Below, in pieces: positions 1 to 49,104 of a DNA stretch of 49,104 bases (position 1 is the first letter of the stretch; every line of letters begins with the position of its first letter). Source of the DNA: Actinomycetes bacterium (GTDB taxonomy: Bacteria > Actinomycetota > Acidimicrobiia > Acidimicrobiales > Ilumatobacteraceae); the NCBI GenBank assembly GCA_025359865.1, contig JANYDH010000088.1:1-49104 (forward strand). Direction: 5' to 3'. The notes below the pieces were generated by a model. That model had not been told where the DNA came from, did not search any database, and saw only the letters and a program-made list of their open reading frames with translations. The position numbers and the translations under genes were made by a program.

Positions 1-375
1 GGCTTGCTCGAGCGTGAGAAGCTCGTCATCCCAGAGCTCAAGGCGTTCATACAACCGGTGCTCGACTCGGGCCAGACCTACCCGCATCACGGTCTCTACT
101 TCGTGACGTCGGACCAGTGGGACCTCGAGGTGCTCGGGGGCCTCCTGCTCTCGGACATAGCGGAACTGTTCGTTGCCACATACTGCGTGAAGATGCGCGG
201 CGGCTGCTACCGCTTCCAAGCGCAGTACCTCAGAAGGATTCGGGTGCCGGAGCCGAGGGCGATTGAAAAGCGCGACCAGACAGCGCTTCGCCGTGCATTC
301 GGCGCACGGGATCGCGACGCTGCGAGCGCCATCGCCCGGCGTCTGTATGGGGTTGAAGCACTGGTGAGGACCTGA
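1..375 (+). CDS. N6-adenine DNA methyltransferase, C-terminal fragment (gene enters from the left edge)
   Basis: The reading frame is open to the left edge, so only the last ~124 codons are seen. They match the TaqI-like C-terminal specificity region of Eco57I/type II N6-adenine methyltransferases: the segment reading RGGCYRFQAQYLRRIRVP is typical of the region that follows the target-recognition domain in these enzymes. The catalytic NPPY domain would lie outside the window. The next gene starts 3 nt after the stop and looks like a restriction endonuclease, so the pair is probably a type II restriction-modification operon in which this protein methylates host sites. The family call is good; the recognition sequence cannot be told. 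No frameshift is visible in the part present. Confidence 0.75.
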   Translation, partial: GLLEREKLVIPELKAFIQPVLDSGQTYPHHGLYFVTSDQWDLEVLGGLLLSDIAELFVATYCVKMRGGCYRFQAQYLRRIRVPEPRAIEKRDQTALRRAFGARDRDAASAIARRLYGVEALVRT

Positions 376-378
376 CGC

Positions 379-1263
379 ATGGCATCGACCGAAGACGTCT
401 TCGACTCTCTCGAAGCAATCATTGCGGCGCGGCCTACGGAGAGCCCGTGGATCACGAGCGCTGACGGCCATCGGGGCTTCTCGCCGGACCATGTGCTGCT
501 GGAACAGCTCCTCGCAGTTCCTATTGGCGCCGGAGCCGGCTCGGAGAGCGGTCGTCTCGCAAAGGCGATCGATGCTTGGGTTGCGCATGAGCTACGGCGC
601 GCAGGCTTTGGCTCCGATGAGGTATGGCCACGGTTGCAACGACCGCGCGTCCTCCCTCGAGAGGTCGCACTGTTCATCGAGGGGCTGCCCAAGCAGCAGC
701 AAGACGAAGCTCGCCGGCAGCTGGCGAAGAACAAGCGTGTCGCGCCGAATGATGCCCGGATTCTCGGCAAGGCCTACGTGAAGCAAGTCGACGTCGTCGT
801 TGCACAGTGGGCCAGAGGTCCGGAGCTACTCGTTTCGACCAAGAGCATGGTGTCGTCCTTCCGGAACAACCTGCCGAATCGATTCGAGGAGTCCTATGGC
901 GATGCCAAGAACCTCCGAGGCCGTTATCCACTTGTAGCCCTCGGGTTCCTCTTTGTGCTGAGGTCCACGGTTATCGATGAGCGAGGCACACTCGATCGGA
1001 CGATTGACATGCTTCGAAAGCTTCGCGCAGAGGGGGATGGCTACGACGCTACCGGGCTCGTGCTTGCGGAGTGGAAAGACCATCCGGACTTCGCTTCCGT
1101 GGCCCTTCGAAGTGACGCAGTGCCTCAGGATCTCGGCGTTGGCTCCTTTCTCGAGGTGCTTGTAGATCGCGTGCTCGAACGAACTCCGATCGATATGCAC
1201 GTCAAGGTTCGTGAGCTGAGGGAGAAGCGCGATCTTCCGATTGCGGACGTGGAAGCGGACTGA
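379..1263 (+). CDS. putative type II restriction endonuclease partner of the upstream methyltransferase
   Basis: 294 residues. The middle holds a strand-rich stretch with D138 (QVDVVVAQWARG) followed by ELLVSTKSM at 149-157 and a conserved-looking basic segment RNNLPNRFEESYGDAKNLRG at 162-181. This spacing resembles the core of PD-(D/E)xK nucleases, with STK (153-155) where ExK is usual. The direct 3-nt spacing behind the methyltransferase tail supports a role as the cleaving half of a restriction-modification system acting on incoming DNA. No signal peptide or membrane segment is seen. The start ATG at 379 is chosen because it follows the upstream stop at once. The endonuclease call rests on context and the partial motif, not on a recognised family name; the altered catalytic triplet could mean a divergent or inactive site. 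Confidence 0.55.
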   Translation: MASTEDVFDSLEAIIAARPTESPWITSADGHRGFSPDHVLLEQLLAVPIGAGAGSESGRLAKAIDAWVAHELRRAGFGSDEVWPRLQRPRVLPREVALFIEGLPKQQQDEARRQLAKNKRVAPNDARILGKAYVKQVDVVVAQWARGPELLVSTKSMVSSFRNNLPNRFEESYGDAKNLRGRYPLVALGFLFVLRSTVIDERGTLDRTIDMLRKLRAEGDGYDATGLVLAEWKDHPDFASVALRSDAVPQDLGVGSFLEVLVDRVLERTPIDMHVKVRELREKRDLPIADVEAD

Positions 1264-1290
1264 ACGGTGTCGCTGTGTTCGTACACATGT

Positions 1291-1314
1291 ATGGCGTATA
1301 CGACTGAGTCCAGT
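1291..1314 (+). repeat. left terminal inverted repeat of IS1595 element
   Basis: 24 bp matching the reverse complement of 2316-2339 with one mismatch (position 9: t versus c). It lies just inside the target duplication acacatgt. Confidence 0.9.
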
Positions 1315-1332
1315 TGCCACTCTGTGTGGCAT

Positions 1333-2292
1333 TCAGGCGGTCAGAGTTTCGTAGGGGTGGGGGTCAGTGTTGACCGCTTGTTGGAGGAGTCGGTAGAAGA
1401 GCAATCCTCGTGATCGGCTGGTGCGCCGGTTGAATCGGAAGGTGTATTCGTCGAGGTAGTAGTCGAGGTGTTCGATCGATTGGCCTTGGTGGAGCGTGCC
1501 GGCGAGCCACCGTTTGAGCAGTGACGCGACTCGGTGAACGGCTGGCAATGCGGAGTGCGCCGATTCGCCCGAGCCGATCAGCACGATGCGTTCGTGGGTG
1601 AGCCCAAGCCGGCGTGGCAGGTCTTTGAAGAGACGGTCACCGTCGGTCCACACGATCGAGCCCGGGGCGATGTTCGCAGCGACAAAGTTGAAGATGTCGT
1701 CCTTGCGGAACTTCGGGTCGATCTGGGCGATCCGGGCACGACCGAGACCTCTCGGTTCGAGGCGTTCGACGGCGATCAGCACTTCAGCTTTGTTGCCATA
1801 ACGAGGGGTGTTGCGGCCACGAGCCCGCCCGCCGACGAACGTGGTGTCGACCTCGACGCTGACTCCTGGGCCACCAAGGCGGTCACGGTCGGGGCGGACC
1901 ATCGTGCGTCGGAGCATGTGCAACCAGGTCCACGCGGTCGCGTACGACCCGAACCCGAGCACGCGTTGCAGCCCGAGTGCTGACACCCCGTTCTTCTGCG
2001 CACAGACGAACCAGATCGCCGCGAACCAGGTCCGCAACGGCAACTTCGATCGATGGAAGATCGTGCCGGCCATGACCGATGTCTGACGGTTCCAGCTGCG
2101 ACACATCCACATCCCGCGACTCGTCCGCCACGCATCACGAGCACCGCAGACCGGGCAGACAAACCCGTCGGGCCAACGGATCCCCTCGAGATACGCGCGG
2201 CACGCGGCATCGTCGACGAACCACGTCTCGAACGTCTGCCACGTGCCCGGATAGTCCACTCCGGCCCGAGGGTGCGCACGCTCTTCCACCAC
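1333..2292 (-). CDS. IS1595-family (ISXO2-like) transposase
   Basis: 319 residues from a GTG at 2292. An N-terminal zinc-ribbon segment (FVCPVCGARDAW) is followed by the family signature RQTSVMAGTIF. The catalytic domain shows VEVDTTFVGG (first Asp), VWTDGDRLF (second Asp) and PAVHRVASLLKRWLAGT ending in YLDEYTFRFNRR, the usual ISXO2-type C-terminal block. It cuts and joins the element ends. The frame is complete. One oddity: the second zinc knuckle reads MCRSWNRQTS, so the expected fourth Cys is Trp, which may weaken zinc binding. It is the only gene of the element. Confidence 0.92.
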   Translation of the reverse strand: MVEERAHPRAGVDYPGTWQTFETWFVDDAACRAYLEGIRWPDGFVCPVCGARDAWRTSRGMWMCRSWNRQTSVMAGTIFHRSKLPLRTWFAAIWFVCAQKNGVSALGLQRVLGFGSYATAWTWLHMLRRTMVRPDRDRLGGPGVSVEVDTTFVGGRARGRNTPRYGNKAEVLIAVERLEPRGLGRARIAQIDPKFRKDDIFNFVAANIAPGSIVWTDGDRLFKDLPRRLGLTHERIVLIGSGESAHSALPAVHRVASLLKRWLAGTLHQGQSIEHLDYYLDEYTFRFNRRTSRSRGLLFYRLLQQAVNTDPHPYETLTA

Positions 2293-2315
2293 AATCAGTG
2301 ACTCTATCGCACCCG

Positions 2316-2339
2316 ACTGGACTCAGTCGTGTACGCCAT
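2316..2339 (-). repeat. right terminal inverted repeat of IS1595 element
   Basis: 24 bp inverted copy of 1291-1314 with one mismatch, followed directly by the second target duplication acacatgt at 2340-2347. Confidence 0.9.
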
Positions 2340-2353
2340 ACACATGTTCGAAG

Positions 2354-2359
2354 TAGGAT
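2354..2359 (+). promoter_or_regulatory. -10 box (TAGGAT) of a probable leaderless promoter
   Basis: TAGGAT ends 6 nt before the ATG at 2366, so transcription would start at or next to the start codon. The same -10-to-start spacing recurs before many genes here. The IS1595 right end (2339) and target duplication lie immediately upstream, so any -35 contact region is now IS sequence. Confidence 0.5.
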
Positions 2360-2365
2360 TGTGGG

Positions 2366-2545
2366 ATGAGTGATACTCCGAACTATCAGACGAAGGTGGA
2401 GCGGGCAACGGAGGGGCGCAGCCTCGATTTCGTTTCTCCGGGTCCTGCGGCTCAGCCGGTTGCAGCTGCCGTCGTTCCGCAGCTGTTTGCGCCCGCGGCC
2501 TCAGTTCCTTCTTCGCCGACTCAGCCCGCGCCATCGCAGGAATAG
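2366..2545 (+). CDS. 59-aa Pro/Ala-rich small protein, first gene of DUF6338 operon
   Basis: A short frame beginning MSDTPNYQTKVERATEG and ending in a Pro/Ala/Ser-rich tail (FAPAASVPSSPTQPAPSQE). It starts 26 bp after the IS1595 end behind a -10-like TAGGAT at 6 nt, and stops 6 nt before the DUF6338 start. It has no membrane segment or recognised domain. The low-complexity tail may be a linker or an interaction tag. The tight spacing and plausible promoter support a real gene, but no family is recognised. Confidence 0.5.
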   Translation: MSDTPNYQTKVERATEGRSLDFVSPGPAAQPVAAAVVPQLFAPAASVPSSPTQPAPSQE

Positions 2546-2551
2546 CCGACG

Positions 2552-3232
2552 ATGGCGATTCAGGGTCTCGCGACCCTGGTGTCCTTCTTGGTGTTCGTCG
2601 CTCCGGGGGCCCTTTGGTTGTGGCTGGCCGACCGGCGCAGAGCCGCACCGAAGCGCGATGCGCTGCAGGCCAGTTCGCTCGTCGTGCTCGCGAGTCTCAT
2701 CTTCGCTGTGCCGGCCGCCGCTGCCGTGCTCGGTGTGTTGTGGGCAGCGGACCGTGACCTCAGTTCACTGCGGCCCTGGCTGAATTCGTCACTTCCGCGG
2801 ACACCGGCCAATGCCGTCGGGATGCTGCTCCTGCTCCTGCTGCAATCAACGATCAGTCTCGGCCTTGCAGCACTCGCCTTTCGGTTCCTGGGCACCCGCG
2901 TGCTGGGCGGCGGTGATGTCCGGCCAGTCAGCGCATGGACGGAGGCCTTTCGGCTAGCAGTGCCCGCCGATTCGGCAGCCGTTGTGTCCATCGCTCTGGA
3001 CGACGGCTCCCTCGTCCGGGGAGTCGTGGCAGCGTTCAGTCCCGACCACGAGATGGCTGATCGGGAGCTCCTACTTCGGGCGCCGATCGTTGTTGACACG
3101 GCACCAGGAGCGACGCCGCTCGCGGCGCCGTTCTTGTCGCCAATGCGCTTCGTCGTACCGTCCGCCTCGATCTCCTCACTGTCCGTCCTGTACGTACGGA
3201 ACGCGGACCTTCCCGTAGCTGAGGACTTGTGA
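2552..3232 (+). CDS. DUF6338 family membrane protein
   Basis: 226 residues with three N-terminal hydrophobic helices (about 5-25, 43-65 and 88-112), then a cytoplasmic domain containing SIALDDGSLVRGVVAAFSPD and a DRELLLRAPI segment typical of DUF6338. The C-terminal domain looks like a small beta-barrel (Sm/SH3-like) by its pattern of short strands, which is inference. It lies 6 nt after the 59-aa gene and 1 nt before the 367-aa gene, so the three are probably one operon. DUF6338 has no established function known to me; the position beside restriction genes suggests accessory or defence-linked cargo. Confidence 0.75.
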   Translation: MAIQGLATLVSFLVFVAPGALWLWLADRRRAAPKRDALQASSLVVLASLIFAVPAAAAVLGVLWAADRDLSSLRPWLNSSLPRTPANAVGMLLLLLLQSTISLGLAALAFRFLGTRVLGGGDVRPVSAWTEAFRLAVPADSAAVVSIALDDGSLVRGVVAAFSPDHEMADRELLLRAPIVVDTAPGATPLAAPFLSPMRFVVPSASISSLSVLYVRNADLPVAEDL

Positions 3233-3233
3233 G

Positions 3234-4337
3234 ATGAACGAAGACTTCGTGTTGCGATGGCCGCGCGACGTGTTCAAGACTGAACTCGGCCGCCTGTTGT
3301 TCGTCACCGACGGACTCGATTCGCTCGTGCGCGGGCGGAACCTCGATTCAGTCGCTGTGGAGATGCTGTTGGAGGAGGCGTTCGTGTCTCGCGCCCCAGT
3401 CGAGGCCTTCAACGTCAACGCGAACATGTCGCTGTTCGGCAATCCTGAGGTCCCACCGGAACAGTGGCTCAGGGTGCTGTACGACCAAACCGAGCGGCTA
3501 CCTGAAACCGCTTCGCCGGCTCCGTATTGGTCGCAGCGGAGGCTCGGGCGTGCGCCGTCCGCGCCGATGAGCTTCGACTCGTTGAAGACAAAATGGGTTG
3601 AGTTCATTGGTGAGCTATTGGGGAGGGGCTACCTCGACCAGCGGTTCCCGTCCACGTGCGTGGACGACTCTGAAGCTGTGGAGGCCGACCAGTCGGCCGA
3701 ACTCGAACGGCTGATCGGCGTTCCGAATCTCTGGCCGCTCTCGGCCAGTGCTCCCTCATGGGACGAAGATATGTTCATTGATCTCGTCGAGGTGTTCCAC
3801 GATCTTGTTGCGCGCCCAACTCGAAGGCACTTTCACTCGTTCGCAGGGTGCGGCTGGCACTGGTCGGGATTCGAGATCGGCCCAGCGCGTCGGCTCTACA
3901 GGGCGCAGGTGAATCAGTTGCTCGAGCGGGGTGCTGTGTCCTACCGACTCGCGGATTCGGGTGAGGACGCCGGGCGTCTCGTGGAGATCGCTCCTGACGA
4001 TCGGCAGGCGCTGATCGAGGCCATGGTCGACAGGACTGACGACGAGGGTGATCCGATTCGACACGCTGTAGCCCTCTTCCGCGCACGCCATGCCACGAGG
4101 CAGGAGAAGCGCTCAGCCGCGGTAGCCCTTGCGCATGTGCTCGAGAGCCGCCGCCCGATGCTGAAGGCGAGTCTGCTGTCGGGTGACGAGGGAGCACTGT
4201 TCCAGATTGCCAATCAGTTCGCGATCCGGCACCAGAACGAACAGCAGAAGTCGGACTACGACGATGCCTTCCTTGACTGGGTGTTCTGGTGGTACCTGGC
4301 GACGATCGAACTCACCGATCGGCTACTCGCTCGCTGA
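3234..4337 (+). CDS. hypothetical 367-aa soluble protein, last gene of DUF6338 operon
   Basis: It starts 1 nt after the DUF6338 stop. The protein has no signal peptide or membrane segment. The C-terminal third (residues ~270-367) holds a compact helical block: AVALFRARHATRQEKRSAAV, ALAHVLESRRPMLKASLLS, GDEGALFQIANQFAIRHQNE, then an aromatic helix FLDWVFWWYLATIEL. That block resembles the helical C-terminal regions of some abortive-infection-type proteins, but I cannot name a family with confidence. The stop codon is followed directly by the 153-bp att-type repeat, so this gene marks the right end of the left-hand gene block. Function unknown; a defence role is inferred only from context. Confidence 0.6.
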   Translation: MNEDFVLRWPRDVFKTELGRLLFVTDGLDSLVRGRNLDSVAVEMLLEEAFVSRAPVEAFNVNANMSLFGNPEVPPEQWLRVLYDQTERLPETASPAPYWSQRRLGRAPSAPMSFDSLKTKWVEFIGELLGRGYLDQRFPSTCVDDSEAVEADQSAELERLIGVPNLWPLSASAPSWDEDMFIDLVEVFHDLVARPTRRHFHSFAGCGWHWSGFEIGPARRLYRAQVNQLLERGAVSYRLADSGEDAGRLVEIAPDDRQALIEAMVDRTDDEGDPIRHAVALFRARHATRQEKRSAAVALAHVLESRRPMLKASLLSGDEGALFQIANQFAIRHQNEQQKSDYDDAFLDWVFWWYLATIELTDRLLAR

Positions 4338-4490
4338 GGCTTGGTCCCGGATTGGTCCTTCTCAGGTCCTTCCTCCAAACGAACAGGGCGAAACTGAACG
4401 CACCTGGAAGGACAGATAAGACCAGGTCAGAGGCACTTCGACCGAATCGTCGCAGATCGCGAAACCCCTGCTAAACGTTGAAGCGGAACT
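4338..4490 (+). repeat. left att-type direct repeat of the ychF island
   Basis: 95% identical to 17456-17608. The first 66 bp or so are identical and contain direct copies of GGTCCTTC followed by an inverted GAAGGAC, as expected for recombinase arm sites. The last ~20 bp are a duplicate of the ychF 3' end, encoding EFRFNV and a TAG stop on the minus strand with one silent change. It starts right after the stop codon of the 367-aa gene. Confidence 0.85.
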
Positions 4491-4588
4491 GCAGGAACGC
4501 GACCGATTCATGGGCTCTGACCTGCGATGCTGCAGCTCAGTCGCGTGCCGGAGTTCGCAGAAAGTACGCAGCTCGTTGGCTCGTGCGG

Positions 4589-4795
4589 TCAAGGCCAGGC
4601 GTGGTTCGTGACCTCCGGGTCATCGAGGTCGGCAAACGTCTCGGCGAAGCTGGCCAGGTCGGCGGCGGAGACTGGTTGAACAGCTCGCGCCCGGGCGGCG
4701 CGCCCGACGTTCAGATGGCGACTCAAACGATCTCGGAGGTCTCGGACCTTCCTTCTCACACGAACACAATTGCGCGACTGGGCCAGCAGATCCAA
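4589..4795 (-). pseudogene. possible Phd/YefM-type antitoxin remnant
   Basis: A 68-codon frame contains VRDLRDRLSRHLN, which resembles the N-terminal DNA-binding helix of Phd-family antitoxins (consensus VRDLRxxLSRHL). The rest (PVSAADLASFAETFADLDDP) does not continue the family, and no toxin follows. Everything else in 4491-4865 is unassigned apart from the operator upstream of the MNT gene. It is treated as a decayed antitoxin next to the left island end; confidence is low because the match is short. Confidence 0.3.
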
Positions 4796-4815
4796 GGAAT
4801 TGCCTGGTGATCGAT

Positions 4816-4859
4816 ATACGGATCATATGATCGTATTTCGGATCATCGTAGAGTACGCT
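4816..4859 (+). promoter_or_regulatory. operator/promoter of the MNT-HEPN operon
   Basis: A 12-bp perfect palindrome GATCATATGATC (4821-4832) sits in a near-palindrome 4816-4836. The half-site cggatcat recurs 20 bp downstream (4819-4826 and 4839-4846). The -10-like TACGCT at 4854-4859 ends 6 nt before the ATG at 4866. The arrangement suits autorepression by the HTH domain of the downstream antitoxin. Confidence 0.55.
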
Positions 4860-4865
4860 TGCGAC

Positions 4866-5471
4866 ATGGACCTAGGTGCACCAGTTCTCGATGTGGCTCC
4901 GGCTGTTCGTGGCGCGCTGCTGCAGGCGCTGGCCCGGCTGGAACAGCCCGTCACCCGGCGACAGGTCGCCACTGCCGCTGGCGTCTCGCCGGGCAACGCG
5001 AGTGCCGTGATCGAGGACCTCATCCGGGCGGGCCTGGTGAACGAGGCAGTGGCTGGTCGCTCGTCGATGGTGGTGCTCAACAGGAACCACCTGTCCGTCG
5101 GTCCGTTGCTTGTTCTTGCCGGCCTACGTGGCGAACTGATCCGCCGCCTGAGGGAACGTCTCTCCCAGTGGCCCGACCTGGAGGGCGCGTGGCTGTTCGG
5201 CTCCGTGGCACGGGGGGACGCGGACGGCGAGTCGGACATCGATCTGCTGATCGTCGCCCACGACCTCGATGCGCCCGATCTGCACTCGCTCCTGTCGCGC
5301 CTTCAAGCCGACGCTCGCTCGTGGACGGGAAACGACCTGCAGCTCGTGGAGCACACGCCCGAATCGTGGCGAAAGCTCGTGCGCTCGAAGAACCCGCTCG
5401 TCGAGCAGATTCGGCTCGACGGCATCGCCCTGGCCGGTGACACGGCATTGCTGCTGGAGCGTCGCTGGTGA
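4866..5471 (+). CDS. MNT-type nucleotidyltransferase antitoxin with N-terminal winged helix
   Basis: 201 residues. Residues ~10-72 form a winged-helix domain (PVTRRQVATAAGVSPGNASA). Residues ~85-201 are a minimal nucleotidyltransferase with GSVARGD at 112-118 and the metal-binding DID at 124-126. In MNT/HEPN systems the nucleotidyltransferase neutralises the HEPN RNase toxin, in studied cases by adding AMP groups. The downstream HEPN gene overlaps by 4 nt. The ATG at 4866 is preferred over an upstream start because the -10 box and operator lie just before it. The fused HTH would let the antitoxin bind the palindrome upstream, which is inference. Confidence 0.85.
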   Translation: MDLGAPVLDVAPAVRGALLQALARLEQPVTRRQVATAAGVSPGNASAVIEDLIRAGLVNEAVAGRSSMVVLNRNHLSVGPLLVLAGLRGELIRRLRERLSQWPDLEGAWLFGSVARGDADGESDIDLLIVAHDLDAPDLHSLLSRLQADARSWTGNDLQLVEHTPESWRKLVRSKNPLVEQIRLDGIALAGDTALLLERRW

Positions 5472-5854
5472 CTCGGGCCAAGGGCATCCGCAAGCCGTGC
5501 GATGTGCAGCAGGCGCGACAGCGTCTCGTTGACGCTCGCCAGTTCCTCGAAGCGGCGAAGCTGCTCGACGCCCCCGACGTCGTGGCGACGTGCGCAATCC
5601 ACGCCGCGATCGCGGCCTCGGACGCGATCACCTGTCACGCGCTCGGTGAGCGATCGAACGACGGCAACCACGGATCAGCCGTTGATCTCCTGCGCCAGGT
5701 CGACGCCAAGTTGGCGACCGCCCTCAAGCGAGCGCTCGATCGCAAGACTCAGGCGGGCTACGAAAGTGTCGACATCAGCGCCGCCGACGCCGAGGGCTGC
5801 GTCAAGTGGGCCAGCCAGCTGTTGGCAGCAGCGGAGACGCGCCTGGCTGTGTGA
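5468..5854 (+). CDS. HEPN domain toxin of MNT/HEPN toxin-antitoxin pair
   Basis: 128 residues, GTG start overlapping the antitoxin stop (GTGA). It is an all-helical HEPN protein with the expected early helices (CDVQQARQRLVDARQFLEAA) and an R-x5-H motif, RSNDGNH at 62-68, in the place of the RNase motif Rx4-6H. HEPN toxins of this class cleave RNA and are held in check by the partner. Transcription is coupled to the antitoxin. It lies close to the left att repeat of the island, the position also taken by HigBA at the other end. Confidence 0.85.
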   Translation: MTRAKGIRKPCDVQQARQRLVDARQFLEAAKLLDAPDVVATCAIHAAIAASDAITCHALGERSNDGNHGSAVDLLRQVDAKLATALKRALDRKTQAGYESVDISAADAEGCVKWASQLLAAAETRLAV

Positions 5855-5862
5855 CGGCCCCT

Positions 5863-6297
5863 CTATGGCGTCGATCGGCTGAGAAACGCGGGAATGACAT
5901 ACCCGGTCACAGCCGAGACGACAGCTTCTGAGACATGCTTCCCGTCGTCGTTCGCACGCAATGTCCACCAGAGGTCTTCGTTGCTCGGCAGCATTTTGCC
6001 GATGCGGCGCTGCCAGATGAACGTGCCATAGAACCGGTTCGGACCTGGCTTCGCAGATAGGTAGGGCTTCGCGACCCGGGCCGCTTCCAGACCGCTTCTT
6101 TCGCAACTGTGACGTTCATCGTGAACTTCAATTCGTCTCGATCGCTGAACTGTGACTTCTGTAGCCGATCTGAGAGAACGAGTACTCGGATGGCCACGTC
6201 AAGGTGGACCCAGAACCGGTGAAGCCGAGGGACTTGAATGCTGGGCGAATTCCGAGTCGCAACATCTCGCCGTAGACGTCCTGAGCAGTCGCGACTA
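5863..6297 (-). pseudogene. DUF4304-like protein, broken by two frameshifts
   Basis: Three consecutive minus-strand frames together give a DUF4304-like protein. First comes TAQDVYGEMLRLGIRPAFKS then LGFTGSGST, ending in FSQIG. After a shift near 6165 comes LQKSQFSDRDELKFTMNVTV. After a second shift near 6090 comes NRFYGTFIWQRRIGKMLPSN followed by EDLWWTL and SAVTGYVIPAFL, with a TAG stop at 5863-5865. No single frame covers the gene and no clear start codon remains. It is convergent with the HEPN toxin, 8 bp away. Confidence 0.7.
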
Positions 6298-6309
6298 GGC
6301 GAGCGTACC

Positions 6310-6331
6310 GCTCTGCGCTCGCTCGCAGAGC
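6310..6331 (-). terminator. hairpin, possible terminator behind integrase remnant
   Basis: A perfect 8-bp stem, gctctgcg / cgcagagc with a 6-nt loop, lies 45 bp downstream of the minus-strand integrase remnant and upstream of the DUF4304 remnant. There is no U-tract. Confidence 0.4.
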
Positions 6332-6375
6332 AAGGGCGCTCGTCGGTGAACTCTCTGCGTTGGGCCTACCGACCC

Positions 6376-7367
6376 TCAGCGTTTCGCGCCTCGCAGCTCG
6401 TCAGGTCGGAACAGGCGGCCGATGGCGCCGCAAACTCGGTCTTCCTCGCCGGGCCAGAGGTGGCCGTAGACGTCGAGGGTGACCTCGGCGGACTTGTGGC
6501 CGAGCGCCGCATGCACCTGCTTGACGCTGCAACCCGCGTGGATCAGGGCGCTAGCGAAGAAGTGGCGCAGGTCGTGGAACGTGATCGACTCGGGCAACCC
6601 CGCGCGTCGACGAGCCGCACGCAGCTCGTAGCCGAACTTCGCCGAGTCGAACGGCACGCCTTCACGATGGAAGAGCACACCGTCGGCGCCGAGGCCGTGC
6701 TGCTGGACGTGCGCAGCGAGGTGGTCGAGCACCCACTGATCGGCCGGCACGATGCGGGTGCTTCTCAGTCTTCGGCGAGGTGAACGCTCCAGTCGCCGAG
6801 CCGGTCGCCTGCTGCCACTGACGGTCGACAGTGATCGAGCGGCGAAGGAAGTTGACCCGATCCACAGTGAGGCCGGCGGCTTCGGACTGGCGCAGACCGA
6901 GCCCGCGGCCGATCACGATGGCCGTCTTGAACGGTTCGCTCGTCGCGGTGAGGAGTGCGTCGACCTGTTCGATCGACATCGGATAGACGGGCGGTGAGTC
7001 GACCCGCGGCAGCCAAACACCGTCGCACGGGTTTCGTCCGCCGACCAGGCCGTCGTCGAGCGCTGTGTTGAACACGCCAGAGTCGTGCTGCATCACGACC
7101 CGCACGGTGTTCGGCGCGAGCGGTAGCCCGCTCACGAACGACTGCAAGTCGCCCTTGCGAATCGAGGCGATCGGCCGGTCGCCGAAGTGCGCGACCGCGT
7201 AACGCAGCCATTCCTCGACCGTGCGGTGCGTACGAGGCCGCCAGTTGCCCCGCTGGCGGTAGCGGAGTGCAACTTCGGAGAATGGTGTGCGGGCCGAGGC
7301 GAGGTGGGGCGTAGGTGCCTGTCAGCAGTCGGTGCTGCATGTCAACGAGGTGCCGCTCGGCGTCGGC
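6376..7367 (-). pseudogene. tyrosine integrase, N-terminally truncated and frameshifted
   Basis: Related to the second integrase at 10041-11219. The piece beginning AERHLVDMQHRLLTGTY is fused in frame to the end of the GNAT gene, so the N-terminal arm-binding domain is gone. An extra C in a ggccc run near 7295 shifts the frame before RTPFSEVALRYRQRGNWRPR. A second shift near 6770 separates SPKTE from STRIVPADQWVLDHL. The catalytic part is still readable: GRGLGLRQSEAAGL, HDLRHFFASA, ALGHKSAEVTLDVYGHL with the Tyr. It cannot make an active recombinase. Similar wording in both integrases suggests two related elements once sat here. Confidence 0.85.
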
Positions 7368-7805
7368 GTTCTTCCAGGCTTCGAGCATCCGCCCCTCAAG
7401 CCGGTGGCCGCAATGTGCGAACACCGTCAGCATCGCCAGGTTGTCATCCCTCGTCGTTGTTTCGATCCGATGCAGTCCGGGATAGGTCGTGAACAGGTGA
7501 CGTGTGAGCCAGCGGACGGACTGACGACCGATGCCACGTCCTCGGTGGTGCTCGGCGATTCGCAGGTCGAACAGAGGGCTTTCGTTGTCGAGGTCTTCCA
7601 GCTCGAACAGACGGATCATCCCGATCGTCTCATCGCCCTCACGAATCCAGTACGTGGCGACATCGTCTCCAATGACGCTGACCGTCGCGACGTCTGCCCC
7701 TGACAATTGGCGTACGCCGTGAAAGGGCCACTCGTTCGCCGTGAGGAACTTGACGACGTTCGGTGCGTCGACTGGCCAGTTCAGCGGCTCGAGACCCAGC
7801 ACCAT
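6765..7805 (-). CDS. GNAT N-acetyltransferase with read-through integrase tail
   Basis: Residues 1 to ~146 are a GNAT acetyltransferase of the RimJ-like type: EGDETIGMIRLFELED, LRIAEHHRGRGIGRQSVRWL (acetyl-CoA binding loop) and RDDNLAMLTVFAHCGHRLEG. GNATs move an acetyl group from acetyl-CoA to an amine; the substrate is not evident. The usual end of such proteins is replaced at about residue 147 by integrase sequence (NADAERHLVDMQHRLLTG) in the same frame. After the integrase frameshift the remaining ~175 residues are out-of-frame, Arg-rich junk to a stop at 6765. The start ATG at 7805 has GAAGCT 6 nt upstream. The fold is nearly complete, so activity is possible but the long disordered tail may prevent it. 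Confidence 0.65.
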   Translation of the reverse strand: MVLGLEPLNWPVDAPNVVKFLTANEWPFHGVRQLSGADVATVSVIGDDVATYWIREGDETIGMIRLFELEDLDNESPLFDLRIAEHHRGRGIGRQSVRWLTRHLFTTYPGLHRIETTTRDDNLAMLTVFAHCGHRLEGRMLEAWKNADAERHLVDMQHRLLTGTYAPPRLGPHTILRSCTPLPPAGQLAASYAPHGRGMAALRGRALRRPADRLDSQGRLAVVRERATARAEHRAGRDAARLWRVQHSARRRPGRRTKPVRRCLAAAGRLTARLSDVDRTGRRTPHRDERTVQDGHRDRPRARSAPVRSRRPHCGSGQLPSPLDHCRPSVAAGDRLGDWSVHLAED

Positions 7806-8101
7806 CGGGGCAGCTTCTCACACCTCTGTCCGGCGGACGTATCCGTCAGTCCGGTCGCGCCCAGCTCCGTTGCCCCCACCCGGGCTTCAAGATGCGGAGC
7901 GCGGCGCGGTCACATCGATCAGTCGTGTGAGCACGGCGATGTCACGTGTCGAGATCGACCGCCATCGTCAACCCGGTGACCGGGGTCTGTGAAACTGGAT
8001 CACATGGTGCTGAACGTCCCCACGACTGACCGAGGTCTCGGCAACCGGCGTCGGGTTGGGTGCCAAGCCGTGGCCGTGAACAGGCATCGAGAGCAGCCGC
8101 A

Positions 8102-9343
8102 ATGACGGACCTCGACGCCGGGGCCACCGGTCGGTTGCCGCGACCGTTCCTTCTGTTGTGGACCGCGACTGCCGTGTCGAACATCGGCGATGGATTGCGG
8201 CTCACCGCCCTGCCTCTGTTGGCCACGTCCATCACCACCGATCCCCGGGCAATCGCCGGGGTGGCGATCGCGGAGCGTGTCCCGTGGCTGTTGTTTATCC
8301 TCCCGGGCGGCGCCTGGGCCGATCGCCTTGACCGTCGCGTCCTTCGCATGCGGCTCGACGCCGCCCGCGCGCTGGTCATGGCAGGGCTCGTTTTCGCGAT
8401 CGCATTCGACCGTGTGACGATCGTCGCGATCTATGCCGTCGCCGCCCTGCTCGCATCCGCCGAGGCGGTGGTCGACAGCTCGAGCATGGCGTTGGTCCCA
8501 GCCACAGTTCACGAGCGGGACCTCGAACGCGCTGGCGGCCGACTGTCTTCCACCGAACTGGTGACCAACGGCTTGATCGGGCCGCCCCTCGGCGGGCTGC
8601 TGTTGGGAGCGGCAATGGTGCTCCCATTCGGGGTCGATGCCGCAAGCTTCGCGGCTGCGGCGATCACCATGTCGTTGCTCCCGGGTCACTTCAGACCCGA
8701 CAACGCCAACGCTGACCAACGGACACCGATGCGACGACAGATCGCCGATGGCCTCCGCTGGTTCTGGTCTCGACGACCGCTGCGGAATCTCGCCCTCATC
8801 TCCACTGCTCTCGGCTTCGCAGGCTTCGTGGGCGCATCGGTGTTCGTGCTCTTCGCCACCCAAACGCTTGGGCTGTCCAGCGCCGGCTACGGCCTCCTGA
8901 TCGTGCCCTCCGCATTCGGCGGCATCGCCGGATCGATCCTCGCCCCAAAGCTCGCAGCGCTGCCGCTTCCACTCGTGTTGTCCGCATCGACCCTGGCATC
9001 AGGTGCCGCCACCTGGGCCATCTCCGCGAGTTCGACTCCCGTGCTGGTGGCTGCGCTCAGTGCCATCTCCACCGGCGCCGTGCTCATCTGGAACATCCTC
9101 ACGATCGCGCTACGTCAACGCATGATTCCGAATCATCTGCTGGGACGCGTCGGAGCGAGCTACCGCTTCCTCGTCTACGTCGGCATGCCTTTCGGAGCTC
9201 TCACCGGCGGCATCCTGGCCAACTCCTTCGGGATCCGAACCGCCCTCGCCATCAACGGCATCGGCCTTGTAGCTATCGGTCTACTGGTCCCATACCTCCT
9301 ACGCGGTATCGCTGCCACGTCACCATCCAGTTCCCCGGATTGA
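8102..9343 (+). CDS. MFS transporter, probable drug/metabolite exporter
   Basis: 413 residues with about 12 hydrophobic helices in two bundles. The first bundle begins RPFLLLWTATAVSNIGDGLR, a pattern common in MFS_3/EntS-like exporters, and the loop between helices 2 and 3 reads GGAWADRLDRRVLRMRLDAA, the MFS motif-A-like G-x3-D-R-x-(G/D)-R-R. Such proteins use the proton gradient to export small molecules. The ATG at 8102 is chosen over an upstream start because the first helix begins shortly after it. The 296 bp between this gene and the divergent GNAT gene holds no gene I recognise. It converges on the metallophosphoesterase with 17 bp between stops. It is cargo of the ychF island. Confidence 0.85.
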   Translation: MTDLDAGATGRLPRPFLLLWTATAVSNIGDGLRLTALPLLATSITTDPRAIAGVAIAERVPWLLFILPGGAWADRLDRRVLRMRLDAARALVMAGLVFAIAFDRVTIVAIYAVAALLASAEAVVDSSSMALVPATVHERDLERAGGRLSSTELVTNGLIGPPLGGLLLGAAMVLPFGVDAASFAAAAITMSLLPGHFRPDNANADQRTPMRRQIADGLRWFWSRRPLRNLALISTALGFAGFVGASVFVLFATQTLGLSSAGYGLLIVPSAFGGIAGSILAPKLAALPLPLVLSASTLASGAATWAISASSTPVLVAALSAISTGAVLIWNILTIALRQRMIPNHLLGRVGASYRFLVYVGMPFGALTGGILANSFGIRTALAINGIGLVAIGLLVPYLLRGIAATSPSSSPD

Positions 9344-9360
9344 AAGACCAAGGAGGATGC

Positions 9361-10044
9361 TCAGCCGAGCGAACGGCAATGCACATTCCGCAGCCCGTCG
9401 ATGCCGATCGAGGCTGAGGAGACGGTGCCGAGAACGGCAGTCGCCTTGCTCGGCGGCAGCGGAGCGAGGTTGTTCGGACCGTCGTGGATGAGCGTCACCA
9501 GCGTCGACTCGTCGACCGGGGCACACTTCCAGGCGTCGACACCGACGTTGATCATGCGGCCGCGTTGGCGCCATCGTTCGTGGACGTGGCCGTGGAGCAG
9601 CCACTCGCCTTGGTCTACCGGGCGATGCTCGACGAACCGGTCGTGATCGTGGCTGTCTCCTCGGTAGGGGAAGTGGCAGGCCAGGGCCCGCCGGTCGCCG
9701 ACTTTGACGTGCGTCTGTCCTTGATGGACCTCGGCGAAGCCTGCGGCGAGGTACCGCTCGGTCCAACCCTCGGCGCGTCGACCGTGTCCGGCCCAGCATC
9801 TGTCGTGGTTGCCGGCGAGCAGCAGCTTGCGTCCGTTGAGCTCTGCGACGAGTGCGAGGGTTTCGTCGATGCGTCCGAGCGCGACGTCACCCAGCACCCA
9901 GACGGTGTCGTCGGGGTGAATGGAGGCATTCCATCTCTCGATCAGTGCTTGGTTCATCGCAGCGATGTCGGCGAATGGCCGGCCCGAGTAGTTGATGATG
10001 TTGGCGTGACCGAAGTGGAGGTCAGCGGTGAACCACGTCGTCAT
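9361..10044 (-). CDS. calcineurin-like metallophosphoesterase
   Basis: 227 residues starting MTTWFTADLHFGHANIINYS. The metal-binding motifs are all present: DLHFGH (D-x-H), VLGDVALG (GD), LLAGNHDR (GNHD), ACHFPY and LHGHVHER (GH-x-H). These enzymes hydrolyse phosphomonoesters or diesters with two metal ions; phage and island versions are often annotated only to family. Its ATG overlaps the TGA of the upstream integrase frame (ATGA at 10041-10044), so it was translated by coupling to integrase. The integrase now has an internal TAG, which may reduce that coupling. Sequence and frame are intact. Confidence 0.88.
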   Translation of the reverse strand: MTTWFTADLHFGHANIINYSGRPFADIAAMNQALIERWNASIHPDDTVWVLGDVALGRIDETLALVAELNGRKLLLAGNHDRCWAGHGRRAEGWTERYLAAGFAEVHQGQTHVKVGDRRALACHFPYRGDSHDHDRFVEHRPVDQGEWLLHGHVHERWRQRGRMINVGVDAWKCAPVDESTLVTLIHDGPNNLAPLPPSKATAVLGTVSSASIGIDGLRNVHCRSLG

Positions 10045-11219
10045 CTGCCACTGATCTTGCCCGACCTGACGGCCGATGGCGTCGCCAATTTCGGCGATCG
10101 CACGGCGTCGGCGGTGAGGGCCAGCGGTATGCGGTCGATCGCATCGCGCACGCGGTCTTCGTCGCCGGGGATGAGTTGGGCGTAGGTGTCGAGGGTGATC
10201 CTGGCCGAGTCGTGACCGAGGGCCATCTGGACCTGCTTGATCGAGCAGCCCGAGGCGATCAGCGCCGAGGCGAAGAAGTGTCGGAGGTCGTGGAACGTGA
10301 TGTCGGCGTTCAGGCCGGCGCGCTTGCGTGCCCGGCGGAAGTAGTAGCCCCACCGGGCGGCGTCGAGCGGGTGGCCGTCAGGGGTCACGATCACACCGTG
10401 CTCGCCGGCCGGCCGCCGTGCGAGGTGTGCAGCGAGCTCGTCGAGGACCTACTGGCTGGTTGGGATCACTCGGTTGCTTGCCCTCGTCTTGGTGGAGGTG
10501 AAACCGCCGGCTGTCTTCTGTGTCGCTTGCTGCCACTGGCGGTCGACGCGGGTGGTGCGTCGCAGGAAGTCGATTCGATTGACCGTGAGTCCGGCGGCCT
10601 CGCTGGATCGCAGCCCGAGCCCGGCACCGATGACGATCGCTACTCGGTACCAGGGATCGGCAGCGTCGAGGAGCAACTGCACCTGCTCGGCAGTGAGCGG
10701 TACCACCGATGGCGTTTCGACTCGCGGCAGTCGGACGCTGACCGCTGGGTTGGCGACGATCAGCGTGTCGTCGATGGCGCGTGTGAACGTCGCGCCGACG
10801 TGTTGGCGGACGATGCGGATGGTGCTGGGGGCGAGGACGTCGCCGAGTTCGGAGATCAGCGCCTGGACGTCGCCCTTGCGGATGCTGGCGATCGGACGGT
10901 CGCCGAACTTGTCGATCGCGTAGCGGAGCTTCTCGGTCGCGGTCTGGGGACTCTTCGGCTTCCACACGCCGAGCGACAGGTACCGCTCGGCGACCCCGCG
11001 GAACGGGGTGCGACCGAGCACCGGGTCGGTGTAGGCGCCGGTCATCAAGCGGTGCTGCACGTCGACGAGGAATCGCTCGGCGTCACCCTTGCGGCGGAAC
11101 TCCTTGGTCCGGTCGGCCCCGTTCGCGTACTCGCGCCACACCGCTTGATACACCGTGGTCGACACGGTCGTTCTGTCCTGACGCTCTCGGGTCTTCACCC
11201 GCTTCTTCACGTGCGGCAT
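10041..11219 (-). pseudogene. tyrosine integrase interrupted by one in-frame TAG
   Basis: The frame runs from ATG 11219 through an N-terminal domain (MPHVKKRVKTRERQDRTTVS), a core-binding domain (TPFRGVAERYLSLGVWKPKS) and a catalytic domain with GAGLGLRSSEAAGL (first Arg), HDLRHFFASA, MALGHDSARITLDTYAQL (Tyr). Codon 257 is TAG (10449-10451); the related integrase has TGG (Trp, PADQWVLDHL) at this place, here PTSQ-stop-VLDEL. Apart from that single change all 392 codons are open. It follows the relaxase by 43 bp and precedes the metallophosphoesterase by a 4-nt overlap. It is the likely recombinase of the ychF island, dead unless the TAG is read through. Confidence 0.88.
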
Positions 11220-11262
11220 GGTCCACGCCTTTCACGTCGTGGACGCAGGTCATGTCCGGCGA

Positions 11263-14124
11263 TCACGCGATGCCTCGCCCGTTGCGGCGCAGCGACTTTG
11301 GGAGCAGCGTCGGATCGACAACCTTCGCCTCCTGGAGCATCGCCCAGTAGGCGACGATCTGCCGGGTATCGCTGGGCCTCAACCCGAGCGGGTTGTCCAT
11401 GTCTGTGATCGCGTAGGTCATCCGGTACTGCTCGACGGTGCGTGCGCGGTCGCGCCAGACCTGCCGCCGCCTCGACCCGACGGGCGGATCGCCGACGGCG
11501 CGCCTGGCGATGATGTCGTCGATGTGGCGGAGGTCGGCGACGTCAGTCGCGTGCTCGACGAGGTATCGGCTGCGCTCGGTGGTCGAGTCCTCTGCTTCGG
11601 TGACCGCAGTCGCGTGGTGAGCAACATCTGCGGCAACGCGATCGATGACGCGATCGCGTTCGGCACGCGACTGTCCACGCGATCGTCCTGGCATATGGAC
11701 GCGACTGCGCTCATGTCGGAGCTTCCTGAGCTGCTGCTCGGCGGAGTCGCGAGCGGCAATCAGTTCCGGCAGGTCCGCAGTGCGGTCGGTGGGCGCGCGA
11801 CTGATCACCTCTGTGAGCCGCTTCCACTCGCGGATCAGGTCGGCAGTCGGCATTGACGAGAAGTGGGCGGCCCGGTCGCATGTCATCCCCTGGGCCTTGT
11901 GCACCGTCGACGCGTACGCGTGGGCGAGGTAGCCGGCATCGAGGTAGTCGGGTGGGAGGGTCGCCCGCTCTTCGGTGGAGAACGCGACTGTCATCGTCCG
12001 CTGGTCGACGTCGACGTGGTCGATGACACCACGCGTGCCGTTGCGGACGCCGAGGCGAGCGTCGTTGCGGAGGGTCATCACCTCATCACCGCGCTGGTAG
12101 GCGAGCCCGCGAACGGACAGCTCCGGGCCGTCGAGTCGACCGGCTGCTGCGTCGACGGTGCGTGCGCATCGGTTCAGGCTGGCGACGTCCTGGTTGCGTG
12201 ATGCGAGCATCACGGTGTCTTCGCCCTCGTCGCGGGCGGCGGCCCACCGACCGACGATGGTCTTGACCGCTCCGTCGTAGGAGTCGGCGACGGTGATGCG
12301 GTCGTGGCTGTGGTAGGCGGCCAAGGCGCGATCGGTGTCGCCGTCGCGAAGCTGCCGTAAGGCTTGCTGCTCCCACCGTTCGCGCTGGCGGCGGTTGGTG
12401 GTCAGCTCGGCACCGGGTATTCGCTCGGCGAGGGCGGCGAGCAGGCCACCAGCATCGATCTCAGGGAGCTGCTTCGGATCGCCGACGAGAACGATTTTCG
12501 CTCCGGCCCGCTCGGCGTGGTCGAGTGCGCGAGCGAGGACGCGTGTGTCGACCATCCCGGCATAAGTCGATGGCGAGCACGGTGTTGGGTTCCATCGACG
12601 TCCGGTCGAGCCGTCCCAGCAATCGCGTCAACGTCGACGACGGGATGCCAGCGGCCGACTGGAGCTCGGCTGCTGGCGCGGGCGGCGAGCGCGGCGCCGA
12701 TGACCTGATAGCCGGATGCCTCCAGACCTGGCGGGCCGTCTTGAGCGTGTAGGTCTTGCCGCTGCCTGCCGGCGCGGTGAGCACGTCGACGCCGTGCCCT
12801 GAGGAGCCCAGGTGCTCGACGACGGCACCTTGGTCGTCAGGGAGAGCCAGCACGGCTTTGGCCAGCGACTGTGCGTCTACCAGGCCGACACCGGTTCCAC
12901 CGCGGGCGAGGGCTCGGTCGACCGTTCGCTGTTCGAGGGCGAGCAGCTCGCGGGTCGTCCACCGTGCGCCTGTCGAGGCCCGCGAGATCACTCGTCCGCT
13001 GTCGGTCCGGATCACGTCGTTGGTCTGCCCGGCGAGGTACGCGACCGATGCTCCGTTGCGGAGTGCTTCGGCGACGCCGAGTAAAACGTTTCGCCGGTCG
13101 AATGACAACGGTTGCTTGGTCAGGCCGGCAGGGGAGAGCAGCACTGCCTCGATCGCGCGGACCTCGGCGAGGCCTCGATGCTTGACCGGTTGCTGGTCCA
13201 TCACGGCGGCCAGTTGCCGCGACCCGAAGTTCATCGCTCGTGCCTGCTCGCGCCACCGGCTCCGTAGCGTCGCCGGGTCGACGTCGTGCTGCTTGGCCTT
13301 GCGGGTTGTCAGTGCTGCGATCTCGGCGGCGCGGGGCGACGACTAGCCGCCGATCGCGAGGCGCTCCTCGATCTCGGCACGGCGGGTCGAGAAGGTGCCG
13401 GGGACATCGAGGGGAACACCCTCGATGTCGGCGATGCCGTTGATTGCCTTCGTCCAACGGACGCCGAGCCGGGCGGTCAGTTCCGATCGCAGGTGGGCTT
13501 CGTACAGGTACCCGGCCGTCTTCGAGTGCCAGTAGAAGTGGCGGGCGTCGACTGTCGACCATCGACCCTCGACTACCGGCCGTCGACCATCGACCATCGG
13601 CCGTCGGTGCCTCGAACGACGTTGGCGACGAGCACATGCGTGTGGAGGTGCGGATCGCCGGCGCGACTCGTGCGGTGACGGAAGGCGGCTGCAACGAGCC
13701 CGTCCCCTCGGATCTGCTCGACCCCACCGTGACCTCGCCGGGTCCACGTGGCGTGCCGCTCCAGGTAGCCAAGTGCGGCATCGACGGCGAGATCGTGCGC
13801 CTCGCCCACCACGGCGGCGATGTCGGCCTCGGCGAGTCCGAAGACGACGGACACAGACTTCGGCGCGCGGAAGGTGCGGTCGAAGCCAGGGGCGCGTCCA
13901 CCCTTCGATGACCGGAGCCGTGTGTCGGTTGTTGGGTTACGGCCATCGAGCACGGCCGCGAGCGCGTCGGCGTCGACCTCGCCCGCCAGCCCGAGCAGGG
14001 TGGCGCCCGCCCCCCGCCAGCGGCCGGGAGCCTCGCCCTCGAGGTAGTAGTCCTCCACGCCGCGAGCGACGGCGTCGAGGTAGTAGCCCTCCTGGCCCTT
14101 GGCCAGCTTGCCGATGCTCAGCAT
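11263..14124 (-). pseudogene. MobF (TrwC/TraA-like) conjugative relaxase-helicase, multiply disrupted
   Basis: The N-terminal relaxase part starts MLSIGKLAKGQEGYYLDAVA, with the paired Tyr of MobF enzymes, and has the metal triad in HRTSRAGDPHLHTHVLVANV. It is broken near 13590 by an expanded GGTCGA-type repeat that shifts the frame into TVDARHFYWHSKTAGYLYEA. A TAG (13343-13345) follows, in frame with the next segment (RAAEIAALTTRKAK). The helicase part has Walker A TAPAGSGKTYTLKTA. Paired shifts lie between about 12730 and 12640, and another near 12565, before the RecD-like remainder (KIVLVGDPKQLPEIDAGGL, ASTVHKAQGMT). The intact gene would nick oriT and unwind DNA for transfer. At least four frame changes and one stop make it non-functional. 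Confidence 0.9.
13549..13608 (+). repeat. imperfect TCGACC-type tandem repeat inside the relaxase gene
   Basis: The stretch is built of near-copies of cgaccatcgacc / cgactaccggccgtcgacc, about 60 bp. On the coding (minus) strand it repeats GGTCGA units and moves the reading frame between the HTH..HVLVANV relaxase segment and the following HFYWHSKTAGYL segment. Slippage here is the likely cause of the frameshift. Confidence 0.6.
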
Positions 14125-14251
14125 GGCCGAGCCGCCGTGACGACCGGGGCCGCGACGGCCACGCGCGCCTGTGGTGCAAGTTCGTGACCTTCATCAGTGC
14201 GTGCGTATGCGACGTTCGGCCGGGGTCCGCCGGCCCTGGTTCGACGGGTGT

Positions 14252-14461
14252 TCATGCGGAGATCCGGCCCGCAGCCATGCGCTCGATCGGCTCGGACAGA
14301 AAGCGGATCGAGCGGCCGATGCGAACGGCCGGGATGCCGGCCTAGCCCGCGGTCTCGATGTAGAGCTGCGCTTTCTTGTAGGCCTTCGTGCGGCTGATCT
14401 TGAAGAGGTGGACGACCTCCTCGACGCAGAGGAACGGTCCATTGTCGGTGATGGCACCCAT
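14252..14461 (-). pseudogene. excisionase/MerR-like HTH protein interrupted by in-frame TAG
   Basis: From ATG 14461 (upstream GAGGGAGA ribosome site) the frame reads GPFLCVEEVVHLFKISRTKA, a winged-helix excisionase start, through YIETAG to a TAG at 14342-14344. The same frame continues AGIPAVRIGRSIRFLSEPIE and ends with TGA at 14252-14254. That second half is the usual wing and tail of these proteins (IPAIRIGRSIRF type). So a single TAG splits an otherwise full-length ~69-codon gene. It heads the minus-strand block excisionase-relaxase-integrase. Confidence 0.75.
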
Positions 14462-14480
14462 GCGGTTCTCCCTCGCTCTC

Positions 14481-14513
14481 GCCGGCCCCGCCGCTGGAGC
14501 GGGGTGGGCCGGC
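14481..14513 (-). terminator. GC-rich hairpin downstream of the sigma/PASTA operon
   Basis: gccggccc (14481-14488) pairs with gggccggc (14506-14513), with further ccccgc/gcggg pairing inside. It lies 109 bp past the stop of the PASTA gene and just upstream of the excisionase start, so it probably separates the two minus-strand units. No T-run follows. Confidence 0.45.
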
Positions 14514-14621
14514 GATCCGCTGGGACGCATTGCGCCGACACGGACTTACAGAGGGAGAAATCACCTATGCGCAGCAGACGTGATCAGAAAGGGCTCCTGG
14601 CGCCGGCGAGAGCCTTTGTGC

Positions 14622-16145
14622 TCAGCCTCCAGCAGCCGACGCCCCGGGCGTGGACGGGACCGAGACGCCTGGGAGGGTGGAGCGTGCAGCGAGGGTGACT
14701 GCTGCTCCGAAGGAGATCTGCGTTCCGGCTGCTGGCTCCTGGGTGCTGACGATCCCGGACGGATAGGCTGGCGTGTTGGTCTCTGCCCTGCCGGGGTCGA
14801 CGAAGGTGATCACCGGCTTGATGCAGAACGTTGTGAGGACTCGAGTCGCGTCCTCAACGGTGAGTCCGGTGAGGACAGGCATTTCTGCGACGTTGCCCAT
14901 CAGGCAGTCAGGCGTCGGTGCGGTCGTTCCTCGCGTCGTGATGGCCGACACGGTGGTTGGGGTGACGTTCTCCGCGGGCCTCGGGACGTTCGCGACTTCG
15001 GTGTTCTGAATCGGGTTCCCGGCAGCGTCGAGCCCAATCAGCGTGACGGCGGTGTCGGTGATGAATGCACAGGCCCGCGTGGTGCCGATCGGTTGCTGGG
15101 TCGGGTGGACGTCAGTGATGGAGCCGTCGGGATGGGTCGCCTGGATGGTGGTGATGTCGCCGGTGGCGATCCCGGCGATGCCGAAGTCGGTTGGTTGTGC
15201 GTAGATCGCCGCTGCAGCGACCGTGCCGGGTTCAGGTGTGCTCTGGAGGACTTGTGTGCAACCCGTGGTCGTAGTGAGGCAGATCTCGCCGTTGATGACG
15301 CCTCCAAGCGCGACTGCCTGGCGGCTGCTGCTGTCGACCTCGGTCGATGCGAGAACGAGGGGGATTGACGGGCGCCCAGACGTTGGGGTGACGTGGCTGG
15401 CGATCGTGAGGAGATCATCGCGGGTGAGTCCGGGTCCGGTCTCAACGGCGACGAGGACGCCGGGCTGGGGCGACCATGTGACGCGCCGAATCTCGTTCGC
15501 TGTCTCGATGAGTCGCCCCGATGATCCGTTGATGGTCACGTCTTGCTGCGGTAGTGGCGTGGCCTCGTAGCCGACGTCTTTGCCTTGCGAGTAGTTGGTG
15601 GCGTACGTGGCGGCATCGATGTTGGAGTGCAGCGTGCTGATGTCGACGTACTTGTTGTCCGGCCCCAGATAGGTCACCGCAGGGAGGTAGCCCTCGCCGG
15701 TCAGGCTGCCGCAAGTGATGGTCTGACGGTCAGTTGTCCAGCTCGTGCAGCGCAGTCGCTGTTGCGCCGGTCCAGGCCCGGGCGTGCCGAAGAACCCGGT
15801 GATCGGATCGTTGGCCTCAAACCATAGGGTGACGCCGGGGGCGAGTCGCAGCGGCCACTGGCCGGTAGCCGTTTCGGGTGCGGATGCTGGCACCTGCGGA
15901 TCGGTGTGGCGTTGGTTCACGACCAGGACGAGCGCGACGCCGCTGGCGGCGGCGATCAGGAATGCGGCGCCGACGAGGCTCCTGGAGCGGTTCCTTGGTC
16001 GGGCGACGACGTATCCGAGTTCGACTTCGACGTCACTCGTTTCCGGGTGCTGATCGGGATGCGAATCTGCGCCAGAACGGTGCTGGTTGGCGTTGTCGAG
16101 GGTGGTGCCGTAGCGCTGAAGGCGGGCTTCGAGATCGGTGGTCAT
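14622..16145 (-). CDS. single-pass membrane protein with C-terminal PASTA domain (sigma-factor partner)
   Basis: 507 residues. The N-terminal ~50 are cytoplasmic and charged. A membrane helix follows (SLVGAAFLIAAASGVALVLV, ~55-75), then a ~430-residue outside part with several Cys. The end is a PASTA-type domain: VLTGLTVEDATRVLTTF, then FVDPGR and IVSTQEPAAGTQI. PASTA domains bind muropeptides or beta-lactams in cell-wall sensors. It starts 1 nt after the sigma factor stop, as anti-sigma factors often do, though no ZAS zinc motif is seen. A role as a wall-sensing membrane regulator of the sigma factor is inference. Confidence 0.75.
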   Translation of the reverse strand: MTTDLEARLQRYGTTLDNANQHRSGADSHPDQHPETSDVEVELGYVVARPRNRSRSLVGAAFLIAAASGVALVLVVNQRHTDPQVPASAPETATGQWPLRLAPGVTLWFEANDPITGFFGTPGPGPAQQRLRCTSWTTDRQTITCGSLTGEGYLPAVTYLGPDNKYVDISTLHSNIDAATYATNYSQGKDVGYEATPLPQQDVTINGSSGRLIETANEIRRVTWSPQPGVLVAVETGPGLTRDDLLTIASHVTPTSGRPSIPLVLASTEVDSSSRQAVALGGVINGEICLTTTTGCTQVLQSTPEPGTVAAAAIYAQPTDFGIAGIATGDITTIQATHPDGSITDVHPTQQPIGTTRACAFITDTAVTLIGLDAAGNPIQNTEVANVPRPAENVTPTTVSAITTRGTTAPTPDCLMGNVAEMPVLTGLTVEDATRVLTTFCIKPVITFVDPGRAETNTPAYPSGIVSTQEPAAGTQISFGAAVTLAARSTLPGVSVPSTPGASAAGG

Positions 16146-16146
16146 G

Positions 16147-16602
16147 TCAGGGCTCCAGGTGTCGGCGCAGGCGCTTCATGCCGAGGTGGATGTGGTTACG
16201 AAGGGTGGTGATCGGGATGTCGAGCATGGTTGCGGCCTCTGCGTAGGTGTAGCCGTGCGCGTGGACGAGGAGCACTGCGACTCGTTGGTCGTCGGTGAGC
16301 CGCTCGAGCGCTGTGTGGAGACCTGGCTCGGGTTCGGCGGCTGGCGAGATCGGCTCCTCGGCGGGCAGGAGTGCTCGGCGTCGTCGGCGGACGTTGCCAC
16401 GGACCGACGTCTGACCGACGCGATAGAGGTAGCCGGTCGGGTTCTCCATCTCGTTGAGTTGATCGCGATGTTCCCATGCCCAACTGAGTGCATCAGCGAG
16501 CGCGTCGTGGCCGAGGTCAACGCCATAGCGCGCGACGAAGGCTCGCTGGAGACGTGGGCTCGCGGCGACAACGAACTCTTCGAACGACTCGCCTGCCTGC
16601 AT
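16147..16602 (-). CDS. ECF-type RNA polymerase sigma factor (SigE-like)
   Basis: About 151 residues from the ATG at 16602, which has GAGAGG 5 nt upstream; a longer frame to 16662 is possible. Region 2 reads DLGHDALADALSWAWEHRDQ with NPTGYLYRVGQTSVR. Region 4 reads LERLTDDQRVAVLLVHAHG followed by YTYAEAATMLDIPITTLRNH, the HTH that contacts the -35. It directs RNA polymerase to a small regulon. The membrane PASTA protein follows after 1 nt, so the two form a signalling pair. Region 2.3 is short, as usual for SigE-like actinobacterial ECF factors. Confidence 0.85.
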   Translation of the reverse strand: MQAGESFEEFVVAASPRLQRAFVARYGVDLGHDALADALSWAWEHRDQLNEMENPTGYLYRVGQTSVRGNVRRRRRALLPAEEPISPAAEPEPGLHTALERLTDDQRVAVLLVHAHGYTYAEAATMLDIPITTLRNHIHLGMKRLRRHLEP

Positions 16603-16701
16603 GCACGCCTCTCGGGATGAGCTCACGCCCCTTGAGAGCCGCCACGCCCCGACTTGTTTCACCTTGGTCGCCGACCCGAAGTGAAGATCTGCGAGAGCTC
16701 G

Positions 16702-17007
16702 TCAGCTCGCGGCAGAGAGCTCGACGGTGACCTTGAGGTCCAAGGCGGCGGCCACCTTCTGAAGCGTCGTCAGCGTCGCGCCGACGCCGCCGGCTTCGAG
16801 GCGGGCCACTGCTGCCTGACTGGTGCCCATGCGTGCGGCCAGCTCGCGCTGACTGAAGCCGGCAGCCTCGCGGGCATCGCGGACCTTCTCGCCGACGTCG
16901 AGGGCGAGGCGAGTCGCCTCGTAAGTCTCGTCGAAGACGGCGCGTTCGTCCGCGGTCATCGCGGCCAAGCGGTTCTTCTTCAGTTCATCGATCGTCGTAC
17001 GGGCCAT
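16702..17007 (-). CDS. higA: HigA-type antitoxin, XRE HTH
   Basis: 101 residues starting MARTTIDELKKNRLAAMTAD at 17007. The XRE helix-turn-helix is clear: AREAAGFSQRELAARMGTSQ, AAVARLEAGGVGATLTTLQK, with a C-terminal VAAALDLKVTVEL dimer strand. The ATG shares its A with the last base of the toxin TGA, the toxin-first order typical of higBA. It binds and blocks the toxin and represses the operon. A longer frame starting at 17061 overlaps the toxin and is less likely. It lies within 800 bp of the right att repeat. Confidence 0.85.
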   Translation of the reverse strand: MARTTIDELKKNRLAAMTADERAVFDETYEATRLALDVGEKVRDAREAAGFSQRELAARMGTSQAAVARLEAGGVGATLTTLQKVAAALDLKVTVELSAAS

Positions 17008-17348
17008 CAGTCGTCCTCCTCGGCGGTATGTCCTTCGGCGATGCAGCGGGTCATCGTCCAACGCGCTCGCTGCACCTCAGCGCGTTCGTTCTGCCGTTGC
17101 TTGTGGAACACAGTCAGCAGCACGATGCGCCGGCCGGTGGCGAAGAAGTACGTGATCCGCCACGCCACTCGGAGCACGTCGAACCGCAGTTCGAACAGTC
17201 TGTCGCCGAGCGCACGCGACGCCGGCATCCGAAGCAGGTTGCCTCTCTCCGCCAGGCGCTCGACGTGTGGGAACACCGAAGCGAAGTCGTGCGCGCCCAG
17301 TCCGCTCATCCATTGCTCCACCTCCGGCTCCAGCTCGACCGACCACAT
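17007..17348 (-). CDS. higB: HigB/RelE-superfamily toxin (Gp49-like)
   Basis: 113 residues: VELEPEVEQWMSGLGAHDFA, a helical region, then RALGDRLFELRFDVLRVAWR, ITYFFATGRRIVLLTVFHKQ and RQNERAEVQRAR. This is the phage-derived Gp49-like/HigB fold, in which basic residues (R, K in the FHKQRQ region) cut mRNA in the ribosome. The antitoxin gene follows with a 1-nt overlap. The start ATG is at 17348; an 8-bp palindrome TGATATCA lies 12 bp upstream. The right att repeat begins 108 bp from the start codon. Confidence 0.87.
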   Translation of the reverse strand: MWSVELEPEVEQWMSGLGAHDFASVFPHVERLAERGNLLRMPASRALGDRLFELRFDVLRVAWRITYFFATGRRIVLLTVFHKQRQNERAEVQRARWTMTRCIAEGHTAEEDD

Positions 17349-17359
17349 GACACCAAAGA

Positions 17360-17367
17360 TGATATCA
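17360..17367 (-). promoter_or_regulatory. TGATATCA palindrome, possible HigA operator
   Basis: A perfect 8-bp palindrome 11 bp upstream of the higB start codon, in a T/A-rich patch (ttgatatcatcttt) that could also be the -10 region. XRE antitoxins usually bind such a site; the assignment is by position only. Confidence 0.35.
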
Positions 17368-17455
17368 ACCGAGCGATCGGCCGTCGAGTGATTCCGACCG
17401 CGCTTGCCTCGCGAGTTGCATCAAGGTTTCTGGGTCGAGCAGAACCCTCGCGACC

Positions 17456-17608
17456 GGCTTGGTCCCGGATTGGTCCTTCTCAGGTCCTTCCTCCAAACGA
17501 ACAGGGCGAAACTGAACGCACCGAGAAGGACACATAAGACCAGGTCAGAGGTACTACGGCCGAATCGCCGCAGATCGCGAAACCCCTGCTACACGTTGAA
17601 GCGGAACT
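17456..17608 (+). repeat. right att-type direct repeat of the ychF island
   Basis: It matches 4338-4490 over 153 bp with 8 mismatches. It overlaps the last 20 bp of ychF (stop at 17589-17591). The part outside ychF holds the GGTCCTTC direct repeats and the inverted GAAGGAC. Confidence 0.85.
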
Positions 17609-18677
17609 CCATCACGTCGCCGTCTAGGGGGTGGTAGTCCTTGCCTTCGATGCGGATCTTGCCGAGCTCTTTTGCCTTGGTCCACGAGCCGATCTCGAGC
17701 AGTTCATCCCAGTGGATGACCTCGGCTTTGATGAAACCGCGTTGGAAGTCGGTGTGGATGCGGCCGGCGCATTCGGGGGCGCTGGAGCCGGCGTAGAACG
17801 TCCACGCGCGGGTCTCTTTCTCGCCGGTCGTCAGATAGGTTCGCAGGCCGAGCAAGTGGTACGCGCTGCGGACCATCCGGAACAGCGCTCCCTCGCCCAG
17901 ACCGAAACCTTCGAGCATCTCCGCTCGTTCGGTCGGATCGATGATCGCTGCTGCCTCGGCTTCGAGCTGTACGCACATGCCGATGACCTCGACGTTGTCG
18001 CCGGCGTTGTTGAACTCGGCCGCAACGGTGGCTTCCACTTCGGGGATGCGCTCGAGGTCGTTCTCGCCTACGTTGACCACGACGAGCACTCGCCGATTGG
18101 TGAGCAGGAAATACGGTGCCAACACGTCCTTCTGATCGGCCTTGAGGCCTGCCCTGTAGAGGGGCAGCCCTTCGCTGAGGGCGTCGTACGCGGCCTGCAA
18201 CGAATCGATTTCGGCCGCGGCCGACTTGTCGAGCTTGGCTTGGCGAGTGGCTTGGCGCAGACGCTTCTCGACTGTCTCGAGATCGGCGAGCGCCAGTTCG
18301 ATCTCGACCACACGCAGATGTTCGAGCGGATCGCTGGAGCCGGTGACGTCGTCGTCTTCGAACGCGCGAAGCACAAGCACGATCGCATCGACCTCGCGGA
18401 TGTTGGCGAGGAACTTGTTGCCGAGGCCTTCGCCTTTACTCGCTCCCTCGACGAGCCCGCCAATGTCGACGACCTGCACCGAGGCGTGGACGAGCGTCTT
18501 GCTCTTCGACATCATCGCTAGTCGGTCGACGCGCTCGTCGGGCACCTTGGCCACCCCGATGTTGGGGTCCTTCGTTGCGAAGGGGTACGGGGCAGCGAGT
18601 GCACCGCCACCGGTGAGTGCGTTGTACAACGAGCTCTTGCCCGCATTGGGGAGACCGACCAGGCCGAAGCATTCCAT
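17589..18677 (-). CDS. ychF: redox-regulated ATPase/GTPase YchF (OLA1 family)
   Basis: 362 residues, full length. P-loop GLPNAGKSSLYNALTG at 7-22; the Obg-type G3 region VQVVDIGGLVEGASKGEGLG; the G4 position VVVNVGEND rather than NKxD, the reason YchF prefers ATP; and the C-terminal TGS-like domain ending YHPLDGDVMEFRFNV. YchF binds ribosomes and acts in translation quality and stress. The ATG at 18677 is chosen because the family begins MxxxGIVGLPNVGKS; 20 upstream codons are not family sequence. Its 3' end is the integration point of the island to its left: the last codons are duplicated at 4471-4490. The gene itself is intact. Confidence 0.95.
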   Translation of the reverse strand: MECFGLVGLPNAGKSSLYNALTGGGALAAPYPFATKDPNIGVAKVPDERVDRLAMMSKSKTLVHASVQVVDIGGLVEGASKGEGLGNKFLANIREVDAIVLVLRAFEDDDVTGSSDPLEHLRVVEIELALADLETVEKRLRQATRQAKLDKSAAAEIDSLQAAYDALSEGLPLYRAGLKADQKDVLAPYFLLTNRRVLVVVNVGENDLERIPEVEATVAAEFNNAGDNVEVIGMCVQLEAEAAAIIDPTERAEMLEGFGLGEGALFRMVRSAYHLLGLRTYLTTGEKETRAWTFYAGSSAPECAGRIHTDFQRGFIKAEVIHWDELLEIGSWTKAKELGKIRIEGKDYHPLDGDVMEFRFNV

Positions 18678-18800
18678 AACGAGCCGCAGGCTACCTGGCA
18701 AGGCTCCCACACTCCCGATGTGTCGATACGTCAGCATTAGGCGGCTTTGCGCTGACCTGGCCGGTGCTGTGTTTCCGCACGCTGCGGCTCGCCGTCCCTC

Positions 18801-20351
18801 ATGCGGGTTATGCAGTCGTACCGTGTGGTCTCATCAGCGCTTGCGCTCACAATGCTTGTTGCGGCGCCACTCGCTGCAGTCGTCATGGGCGCGTCCGACA
18901 AGACTGCGCATGCTGGGCCGCTCGGCACATCGATCCCAGCGAACTGCGCCGAACATACGTCGTTCAGCGGCGGGTCCGACGCGGCGGGGGACTATCGCTG
19001 CGCGGGGCTGGCCATCGACTTCCACGTCAGTGGTGTAGCGGCTTCACAGCATCAGCAGTGGGCAGGCCAGTGGTTGTTCGTCGATGAGGCCGGCCAGTTC
19101 CGCACGGGTTCATGCACGTTCAATCGAGGGACGCACCCGAGCATCCTCGGGCCGTCGTCGAGAGTGTCGCAGAGCTTCCCCAATGACCCAACGGGGAGAG
19201 AGACGGCATATCTGACGTGGCGCTACGGGAGCACAGCGGATGCGTTGACGGCCGCTGCGCTCTGGGTGGTCTTCCACTACGACGCGCAGGATGCGGCGGG
19301 CACGACCGAGAGTACGCACCCAAGCGAACCCTTGATCGCCGACCTGGGCAGAGTGTCAGAGATGACCGGCCGGCAGGATCTCGAGGATCTGGCGGTCGCT
19401 CTCGACGCCGAAGCAACAACATTCGCGACGCCGTTTCTTCTTTCGGTGTCGATCGACCCCTCGGGAAGTGCGACGGCAACCTTGACCTCCGCCGGCGCAC
19501 CCGTAGCCAGCGCAGAAGTTGCGTCGGTCGACGACGCTGGGAGTGTCCGCTCAACGGCACTCACCGATGCCGGCGGCGTAGCGCACTTCAACGTGGAATT
19601 GGTGACCGGGGTCAACACTGTGCGAGTCATAGCCGGTTCTCCCGGCGCTGCGTGGGTGTATCTCGGACCGGCCGCCGCTCCGAACCCGCGGGGTGCGCAA
19701 TCGATGATCACCGGTGGGGATCCGGAACTGCTGACCGCGAGCGCGGTGTTGGAGGTGGTACCACCACCGACGGAGCCACCACCCACGGAACCACCACCCA
19801 CGGAACCACCACCGACCACGGACGCCCCCACGACGACGCAACCTCCGACCACGCTGGTCGAGGAAGCGACGACCACGACGACTAGTACGACACCCATCGT
19901 CGAGACGACCACGATGCTGGAACCGACAACGACCATCGCGCCGACCACCACCATCGTGCCGACCACCACCATCGCGCCGACCACGACGAGTGAAGCACCA
20001 CCGATGTTCCTGCCGCCTCCGCCGACGCAGGCACCGACGACAGTTGCTCCACCAACGCAACCGCCAACGACGACGACAGCGGCACCAACGACGATGCCGC
20101 CCCCGGTGTTCGTGGCCGTCGAGCCACCTCCCGCGACCACTGCGGAAACGGTCGCTTCGACGACCGCACCGACCATCGTCGAGACGACGACCACGATGAC
20201 GCCCGCGGTCGTCCAACCAAAGCTTCCTCGCACTGGCGGCTCGTCGTGGTTTGCGGCCTACCTGGCCACGGCTCTGGTAGTCGGCGGCGTTGGGCTGATC
20301 GGGACGGTCCGGCGGCGGATCAGCGAGCAGGGTGCGTCACGATGCTCGTAG
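18801..20351 (+). CDS. LPxTG-type cell-wall-anchored surface protein with Thr/Pro stalk
   Basis: 516 residues. A signal peptide (SSALALTMLVAAPLAAVVMG) is followed by a ~230-residue folded domain with CAEHTSFSGG, YRCAGLAIDFHVSG and ALTAAALWVVFHYDAQD. A small beta domain (SVSIDPSGSATATLTSAGAP) comes next, then a ~150-residue stalk of PPPTEPP and PTTTIAPTTT repeats. The end is LPRTGG, a membrane helix (AAYLATALVVGGVGLIG) and RRR, the sortase sorting signal. The protein is thus joined to peptidoglycan and projects from the surface; its ligand is unknown. No sortase gene lies in the window. The stalk is coded by short DNA repeats, so its length may vary between strains. The start could also be the ATG at 18810. 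Confidence 0.87.
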   Translation: MRVMQSYRVVSSALALTMLVAAPLAAVVMGASDKTAHAGPLGTSIPANCAEHTSFSGGSDAAGDYRCAGLAIDFHVSGVAASQHQQWAGQWLFVDEAGQFRTGSCTFNRGTHPSILGPSSRVSQSFPNDPTGRETAYLTWRYGSTADALTAAALWVVFHYDAQDAAGTTESTHPSEPLIADLGRVSEMTGRQDLEDLAVALDAEATTFATPFLLSVSIDPSGSATATLTSAGAPVASAEVASVDDAGSVRSTALTDAGGVAHFNVELVTGVNTVRVIAGSPGAAWVYLGPAAAPNPRGAQSMITGGDPELLTASAVLEVVPPPTEPPPTEPPPTEPPPTTDAPTTTQPPTTLVEEATTTTTSTTPIVETTTMLEPTTTIAPTTTIVPTTTIAPTTTSEAPPMFLPPPPTQAPTTVAPPTQPPTTTTAAPTTMPPPVFVAVEPPPATTAETVASTTAPTIVETTTTMTPAVVQPKLPRTGGSSWFAAYLATALVVGGVGLIGTVRRRISEQGASRCS

Positions 20352-20360
20352 TGTGAGGAG

Positions 20361-21368
20361 ATGACGCCGGTCGAGGCATTCGAACGAATCATCCACTGCC
20401 TCGACCGGGGCATGCAGTCCGGGTTCCGGGTGAAGGCCTTTGTCGGCGCACTCGAATCGATCAGGGAGATGTCTGATGACGACCTCCGCCGTCTCGCCAC
20501 GGCGCGCCGACTGGAGGATGTAGCCGGGATCGGCGCCTCCTCGGCGAAGGTGATCGAGCAGGCACTGGCTGGCGATGTACCCGAGTACCTCCAACGACTC
20601 GAGGTCGAGACCGTCATCACGGTCAGTGCGGCCGCGCATCCCTACCGGCAGGCGCTGCGCGGCGACTGCCATGTGCACACCAGTTGGAGCGACGGCGGTG
20701 CCACGATCGAGGCGATGGCTTCGGCCGCGACAGGCCTTGGCCATGAGTACATGGTGCTCACGGATCACTCGCCCCGGCTCACCATCGCGCATGGCCTCGA
20801 CCGCGAGCGACTGCTTCGTCAACTCGAACATGTGGCGCACGTCAACGAGACGCTGGCGCCGTTCCGAGTGCTCACCGGGATGGAGGTCGACATTCTGCTG
20901 GACGGCACGCTCGACCTGGGCGACGATCTCCTGGCTCGACTCGACGTTGTGGTTGCGAGCGTCCATTCGAAGCTCAAGATGCCGGAGCCGGAAATGACCG
21001 AACGGATGGTGCGAGCGGTCGAGTCGCCTCATGTCGACATTCTCGGCCACTGCACCGGGCGACTGATCGACAAACGTCCGGCGTCGATGTTCGACGCGGA
21101 ACGGGTGTTCGCCGCCTGCGTGGCATCGCACACCGCGGTCGAGATCAACTGTCGACCGGAGCGTCTCGACCCGCCGCGGGACCTGCTGTCGTTAGCTGTC
21201 GATCTGGAGTGTTGGTTCGCGATCGACAGCGACGCGCATGCGACGGGTCAATTGGAGTGGCAGCCGTTCGGCTGCGAACGGGCAGCGCAGTGCGTTGTGC
21301 CGGTCGACCGGATCATCAACACGATGACGGCGCAATCGCTGGTGGAGTGGGCAGGGTTCGGCCGATAG
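20361..21368 (+). CDS. PHP-domain hydrolase with N-terminal helix-hairpin-helix (PolX-like)
   Basis: 335 residues. Residues ~1-85 hold a helix-hairpin-helix region (RRLEDVAGIGASSAKVIEQA) like the Pol X thumb side. Residues ~100-330 are a PHP domain with the metal motifs GDCHVHTSWSDG, LTDHSPR, GMEVDIL, VVASVHSKL, DILGHCTGR and FAIDSDAH. PHP domains cut phosphoesters with a three-metal centre. The polymerase palm of full PolX is absent, so this is a stand-alone PHP protein, possibly a 3' phosphatase or exonuclease in repair (inference). It starts 10 bp after the surface protein stop, with TAGTGT 6 nt and GAGGAG directly upstream of the ATG. Confidence 0.85.
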   Translation: MTPVEAFERIIHCLDRGMQSGFRVKAFVGALESIREMSDDDLRRLATARRLEDVAGIGASSAKVIEQALAGDVPEYLQRLEVETVITVSAAAHPYRQALRGDCHVHTSWSDGGATIEAMASAATGLGHEYMVLTDHSPRLTIAHGLDRERLLRQLEHVAHVNETLAPFRVLTGMEVDILLDGTLDLGDDLLARLDVVVASVHSKLKMPEPEMTERMVRAVESPHVDILGHCTGRLIDKRPASMFDAERVFAACVASHTAVEINCRPERLDPPRDLLSLAVDLECWFAIDSDAHATGQLEWQPFGCERAAQCVVPVDRIINTMTAQSLVEWAGFGR

Positions 21369-21379
21369 CCTTGCTACCC

Positions 21380-21466
21380 ATGTCGAAGAAGACCAAGAAG
21401 AAGAAGGCGCGGATGCGCAGGTCCAAGGCCAACCATGGCAAGCGTCCCAACATGGGGCGTGGCTGA
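21380..21466 (+). CDS. 50S ribosomal protein bL37-like small basic peptide
   Basis: 28 residues: MSKKTKKKKARMRRSKAN followed by HGKRPNMGRG. The KANHGKRPN ending matches what I recall of bL37, a ~24-residue actinobacterial large-subunit protein first seen in mycobacterial ribosome structures. Nearly half of the residues are Lys or Arg, as expected for an rRNA-binding peptide. It sits between the PHP gene (11 bp) and the prolyl oligopeptidase (7 bp). A TAGCCT box lies 8 nt upstream of the ATG. It is too short for most gene finders, so it may be missed in annotations. Confidence 0.7.
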   Translation: MSKKTKKKKARMRRSKANHGKRPNMGRG

Positions 21467-21473
21467 CCCGAAG

Positions 21474-23549
21474 ATGATCACACTCCCGCCCACCCGGCGG
21501 GAGGATGTCGTCGACGTCCTCCACGGTATCGAGGTCCCTGATCCGTACCGGTGGTTGGAGTCAGGCGAGTCAGGTGACTCCTCAAGATCAATCGAGGTTG
21601 CCCAGTGGGTCGCCGCGCAGAACAACATCACCAGACAGGCGCTCGATGCCCGCCCCGATCGTGGGCGGTGGGTCGAGCATCTTTCCGCGCTCATGGCGTT
21701 GCCAACGGTGCTCGGCTGCAAGCTCGTCGGTGACCAACTGTTCGTGCTCGAGCGGGGTCGCGGCGCCGATCAGTTTGCACTTGTAGTACGTTGCGCTGTC
21801 GACAGGGATGTAGCACCCAGGATGCTGCTCGATCCAGCGCGTTCAGCCGCCGACGCGGCCGTGGCGATCGACTGGTTCGAACCGTCGCCCGACGGCACCA
21901 TGGTTGCGCTCGGGCTCAGCGAGGGTGGAACCGAGAACAGCGTGCTGCGACTGCTCGACGTGCAGACCGCCACCTTGAACCCGTTGCGGATACCAAACAC
22001 GCGCGCCGCAAGCGTGGCGTGGAAGCCCGACAGTACAGCGTTCTGGTATGCCCGCTACCCGGCCGACGACCAGTACAACCGACATATCCGCTACCACCTG
22101 CTCGGTTCCGATCCGGTCGACGACCCGGTGGTGTTCGATCGCCTTCCGACCGCCGAGTCGTGGCCCGATGTGAACGTCTCGCCAGACGGTCGTTACCTGC
22201 TCATCGAGATGCTCGTCGGCTGGGGGCGGATCGACGCTCATTTGCTCGACCTCCACTCGAGTACGTGGTCGACAGTGATCGAGGGCATCGACGCGCAGTC
22301 CAGTTTCACCTTCGACCACAATCGGCTGCTCGGCGTCACCACATTCGACGCGCCGAACGGTCGTATCATCGCGGCGCCGCTCGATGGGCCGGACGTGGCA
22401 AATTGGCAGACGATCGTTGCTGAACGTTCCGATGTGGTCGTCGGCCATCCGGCGATCGTTGGCGACACCTTGTTGCATACGGCCAGTCGTGCGGCGGTCG
22501 ACACTGTCGAGCAACGCACGTTGGATGGCGACTTGACCGGCTCGCTCGACCGCCTCGGTGTGGTTGCCGTCCAGCAGATCGTCTCCTCGCCCTCGTCGGC
22601 ACATGGGTTCCTCACCGTTGCATCGTTCGATTCACCAGTGACGGTGTGGCGATACGGCGTTGGCGTTGGCGTTGGCGATAGAGACGGCGTTAGCGAGCTC
22701 GAGCGGTGGGCGCCCGACGCTGCGTCGTCGGCCGAGTTGCCTGCTCTTACGGTGACCCAACACACGTACCCCTCGCTCGACGGCACCGAGATCGGGCTGT
22801 TCCTCATCCATCGCGCCGATGTGGTGCCATCGCCTTCGGTTGTCACCGTGCTCAACGGGTACGGCGGGTTCGCGATCAGCGAATCGCCCGCGTGGGTACC
22901 GAACCTGGTCGCGTGGTGCGGCGCGGGCGGAGTGTGGGCCATTGCCGGGCTTCGCGGCGGGTACGAGCACGGCGAACGCTGGCACCGAGCAGGCCGGCGC
23001 GCCAACAAGCAGAACGTGTTCGATGATTTCCACGCGGCTGGCGACTGGCTGGTGGCTCAGGGTCATGCTTCGCACGAGCGACTTGCGCTCGTCGGCGGTT
23101 CCAATGGTGGTCTGCTCGTTGGTGCAGCGCTCACCCAGCGTCCAGATCTTGCGCGGGCGGTGTGGTGTGCGGTGCCGTTGCTCGACATGGTCCGCTTCCC
23201 GAAGTTCTTGATTGCGAAGCTGTGGACCGACGAATACGGCGATCCGGACATCGCGGACGAGTTCGCCTGGTTGCTCGCCTATTCGCCGTATCACAACGTG
23301 GAGATGGGCGGCTCCTATCCGGCAGTCCTGTTCACCACCGCCGAGGGCGATACACGCGTCGATCCGCTTCATGCCCGCAAGATGGCCGCACTGCTGCAAG
23401 CGTCGGCGGCCGAGCAGCGAGAACGCCCCGTGTTGTTGCAGCAGTCAGGCCGTGCGGGCCATGGTGTTGGCAAGCCCGCGAGCATGAGGGTGACCGAGGG
23501 GGCAGACGTGTTGTCGTTCCTCGCCTGGCAGCTCGGTGGCGAGTCATGA
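21474..23549 (+). CDS. prolyl oligopeptidase, S9A family
   Basis: 691 residues from ATG 21474, or 704 from ATG 21435 inside the bL37 gene; the later start fits the usual N-terminus TRREDVVDVLHGIEVPDPYR. The first ~420 residues form the seven-blade propeller that limits access to small peptides. The hydrolase domain has VLNGYGGFAISESP, LRGGYEHGERWHRAGR, GGSNGGLLVG (nucleophile Ser), TAEGDTRVDPLHARK (Asp) and GRAGHGVGKP (His). It cleaves after proline in short peptides, in the cytoplasm as no signal peptide is seen. The 3' end overlaps the next gene by 4 nt. A GGCGTT triple repeat at 22658-22678 codes for GVGVGVG in a propeller loop. Confidence 0.92.
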   Translation: MITLPPTRREDVVDVLHGIEVPDPYRWLESGESGDSSRSIEVAQWVAAQNNITRQALDARPDRGRWVEHLSALMALPTVLGCKLVGDQLFVLERGRGADQFALVVRCAVDRDVAPRMLLDPARSAADAAVAIDWFEPSPDGTMVALGLSEGGTENSVLRLLDVQTATLNPLRIPNTRAASVAWKPDSTAFWYARYPADDQYNRHIRYHLLGSDPVDDPVVFDRLPTAESWPDVNVSPDGRYLLIEMLVGWGRIDAHLLDLHSSTWSTVIEGIDAQSSFTFDHNRLLGVTTFDAPNGRIIAAPLDGPDVANWQTIVAERSDVVVGHPAIVGDTLLHTASRAAVDTVEQRTLDGDLTGSLDRLGVVAVQQIVSSPSSAHGFLTVASFDSPVTVWRYGVGVGVGDRDGVSELERWAPDAASSAELPALTVTQHTYPSLDGTEIGLFLIHRADVVPSPSVVTVLNGYGGFAISESPAWVPNLVAWCGAGGVWAIAGLRGGYEHGERWHRAGRRANKQNVFDDFHAAGDWLVAQGHASHERLALVGGSNGGLLVGAALTQRPDLARAVWCAVPLLDMVRFPKFLIAKLWTDEYGDPDIADEFAWLLAYSPYHNVEMGGSYPAVLFTTAEGDTRVDPLHARKMAALLQASAAEQRERPVLLQQSGRAGHGVGKPASMRVTEGADVLSFLAWQLGGES

Positions 23550-24178
23550 CAGCCGTCGTCGGCCTCACCGTGGCGTCACTAGTCGAGCCATGGCAGGGAA
23601 TCGGACTGCGGATCGTCGACGGCGAGTCGTGGATCGGCGGGATCCGCCTGCGTTTCGACGCTCCGTCCACCCATGACGGCGGCGTGACCGGCATCACCGG
23701 ATGGCAGCTCGGTGGATGTCCAACCGCAGCCGAATCAATCGATGGTCTGGCCACCACTCATGAGGACGAAACGTGGGTCGACAGGGTGCCAGAGCCTGCA
23801 GCGTGGCACAACGACCTCGGTGCCACCGCGTTCGATCACCTTGTTGTCATGACTTCAAGTCTCGAGCGGACCTGCCAGGCGATCGCGTCGGCGACGGGCG
23901 AGCCATTGAAGCGCATCCGCGAGGCGGGTCCGATCCGACAGGGGTTCCACCGCCTCGGCCCGATGATCGTCGAAGTGGTCGAGTCAACCCAGGTCACCAA
24001 TGACACGGCGTCGTTCTGGGGGTTCGTGCTGATCGTCGACGACCTGCACGACGTTGCAGGTCGACTCGGTCCCGACGTGATTTCGTTGCCGAAGCCGGCG
24101 GTGCAACCGGGAAGGTTCATCGCCTCGATCCGGCCCGGAGTTGGTCTCGGCCTGCCGCTCGCGTTGATGACGGCCTGA
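23546..24178 (+). CDS. VOC/glyoxalase-like domain protein
   Basis: 210 residues, ATG overlapping the peptidase stop (ATGA). The N-terminal part (GLTVASLVEPWQGIGLRIVD) is followed by AFDHLVVMTSSLERTCQAIA, a pattern of vicinal-oxygen-chelate folds, then FHRLGPMIVEVVE and FWGFVLIVDDLHDVAGRLG, ending FIASIRPGVGLGLPLALM. Actinobacterial proteins of this kind are annotated as glyoxalase-like. The substrate is unknown. Translation is probably coupled to the prolyl oligopeptidase. It converges on a RecB-like gene across a repeat-bearing gap. Confidence 0.7.
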   Translation: MTAVVGLTVASLVEPWQGIGLRIVDGESWIGGIRLRFDAPSTHDGGVTGITGWQLGGCPTAAESIDGLATTHEDETWVDRVPEPAAWHNDLGATAFDHLVVMTSSLERTCQAIASATGEPLKRIREAGPIRQGFHRLGPMIVEVVESTQVTNDTASFWGFVLIVDDLHDVAGRLGPDVISLPKPAVQPGRFIASIRPGVGLGLPLALMTA

Positions 24179-24224
24179 GCCAGTCGGCCGACGCCCGCCC
24201 AGGCTGTGTTGTGAGGTTCCGGCT

Positions 24225-24326
24225 GGGTTGTGAGGTTCCGACGGTTGAGTGTGCATCGAAACTCACAGAGGTCTTGGGTTGTGAGGTTCCGACGGTTGAG
24301 TGTGCATCGAAACTCACAGAGGTCGT
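24225..24326 (+). repeat. 51-bp tandem repeat, two copies plus a partial third, intergenic
   Basis: Units 24225-24275 and 24276-24326 differ at one base; a truncated unit (ttgtgaggttccg) precedes at 24209. Each unit starts near TGTGAGGTT and ends AAACTCACA, so each can fold on itself through TGTGAG/CTCACA. It lies between two convergent genes (stops at 24178 and 24369), where it could work as a bidirectional terminator or be a small repeated palindromic element. Confidence 0.75.
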
Positions 24327-24368
24327 GCAGCGGCCCGGGCGTGGACGGGCACCACGCCATTCTCACGG

Positions 24369-25337
24369 TCAGGCGTCGTCGAAGCCTTGCCGGCCGTCGT
24401 CGCCGTCGACCAGCGCGAGGTGCTCCCGGCCCTCTTCGCAGCTGGGCTGCAGCGGGCACCAACGACACGGCGGTGCCGGCCGCTTCACGGGCTGGCGACC
24501 CTCGATCGTCAATTCGACATGGCGTTCGACGGCCGCGACCGTGCGGTTGAGCGCAGCCACGAGTAGCCCCTCCGTCACATCCTCGACCTCGGCTTCGGCA
24601 TAGTCGAGGTAGTACGTGGCGAGCTTTCGGGGCGGCACCTCACGACTCAACGTTTCGAGTAATGCGTAGAACTGCAGGTCGGCACGATGATGATGCGATC
24701 GGTAGCCGGTCTTGAAGTCGATGATCAGTCGCTTGCTGATCCGCCCTTCCGGCCGACCGATTACGAGGTCGGTCTTGCCGACCAGTTCCACGCACGGTGT
24801 CGGTCGCCATTTCATGGTGGCTTCGAGGATTGGATTGGCGCGCAGATCGAGCGGCGGAAAGTCCTGGAGGAAACGGGTCAGCCGCTCGATCGCGTAGCCG
24901 CGCAGTTCTGCCAACTCGCCATCGTTGAGCCCCGCTACCCAGCCGCCGCGCCGGCTCGGCTCGTCGCCCAGCCGGGCGATTGCCTCCTCGACAAGCGTGG
25001 CCGGGGTGGGGTCGCCAGACCAGTGACTGTGCAGTTCGATCGCCTTGTGGGCGACGAATCCCCGTGCGGTGGAAGGTTTCCACTCGAACGGCGATGGTGT
25101 CAGGTACTGAGCCTCGCAGCCATGTACGCCTGTCAGCATGCTCTTGCTGACGTAGACACGTTCGCCGCCGAGGCGTACTGACAGAACGTCGAATGCGTCG
25201 TGTGCTCGGGCAATGAGGTCGCTGACGAACTCGGCGTCGAACACGAGCGGCGCTCCATCTCGGCGAAGTTGTCCGAGGATTCGTTCCTGTGTCGGCGTGA
25301 GCGCTCGCGGTGGGCTGGGCGTCAGGTTCGAGTCCAC
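24369..25337 (-). CDS. RecB-family PD-(D/E)xK nuclease with Fe-S cysteines
   Basis: 322 residues. The nuclease core reads LVGKTDLVIGRPEG then KRLIIDFKTGYRSHHHRADL, giving the D..DxK of the RecB-like (Cas4/AddB) fold, with the downstream QxxxY-like RADLQFYALLE. Cysteines at GVHGCEAQYL and CRWCPLQPSC match the four-Cys iron-sulphur pattern that frames these domains. Stand-alone actinobacterial versions are likely repair exonucleases; partners are unknown. The start is GTG 25337, with TAACCT ending 6 nt upstream. The gene is intact. Confidence 0.85.
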   Translation of the reverse strand: MDSNLTPSPPRALTPTQERILGQLRRDGAPLVFDAEFVSDLIARAHDAFDVLSVRLGGERVYVSKSMLTGVHGCEAQYLTPSPFEWKPSTARGFVAHKAIELHSHWSGDPTPATLVEEAIARLGDEPSRRGGWVAGLNDGELAELRGYAIERLTRFLQDFPPLDLRANPILEATMKWRPTPCVELVGKTDLVIGRPEGRISKRLIIDFKTGYRSHHHRADLQFYALLETLSREVPPRKLATYYLDYAEAEVEDVTEGLLVAALNRTVAAVERHVELTIEGRQPVKRPAPPCRWCPLQPSCEEGREHLALVDGDDGRQGFDDA

Positions 25338-25343
25338 GAACCG

Positions 25344-25349
25344 AGGTTA
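25344..25349 (-). promoter_or_regulatory. -10 box TAACCT of RecB-like gene, leaderless spacing
   Basis: On the minus strand TAACCT is followed by 6 nt (cggttc) and the GTG start. Confidence 0.45.
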
Positions 25350-25409
25350 GCCGGGCACCCGGAGCACCCCCCGGGAAACCCTGTCGTACCCCTGCGTCAT
25401 GATGACCGT

Positions 25410-25835
25410 ATGTTCTCCCCAGTCGCTACTTCCCCCGGGCTGCCGACCCCAGCACCGTCGTCGTCTGCTTCCCCCAACCTCAGCTCGTCAGCCACCGCGT
25501 CAGGCACCGCGGTCGAGTTCGCTTACGCGGCAAGGGTGCTCGGGCGCGAGGCCCGGCGGCATGGATTGGTCGTGCCCGGGTTCCGGTCGCCACCGCGCGT
25601 CGTGGGGGCCCAGCGCACGCTGCGTCGCCATAGCGATGGTGCAGGTGTCGTCGTCGCCGTGCAGGTGCGGGGTCGCCCGTGGTTCGCCGTGGTCGCCGAC
25701 ATGATCGAAGGCGTCGTCGTCGCGAACGGTCTGCAGGCACCCACTGGCGACAGGCTCCGCACGGAACTATGGGAAGCATTGGGGTACGACCTACCGAGGA
25801 TGCAGCCGGTGGATGCCGCTCCACGCGTCGCCTGA
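25410..25835 (+). CDS. conserved-looking hypothetical protein, 141 aa
   Basis: The N-terminal ~35 residues are Ser/Pro-rich and disordered (SPGLPTPAPSSSASPNLS). The rest forms a compact alpha/beta domain: AYAARVLGREARRHGLVVPG, FRSPPRVVGAQRTLRR, AGVVVAVQVRGRPWFAVVAD and MIEGVVVANGL. No family is recognised. ATG 25410 has CATGAT ending 6 nt upstream, supporting this start over longer frames that run into the divergent nuclease gene. It ends 15 bp before the convergent TAP hydrolase stop. Confidence 0.6.
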   Translation: MFSPVATSPGLPTPAPSSSASPNLSSSATASGTAVEFAYAARVLGREARRHGLVVPGFRSPPRVVGAQRTLRRHSDGAGVVVAVQVRGRPWFAVVADMIEGVVVANGLQAPTGDRLRTELWEALGYDLPRMQPVDAAPRVA

Positions 25836-25850
25836 GCGGACCAGGCAAGC

Positions 25851-27782
25851 TCAAGTTGGCAGATAGAGCAACAGCAGCAACGTCGAACCCGACGGATAGA
25901 GATCGGCAATCCCTTCCATCTCTGGCGAGTCCGCTGCATCCGGGCCGACCGCGACCACGCTGAACACATCGCCATTCGGTTCGAGGTAGATGCCTTGAAG
26001 TGCGCCATCGAACGGTACCTGCGTGCCGCCTACCGTGAAGCCAGCCGCGGCCATCGCCTTGTCGTAGGCAGCAATTGCCGCTTCGGCCTCCAAGGTGGTG
26101 GTGCGCAGTTCGCTGAATGCCTGGCTCGGCGACAAACCGAGCGCGCCCACCAGCGCAGGCGAGGTGAAGATCGCGTCGATGCCGTCGGGTACCGGCAGAC
26201 CATCCCACCAGTCCGGACGGGCCACCTCAGGATCAGGGTCGCAGACCATCCCATCAGGGGGCCGGGTGAGGTTGGCGAGTAGATCAGCCTCGATCGCGGT
26301 GATGCACTTCGAGCTGAGGAGTTGGCCGTGACCTTCACCGGTAAAGGTCACCAGTTCGGCAGAGGGTCCCATCGCTGCGGTCATCTCCTCTGCCCACCGA
26401 AATGGTGTTGCCGGATCGTTCAGGCCGCCAACCACGAGAATCGGTGCGTCGCCGTCGTACGTGAGGTTTCCCGGCGTCACTGTGGGCATCAGGCCGATGC
26501 AGCCGTCGGTGAAGTCATCAGCGGTGATGGTCCGCGCAAACCGCGGCGCCAGTGCACGCAACCGTGCGGCCATCGCTTCGGGATCGTCGGGCACGGGTGA
26601 GCCGAGGCCAGAGGCGCAACTGATGATCGGATTGCTCTGGCCGATCGTGTTGTATGTGCCATCTGCATCGCGCTGGTTGTAGCGGTCGGCAAGCGCGAAG
26701 ATACCGCTGACGGTTCCGTCGCTTGCTGTGGCCAAAGCGTCCGCAAGCACGGGCCATTCGGTTTCGCGATAGAGCGCAGCGATCGTGGCGAGCCCCATCA
26801 CGGCCTGGTTGCCCAGCCGTCCGTCATCATTGGCGATGGGGTTGTCGTCCAGTTGTTCCAGCAGTGCATCCCACGCTCCGCCAACATCGCCACTGTGAAA
26901 TGCGCAGTCGGCGGTGTCCTGGCACCAAGCCGCCCAGTTGTCGAACGCGCCCTCGAAGCCGACGAGCTGGGTCGTGTATTGCTCCTCAACCGAGTCACCC
27001 GTCGGTTCGTAGGCGGAGTCGAGCACCATTGCCCGGACCCGGTCGGGAAAGAGCGTGGCATACGTGGCCCCGAGGTACGTGCCGTAGGAGACACCGAGAA
27101 AGCTGATGGTGTCATCGCCTAGCGCCGCCCGGATTGCGTCCATGTCGCGTGCGGTGTTGTCGGTTGAATACAAGCTCAAGGTGTCGCCATACTTGGCCGT
27201 GCACGCCTTATCGAACGCAGTGTCGGCCTCGTCGAGGAGTCGTTGCTCGGTCGGCGTGTCGGGAGTGTCATCAAGGAATTGGTAGGTGTCGATCTCAGCG
27301 TCGGTCTGGCAGCGCAGGCCGTTGGATCGGTCCACCCCGCGGGGATCGAATCCGATCAGATCGAAGTTCTCGAGGCCGAGTGAACGCACGACGGCGGTAC
27401 CACCTGTTGCCACGTAGTCGAACCCCGAACCGCCCGGCCCGCCGGGATTGAACAAGATCGGACCCTCACGGGAGTCTCCGCTCGCCGGCACTCGCACGAG
27501 AGCGAGGTCGATGGTGCCGCCGTCTGGGTGTTCGTAGTCGAGCGGCACGGTGACGGTGGCGCAGTCGAGATCGGTGTCGGTGACCTTCTCGTCGGTGCAA
27601 GCCACCCAACCGATACCCGGAATCCTCGGTGCCGTGTCCGTTGGAGTGAAGCTGCCCGGTGTGGTGCTGCTCGTGGGCGCGGCCCCGATTGGAGCTGACG
27701 AGACAGCGGTCGGGTTGGACATCGACGAACACGCGCCAGTTGACGCCAAGGCGACGACAACGAGGATCCGGGGCACACGCAT
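25851..27782 (-). CDS. secreted lipoprotein alpha/beta hydrolase, TAP-like (tripeptidyl aminopeptidase type)
   Basis: 643 residues. A lipoprotein signal (ILVVVALASTGAC) gives Cys as the lipid anchor, then a Ser/Thr-rich linker. The hydrolase core has LFNPGGPGGSGFDYVATGG (oxyanion region), FDPRGVDRS, LGVSYGTYLGATYA (nucleophile Ser), VVGGLNDPATPFRWAEEM (Asp) and TGEGHGQLLSSKC (His), the TAP C-terminal pattern. Such enzymes release N-terminal tripeptides outside the cell. A final ~110-residue extension after WWDGLPVPDGID is not standard for the family. The ATG at 27782 has TAGGGT 6 nt upstream. Confidence 0.9.
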   Translation of the reverse strand: MRVPRILVVVALASTGACSSMSNPTAVSSAPIGAAPTSSTTPGSFTPTDTAPRIPGIGWVACTDEKVTDTDLDCATVTVPLDYEHPDGGTIDLALVRVPASGDSREGPILFNPGGPGGSGFDYVATGGTAVVRSLGLENFDLIGFDPRGVDRSNGLRCQTDAEIDTYQFLDDTPDTPTEQRLLDEADTAFDKACTAKYGDTLSLYSTDNTARDMDAIRAALGDDTISFLGVSYGTYLGATYATLFPDRVRAMVLDSAYEPTGDSVEEQYTTQLVGFEGAFDNWAAWCQDTADCAFHSGDVGGAWDALLEQLDDNPIANDDGRLGNQAVMGLATIAALYRETEWPVLADALATASDGTVSGIFALADRYNQRDADGTYNTIGQSNPIISCASGLGSPVPDDPEAMAARLRALAPRFARTITADDFTDGCIGLMPTVTPGNLTYDGDAPILVVGGLNDPATPFRWAEEMTAAMGPSAELVTFTGEGHGQLLSSKCITAIEADLLANLTRPPDGMVCDPDPEVARPDWWDGLPVPDGIDAIFTSPALVGALGLSPSQAFSELRTTTLEAEAAIAAYDKAMAAAGFTVGGTQVPFDGALQGIYLEPNGDVFSVVAVGPDAADSPEMEGIADLYPSGSTLLLLLYLPT

Positions 27783-27788
27783 CGGGCG

Positions 27789-27794
27789 ACCCTA
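27789..27794 (-). promoter_or_regulatory. -10 box TAGGGT of TAP hydrolase, leaderless spacing
   Basis: Minus strand TAGGGT, 6 nt (cgcccg), ATG at 27782. Confidence 0.5.
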
Positions 27795-27854
27795 GCGAGG
27801 CGTCGTCTCGCGTTCGGCGTTACCCGGCGTGGAGCCCACCAAGTGACGCTCTGC

Positions 27855-28403
27855 TCAGACTTGGCGACCGAGGAAGCAGAGGAACTCGGTCTGCAGGTCG
27901 GCACCTGCCGGCGGGTCGATCTTCGGCCCGAACACACCTGGCATCCGGATCATCGCATCCATCGGCTTCAGACCGGAGTACGCACCTTCGACCGCAGCAG
28001 CATCAAGCGCTTCGTCGCCACCAGTGGCGCGGGCGAGATCCCATGTGTGCACCATCACGTCAGTGCAGACGAGGCGTCCAATGACCTGCTCGGCCGGCAT
28101 TGGCCCGAACGGTCCAGGTACCACGGTGCTCAGATCGGCGGTGGGTAGGGCTCCGAGGAACCCGTCACGGGCTTCATTCCACGCCGCGACGATGTCTTCA
28201 TCGGCGCTGATCTCTCGCCCCTGGCCACCGGTGAGCGCAGCACCGAGGCCCAACAGGTTGTTACCAACGTGCACGACGACGTCACGCGCTGTCCACCCTT
28301 CGCACGGGGCAGCGTTGCCCCACGCACCGGCGTCGACCGCCTGGATGCGGGCGTCGAAACCCTGAACGAGGTTGGTAGCACGATCGATGACTTCTTGGCT
28401 CAT
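27855..28403 (-). CDS. TIGR03086 family DinB-like metal-binding protein
   Basis: 182 residues, a four-helix bundle of the maleylpyruvate-isomerase/DinB type. Seen: WGNAAPCEGWTARDVVVHVG (the CxGW..D...H signature), MPAEQVIGRLVCTDVMVHTW DLARATG with the second metal His, and the closing GVFGPKIDPPAG..FLCFLGR. Family members are thought to be metal-dependent thiol (mycothiol) enzymes in Actinobacteria; the substrate is unknown. The ATG at 28403 has TAGCAT 7 nt upstream. It lies 90 bp from tRNA-Leu, divergent. Confidence 0.87.
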   Translation of the reverse strand: MSQEVIDRATNLVQGFDARIQAVDAGAWGNAAPCEGWTARDVVVHVGNNLLGLGAALTGGQGREISADEDIVAAWNEARDGFLGALPTADLSTVVPGPFGPMPAEQVIGRLVCTDVMVHTWDLARATGGDEALDAAAVEGAYSGLKPMDAMIRMPGVFGPKIDPPAGADLQTEFLCFLGRQV

Positions 28404-28492
28404 ACCGGCGATGCTAGTTCACATCGCCCATGGCGTGACAATGGCCCTCGCCGTTGAGTCAGATGGCATCTGGCTGCGTAACCTGAGCGCAA

Positions 28493-28576
28493 GCCCGGGT
28501 GGCGGAATTGGCAGACGCGGGGGGCTTAAACCCCCCTCTCCGCAAGGAGGTGCGGGTTCGAACCCCGCCCCGGGCA
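28493..28576 (+). tRNA. tRNA-Leu (TAA anticodon)
   Basis: 84 nt class II tRNA: acceptor gcccggg / cccgggc-a, D arm ggcggaattggcagacgc, anticodon loop cttaaac with TAA between 5-bp G/C stems, long variable arm ctcc-gcaa-ggag, T arm gcgggttcgaaccccgc. CCA is not encoded. Its 3' half from the anticodon loop (28525-28576) recurs at 38526 and 40814, so it serves as attachment site for integrative elements. Confidence 0.97.
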
Positions 28577-28639
28577 CAAGGAAGAACCAGGTCGCCGCAT
28601 CGATCGCCCGATTGCGGCCGGTCGATGCCGGCTGGCGGC

Positions 28640-28658
28640 TGCACGATTCCTGCACAGG
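28640..28658 (+). repeat. integrase arm-type motif next to tRNA-Leu
   Basis: TGCACGATTCCTGCACAGG, 64 bp after the tRNA. The same motif with 0-3 changes is found at 34624, 38393, 38641, 40682 and 42087. Confidence 0.6.
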
Positions 28659-28821
28659 CTTCTTCGGAGTAGCGGGAATCGGACGGACTTCGGTGTATTC
28701 GGGGGCCGACTACACATCGGAGGTTGCGCAGTCGGCATGGCGTCGAACTCCGGCTCATTGGTCGGTCGCCAGCGCACCTATCGGCAGGCATGCACGCCAC
28801 GACCGACTCAGCGGGCCACTT

Positions 28822-29865
28822 TCACGGTTGCAGTCGCGTATGGGTCATTTGATTGTCACCGCCGACTGGTACGAGGTGCGCGTCCTTTAGATCGACGAGC
28901 GCTGCGCCCAGGGCATCGTCGACTCCGAAGTGCCCCTTGACGAGCGTGAAGAGGATTCCTGTTCCGTCTGGAGTGAAGGTTGGCTGAATCGCGTGTTGCG
29001 TCTGGGCATCGAACCGAGTGAGCTGAGCCTCGGAGGTTCCGTCAGGTTGCACGGTGAACAGATTGTCGTTGCGGCAAAAGACGATGAGGTCGTCGACGCT
29101 GTTCCAATCAGGATCGGGGCTTCCGAGTCCGGAGATCGGGCCGTCCCAGCTCGCAACGTTTTTGGCGTCGGTGCCGCCCGATGCGGAAGCCACGGCGACC
29201 GCGACCTTCGTCGTCGTGGACTCGTCGACACGATTGGACGCGAAGGTGTCTCGTTCGAAGACGATGGATTGGCCGTCACCGGACCAGCGAGGATGGAAGA
29301 GCCACACGCGGCCCGATGTGTCGTCAACGATGGTACGCACCGCTCCGGAGCCGACATTCAGCGAGAGGATCGCACTCAGCGATGTCGTGGCGCCGTCCTC
29401 GGTTTCGGCGACCATGAACGCGATTTCGCTTCCATCTGGTGACCACGCACCGTCCTGCAAAGAGTGACACGGCGCTTCACACGTGTACACGCTCCGCAAG
29501 GCTGTGCCATCGGAGTTCACGACCCACAGCATCGAGAGCTCAGGATCGAAGACCAGCGATTTGCCATCATGTGACCAATCCGGATGCTCCTGGTCTGCGG
29601 GAGCACTCGGGGCAACGTCCACCACCCCGGACCCGTCCAACATCGCTGTGCGAACCCGACCAGCGTTCTGGAACACCAGACGCTTCCCCGCCATCGCTGG
29701 ATCCGACGTGGCAACCCCAGCACTGACAGTCGGAACGATGGACGGCGTCGGCGTCGACGCCGGAGCCGTCGCCGGACCGTTCGCTGCGGGTGACGAGCCG
29801 CATGCAGCGACCGCCACAACCAACAACAGGCCCAACGCCCTCACCGCGACGGGCGACCTCATCAT
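28822..29865 (-). CDS. TolB-like beta-propeller lipoprotein
   Basis: 347 residues. Lipoprotein signal RALGLLLVVAVAACGSS, a Pro/Thr/Ala linker, then WD40-like/PD40 blades: SAPADQEHPDWSHDGKSLVF, GAWSPDGSEIAFMVAE, HPRWSGDGQSIVFERD, QPTFTPDGTGILFTL. TolB-type propellers bind other envelope proteins; no Tol-Pal genes are near. A Cys pair in YTCEAPCHSL may form a disulfide outside the cell. The start ATG at 29865 has GGGGAG 5 nt upstream; frames reaching further left lack signal features. It is a paralogue in style of the lipoprotein at 31371 and divergent from it, with a 252-bp gap in which I see nothing. Confidence 0.8.
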   Translation of the reverse strand: MMRSPVAVRALGLLLVVAVAACGSSPAANGPATAPASTPTPSIVPTVSAGVATSDPAMAGKRLVFQNAGRVRTAMLDGSGVVDVAPSAPADQEHPDWSHDGKSLVFDPELSMLWVVNSDGTALRSVYTCEAPCHSLQDGAWSPDGSEIAFMVAETEDGATTSLSAILSLNVGSGAVRTIVDDTSGRVWLFHPRWSGDGQSIVFERDTFASNRVDESTTTKVAVAVASASGGTDAKNVASWDGPISGLGSPDPDWNSVDDLIVFCRNDNLFTVQPDGTSEAQLTRFDAQTQHAIQPTFTPDGTGILFTLVKGHFGVDDALGAALVDLKDAHLVPVGGDNQMTHTRLQP

Positions 29866-30117
29866 CGTGCTCCCCAAAGGTTCGACTCCGTGAGCGCCGT
29901 CACGAAGTTGAGCGGCGTTCCGATTGAGTTCATCGTCACGGCAGACACACGAACCAGGCATCGACTTGGTTGACATCGGAATGTGGCGACCCTGATGCCC
30001 GATGTTCGGCACACATCCCAGACTGCGGCCAGGGGCATGGCCGAGGATCGGGCGATCCTCGGTTCGTGCGCTCACAGGCCGTGTCAACCGATCGACGACA
30101 TCGTTCGTGTGTACATC

Positions 30118-31374
30118 ATGCCGATCAACTTGACGCACGTAGCTGGCGTGGTGGCAGCACTCGGTCTCTCTGCCTGCGCTTCGACGCCTGCACCCTCGAC
30201 GAGGGTCGGCGAGACCGCGACGGCGGGCAGCGCGGCCGTCCAGGTTGCCGTCGACACGTGGATCTCCGACCTGGAAGCGATCGATTCCGGCGTTCGGGAG
30301 CTGCATGCCGATCCGTTCGCGGTCGTCCCGGAGGCCACGTGGAGCGCGAGAGTGGCCGAGCTCGAGACGGCGTTCCCGACGCTGAACGACGATGAGCGGA
30401 TCGTCGGCATGGCCAGTCTCGCGGGGCTGCTCGACACGCACACGCAGTTCTTCAGCCCTGACCAACGCCAGTACGACGTCTTGCTCTACCGCTTCTCCGA
30501 CGGGTTGTTCGTCATCGCCGCCACCGATCCGTCGCTGGTCGGTGCCCGCCTCCTGTCGATCAACGAAGTGACCGCCGCCGACGTCGAAGCGCGGATCCGA
30601 CCGCTACTGCCCGGCGACAACGAGCCCGCCGAGCTCAACGGCATGTGGATGTTGACCCAGGTCGACTACCTGCACGGTCTCGGCATCGTCGACGATGTCG
30701 ACAGGCCGGGCTTCACGTTCATCATGGCGGACGGGACCCAACGAACCGTCGATCTCCCCACCGAGGACATCGACGACTTCGCCGAGGCGCAGCACCTGTT
30801 GGGGAGCCTCGGTGGTGTCCAGAACGAGGCACTCCGGCGACGGGGCGAGCCGATCTGGGCCCGCATCGATGCCCCCTCGAAGTCCTTCCTGCTGTCACTG
30901 AACGATTACACCTCGACGGGCCGCGATGCTGCGATCGCTGCGATGACCCCGGCACTTGACAGCGGTGCGGCCGACCACGTCGTGGTCGACATGCGGTACC
31001 TGCGCGGCGGCGACGCCTCACAGCTGCTCCCGTTGGTCGACGCGCTCGAACGTGACCCGCGGATCAACCGTCCGGGCGGGCTCACGGTGCTCATCGGTCG
31101 CGAGAACGAGTCGGCTGCCACGCTGATCGCGGCAACGCTCGATCTCGACACCGAGGCGTCGTTCGTCGGTGAGATGACGCCTGCTCGGGCCGACAACTTC
31201 CTGTGCCCGTGCACCGACATGGAGCTTCCTGCGTCCGGTTTCATCTTCTCGGTCCCCACGACGCGGTCCGGAAATGGAGATCCACGGATGGCGATCGAGC
31301 CGGACATCCCTGTCGCACTCAGCAGCATCGACTACTTCGCCGGCCGCGATCCAGCTCTCGAGGCAGCGCTGTGA
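30118..31374 (+). CDS. S41-family peptidase-like lipoprotein
   Basis: 418 residues. Signal VAGVVAALGLSACAS with lipobox Cys, an N-terminal helical domain (SLAGLLDTHTQFFSPDQRQY, the usual D-x-H-T/S-x-(F/Y) element of C-terminal processing peptidases), a PDZ-like part (GARLLSINEVTAADVEARIR) and an S41 core: HVVVDMRYLRGGDASQLLPL and TVLIGRENESAATLIAATLD with the Ser in ESAAT, then FVGEMTPARADNFLCP. Members cleave proteins near their C-termini. The conserved Lys downstream of Ser is not obvious (GEMTPARAD instead of GExTxGK), so activity is uncertain. It overlaps the next lipoprotein gene by 4 nt. Confidence 0.75.
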   Translation: MPINLTHVAGVVAALGLSACASTPAPSTRVGETATAGSAAVQVAVDTWISDLEAIDSGVRELHADPFAVVPEATWSARVAELETAFPTLNDDERIVGMASLAGLLDTHTQFFSPDQRQYDVLLYRFSDGLFVIAATDPSLVGARLLSINEVTAADVEARIRPLLPGDNEPAELNGMWMLTQVDYLHGLGIVDDVDRPGFTFIMADGTQRTVDLPTEDIDDFAEAQHLLGSLGGVQNEALRRRGEPIWARIDAPSKSFLLSLNDYTSTGRDAAIAAMTPALDSGAADHVVVDMRYLRGGDASQLLPLVDALERDPRINRPGGLTVLIGRENESAATLIAATLDLDTEASFVGEMTPARADNFLCPCTDMELPASGFIFSVPTTRSGNGDPRMAIEPDIPVALSSIDYFAGRDPALEAAL

Positions 31375-32441
31375 GATCCCGTCTGCTCGCCGCCTTGGTG
31401 GTCGTCCTCGCGGGCTGCAGCACCACGCCATCGACGACCATCGCCCCGTTGGACACCAACATTTCATCCGCAGCGCCGACGTCGTCGCTGCGACCACTCA
31501 CGACTGAGGCGGCAGCTCCAGCCGACCTGCTCGCACCTCAGCCCGGGGAGGAATGGGTCGCCTTTCGATCCCCGCGGTCGGACGGCCGTGATGGGATCTT
31601 CCTCGCCAGACCCGACGGCTCTGACCGTCATCAGCTGGTCGCCGACCTGCCTTTCGTGCAGGCGAGCCCGGCGTGGTCGCCCGACGGCAACCGCCTCGCG
31701 TTCATCGAACGGAACCCTGACGAGGCACTCTGGGTTGTCGACGCCAATGGTTCGAACACGACCGAGCTCCTCCCCGCCTCGAAAGAGTGCTGCGGTCAGG
31801 ACAAGCCAGATTGGTCACCGGACGGCACGACCATCGCGCTTGTCCGCTGGATCGGCCCGGAGGACAACATCACCACGGAGATCGTGCTCTACGATCTCGC
31901 GACCGGGTTGACCTCAGTTGCCTACTCGACATCGTTTCCGACCGTGCTCGATCGGCCGCGGTGGTCGCCGGGCGGCACGCAACTCGCCGTCGACGTCACG
32001 ACCATGCAGCCGAACGGGTCCGACTTCGCGGCCGGTGCGATCGGTCTGATCGATCTCCGATCCGGCCAGCTCAGGTTGCTCACGGACTCGGACCACTTCT
32101 TCGGCTATGTCGGCTGGAACCCGTCCGGTACAGCGCTCGTGTTCGAGGAGAATGGCCTCACCTACTGGGACGACACGCCTCACGGCAAGGCCACCAACCT
32201 GTGGACGATCAACCTCGACGGCAGCGACCTTCGGCAAATCACGAACAACGAATCCGGCGGCCACCGCTCGACGCAACCATTCTGGCGGGCCGACGGTTCG
32301 ATCTGTTACGTCGACGCCGAGGCGAAGAAGAGCGACCGTCACTTCGTGCGCTGCCTCGGTGCCGACCTGAATGTGCTCCCTGATCCTGGGACTCCGATTC
32401 AGGGCACACATCCACGGTTCAGGCCGCTGCCCGGTGAGTGA
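31371..32441 (+). CDS. TolB-like beta-propeller lipoprotein
   Basis: 356 residues from GTG 31371, overlapping the peptidase stop (GTGA). Signal LLAALVVVLAGCSTT with lipobox VLAGC. PD40 blades: DGIFLARPDGSDRHQLV, ASPAWSPDGNRLAFIERN, KPDWSPDGTTIALVRW, RPRWSPGGTQLAVDV, GWNPSGTALVFEENG, NLWTINLDGSDLRQITNNES. A vicinal Cys pair lies before the third blade (KECCGQDK). It is probably an outer-face binding protein working with the S41-like lipoprotein made from the same message. The product of this operon is followed by a sigma/anti-sigma pair in the same direction. Confidence 0.82.
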   Translation: MRSRLLAALVVVLAGCSTTPSTTIAPLDTNISSAAPTSSLRPLTTEAAAPADLLAPQPGEEWVAFRSPRSDGRDGIFLARPDGSDRHQLVADLPFVQASPAWSPDGNRLAFIERNPDEALWVVDANGSNTTELLPASKECCGQDKPDWSPDGTTIALVRWIGPEDNITTEIVLYDLATGLTSVAYSTSFPTVLDRPRWSPGGTQLAVDVTTMQPNGSDFAAGAIGLIDLRSGQLRLLTDSDHFFGYVGWNPSGTALVFEENGLTYWDDTPHGKATNLWTINLDGSDLRQITNNESGGHRSTQPFWRADGSICYVDAEAKKSDRHFVRCLGADLNVLPDPGTPIQGTHPRFRPLPGE

Positions 32442-32580
32442 GTCGAGCGTGGGACCGCACGGAGCAGCGGAGGTCGATCGCCCGCCGCTGGTGCGACCGA
32501 CTCGTCCGGACGGGTCGTTCACCCGCGCGCATACTTCGCGGATGGCTGGTTCCCGGTCGAACCCGTCCACGGCGCGACCG

Positions 32581-33069
32581 ATGGACGACTTCGAAGCCTT
32601 CTTCCGGCGCGAACACCCTCGCCTGCTGGCGATCGCCATGGCCGTCGTCGGCGATCGCGAGGTCGCGCGCGAGTTGGTCCAGGACGCGTTGTTGAAGGCG
32701 TTCACGTCGTGGCCGAGGATCGCCAGTCTCGACAGCCCAGGCGGGTGGACGCGAAAGGTGCTGATCAACCTCAGCATCGATGTCCATCGTCGTCATCATC
32801 GCGAGCGTGGCGCGCTCACACGGTTGCAGGCGCCGCCGACGATCGAGGCGCCATCGTTGCCGACACCTGCCCTCTGGTCGGCGGTGCAGCGCCTGCCTCG
32901 CCTGCAACGTTCCGTCGTCGCGCTGTACTACGTGGACGACATGCCCGTCTCGGAGGTAGCCACCGTCCTGGGAGTTTCACCCGGGACGGTGAAGACCTCG
33001 CTCTCGCGGGCCCGCATCGTCCTAGCGCCGATGCTGTCCGGACACCTGCAAGGGGAGGTGGAGTCGTGA
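32581..33069 (+). CDS. ECF-type sigma factor (SigE-like)
   Basis: 162 residues from ATG 32581; an in-frame GTG at 32434 is an alternative. Region 2: MDDFEAFFRREHPRLLAIAM, VARELVQDALLKAFTSWPRI; region 4: QRLPRLQRSVVALYYVDDMP, VSEVATVLGVSPGTVKTSLS. It redirects RNA polymerase in response to a signal passed by the next protein, whose GTG overlaps its stop by 4 nt. It is close in organisation to the sigma/PASTA pair in the ychF island but clearly not a copy. Confidence 0.85.
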   Translation: MDDFEAFFRREHPRLLAIAMAVVGDREVARELVQDALLKAFTSWPRIASLDSPGGWTRKVLINLSIDVHRRHHRERGALTRLQAPPTIEAPSLPTPALWSAVQRLPRLQRSVVALYYVDDMPVSEVATVLGVSPGTVKTSLSRARIVLAPMLSGHLQGEVES

Positions 33070-34562
33070 GTCTCGATGACGCTCCCCGAGACGAACTCGA
33101 CCGGGCGATCGGCCGCAAGGCGGCGGCGCTGCGTGAGCACCTCGCCACGGCTACCGACCTCGACCTCGAATGGCAGGACTTCGAGTCGGCATCGACAGGT
33201 GGGCGGGTCGTTGGCGCCGAATCACACCCACGTTGGTGGTTGAGGGTGGGGGTCGCAGTCGCAGCCGTCGCAGCAACGGTCGCGATGCTCTTCGTAGTGC
33301 AGACGAACCGTCACGACGGTCCGGTTCAGGTACCGGATGTGACCACGCCGACGACATCGGCCACCACGGTCGCGCTACCGAGTACGACGATCGCGCAAAC
33401 CGAGCCGGACCGCACTGGTCTCAGTCGCACCGGGCCGTTCGAAATGCTCACGTTGAGTGCCGTCGATGAGGTTGGTCGGGAGGGGGTCGATGTGGGCGTG
33501 GAGTCGCCAGATGGCGACTCTCGGCTGGTACGACACGTCAATAACAGCGAGCTTCCCGATGGGTGGACCCTCAGCTCATCCGGCTCGGTCTCGTCGACCG
33601 GGTGGCTTGCGCTGAGCGCGCAGTCGACTGGCGAGTTCGGTTGGGTGTTCGTTGATCTGCTCTCCGCCGATCGGCCACCGCGCCTCGTGAGCGGCATCAC
33701 CGACGGAGGTCGCTGGGGACCCACCGACCTGTTTGCGCTTTCCCTCAACGGAGGCCGTCCCGCGGTGATCGACCCCACGACCGGTGAGGTGACCGAGATC
33801 TCCAACGCCAAACTCCCCGGTGGACACCCGGACATCATCTGGAGCGCTGACGGTGCTGGTTTACTCGCCAGCGAGGGCGGCTCGTTCGGTGGCATCTCGG
33901 AGGTCGATGGTTCCAGCAACATTCAGCCGCGAACCTGGAGACTGACCCCACTCGACGGATCTGCCGATCAGCCGGGTGTCCCGGCACTCGACCCGTACGG
34001 GACCACGAGGTACGTCACCGAAGGCGGCAGCTGGCTGACGGTCGGCGCCTGCGGAAGCGTCCTCGACATGTGCCTTCCCAACGGTCAACTGACGGACGGT
34101 ACCTTGCAGAATCGGGTCGTCGTTGCCGACGCCGCCGGCAACTCGACGACGTGGTACGACGACGACCTCCCGGGCGCGCGCCTGATGCAGTCGGACTTCT
34201 CGTTCGACGGGAGTTCGATCTGGTTGCTGCTGGAGCGGACCGGCGCGAGAGGAGCCGAGCTGGTCCTCGCGCGAGTCTCCACGCCTCGCGAGATCCAGGT
34301 CATGGCGACGCTCCCCATCACCGAACCGCCTCCGGACGTGACCGTGGCAGGCGGGGGCATCCAGGTCAGCTTCTTCGCCTCGATGTGGCTGTCGCCCGAC
34401 GATGAGCTCGTGCGCATCTCGGCAGGTCGAACCGACGCGGCTAACCCAATGGCTGTCGACCAACTGATCCGAACCGACGGCTCCGTGTCTCCTGGTCCTC
34501 TGGAAGCAGCAGCCATGGTCGGGTACCTACCGACTTCTGTGGCGGAGCTGCTCGCGTCGTGA
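33066..34562 (+). CDS. single-pass membrane anti-sigma-like protein with large outside domain
   Basis: 498 residues from GTG 33066. Cytoplasmic N-terminus (PRDELDRAIGRKAAALREHL), membrane helix at ~60-80 (VGVAVAAVAATVAMLFVVQT), Thr-rich linker, then ~370 residues of propeller-like repeats (FVDLLSADRPPRLVSG, DIIWSADGAGLLASEG, DFSFDGSSIWLLLERT). The position behind a sigma gene, with translational coupling, marks it as a probable anti-sigma factor sensing something outside. No HxxxCxxC zinc motif is present, so the contact with sigma must use another fold. Ligand unknown. Confidence 0.75.
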   Translation: MSLDDAPRDELDRAIGRKAAALREHLATATDLDLEWQDFESASTGGRVVGAESHPRWWLRVGVAVAAVAATVAMLFVVQTNRHDGPVQVPDVTTPTTSATTVALPSTTIAQTEPDRTGLSRTGPFEMLTLSAVDEVGREGVDVGVESPDGDSRLVRHVNNSELPDGWTLSSSGSVSSTGWLALSAQSTGEFGWVFVDLLSADRPPRLVSGITDGGRWGPTDLFALSLNGGRPAVIDPTTGEVTEISNAKLPGGHPDIIWSADGAGLLASEGGSFGGISEVDGSSNIQPRTWRLTPLDGSADQPGVPALDPYGTTRYVTEGGSWLTVGACGSVLDMCLPNGQLTDGTLQNRVVVADAAGNSTTWYDDDLPGARLMQSDFSFDGSSIWLLLERTGARGAELVLARVSTPREIQVMATLPITEPPPDVTVAGGGIQVSFFASMWLSPDDELVRISAGRTDAANPMAVDQLIRTDGSVSPGPLEAAAMVGYLPTSVAELLAS

Positions 34563-34623
34563 CCCGACGGCCATGCCGGTGGTGGCGAGGCGCCGCGTCA
34601 CCACGACTGGCATCCGGCGCCGG

Positions 34624-34680
34624 AACGATTCCTGCACAGCTTCCCGCAAGGGAGTGTGGGTTCGAACCCCACCTTCGACA
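34624..34680 (+). repeat. arm motif joined to a class II tRNA 3' half (att remnant)
   Basis: acgattcctgcacag (34624-34639) is followed at once by a half-tRNA: variable arm ttccc-gcaa-ggga, T arm gtgggttcgaaccccac and acceptor strand cttcgaca (34640-34680). The acceptor end differs from tRNA-Leu(TAA) (cccgggca), so the half comes from another class II tRNA gene. There is no 5' half here. Confidence 0.65.
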
Positions 34681-34696
34681 CGTCAATGGTCGTACC

Positions 34697-34716
34697 GGCC
34701 GCCCGCAGGGGCGGCC
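34697..34716 (+). terminator. GC hairpin after the sigma/anti-sigma operon
   Basis: ggccgccc-gcag-gggcggcc, an 8-bp perfect stem, followed by a T-rich patch (gttccgtttcc). It lies 135 bp past the anti-sigma stop and 110 bp past the M1 peptidase stop on the other strand. Confidence 0.55.
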
Positions 34717-34826
34717 GTTCCGTTTCCAGGAGACCCACCTCACCGAAGGTGATGGTGATCAGCGCCGTGCAATGAGGATGAGGGCGGATCAACTCCAGCT
34801 ACCCGGTTGTCCAAAATCGTGCGCGC

Positions 34827-36353
34827 TCAAGTAGGCAATTGGTCCGGTAGTGATGTGGCGAACAGCCAGTCGTCAAAGAACGCTGTCAGGTCGGCTCCTG
34901 AGACGCGTTCGGCCAGTGTGATGAAGTCGTTGGTAGTACGCGACGTGCCCTTGTTCTCGGCCACCCAGGTACGCAGAAGCGTGAAGAAGGCGTCGTCACC
35001 AATGGTGAGCCGAAGCGCCTGCAAAACGACCGCACCGCCGCCGTAAGCTTCCTCGAATTCGAACATCCTCTCGACCGATGGCTTCCCCGTCGGCACACCT
35101 GGCGTTTGCCGGTCGCGTAGGGCTCGGTCGACGTTCTCGGCGAGGCTCCGGTATCCGACATGTTCGGACCACATCCAGGCGGCGTACGTTGCGAAACCCT
35201 CATTGAGCCAAATGTCCTGCCAGACACTGGGAGTCACCGCGTCGCCAAACCACATGTGCGACAGTTCGTGCGACAGCAAATACTGTTGGCTGGCACCCAT
35301 GAGGCCTGGACGAGGGTCGTCGCGGAGGTCTGCGGCGAAGTCGTCCCGGCTGTAGAGCGGTCTGCCCTGTTGCTCCATTCCGAGTCCGCCCGGACTGTCG
35401 GTGACGGCGACGCCGTACGAGGACAGCGGATAGGGCCCGAACTTCTCCTCGAAGAACGCAATCTGCTCGGGCATCCCATCGATGAGCGGCTGCATGAGTG
35501 TTCGATCCGACCTCAGCACCACACTGGTCAGGGCGAGACCATTCGGCCCCAAGGTGTCGATGATCTCGTAGTCGCCGGTGATCACCTGAATCAGATATGT
35601 GGCCATCGGGTCTGCTTGGCTCCACACCCATGTTTCATCATCAGCGTTGATCGAGTGTTGCTCGAGAACGCCGTTCGCGATTCCTGTCAATCCTGCGGGA
35701 ACATGGATGGTGAACCGGTAGGTCGCTTTGTCACTCGGGTGATCGTTACTCGGCAGCCACGTGCGCGCACCGTTCGGTTCGTTCATCACAAAGGTGCCGC
35801 CGGGCGTGACGAACCAACCATTCGCAATACCGGTGACTGCTTGCTGAGGTTGCGCTTTGGTCGAATAGGTGATCGCCGCTTCGAAGGAGTCGCCCTTCGC
35901 GATCGCCGCGGCTGGCGTGACGACAAGTTCGGGGTCGGCCAGCTCGAACTGTGCAGGTCCCCCATCAATCACGATGCTGTCAACCTTCAGTCCAACTGCA
36001 TCGAGCGAGAAGTCTTCCAAGTTGGCCGTGGCGGTGACCGACAGCAGCACTGTTCCCTCCAGCACGCCCGTGGCAGCATCGAATGCGACATCGACGTCGT
36101 AGTGGGTCACATCCACGCCCGGATTGCCGAGATCGGCAAACAGCACGTCACCGATGCCGTGCGGGTGCAGTTCAGCGTCGATGGGCTCCGTAGACGTAGT
36201 TAGCGTGCTCGTCGGTTGGGTCGTCGACCCCTCCGTCTCGGCCGTACTGGGCGAGGAACCGTCAGCAGCTTGGTTCGGAGCCGAGGCCGAACTGCATGAC
36301 GCCACCATCATGAGCGCGACGACGAACTGCGCCGCGGCAGTCATGCTCTTCAT
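34827..36353 (-). CDS. M1-family zinc metallopeptidase lipoprotein
   Basis: About 508 residues from ATG 36353; several ATGs between 36353 and 36380 are possible. Lipoprotein signal AAAQFVVALMMVASC, Ser/Thr-rich linker, N-terminal beta domain (VDVTHYDVDVAFDAATGVLE), then the thermolysin-like domain: GGLGMEQQGRPLYS (in place of GAMEN), LLSHELSHMWFGD (HExxH) and WLNEGFATYAAWM (NExF Glu, third zinc ligand). M1 enzymes remove N-terminal residues from peptides. The GAMEN loop is GLGMEQQ, a common variant in actinobacterial secreted members. Full-length M1 proteins have a further C-terminal domain; here the protein ends soon after the catalytic helices. Confidence 0.9.
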   Translation of the reverse strand: MKSMTAAAQFVVALMMVASCSSASAPNQAADGSSPSTAETEGSTTQPTSTLTTSTEPIDAELHPHGIGDVLFADLGNPGVDVTHYDVDVAFDAATGVLEGTVLLSVTATANLEDFSLDAVGLKVDSIVIDGGPAQFELADPELVVTPAAAIAKGDSFEAAITYSTKAQPQQAVTGIANGWFVTPGGTFVMNEPNGARTWLPSNDHPSDKATYRFTIHVPAGLTGIANGVLEQHSINADDETWVWSQADPMATYLIQVITGDYEIIDTLGPNGLALTSVVLRSDRTLMQPLIDGMPEQIAFFEEKFGPYPLSSYGVAVTDSPGGLGMEQQGRPLYSRDDFAADLRDDPRPGLMGASQQYLLSHELSHMWFGDAVTPSVWQDIWLNEGFATYAAWMWSEHVGYRSLAENVDRALRDRQTPGVPTGKPSVERMFEFEEAYGGGAVVLQALRLTIGDDAFFTLLRTWVAENKGTSRTTNDFITLAERVSGADLTAFFDDWLFATSLPDQLPT

Positions 36354-36977
36354 CCTGTGTCTCATCTGCATGAACATCACACGAACGAGACGCAGGACTG
36401 GTTGACCCAAGGCGTCCTATTGCTGGTCGAAAGTACTTTGTCCGTTGGCGTATAGCTCCAAGGAGCCAGCCGAGAAACCGTCAACGAGCTCGTATCGGTG
36501 CTCCGACACGCGAGGCGACCACCTGCGTCAGGCGAGCGCAGGGTGCTTCGTTATGTCATTACCTGATCGGTGCACGGTGTCGTGTCGTTCCGTTCTGTGT
36601 CGTTCCGTTTCAGTAGCCGTCGCGCCGCCGTCAGCGACGTCTGCGGTCCCGCTTCGTGGTGTTGCGACGCGCAGCGCGGTTGGGCCGTCCGGCGATGGCA
36701 GTCGGTCCGCCAGGTCCCCCTGGAGGCGGGACACTGCGTTGTCGGACTTGGCGGCCCTCGCGCGCAGACGGGCTGTGCGAACAGGGCTCATGTCCGACAG
36801 GACGACCTCGTGGACGAGTGGGTGGAATTACTTGCATGCCCACCGGTCGTCGAGTGCGACCAGGATCCCAGCCCCGACCTGGTGCGGCGTCATTTGCTCG
36901 CCGCGGCCGCCTGCCAGCTCATCGTGGAACGCGGTTTCCATCGAGGTCGTCGCTACAGCAGTTGACGCACGCGCTTG
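36354..36977. other. 624-bp stretch without a confident gene
   Basis: No recognised gene. A minus-strand frame at 36528-36791 (87 aa, MSPVRTARLRARAAKSDNAV) and the end of a plus-strand frame at 36825-36965 (VECDQDPSPDLVRRHLLAAA, then ACQLIVERGF) look somewhat protein-like. Neither has a family match I know, nor a good start with a ribosome site. The area may be a decayed gene between two island blocks. Confidence 0.4.
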
Positions 36978-37018
36978 CAGCGTTTCACGCACACGTGCTC
37001 AGCGTTTCACGCTAGGGT
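36978..37018 (+). promoter_or_regulatory. operator direct repeats and leaderless promoter of DUF4143 ATPase
   Basis: CAGCGTTTCACGC occurs twice, 36978-36990 and 37000-37012, with a 22-bp period (two helix turns). The -10 box TAGGGT (37013-37018) follows at once and ends 6 nt before the GTG start at 37025. The repeat occupies the -35/spacer zone, so a bound regulator would block polymerase. Confidence 0.6.
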
Positions 37019-37024
37019 GAGGTC

Positions 37025-38263
37025 GTGATCGAGCGTCATCTGCTACGTGTGGCCCAGGAGTCGTTGCGTGGTTTCCGTGTGACGGTCATCAACGGACCGC
37101 GTCAGTCGGGTAAGTCGACCTTGGTGAAGCAGTTGGTGGAGGGTCGCGGGAGCTATTGGAGTTTCGATGATGAGTCCGTTCGTGCTGCGGCTCGGCTGGA
37201 CCCGCACGGGTTCGTCGAGCAGGGGAGTTCGCCGATGGCGATCGACGAGGTGCAGCGTGGTGGCAATGATGTGGTGCTGGCGGTCAAGTCGATCGTGGAT
37301 CGCCGCAACGACCGGGGCCAGTTCGTGCTTGCGGGATCCACCAGGTTCTTGTCGGTGCCGCAGCTGTCGGAGTCGTTGGCTGGTCGTGCCGAGATCCTGG
37401 ATCTGTGGCCGTTCTCGCAGGGCGAACTGGCGGGTGTTCGCGAGACGTTTCTCGATGCGCTGCTCACGGATCCCGAGCAACTCGCCCGTCGACGATTCGA
37501 ACGAGTTGATCGTCGGGTGCTGTTCGACCGGTTGGTGCGGGGTGGTTACCCGGAGCTGGTCGAGGCCTCGCCGGCTCAGGCAGCGCGTTGGTATCGGAAC
37601 TACGTTCGAACGGTGGTCGAGCGCGACATCGTCGAGGCCTCGACGATCGCGCAGGCCGACGAGCTGCCGATGTTGCTGCGGCTGTTGGCTGCGAACACCT
37701 CGGGCGAGATAGTGATGGCGCGGCTCGCCGGTGACGCTCGAATGAGCGCCGACACGGTTGCTCGCTATGTGGGGCTGTTGGAGCTCGTCGGGTTCGTGGT
37801 GCGGATCAAAGCCTGGACCCCGAGCTTGACGAGCCGAGAGAAGCGCCACCCGAAGGTGGTCGTCACCGACACTGGGCTCGCGTGCGGGTTGCTTGGCCGA
37901 AACGCCGAGGGCCTGGGCTTGGCCACGAGCCCGCTGACCGGACCGCTGCTCGAGTCATTCGTGACAATGGAGCTGATCAAGCAACGCGGCTGGTCGCAGG
38001 CTCAGCCGGCGATCCGGCACTGGCGAGATCGCAACGGCGCCGAGGTCGATCTGATCGTCGAGGACGACAGTGGAACGATCGCCGGCGTCGAGGTGAAGGC
38101 AGCCTCGACCGTCGCGACGGGGGATGTGAAGCATCTCCAGGCTCTGCGCGACAAGCTCGGCAACAGGTTCGCCGCCGGAGTTGTGCTCTACCTCGGCGAC
38201 CGGATTGTCCCGCTCGGCGACCGTACCTGGGCGCTACCGGTGGCGATGCTCTGGGCTGACTGA
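37025..38263 (+). CDS. AAA ATPase with DUF4143 domain
   Basis: 412 residues, GTG start set by the -10 box 6 nt upstream. Walker A INGPRQSGKSTLVKQL (~24-39), Walker B SSPMAIDEVQRG, sensor FVLAGSTRFLSV, then GGYPELVEASPAQAARWYRN and the winged-helix-like middle part. The C-terminal DUF4143 nuclease-like fold reads RHWRDRNGAEVDLIVED and IAGVEVKAAST, giving an E/D..ExK core. The family is widespread and often mobile; its role is unsettled, with suggestions of toxin- or defence-like function. It stands alone between two island blocks, near the att half-site at 38526. Confidence 0.87.
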   Translation: MIERHLLRVAQESLRGFRVTVINGPRQSGKSTLVKQLVEGRGSYWSFDDESVRAAARLDPHGFVEQGSSPMAIDEVQRGGNDVVLAVKSIVDRRNDRGQFVLAGSTRFLSVPQLSESLAGRAEILDLWPFSQGELAGVRETFLDALLTDPEQLARRRFERVDRRVLFDRLVRGGYPELVEASPAQAARWYRNYVRTVVERDIVEASTIAQADELPMLLRLLAANTSGEIVMARLAGDARMSADTVARYVGLLELVGFVVRIKAWTPSLTSREKRHPKVVVTDTGLACGLLGRNAEGLGLATSPLTGPLLESFVTMELIKQRGWSQAQPAIRHWRDRNGAEVDLIVEDDSGTIAGVEVKAASTVATGDVKHLQALRDKLGNRFAAGVVLYLGDRIVPLGDRTWALPVAMLWAD

Positions 38264-38319
38264 TCCCGATGTGATTGTTGCCTCCCCGAGCCCGCAGACG
38301 GGGGTGCGCGGCGGTGGCG

Positions 38320-38390
38320 GCGATCCCCGCACTGACGGTGACGCCTTCGGCTGCGCAGCGGCTTGGTCGATGGCATCGGCGAGGTTGATC
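38320..38390 (-). pseudogene. VapB-like antitoxin remnant at the att arm
   Basis: The minus strand reads NLADAIDQAAAQPKASPSV, matching DLADAIDQAATAEGTTVSA of the VapB at 40376-40636. The promoter and first ~15 codons are missing, and the coding piece is joined straight to the arm motif at 38393. No VapC follows. It shows that the two island ends descend from a common form. Confidence 0.6.
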
Positions 38391-38392
38391 CC

Positions 38393-38577
38393 TGCACGAA
38401 TCCTGCACAGGACTCGGCGACACGTGCCGGACTTGGGCGGATCAGACGGACACGAGCGGACATCAGTGGCAGACCTGAGCAGGGCAGACGGACCGAACCG
38501 GACGCAACGGACGTGGGAGTGAAGTCTTAAACCCCCCTCCTCGCAAGAGGGTGCGGGTTCGAACCCCGCCCCGGGCA
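38393..38577 (+). repeat. att-type unit: arm motif plus tRNA-Leu 3' half (copy 1)
   Basis: It begins TGCACGAATCCTGCACAGG, continues through ~115 bp of gacgg/acgga-rich sequence ending gggagtgaagt, and ends with the 52-bp tRNA half 38526-38577. The whole unit aligns with 40682-40865. Its variable arm is cctc-gcaa-gagg versus ctcc-gcaa-ggag in the resident tRNA, a set of paired changes that keep the stem. A further arm motif follows at 38641-38658. Confidence 0.75.
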
Positions 38578-38813
38578 CAACAATCGAGCAGGTCAGAGCC
38601 GGTGGTCGGCAAATTTCGGCCTCTGGCGTAGTTCCAACGCTGCACGTTTCCTGCACAGAACGTTTCTCGATAGCGGATTTCGGATTTCGGACGTCGGCTC
38701 GGAGGCTGATGTGGCGCTGGAGGACGCGTCGAAGTGGTCGAGTCGGTCTTCGCTGGGCGGCGCCGATCAGGCCTTTCCGCAACGCATTGGCAGAGCCCGT
38801 TTCGAATGACATG

Positions 38814-38819
38814 TATGGT
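38814..38819 (+). promoter_or_regulatory. -10 box TATGGT of thioesterase gene, leaderless spacing
   Basis: TATGGT, 6 nt (cccggg), ATG 38826. An in-frame ATG at 38811 would be upstream of the predicted transcript start. Confidence 0.45.
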
Positions 38820-38825
38820 CCCGGG

Positions 38826-39272
38826 ATGACTTCTGGCAGTAGGACAGACGGTTGGCAGACGGTGAGTGACGGTCCGTTCGTGGGTTGGCAGACCTGGGTC
38901 GGTGATCCCTACGAGGACAAGCTCGGCCCGTACTGCTTCCGCACCGACGAAGCCGGAAATACTAGAGGGGCTTTCGTGCCGGAGGCACAACACGCGAATG
39001 GTGGAGGCATCGTGCACGGCGGCGCACTGATGTCATTCGCCGACGCAACCCTCGGCGCGCTCCTCTACATCGAACTGAGCGGCCAGTTCGCTGTGACCGT
39101 CACCCTGAACAGTGAGTTCGTGGGCGCCGGGGTTGTCGGGTCACCGATCAATGCGACGGGCCGAATCGTGCGCGACACGAAGTCGCTGGCCTTTGTGCAC
39201 GGCCACTTGGAGCAGGACGACAAGCCGATCTTCATGTTCTCGTCCGTGATGAAGAAGATCACTCCACGCTGA
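38826..39272 (+). CDS. PaaI-family hotdog thioesterase
   Basis: 148 residues. The hotdog core reads EAQHANGGGIVHGGALMSFA, with HxNxxGxxHGG typical of the 4HBT/PaaI family, then DATLGALLYIELSGQFAVTV, TLNSEFVGAGVVGSPINATG and VHGHLEQDDKPIFMFSSVMK. Such enzymes split acyl- or aryl-CoA thioesters; the Asp in SFADATLG is in the place of the catalytic acid. The substrate is unknown. It is cargo between two att-type units. The start is set by TATGGT 6 nt upstream. Confidence 0.85.
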   Translation: MTSGSRTDGWQTVSDGPFVGWQTWVGDPYEDKLGPYCFRTDEAGNTRGAFVPEAQHANGGGIVHGGALMSFADATLGALLYIELSGQFAVTVTLNSEFVGAGVVGSPINATGRIVRDTKSLAFVHGHLEQDDKPIFMFSSVMKKITPR

Positions 39273-39400
39273 ACTCAGTTGCCCCAGTGACGCTGATCGT
39301 TGCCCGAACCACCCCACATCTCGCCATGCCACGACCGCCCATGGGAGTTCTGCGCTTGTCTGTGGGGCCGGACTTCTCGGCAGTCGACAGCACTCATCAC

Positions 39401-39830
39401 TCAGCGCTTCAGCGATGTGCCGACGCTGTCAGGCTGGCGCATGTCGACGGCTCGCGCTCGAGTCAACTTGATCGTCACGACCGTACGGCGCTCGCCCGGG
39501 CGGTCCATGTTGCGCAAGTCCACGCCGCCGTATTTGGCGCCGAGGCGATCGGCGAAGACATAGTCATCGTCCGGTTCCACCGAGGCATCGCCACGCAACT
39601 CGAGGTAGCGGACGTACTCGACGGTGTCCTGGATGTGGAGCGCAACCTTGGGGTTGGCGACCAGGTTCTTCAACTTCTGGCGGGTCGCGTTGACCGACAA
39701 CTGCACGGTGCCGTCAGCGGATACGAGGAAATATGTCATCGTCGTTGCGGGCGACCGCTGGCCCCACGGTGGCCAGTGTGGCGAACGGCGCACTCAACAA
39801 GTCGTGGTGGGTCTCGGGGATCTCGGGCAC
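39401..39830 (-). pseudogene. PPOX-class flavin/F420-dependent oxidoreductase, frameshifted
   Basis: From GTG 39830 (AAGGAG 5 nt upstream) the frame reads PEIPETHHDLLSAPFATLAT then VGP. After a shift near 39770 a short piece SGRPQ lies in another frame, and after a second shift the third frame continues TMTYFLVSADGTVQLSVNAT, RQKLKNLVANPKVALHI and ADRLGAKYGG to the stop at 39401. Together these rebuild the standard PPOX split-barrel protein that binds F420 or FMN, but no single frame spans it. The two shifts do not cancel. Confidence 0.75.
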
Positions 39831-39991
39831 GGAAGCTCCTTGTTGGCTGCAGTCATTGGATCCGGCAAACCGTAGTGACTCACGCAATACCCCGACGCGA
39901 GCCCGATACGCAGTCGCCAAAACACCGCGTCACCGACGCCGAATCCTCGACGCGCCGATCGGGGTCGGCGGCAGCGCGTCCGCCCGGGTCG

Positions 39992-40375
39992 TCAGATGGT
40001 TTCGATGGTGAGGCGTGCGCGGGTGGCGTCGGCGATCTTGCGGATGTGAGTCGGGTTCGACGTCACCACGGCGTCGTGGCGGCGAATGGCTCCTTCCACG
40101 ACGGTGACGTCGACGATGTCGTCATGTCCAGCGCGAGCTGCCAGCGTGCCGACGACCTTCGCTTGATCTTCGGTCAATGGTTCGGTGGTGCACAGGGCGA
40201 GGAGGCGCGCCAGGCTCGCTTGGCGGGGTCCGCCCCGCCACGCCTCGGCGAGTACCGGGGTCGGCACGGTGGGGGAAACCTCGAGTGCGAGAAAGCCGGC
40301 GTGGAGCGCCCACATTCGTCGGTCGTTGCGATCGGCCGCGATCAGCGCGCCGGTGTCGTAGGTGACCCCGTTCAT
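39992..40375 (-). CDS. vapC: VapC-type PIN-domain toxin
   Basis: 127 residues: VTYDTGALIAADRNDRRMWA (first Asp), TPVLAEAWRGG (Glu), AARAGHDDIVDVTVVEGAIR (Asp pair) and AVVTSNPTHIRKIAD (last acidic site reduced to N/H). PIN toxins are metal-dependent RNases that usually cut tRNA or rRNA. The gene starts right after the antitoxin stop (TGAATG). The fourth acidic position of the typical TxDxxD reads TSNPTH, which is a common change in this subgroup. Confidence 0.85.
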   Translation of the reverse strand: MNGVTYDTGALIAADRNDRRMWALHAGFLALEVSPTVPTPVLAEAWRGGPRQASLARLLALCTTEPLTEDQAKVVGTLAARAGHDDIVDVTVVEGAIRRHDAVVTSNPTHIRKIADATRARLTIETI

Positions 40376-40636
40376 TCAGGCGCGCTTGCGTGCCGGCTGA
40401 CGGCGCAGCATCGCCCTCGCTCGGGCGAGCCCATCGGCGAGCTCATCGGGCGTGAGGGCACCCTGCTGGCGTTCCCATTCGGCGACACCCTGGCGGCCGG
40501 CATCGATCCGCAGACGGTGCGCTGCTGTGTTCGCGATCCACGCGCTGACCGTGGTGCCTTCCGCCGTGGCAGCCTGGTCGATGGCATCGGCGAGGTCTGA
40601 TGGAAGTGAGATCGATCGCTTCTGTCGTTGGGTCAT
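40376..40636 (-). CDS. vapB: VapB-type ribbon-helix-helix antitoxin
   Basis: 86 residues: TQRQKRSISLPSDLADAIDQ, a beta-strand plus helix for DNA binding, then AATAEGTTVSAWIANTAAHR, and a toxin-binding tail (WERQQGALTPDELADGLARA). The ATG at 40636 is set by TACCAT ending 6 nt upstream. The operator GTCCTACC occurs twice, 12 bp apart, one copy overlapping the -10. It lies 46 bp from the arm motif of the att unit at 40682. Confidence 0.87.
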   Translation of the reverse strand: MTQRQKRSISLPSDLADAIDQAATAEGTTVSAWIANTAAHRLRIDAGRQGVAEWERQQGALTPDELADGLARARAMLRRQPARKRA

Positions 40637-40642
40637 GATGAA

Positions 40643-40664
40643 ATGGTAGGACATGAGGTAGGAC
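40643..40664 (-). promoter_or_regulatory. vapB promoter/operator
   Basis: Direct repeats GTCCTACC (minus strand) at 40645-40652 and 40657-40664, 12-bp period; the -10 box TACCAT (40643-40648) overlaps the proximal copy. This fits autorepression by VapB. Confidence 0.55.
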
Positions 40665-40681
40665 AACGCCATGCGAATTCC

Positions 40682-40865
40682 TGCACGAATCCCGCACAGG
40701 ACTCGGCCGCACGTGCCGGATCTGGGCGGATCAGACGGACGAGACGGACGACGGCCGTGGACGTGACCAGGGCAGACGGACTCGGACGGACCAGACGGAC
40801 ACGGGAGTGAAGTCTTAAACTCCCCTCTCCGCAAGGATGTGCGGGTTCGAACCCCACCCCGGGCA
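40682..40865 (+). repeat. att-type unit: arm motif plus tRNA-Leu 3' half (copy 2)
   Basis: Parallel to 38393-38577: arm motif TGCACGAATCCCGCACAGG, spacer ending gggagtgaagt, then the tRNA half 40814-40865, which differs from the resident tRNA at 3 of 52 positions (one in the anticodon stem, one in the variable arm, one in the T stem). The unpaired changes suggest it never worked as a tRNA part. Confidence 0.75.
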
Positions 40866-40926
40866 CTGCCCTGGAGCTGGTCGTGTTTGATTTAGTCGAC
40901 CTATGTCGTGGCCCGTCAGGACGAGA

Positions 40927-40948
40927 TGTGCACAGAATGTGCACAGAA
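40927..40948 (+). repeat. tandem TGTGCACAGAA arm sites before the integrase stump
   Basis: TGTGCACAGAA is repeated directly twice (40927-40937, 40938-40948), between the half-tRNA and the integrase start, where arm-type integrase sites normally lie. Confidence 0.55.
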
Positions 40949-40965
40949 CGGATAAGGGTCGGGTC

Positions 40966-41082
40966 ATGGCGCGGGGTTCTGTGTTTCGTCGGAGTGGTGG
41001 TTGGGGCTATCGCGCCGATGCCGGCTTTCAGCCCGACACGGGCAAACGCCGGCAGATGCTCAAGCAAGGCTTGACATCTTCC
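40966..41082 (+). pseudogene. tyrosine integrase, N-terminal stump
   Basis: From ATG 40966: MARGSVFRRSGGWGYRADAG then FQPDTGKRRQMLKQG, the N-terminal DNA-binding (AP2-like) start of actinobacterial integrases. The match ends near 41075 and the rest of the gene is missing; what follows (SSVARASPVRVVLRVC) is unrelated. It lies 100 bp from the tRNA half-site, the usual place for the integrase. The rest of 40866-41295 is otherwise empty apart from the TacAT promoter. Confidence 0.75.
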
Positions 41083-41283
41083 GTAGCCCGTGCGAGCCCG
41101 GTAAGAGTTGTGCTACGAGTTTGTCGTCGATCCCGCTGGTCGATGATGTGCTGCACGTAGGTGCCCAAGGAGTCGACAGCGGTTGTAACAACGTCGGCTC
41201 TCTCTCCGAACGTCGGTGGAGAGAATGGCCCGCTCGTACCCGGGAGGGGATGTAATTCATCGAGGGTGTACGTCGGATTGGCG

Positions 41284-41289
41284 TACACT
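41284..41289 (+). promoter_or_regulatory. -10 box TACACT of tacAT operon, leaderless spacing
   Basis: TACACT, 6 nt (gcagcc), GTG 41296. Confidence 0.5.
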
Positions 41290-41295
41290 GCAGCC

Positions 41296-41574
41296 GTGGA
41301 GACGAAAACCGAACGGTGGACATTGCGGGTCACCCCGGCGCAGGACGCTGCTGTGCGCCGCGTCTTGGAATCGACGGGTGAGTCCTTGAGCGAGTACGTG
41401 GTGCGGCATGCCGTCGAGGCCGCACACATCGACCTCGCTGATCGGCGAGTGTTCGCGGTCGACGACGATGCTTGGTTCGCGCTGCAGGAGATCCTGGATT
41501 GTCCAGCGGTGCGCAAGCCGGGTCTGGCTCGGCTGCTCGGTGATCCATCGGTGCTGGAGGCGGGTCGCCGTTGA
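41296..41574 (+). CDS. tacA: DUF1778 antitoxin (TacA-like)
   Basis: 92 residues from GTG 41296. Ribbon-helix-helix region: ERWTLRVTPAQDAAVRRVLE, STGESLSEYVVRHAVEAA, then the toxin-binding tail with FAVDDDAWFALQEILDCPAV. DUF1778 proteins pair with GNAT toxins; the toxin gene overlaps by 4 nt. It also represses the operon together with the toxin. The start is set by the -10 box. Confidence 0.88.
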   Translation: METKTERWTLRVTPAQDAAVRRVLESTGESLSEYVVRHAVEAAHIDLADRRVFAVDDDAWFALQEILDCPAVRKPGLARLLGDPSVLEAGRR

Positions 41575-42065
41575 GCGAGTTCGTCGGCCCGGAACTGCTG
41601 GCGGTCGATCATGTGCTCGAGGGCTTCGAGTGTGGCGACGAGTCGCTCAATGCATGGTTGACTGATCGGGCGTTCCGGAACCAGGCCGATCGGACGAGCC
41701 GAACCTGGGTGGTCGCAGCAGGCGGACGCGTTGTTGGATACTACGCCTCGAGCGCGGCGGTCGTGCTCCATGTCGAGGCGACGAAACGTGCAGCGAGAAA
41801 CCAGCCGGATCCGCTGCCGGCAGTGCTGCTCGGCCGACTTGCCGTCGATCGTCGATATCGGGGACGCGGACTCGGAGCGGCCCTGCTGAAGCACTTCATT
41901 CTGAAGTCGGTGGAGGTCGCGGAATTGATCGGTGTTCGTGTGGTGCTCGTCCACGCGAAGGACTCGGTTGCGGCGGCGTTCTATGCCAGATTCGGCTTCC
42001 AGCCCTCCATGATCGATGAGTTGACGATGATGTTGCTCGTCAAGGACATCGCCGCGAGTTCGTGA
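41571..42065 (+). CDS. tacT: GNAT-family toxin (TacT-like, aminoacyl-tRNA acetyltransferase)
   Basis: 164 residues, TTG start overlapping the antitoxin stop (TTGA). The fold begins FVGPELLAVDHVLEGFECGD with ESLNAWL, has RTWVVAAGGRVVGYYASSAA, the acetyl-CoA loop LLGRLAVDRRYRGRGLGAAL and the C-terminal AFYARFGFQPS. TacT-type toxins acetylate the amino group of charged tRNAs and stop translation. A catalytic Tyr is present in FYARFGF. It is followed 21 bp later by the arm motif at 42087, so the pair stands at the right edge of the island array. Confidence 0.9.
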   Translation: MSEFVGPELLAVDHVLEGFECGDESLNAWLTDRAFRNQADRTSRTWVVAAGGRVVGYYASSAAVVLHVEATKRAARNQPDPLPAVLLGRLAVDRRYRGRGLGAALLKHFILKSVEVAELIGVRVVLVHAKDSVAAAFYARFGFQPSMIDELTMMLLVKDIAASS

Positions 42066-42086
42066 CTGCCGACCGCCGAGTTCGCC

Positions 42087-42105
42087 TGCACGATTCCTGC
42101 ACAGG
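42087..42105 (+). repeat. integrase arm-type motif, rightmost copy
   Basis: TGCACGATTCCTGCACAGG, identical to 28640-28658. It is followed by actcggcgat as in the two full att units, but no tRNA half is seen downstream. Confidence 0.6.
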
Positions 42106-42131
42106 ACTCGGCGATACCTCTCGAATCAGCG

Positions 42132-42167
42132 CACACCTCGTACACCTCGCACACCTCGCACACCTCG
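42132..42167 (+). repeat. 9-bp microsatellite, four units
   Basis: cacacctcg x4 with one t change, 9-bp period, in the 257-bp gap between tacT and the next gene. Nothing else is seen in that gap apart from the arm motif. Confidence 0.7.
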
Positions 42168-42322
42168 CTCAGCCGCTCGCCGATGGCGACCTGTGCCGTG
42201 CCGCGGCGAGGGGCCTGACGCTCGTGGCGCCGGATCTGCTTCGCGTGGCGGTGCTCTCGCCAGCGCACCGGGGACCCGCTGCCAGTTCAAGATGGTCTGA
42301 CCGCTGGTTCAGTCCGGCCGGC

Positions 42323-43126
42323 TCATTCGACGGCTACGGGGTGATCGTCGTGCCAACGTATGGCGCCTGGGGATGGCCACAGCGGACCGATGATCACGTG
42401 GGACGGGTTGGATGTGATGGTCTTGAGCCAACGCCACGCCTCATCGGGCTCGAAGTGCTGGGAGCGACAGGGGCCGGTGGCAAGGTGCAGCGGCGTCACT
42501 GCGAGGTGCCCGACGAACGTGGCGGTGGTCTCGGCGCCGCCCATATGGAATGCGCAGTGACCGATGTTGTGCATGCCGGTCCATTCGGCGGTCACGCCCG
42601 GTGCCAGTTCGTCGCCGTCGCTGAAGGTGTCGACCAGGCCGGCGTCGATCAGGGTCTGGATCGCCGTGCCGAGCTGTCCGTCGGGCGGAGCTTGCTCGAA
42701 CGATTGCAGCGCACGGTCGCTGATCAGCAGGCGCGCGTTCGGGAAGAACGGCCGCCAACCGACGTCGTCACACACCGCGCTCAGGCCGATCGACTCGATG
42801 TGCGACAGCAGCACGGTGTCGACCGATTCGATAGGGATGCCCGCCGCTGCGAACGCTGCTGCGTACGCCGTCTGGTGTGCGGCCGTGCTGGAAGGGTCGT
42901 GGAGGATCTCGTCGATGTTGCCGCTCGGATCGACAGCGATGTGGCGCCCACTCGTACGTATCACCCAGACGCAACTCGCCGCTCGGACCTGCCCGTCGTC
43001 GGCCCAGGCGGGCGAACCCCACGGCACAGCACGGACCTCGTCGGGCGTGAGGCCCACCGCGGCGGGTTCGATCACAGCATCGACGTAGAACACACGCGTG
43101 AGAAGGACGCCGCCGAGCTCGAGCAT
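42323..43126 (-). CDS. metallo-beta-lactamase-fold protein lacking the HxHxDH motif
   Basis: 267 residues from ATG 43126. The order of elements is that of MBL hydrolases: SCVWVIRTSGRHIAVDPSGN, IPIESVDTVLLSHIESIGLS, PNARLLISDRALQSFE, then LAPGVTAEWTGMHNIGHCAF, TATFVGHLAVTPLHLA and HVIIGPLWPSPGA. But the HxHxDH motif is SHIESIG (109-114) and the usual GD of the metal bridge is GH. So at least four metal ligands are lost and hydrolysis in the usual way is unlikely. It may be a binding or regulatory protein. The frame is intact, so it is probably kept by selection rather than decaying. A longer frame extends to 43216. Confidence 0.75.
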   Translation of the reverse strand: MLELGGVLLTRVFYVDAVIEPAAVGLTPDEVRAVPWGSPAWADDGQVRAASCVWVIRTSGRHIAVDPSGNIDEILHDPSSTAAHQTAYAAAFAAAGIPIESVDTVLLSHIESIGLSAVCDDVGWRPFFPNARLLISDRALQSFEQAPPDGQLGTAIQTLIDAGLVDTFSDGDELAPGVTAEWTGMHNIGHCAFHMGGAETTATFVGHLAVTPLHLATGPCRSQHFEPDEAWRWLKTITSNPSHVIIGPLWPSPGAIRWHDDHPVAVE

Positions 43127-43244
43127 TGTCGTCACGCGCGCCACTTCAACACATATTCGCTGGCGACGCCAGCGAATACGGGCCGGTACATGCACGTGAG
43201 GCGTGCTTGCGGGCACCCACCTGAACTGTGTGAGACCCCCCGTT

Positions 43245-43250
43245 CATACT
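43245..43250 (+). promoter_or_regulatory. -10 box CATACT of DUF4262 gene, leaderless spacing
   Basis: CATACT, 6 nt (gcctac), ATG 43257. Confidence 0.4.
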
Positions 43251-43256
43251 GCCTAC

Positions 43257-43868
43257 ATGTGCCTCGAATGTGACGGTTACTCCCATGAAGAAGCGATGCA
43301 GGCGCTCGACCTGCAGATCAGGGTCCACGGATGGGCCCTCGTCCAGGTGGTGGATGAATCCACTGCCTGGTGCTACACGATTGGACTGGCCGAGAACCAC
43401 GGCCACCCCGAACTCGTGCTGTTCGACGTCAGCACCGAGATCCAGCACCAGTTGATGACGCACCTCGTCGACCTGGTCTCCAGCCACGGCGAACTGCCTG
43501 CAGCGCGCCTCGCAGCCTTGGGCCTTCGCTGCGGCGAGGTCCACGAGGACCATCTCGGTGGCGACCTCTTCGGCACGTGGGCCAACCGTTACGGTGCGCT
43601 TCCGCGGCCCGGCGACATGGTCCACGTCCGTCTGCCGCCCGAGGCATACTGCGCGTGTCATGGCTCTACCGCGCGCCGGCTCGACCTGCCCGGGCCGCTG
43701 CCGTCCCCGCCGCCTGAGCCATCACCGGGTGAACGTGAGGTGGGTGACGCAGGACGATCTCGCAGTGCGAGCAGGCATCAGACGACGAACGTTGGTGGCG
43801 CTCGAGGGCGGCAACCCGCGCGGCGAGATCGGCATCGTTGTCCGTGTGATCGCTGCCCTCGATCGTGA
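43257..43868 (+). CDS. DUF4262 domain protein with non-native C-terminal tail
   Basis: 203 residues from ATG 43257. Residues 1 to ~140 are DUF4262: MCLECDGYSHEEAMQALDLQ, GWALVQVVDESTAWCYTIGL, ENHGHPELVLFD, and LPRPGDMVHVRLPPEAYC. The domain's function is unknown. After about residue 160 the tail (GEREVGDAGRSRSASRHQTT) is simply a hipB remnant read in another frame, so the gene's own end was lost or extended by a deletion joining the two. The start is supported by CATACT 6 nt upstream. Confidence 0.75.
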   Translation: MCLECDGYSHEEAMQALDLQIRVHGWALVQVVDESTAWCYTIGLAENHGHPELVLFDVSTEIQHQLMTHLVDLVSSHGELPAARLAALGLRCGEVHEDHLGGDLFGTWANRYGALPRPGDMVHVRLPPEAYCACHGSTARRLDLPGPLPSPPPEPSPGEREVGDAGRSRSASRHQTTNVGGARGRQPARRDRHRCPCDRCPRS

Positions 43869-44360
43869 GCACGGGGAGATCACTTCTCGCTCGCCGGAGC
43901 CCAGACCAAGTTTGCGCTGCATCGAACGACAGGTGGGTGGGCGCGACCGTCGGGGCGAATCCCGACCACACACATCTTCAAACCCGCGATCCCAGGGATC
44001 GCACACCACGACCTCAACGAGCACCTGTGTCTGCAGGCCGCGCAACGTCTCGGCCTGCTCGCGGCCTCGTCCGAGCTTGCACGGTTCGAGGCCGAGCGGG
44101 TGTTCGTCGTCGACCGGTTCGTGCAAGCGCTGGTGTTCAACTGGCTGATCGCTGGCACCGACGCGCATGCCAAGAACTACGGACTCGTGCTCAGCGGCAT
44201 CGACGCCCGCCTTGCGCCGCTCTATGACGTGGCGTCGGCCCTCGTGATGCCCGAGTGGAACTGGTACAAGTGAGAACTTGCGATGCGGATCAACAACAAG
44301 AGCAAGTTCAAGTACCTGGGCATCGATGAGTGGAAGAAGTTCGCCGCATCATCGGCCTGA
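43744..44360 (+). pseudogene. hipBA remnant (XRE antitoxin plus HipA kinase pieces)
   Basis: A hipB piece at 43744-43869 reads TQDDLAVRAGIRRRTLVALE, GGNPRGEIGIVVRVIAALDR. From 43887, in another frame, comes HipA: SLAGAQTKFALHRTTGGW, RIPTTHIFKPAIPG, LNEHLCLQAAQRLGLLAASS, VFVVDRF joined directly to VQALVFNWLIAGTDAHAKNY. The segment that normally lies between these two is deleted. A TGA at 44271 splits the tail; the frame continues ELAMRINNKSKFKYLGIDEW to 44360. The N-terminal part of HipA is missing as well. An intact HipA phosphorylates Glu-tRNA synthetase and causes persistence; this copy is dead. Confidence 0.8.
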
Positions 44361-45584
44361 TCACGCCAGCAGGCGGTCCTCGAAGGGGTAGTCGTTCATG
44401 ATCTCGACTCCGGTGTCGGTGATCAGGAGTTGGTCTTCGAGTTTGACGCCCTGGCTGCTGGCGTTCGAGCCGATGTAGCTCTCAACGCAAAACACCATGC
44501 CGGGCTCGAACGTGTCATCGAGCGGGTAGGCCACGCCAGGGGTGTGGAAGACGAGGTTGGGGTATTCGCCGATCATGCCGAGGCCGTGACCGATGCAGTA
44601 GTAGCGGCTATCGCGGTGTGCTTCGGGAACGGGCCAGGCGCTGCGGGCGACTTCTTCGAAGGTGACGCCGGGGCCGATCAGCGAGACGTTGTGACGGAGT
44701 TGCTCGTAGGCGCGGCCGTAGAGGGTGCGCTGTTGCGGGGTGGCAGGGCGGTCGCCGGCGAGGAAGGTGCGCGAGAAGTCGGCCGAGTAGCTCTCGAACG
44801 CGACAGCGTCGGTGTCGATGCACACGAGGTCGCCGTCTTGGATCACCCGCGTGCCACATTCCTGAAAGTAGGGGAAGGTGTTCGGGCCACTCTGTAGCAG
44901 CCTCGTTGAGACCAATTCGCCGTGGCCTGCCAGGAGGCCACCGACGAACCGGCTCCACAGATCAATCTCGGTCATGCCCGGCCGCAACGCCGCTTCCATC
45001 GCGCTCACCGCGTCAACGGTGCGACGCGTCGCTTCGCGGATGTAGGCGATCTCCAATGGCAGCTTCACCCGGCGGGTGCGGCTCATCACGACATCAGCAT
45101 CGGTGATGGCGAACCCCACGGTGCGCAGAGCGTCGACTGCGGGGAACGGGAAGCTGTCGATCGCCAGTCGGCCTGGCTCGCCGAGTTGCTCTCGCACCAG
45201 CGCCGCAATCTCACTTGCCATCGCCGCGCACTCGTCGGCCACGAAGCCATTGCTGCTGACGTAGCTCAGCCCATGGGCGATGCGCACCTCGTCGATGGTT
45301 GGGAGGTCCTTGGTCAGGTGCTCGCCCCCGACGTAGTCGAACAGCGTGACCGGCCCCTCGGCGAATACCAGCAGATAGCGGGCGGGGACGCACAGGTTGA
45401 AGATCGTCATGTTCGTCGCGCCGGTGATGTAGAGCACGTTGAAGGGATCGCGCATCAGCATCACCGGGATGTCGAACGTCGTCATGAAGCGGCGAGTGTT
45501 TGCCAGCCGCTCGAGGTAGAGCTCATGACGGGTGGTTGGACTGTTGAGATCGATGCCGGGACCAGGATTCGGGTCGGCCGTCAT
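44361..45584 (-). CDS. DddP-like M24-family metalloenzyme
   Basis: 407 residues. It has the pita-bread fold of M24 aminopeptidases with six metal-ligand candidates: D257, D259 (LVCIDTDAVAF), D269 (SADFSRTF), H333 (CIGHGLGM), E368 (FCVESYIG) and E383 (VKLEDQLL). The stretch STRLLQSGPNTFPYFQECGT, RVIQDGDL and the closing LITDTGVEIMNDYPF resemble what I recall of DddP, the M24-like DMSP lyase of marine bacteria, more than prolidase. DddP splits dimethylsulfoniopropionate into dimethyl sulfide and acrylate. A DMSP role is only a proposal: Xaa-Pro dipeptidase or creatinase-like activity remains possible. ATG 45584 has GATGCT 6 nt upstream. Confidence 0.75.
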   Translation of the reverse strand: MTADPNPGPGIDLNSPTTRHELYLERLANTRRFMTTFDIPVMLMRDPFNVLYITGATNMTIFNLCVPARYLLVFAEGPVTLFDYVGGEHLTKDLPTIDEVRIAHGLSYVSSNGFVADECAAMASEIAALVREQLGEPGRLAIDSFPFPAVDALRTVGFAITDADVVMSRTRRVKLPLEIAYIREATRRTVDAVSAMEAALRPGMTEIDLWSRFVGGLLAGHGELVSTRLLQSGPNTFPYFQECGTRVIQDGDLVCIDTDAVAFESYSADFSRTFLAGDRPATPQQRTLYGRAYEQLRHNVSLIGPGVTFEEVARSAWPVPEAHRDSRYYCIGHGLGMIGEYPNLVFHTPGVAYPLDDTFEPGMVFCVESYIGSNASSQGVKLEDQLLITDTGVEIMNDYPFEDRLLA

Positions 45585-45683
45585 GCGAGCAGCATCGCCA
45601 CCAGCGGCACAGCTCTGACAAGAAGATGCTCGTTCGGCTGGAAGTTCTCCGGAGTCATCGCATCATTCTTGCTCACGTACACC

Positions 45684-45965
45684 GTGACGGCGCAACGGAT
45701 CACGATCACGGTCGACGAGAACACGTTGGCGCAGCTCCGAGGCCGCGTTCCGGCTGGCGAGGTCAGCGCCTTTGTCGTCGAGGCCTTACGGCACCGGCTC
45801 AGAATCGACCCGATCGTCGAGCTGCTCACCCGACTTGATGAGACCCACGGCCCGCTCACCGATGAAGAACTACACGAGGGGGAGACGTGGTGGATCGAGA
45901 CCAAGTCACAGTTGTCCTCGATGCCGGAGCAGTTATCGGGCTTGCCCGCGGCGATCGCCGGTTGA
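45684..45965 (+). CDS. vapB: VapB-type antitoxin (second vapBC locus)
   Basis: 93 residues from GTG 45684: TAQRITITVDENTLAQLRGR, VPAGEVSAFVVEALRHRLR, an Arc/MetJ-like ribbon-helix-helix, then a toxin-binding tail (DETHGPLTDEELHEGETWW). The toxin gene begins inside it (79-bp overlap). An upstream in-frame TTG is possible. It is divergent from the M24 gene, 99 bp between starts. Confidence 0.75.
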   Translation: MTAQRITITVDENTLAQLRGRVPAGEVSAFVVEALRHRLRIDPIVELLTRLDETHGPLTDEELHEGETWWIETKSQLSSMPEQLSGLPAAIAG

Positions 45966-46294
45966 GGGCACGGCTCACCGCGATCCGCGCTGACGGCGAG
46001 TCGATCGTCATTCCCATGGTCGTGGTCACCGAGACCACCCGAGGCAACGGGCCGCAAGATGCCGCCGTCAACCTGGTGATCGGCCAATGCGCGCCATTGC
46101 ATCAGCTGTCCGAGGCAACCGCCCGAACAGCTGGCGTGTTGCTCAGGCGCACACGGTCGAGCAACACGATCGATGCCCTGGTGGTCGCCGAGGCCGTCGG
46201 GCGGGCTCCGTCCGTGGTCCTCACTTCCGACCCCGACGACCTCGCCCCGTTGACGGCAGCGTCGGGCGCGCGGGTGCTCATCCGCCCAATCTGA
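45887..46294 (+). CDS. vapC: VapC-type PIN-domain toxin (second vapBC locus)
   Basis: 135 residues, GTG 45887 with GAGGGGGAGA upstream. PIN residues: TVVLDAGAVIGLARGDRRLR (first Asp), VVTETTRGNG (Glu), NTIDALVVAEAV (Asp) and VLTSDPDDLAPL (last Asp), all four acidic sites kept. It is an RNase toxin. The long overlap with vapB implies coupled translation. The pair lies outside the tRNA-Leu array, next to the M24 gene. Confidence 0.87.
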   Translation: MVDRDQVTVVLDAGAVIGLARGDRRLRARLTAIRADGESIVIPMVVVTETTRGNGPQDAAVNLVIGQCAPLHQLSEATARTAGVLLRRTRSSNTIDALVVAEAVGRAPSVVLTSDPDDLAPLTAASGARVLIRPI

Positions 46295-46489
46295 GTATCT
46301 CCGATCGAACGGCCTGTGCACTGGTGATCGACATCGCCTCCCATCATTGACGTGCTGATTTCTTCGACGACTAGGGTGGACGACATAGACAGATCTGGCG
46401 CCCGCGCCGATCGCCAATCTGAACAGAGGCACGTCCGCCCAACGCGAACGACCGAACATATCGAACGAATCGAAGAAGGGTGAACAGTT

Positions 46490-47860
46490 GTGAGTGACTA
46501 TGCAGTAGTGGACCCAACCACCGGAGAGACGGTCGAGACCTACCCGACCATCACCGACGAAGCGCTTGTTACGGCCATCGCGCAGGCGAGCGAGATCCAT
46601 CGCACCTGGTCGCGGAGCACCTCCGTGGGAGATCGGGCCGCGCTGATTTCTCGCGTTGCCGATCTGCACATCGAACGCCAGGACGCGCTCGCCGCGATCA
46701 TCGCCCGGGAGATGGGCAAGCCACTCGGCGACGCAGCAGGTGAAGTCGCTTTCAGCGCAGCGATTTACCAGTTCTACGCTGACAACGCCGCTGAGTTTCT
46801 CGCCGACGAACCAATCACTCTGATGGGCGGCGAGGGGTCCGCGATCGTGCGCAAAAGCCCGCTCGGCGTGCTGCTCGGAATCATGCCGTGGAACTTCCCC
46901 TACTACCAGGTCGCCCGGTTCGCCGGCCCGAACCTGATCATCGGCAACCCGGTGCTGCTCAAGCACGCCCCGCAATGCCCCGAGTCGGCGGCCGCGATCG
47001 AGCAGATCTACTTCGACGCCGGCTTCCCAGTTGGGGCTTACACGAACATCTACGCCACCAATGATCAGGTGGCCGACATCATCGCCAACCCGATCGTCCA
47101 GGGCGTCTCACTGACCGGGTCGGAGCGGGCCGGTGCGGCCGTCGCCGAAATCGCCGGTCGCCACTTGAAAAAGGTTGTGCTCGAACTCGGCGGGTCCGAT
47201 CCGTTCATTCTGCTGTCGACCGACGACCTCGACGCGGTAGTGGAGTCTGCGGTCGTCGCCCGGGTCGACAACTGCGGTCAGGCGTGCAATGCCGCCAAGC
47301 GATTCATCGTCATGGACCACCTCTACGATGAGTTCGTCGCAAAGTTCACAGCGGCTGCACTGGCGACCAAGGTCGGCAATCCGACCGACCCCGACACGAC
47401 CATCGGCCCGCTCTCGTCGCTGGCTGCGGCCGAACGTCTCGCGGGTCAGGTCGCCGCCGCTGTGGCTGGCGGAGCGACCCTGGTGTCGGCAGGCGAGCGC
47501 TCGGGCGCGTTCTTCCCACCTGGCGTGCTCACCAACGTCGGCCGCGACAACCCCTCGTACAACGAGGAACTGTTCGGCCCCGTCGCCATTATCCACAAGG
47601 TCAGCAGTGAGGCCGAGGCGATCGACATGGCCAACGACACGCCGTTCGGGCTGGGCTCGTATCTGTTCACCACCGACCCTATCCAGGCCGCCCGCGTCGC
47701 TGACGCGATCCAGGCCGGCATGGTGTACGTGAACATCGTCGGCGCCGACAGCCCCGAGCTGCCGTTCGGCGGCATCAAGCGTTCCGGCTCAGGTCGCGAG
47801 CTCGGCCGCTGGGGCGCGGATGAGTTCGTGAACAAGAAACTGATCCGCACCGGCGCCTGA
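46490..47860 (+). CDS. NAD(P)-dependent succinate-semialdehyde dehydrogenase-type aldehyde dehydrogenase
   Basis: 456 residues from GTG 46490 (GAAGAAGGG upstream). The ALDH motifs are complete: GVLLGIMPWNFPYYQVARFA, SLTGSERAGAAVAEIAGRHL, VLELGGSDPFI with general base E231, and DNCGQACNAAKR with catalytic C265, then NEELFGPVAI and LPFGGIKRSGSGRELGRWG. The short N-terminus and the GQACNAAKR motif are those of the GabD/Sad group, which oxidises succinate semialdehyde to succinate. The 195 bp upstream hold no gene. Monocistronic by appearance. Confidence 0.9.
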   Translation: MSDYAVVDPTTGETVETYPTITDEALVTAIAQASEIHRTWSRSTSVGDRAALISRVADLHIERQDALAAIIAREMGKPLGDAAGEVAFSAAIYQFYADNAAEFLADEPITLMGGEGSAIVRKSPLGVLLGIMPWNFPYYQVARFAGPNLIIGNPVLLKHAPQCPESAAAIEQIYFDAGFPVGAYTNIYATNDQVADIIANPIVQGVSLTGSERAGAAVAEIAGRHLKKVVLELGGSDPFILLSTDDLDAVVESAVVARVDNCGQACNAAKRFIVMDHLYDEFVAKFTAAALATKVGNPTDPDTTIGPLSSLAAAERLAGQVAAAVAGGATLVSAGERSGAFFPPGVLTNVGRDNPSYNEELFGPVAIIHKVSSEAEAIDMANDTPFGLGSYLFTTDPIQAARVADAIQAGMVYVNIVGADSPELPFGGIKRSGSGRELGRWGADEFVNKKLIRTGA

Positions 47861-48101
47861 GCTCAGTCGCCATCTCGCCGAGCGACCGCTGTTGATCACT
47901 AGCGAATCCCATCCGGAGGTCACCGTTCACTCGGATTAGACCATTGCACCTCGAGCTCCGTGACGCGGCCACCCGTCGAGATGTCCGACCGTCCGGCGCA
48001 TCAGCCCGCCGTCTCTTCGACCTTCGCCTCCACCGGATGACGTGTGACACACGACCCGGCGATGACGGAATACCCCAGGGCAGTTGCGGGATAGATAACC
48101 C

Positions 48102-48563
48102 ATGGCCCGTTACCTCATGCATGTCCGTACTCCGATGCCGCCCGCCGAGGCGTTCGCCTACATGGCCGACCTCACGAACTTCGCCAAATGGGATCCAGGC
48201 GTCGACCGGGTCGACCAGGTAACTGGCGATGGGCCCGGACTTGACGCTGCGTTCGATGTCGCTGTCAAGGCGCTCGGTCGAGCGATCACACTGCGCTACG
48301 AAACCGTTACGTATGTCCCGCACACTACGGTCGTAGCGTTCGCCGAGAGCCGCGTGTTGACATCGCGCGACACCATCACCGTGCAACAAGACGGCGCAGG
48401 TCCTGGCTCGGTCGTCACGTATGACGCTGTGCTGAAGCTGAAGGGCCCGCTCGGCCTTGCCGATTCACTGCTCGGTCTGAGCTTCAAAAAGATCGGCGAT
48501 CGTGCTGCTGCGGGGCTGGTCGCAGCCCTCGCCGGTGAGCGCGTGCTGGAGCCCGCCTCATGA
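48102..48563 (+). CDS. SRPBCC-family (polyketide cyclase-like) protein
   Basis: 153 residues: ARYLMHVRTPMPPAEAFAYM, ADLTNFAKWDPGVDRVDQVT, a helix-grip fold start, followed by LRYETVTYVPHTTVVAFAES and SVVTYDAVLKLKGPLGLADS. Such proteins bind lipids or other hydrophobic ligands in a cavity. Its stop overlaps the ATG of the following SDR (ATGA), and in other actinobacteria such pairs act together on a lipid-like substrate, which is inference here. ATAGAT ends 5 nt before the ATG. The 241 bp before it hold nothing I recognise. Confidence 0.82.
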   Translation: MARYLMHVRTPMPPAEAFAYMADLTNFAKWDPGVDRVDQVTGDGPGLDAAFDVAVKALGRAITLRYETVTYVPHTTVVAFAESRVLTSRDTITVQQDGAGPGSVVTYDAVLKLKGPLGLADSLLGLSFKKIGDRAAAGLVAALAGERVLEPAS

Positions 48564-49104
48564 CCGGTCGCGCTCTAGCTGATGCTTTACTCGAGGTGCC
48601 GATCGTCACGAGCTTCACGAGGATCGGCTATGAGGCTCGCAAGCGTCTCGCGGGCTGGTCATCGCTCGACGCGTACGACCTCTCCGGGCAGGTCATCGTG
48701 CTCACCGGGGCCACGTCTGGGATCGGCTACGCAGCTGCCCGGCAGTTCGCGAAGTGTGGCGCGACGCTGGTGCTCGTCGGGCGCAGCGCGGATCGCAACG
48801 AGCGGGTCGTGAACGAACTGGTCGAGGCCACGGGTAACAGGTCAATCACTCAGGTTCCCGCCGACATGGGCGACTACCACCAGGTCCGCGACCTCGCCGC
48901 CCGTGTGCTTGCCGACCACGATCGGCTCGACGTGGTCGTCCATAACGCCGGTGCACTCACCCCCGAGCGTCATGTGGTCGCCGATGGCACCGAAGCCACG
49001 GTCGCCAGTCAGGTCGTCGGTCCGTTTCTGCTGACCACGCTGTTGCTCGATCGGCTCGCTGCGTCGGCGCCGTCTCGAGTGATCACCATGTCGTCGGGCG
49101 GCAT
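48560..49104 (+). CDS. short-chain dehydrogenase/reductase, 5' part (runs off the right edge)
   Basis: The first ~181 residues are present. After an N-terminal lead (SFTRIGYEARKRLAGWSSLD) the Rossmann fold starts GQVIVLTGATSGIGYAAARQ (TGxxxGIG), then VLVGRSADRNERVV, PADMGDYHQVRDLAARVLAD, LDVVVHNAGALTPER (NNAG variant HNAG) and RVITMSSGG with the catalytic Ser at the very edge; the YxxxK lies beyond. The N-terminal extension is like SDR family member 12 proteins. It is translated together with the SRPBCC protein. Confidence 0.87.
   Translation, partial: MTGRALADALLEVPIVTSFTRIGYEARKRLAGWSSLDAYDLSGQVIVLTGATSGIGYAAARQFAKCGATLVLVGRSADRNERVVNELVEATGNRSITQVPADMGDYHQVRDLAARVLADHDRLDVVVHNAGALTPERHVVADGTEATVASQVVGPFLLTTLLLDRLAASAPSRVITMSSGG

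Follow-up and report, generated by a model that had tools for sequence, protein, structure and literature searches.

A putative Gly-type member of the DddP-like M24 enzymes encoded in an acidimicrobial genome

Sea surveys count DddP among the most frequent DMSP lyases of bacteria. Its solved structures (RlDddP, 4rzy, 4s00 and 4s01; RdDddP, 4b28) and the curated model NF043017 stand closest to P0001, the protein considered here, and share with it a two-domain M24B fold, a six-ligand dinuclear site and the tyrosine Y366. The structure paper names the six metal ligands of DddP as D295, D297, D307, H371, E406 and E421 (PMC4108388). A review assigns five ligands to M24 peptidases and six to DddP (PMC5395565), so the full six-ligand set is a DddP-like trait rather than one found throughout M24. 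In its treatment of catalysis, the 2014 structure paper describes D377 and Y366 as invariant among the DddP lyases and prefers D377 as the base, with Tyr366 discussed as an alternative (PMC4108388); the later review has an active-site aspartate abstract the proton (PMC5395565). Both residues have been mutated in RlDddP: PDB entry 4s01 is titled as the D377N form and 4s00 as the Y366A form. Where M24 peptidases carry a substrate-binding histidine pair, the review places Phe and Asp in DddP, and it describes the sulfur of DMSP as bound by a Trp and a Tyr whose residue numbers it does not give (PMC5395565); we claim neither Trp262 nor Trp95 as that tryptophan. The ectoine hydrolase DoeA/EutD (6yo9, 6twk) and creatinase (1chm) apply the M24 fold to small molecules of non-peptide or osmolyte type; they match the P0001 model at Z 34.1-34.2 but are 17-20% identical to it in sequence.

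The reading frame and its active site

The window, that is, the whole stretch of 49,104 nucleotides that was analysed, carries the P0001 gene on its minus strand, a strand that the preliminary description had not given. The frame runs from ATG to stop over 407 amino acids, and the plus-strand frame at 44361-45584 is interrupted by stops. The features are as follows; the residue assignments rest on alignment and a codon check.

44361..45584, minus strand: coding sequence of P0001, a predicted Gly-type DddP-like M24B metalloenzyme of 407 aa (ORF, profile and structure-model evidence)
44814..44816, minus strand: codon of metal ligand D257 (RlDddP D295)
44808..44810, minus strand: codon of metal ligand D259 (RlDddP D297, the additional Asp found in DddP-like proteins)
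44778..44780, minus strand: codon of metal ligand D269 (RlDddP D307)
44586..44588, minus strand: codon of metal ligand H333 (RlDddP H371)
44481..44483, minus strand: codon of metal ligand E368 (RlDddP E406)
44436..44438, minus strand: codon of metal ligand E383 (RlDddP E421)
44601..44603, minus strand: codon of Y328 (RlDddP Y366), conserved
44568..44570, minus strand: codon of G339, whose DddP counterpart is the proposed catalytic base D377
44913..44915, minus strand: codon of L224, whose Asp-type counterpart is Trp (RlDddP W262)
44865..44867, minus strand: codon of F240 (RlDddP F278), whose peptidase counterpart is a substrate-binding His

The open reading frame is genuine and not a chance one. 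A single M24 domain is recognised by Pfam Peptidase_M24 (110.9 bits, cut-off 23) and is preceded by an N-terminal domain. Orthologues with 75-80% identity (76-78% in one set of comparisons; 75, 78, 78 and 80% in another, the last from a partial gene) are present in related actinobacterial genomes, namely G019 and G161 of the same taxonomic family and four MAG records labelled Acidimicrobiaceae, Actinomycetota or Actinomycetes, two of which apparently duplicate the G019 and G161 genomes. Over 397 codons shared with the orthologue L056, dN is 0.147 and dS 1.46, a ratio of ~0.10, and the differences at codon positions 1, 2 and 3 number 73, 38 and 195. The gene is under purifying selection. A consensus scan of its surroundings gave neither a sigma-70-like promoter nor a terminator-like site. 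The M24 domain was found at five places in the source genome, and a search of that genome with the P0001 protein returned its own gene as the sole match at E <= 1e-20.

All six metal ligands had been reported as present in the preliminary description, and the alignment agrees: D257, D259, D269, H333, E368 and E383 align to the ligands of RlDddP, with the D259 position invariant across 42 aligned DddP-like rows. At the site of the peptidase histidine pair, P0001 has Phe240, as in DddP, but Gly339 instead of the DddP aspartate. Further differences from DddP are Trp262 to Leu224, Trp95 to Phe62 and His98 to Cys65. A catalytically dead pseudoenzyme, which the missing proposed base might suggest, is very improbable. 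Across all 28 Gly-type rows compared, a set hand-picked as Gly-type in which the constancy of Gly339 is by choice, the ligands never vary, nor do Tyr328, Phe240 and Glu242, and this conservation together with the low dN/dS fits an active metal site.

Relationship to DddP and to the M24 peptidases

Sequence, predicted fold and tree all bear out the earlier view that P0001 resembles DddP rather than prolidase. In a PDB sequence search the DddP structures come first among the solved relatives (212.6 bits, E 7.9e-62), and the best prolidase match reaches 68.2 bits. DddP aligns over its full length at 30-33% identity (33% to RlDddP), including the two stretches first singled out as DddP-like, GPNTFPYFQECG and ITDTGVEIMNDYPF, and the Phe that replaces one peptidase histidine is shared. 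An AlphaFold model built with 42 sequences (pLDDT 94.3) matches RlDddP (4rzy) at a DALI-scale Z of 47.1, with an rmsd of 2.3 over 400 aligned residues and a TMq of 0.92; prolidases are the next family, from Z 35.7. The curated DddP model NF043017 finds P0001 with an E-value of 3.5e-76 and 256.8 bits, below its cut-off of 600. That cut-off is strict, because the Asp-type protein of Pseudomonas MPC6 also misses it (440.5 bits). The best peptidase-type curated model scores 56.3 bits (cut-off 487). Identity as an ectoine hydrolase was rejected on the curated DoeA models (31.2 and 32.5 bits; cut-offs 613 and 575).

Trees of M24 proteins place P0001 in the same way. All were quick trees with SH-aLRT as the sole support measure, from which rows at least 80% identical (larger tree) or at least 72% identical (trimmed tree) had been removed. 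DddP-like proteins form a single clade against the other M24 rows, which come from the same taxonomic class (99% in the larger tree, 100% in the trimmed tree), and P0001 falls within it, not with the peptidases, the placement that would have spoken against the preliminary description. Inside this clade it lies outside the recognised DddPs and groups with Gly-type proteins, in a clade of 16 rows (98%) in the larger tree and of 13 rows (100%) in the trimmed one; the clade of Asp- and Asn-type rows has support of 98% in the larger tree and 69% in the trimmed one. Forcing the P0001 pair to group with other M24 rows carries a penalty of 27.7 log units (p-AU 0.039), a modest rejection. Forcing it among the Asp/Asn-type rows costs 155.6 log units (p-AU 1.9e-40), a p-value that is overstated because the pair is thereby torn from its own Gly-type kin.

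P0001 could instead be a drifted dipeptidase or Xaa-Pro-type hydrolase. It has an M24 domain, some relatives adjoin genes for family-5 (dipeptide-type) binding proteins and enolase-superfamily proteins, and some, plasmid-borne ones among them, are annotated 'Xaa-Pro peptidase family protein'. With Xaa-Pro dipeptidase and aminopeptidase P (M24B) it shares the pita-bread fold and the five metal ligands of the peptidases, but it lacks both substrate-binding histidines and has the extra ligand Asp259, whereas a classical M24 gene in the same genome (L001) has His at both positions. Together with the position of the DddP-like clade and the cost of leaving it, these differences make a drifted peptidase improbable, and identity as a Xaa-Pro peptidase was rejected on the missing histidines, the curated models and the tree.

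The preliminary description had also proposed a possible DMSP lyase, and this part of it does not hold up well. P0001 could be a functional lyase if Tyr328, the counterpart of the Tyr366 that the structure paper discusses as an alternative base (PMC4108388), replaced Asp377; the conserved ligands and tyrosine, a predicted fold nearest to DddP and an AcuI-type enzyme over its cut-off in the source genome would be in keeping with this. Against it stand Gly339 in place of Asp377, Leu224 in place of Trp262, the position outside the recognised DddPs and the low NF043017 score, although the Asp-type MPC6 protein, from a BCCT/Fe-ADH/MMSDH cluster, likewise misses the threshold at 440.5 bits. No DMSP gene was recognised next to the P0001 gene. 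Such neighbours need not be informative on a DMSP role, as the active dddP of a scallop symbiont is described beside nuo and atp operons (PMC10989825). On sequence grounds, DMSP lyase activity of P0001 appears unlikely.

We favour, at a probability of roughly 0.55, a Gly-type dinuclear-metal enzyme of the DddP-like M24B branch that would act on a small zwitterion other than DMSP. The two metals would hold the substrate carboxylate, as has been proposed for DddP, and Tyr328 or a metal-bound hydroxide might, with Asp377 gone, take the proton or attack the bond. Gly339 and the lost tryptophan would leave a pocket of different shape. By analogy with its relatives, the substrate may be an osmolyte of the onium or betaine-like kind or a derivative of a cyclic imino acid, and the gene would serve the source organism as a stand-alone catabolic gene.

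Two residue types and their gene neighbourhoods

The residues that set P0001 apart from DddP divide the whole family. Removing the 25 of 156 DddP-like sequences that had no six-ligand set left 131, with duplicates counted. Residue 377 (RlDddP numbering) is Gly in 87, Asp in 39, Asn in 4 and Ala in 1. Trp262 is present in 39/39 Asp-type and 4/4 Asn-type rows and in 0/87 Gly-type rows, duplicates again included. For a comparison of columns, rows at least 90% identical were dropped (131 to 90), and Trp262 was then found in 34/34 Asp-type and 0/52 Gly-type rows; the four commonest letters at this position in the 52 are Tyr (40), Phe (6), Leu (4) and Val (1). Trp95 was considered as a second marker and is less clean: it occurs in 3/87 Gly-type rows and is missing in 1/39 Asp-type rows and, in a second sample, in 3/17 Asp-type ones. 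Trp262, taken from the column comparison, was therefore used as the marker.

The second sample was drawn from the class of G203 (Vreelandella), where 16 of 274 genomes have matches at E <= 1e-50, at 24 places. Seventeen are Trp-Asp, seven are non-Trp-Gly and none is mixed; at least 3 of the 24 genes had been seen previously. The checked DddPs, solved or annotated (RlDddP and genes of Loktanella, Paracoccus and Oceanisphaera), are all Trp-Asp, as are seven genes 71-89% identical to RlDddP in 18 searched genomes. The Oceanisphaera gene (Aeromonadaceae, annotated DddP) is of the Asp type with Trp262 at 54.9% identity to RlDddP, and Oceanimonas presumably belongs to the same family, Aeromonadaceae. 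Oceanimonas DddP2 is described as a divergent active DddP (PMC10989825). A small Asn377 group (L106, L124 and L041, from Reinekea, Saccharospirillum and a genome of the source organism's taxonomic family) keeps Trp262, has Asn in place of Tyr366 and adjoins a HalD-like gene.

In a tree built without the marker columns, the change between Trp262 and other letters occurs once, and position 377 changes three times. The root of the DddP-like tree is unsure, and with 69% support for the Asp/Asn clade in the trimmed tree the trees are compatible with either a gain or a loss of the aspartate. Members of the Gly-type clade of P0001 beyond its own orthologues are proteobacterial and actinobacterial and 44-54% identical to it. 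Among them are the proteins of Leisingera, Lentibacter, Yoonia and Comamonadaceae, which fall in the same 13-row clade (100% SH-aLRT) at 48-54% identity and likewise have Gly at 377 and no Trp262. In the open-licence PMC literature searched (DddP2, the isolate names of the nearest MAGs, M24 and betaine catabolism) we found no description or assay of Gly-type enzymes. We file P0001 as a putative member of a Gly-type branch of DddP-like M24 enzymes that is uncharacterised as far as this literature search reached.

Judged by eye, the P0001 gene is flanked on one side by two ORFs, one DUF4262-like and one metallo-beta-lactamase-like, and on the other by a PIN-domain pair, an aldehyde dehydrogenase (assigned by family model) and an SRPBCC-like ORF. 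Several toxin-antitoxin-like pairs (PIN and ribbon-helix-helix ORFs, and a GNAT pair) were also seen by eye between 37025 and 46294 of the window. Near the close orthologues of P0001, none of 13 neighbour families sought is present, so the substrate class suggested here rests on relatives at most 54% identical.

Those relatives have more telling surroundings. The neighbour counts that follow include many related Pseudomonas and Halomonadaceae, many loci end at contig ends, and the MMSDH probe used in them picks up other aldehyde dehydrogenases. Within 7.5 kb of 71 Gly-type genes, a HalD-like 2-oxoglutarate oxygenase (PF23169) occurs 25 times, 23 of them directly adjacent and on the same strand, and an OpuAC betaine-type binding protein and a family-5 binding protein occur 14 times each; the corresponding counts for 27 Asp-type genes are 1, 0 and 0. 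The P0001 gene itself adjoins neither such an importer gene nor a HalD-like one. Conversely, a DMGDH/GcvT-type protein is found near 14/27 Asp-type genes versus 1/71 of the Gly type, and MttB near 7/27 versus 3/71. HalD-like genes adjoin 3/3 Asn-type genes and the one Ala-type gene. Loci with the HalD-like gene beside the M24 gene include L071, L076, L128 and L166, and one HalD-like copy searched against the PDB had no relative at E <= 0.01.

Within the clade of P0001, Lentibacter and Leisingera have M24, SBP_bac_5, enolase-superfamily (MR/MLE) and Ldh_2 genes in a row, and the PDB entry nearest to the Lentibacter Ldh_2 protein is a delta1-piperideine-2-carboxylate reductase. In Comamonadaceae (L065) MttB lies directly upstream of the Gly-type gene, and it is at most 0.9 kb from Gly-type genes in L065, L129 and L167. 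The P0001 gene differs from these in having neither such a row with transporter, MR/MLE or Ldh_2 genes nor an MttB neighbour. On S. meliloti pSymA, the Gly-type gene is grouped with isochorismatase, ABC transporter, MR/MLE and Ldh genes. Asp-type genes have contexts of their own. One on a Pseudomonas plasmid has a Rieske-type oxygenase upstream and directly precedes a BCCT transporter, and genes for methylmalonate-semialdehyde dehydrogenase and Fe-ADH lie ~5-7 kb away; we take BCCT, Fe-ADH and MMSDH to be the gene kinds dddT, dddB and dddC. In Parasedimentitalea, the Asp-type gene lies between FAD oxidoreductase and MttB genes, near sarcosine oxidase. The contexts of both types point to catabolism of imported small osmolytes without naming the substrate of P0001, and the differing neighbours of the Gly-type groups suggest that Gly-type enzymes may have several substrates.

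A broader and more tentative proposal is that the Gly type could be a separate, widespread class degrading betaine-like (N-onium) or related osmolytes, within which DddP might have arisen by gaining Trp262 and Asp377, and that E-value surveys may count both. We regard this as possible but doubtful.

The source genome and dddP surveys

A DMSP-cleaving enzyme was at first thought to point to a marine or salt-adapted habitat. DddP-like genes are spread over Sinorhizobium symbiotic plasmids, soil Caballeronia and Pseudomonas, halophiles and marine bacteria, and a marine habitat is thus not to be inferred from P0001; a search of the source genome for BCCT transporters gave no match. The nearest MAGs carry RH- and RE- sample names, which we take to denote a freshwater reservoir; a search of the open-licence PMC literature gave no paper with these names. 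The source genome does encode an AcuI/YhdH-type protein (399.4 bits against a cut-off of 297, which this family also exceeds in 2 of 14 controls) and four MttB-family methyltransferase genes (G000:C174, C169 and C159), the latter a hint of quaternary-amine metabolism. A 145-aa cupin of this genome (L170:263-700, minus strand; G000:C207:371-649) has a partial DMSP_lyase domain (PF16867, 53.1 bits, cut-off 27) and no NCBIfam model at E <= 1e-5. Its motif HxHxxxExY resembles the metal and catalytic residues given for DddK (PMC10686828). To judge from these sequences, the AcuI-type, MttB and cupin genes may fit some DMSP metabolism in the source genome.

Some Actinobacteria make DMS from DMSP, and in 2018 no functional ddd gene was known in them, according to the account in PMC6309047. 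A Gly-type protein is not likely to be the answer to the question raised there. We searched 198 sampled genomes of Acidimicrobiia, the source genome included, and found DddP-like genes at 18 places in 12 of them, at 184 bits or more (the next best place scores 104); 5 have Gly at position 377, 1 has Asn and 12 have Asp. Several of the twelve Asp-type genes, among which are L039 and L042-L050, lie beside DMGDH/GcvT and MttB genes, and the twelve are better candidate DMSP lyases in Actinomycetota than P0001. Since the class holds both types, some of the 'dddP' genes described from Acidimicrobiia MAGs of the Mariana Trench (PMC7494906) may be of the Asp type.

The same distinction bears on dddP counts. 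Surveys have used E-value cut-offs of 1e-30 (PMC8520302) and 1e-50, the latter with 40% identity for MAGs (PMC7494906), and their methods as described then apply trees, residue checks or assays, with some cut-offs set per gene (PMC8520302, PMC7494906, PMC7039863). The NCBI DddP model finds each of the 28 scanned Gly-type proteins at E <= 1e-50, whereas the surveys used models of their own. P0001 itself, at 33%, would fail the 40% identity of PMC7494906 against an RlDddP reference. One such survey gives dddP a prominent place among sediment bacteria of Pseudomonas and Mesorhizobium, and it names Leisingera too (PMC7039863). Among our 80 contig loci, all 8 Pseudomonas genes and the Leisingera gene are Gly-type, while two further genes of that Leisingera genome are Trp262-Asp377, one of them 82% identical to RlDddP; both types are present in Mesorhizobium, and a Pseudomonas plasmid carries an Asp-type gene. 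Environmental DddPs are reported with key residues largely conserved, and two of them as active (PMC8520302).

Gly-type proteins that fall within survey E-value cut-offs could thus inflate dddP counts and be mistaken for DMSP lyases, and residues 377 and 262 offer a simple filter. The split between Gly and Asp types also makes the origin of DMSP cleavage within an M24 family testable.
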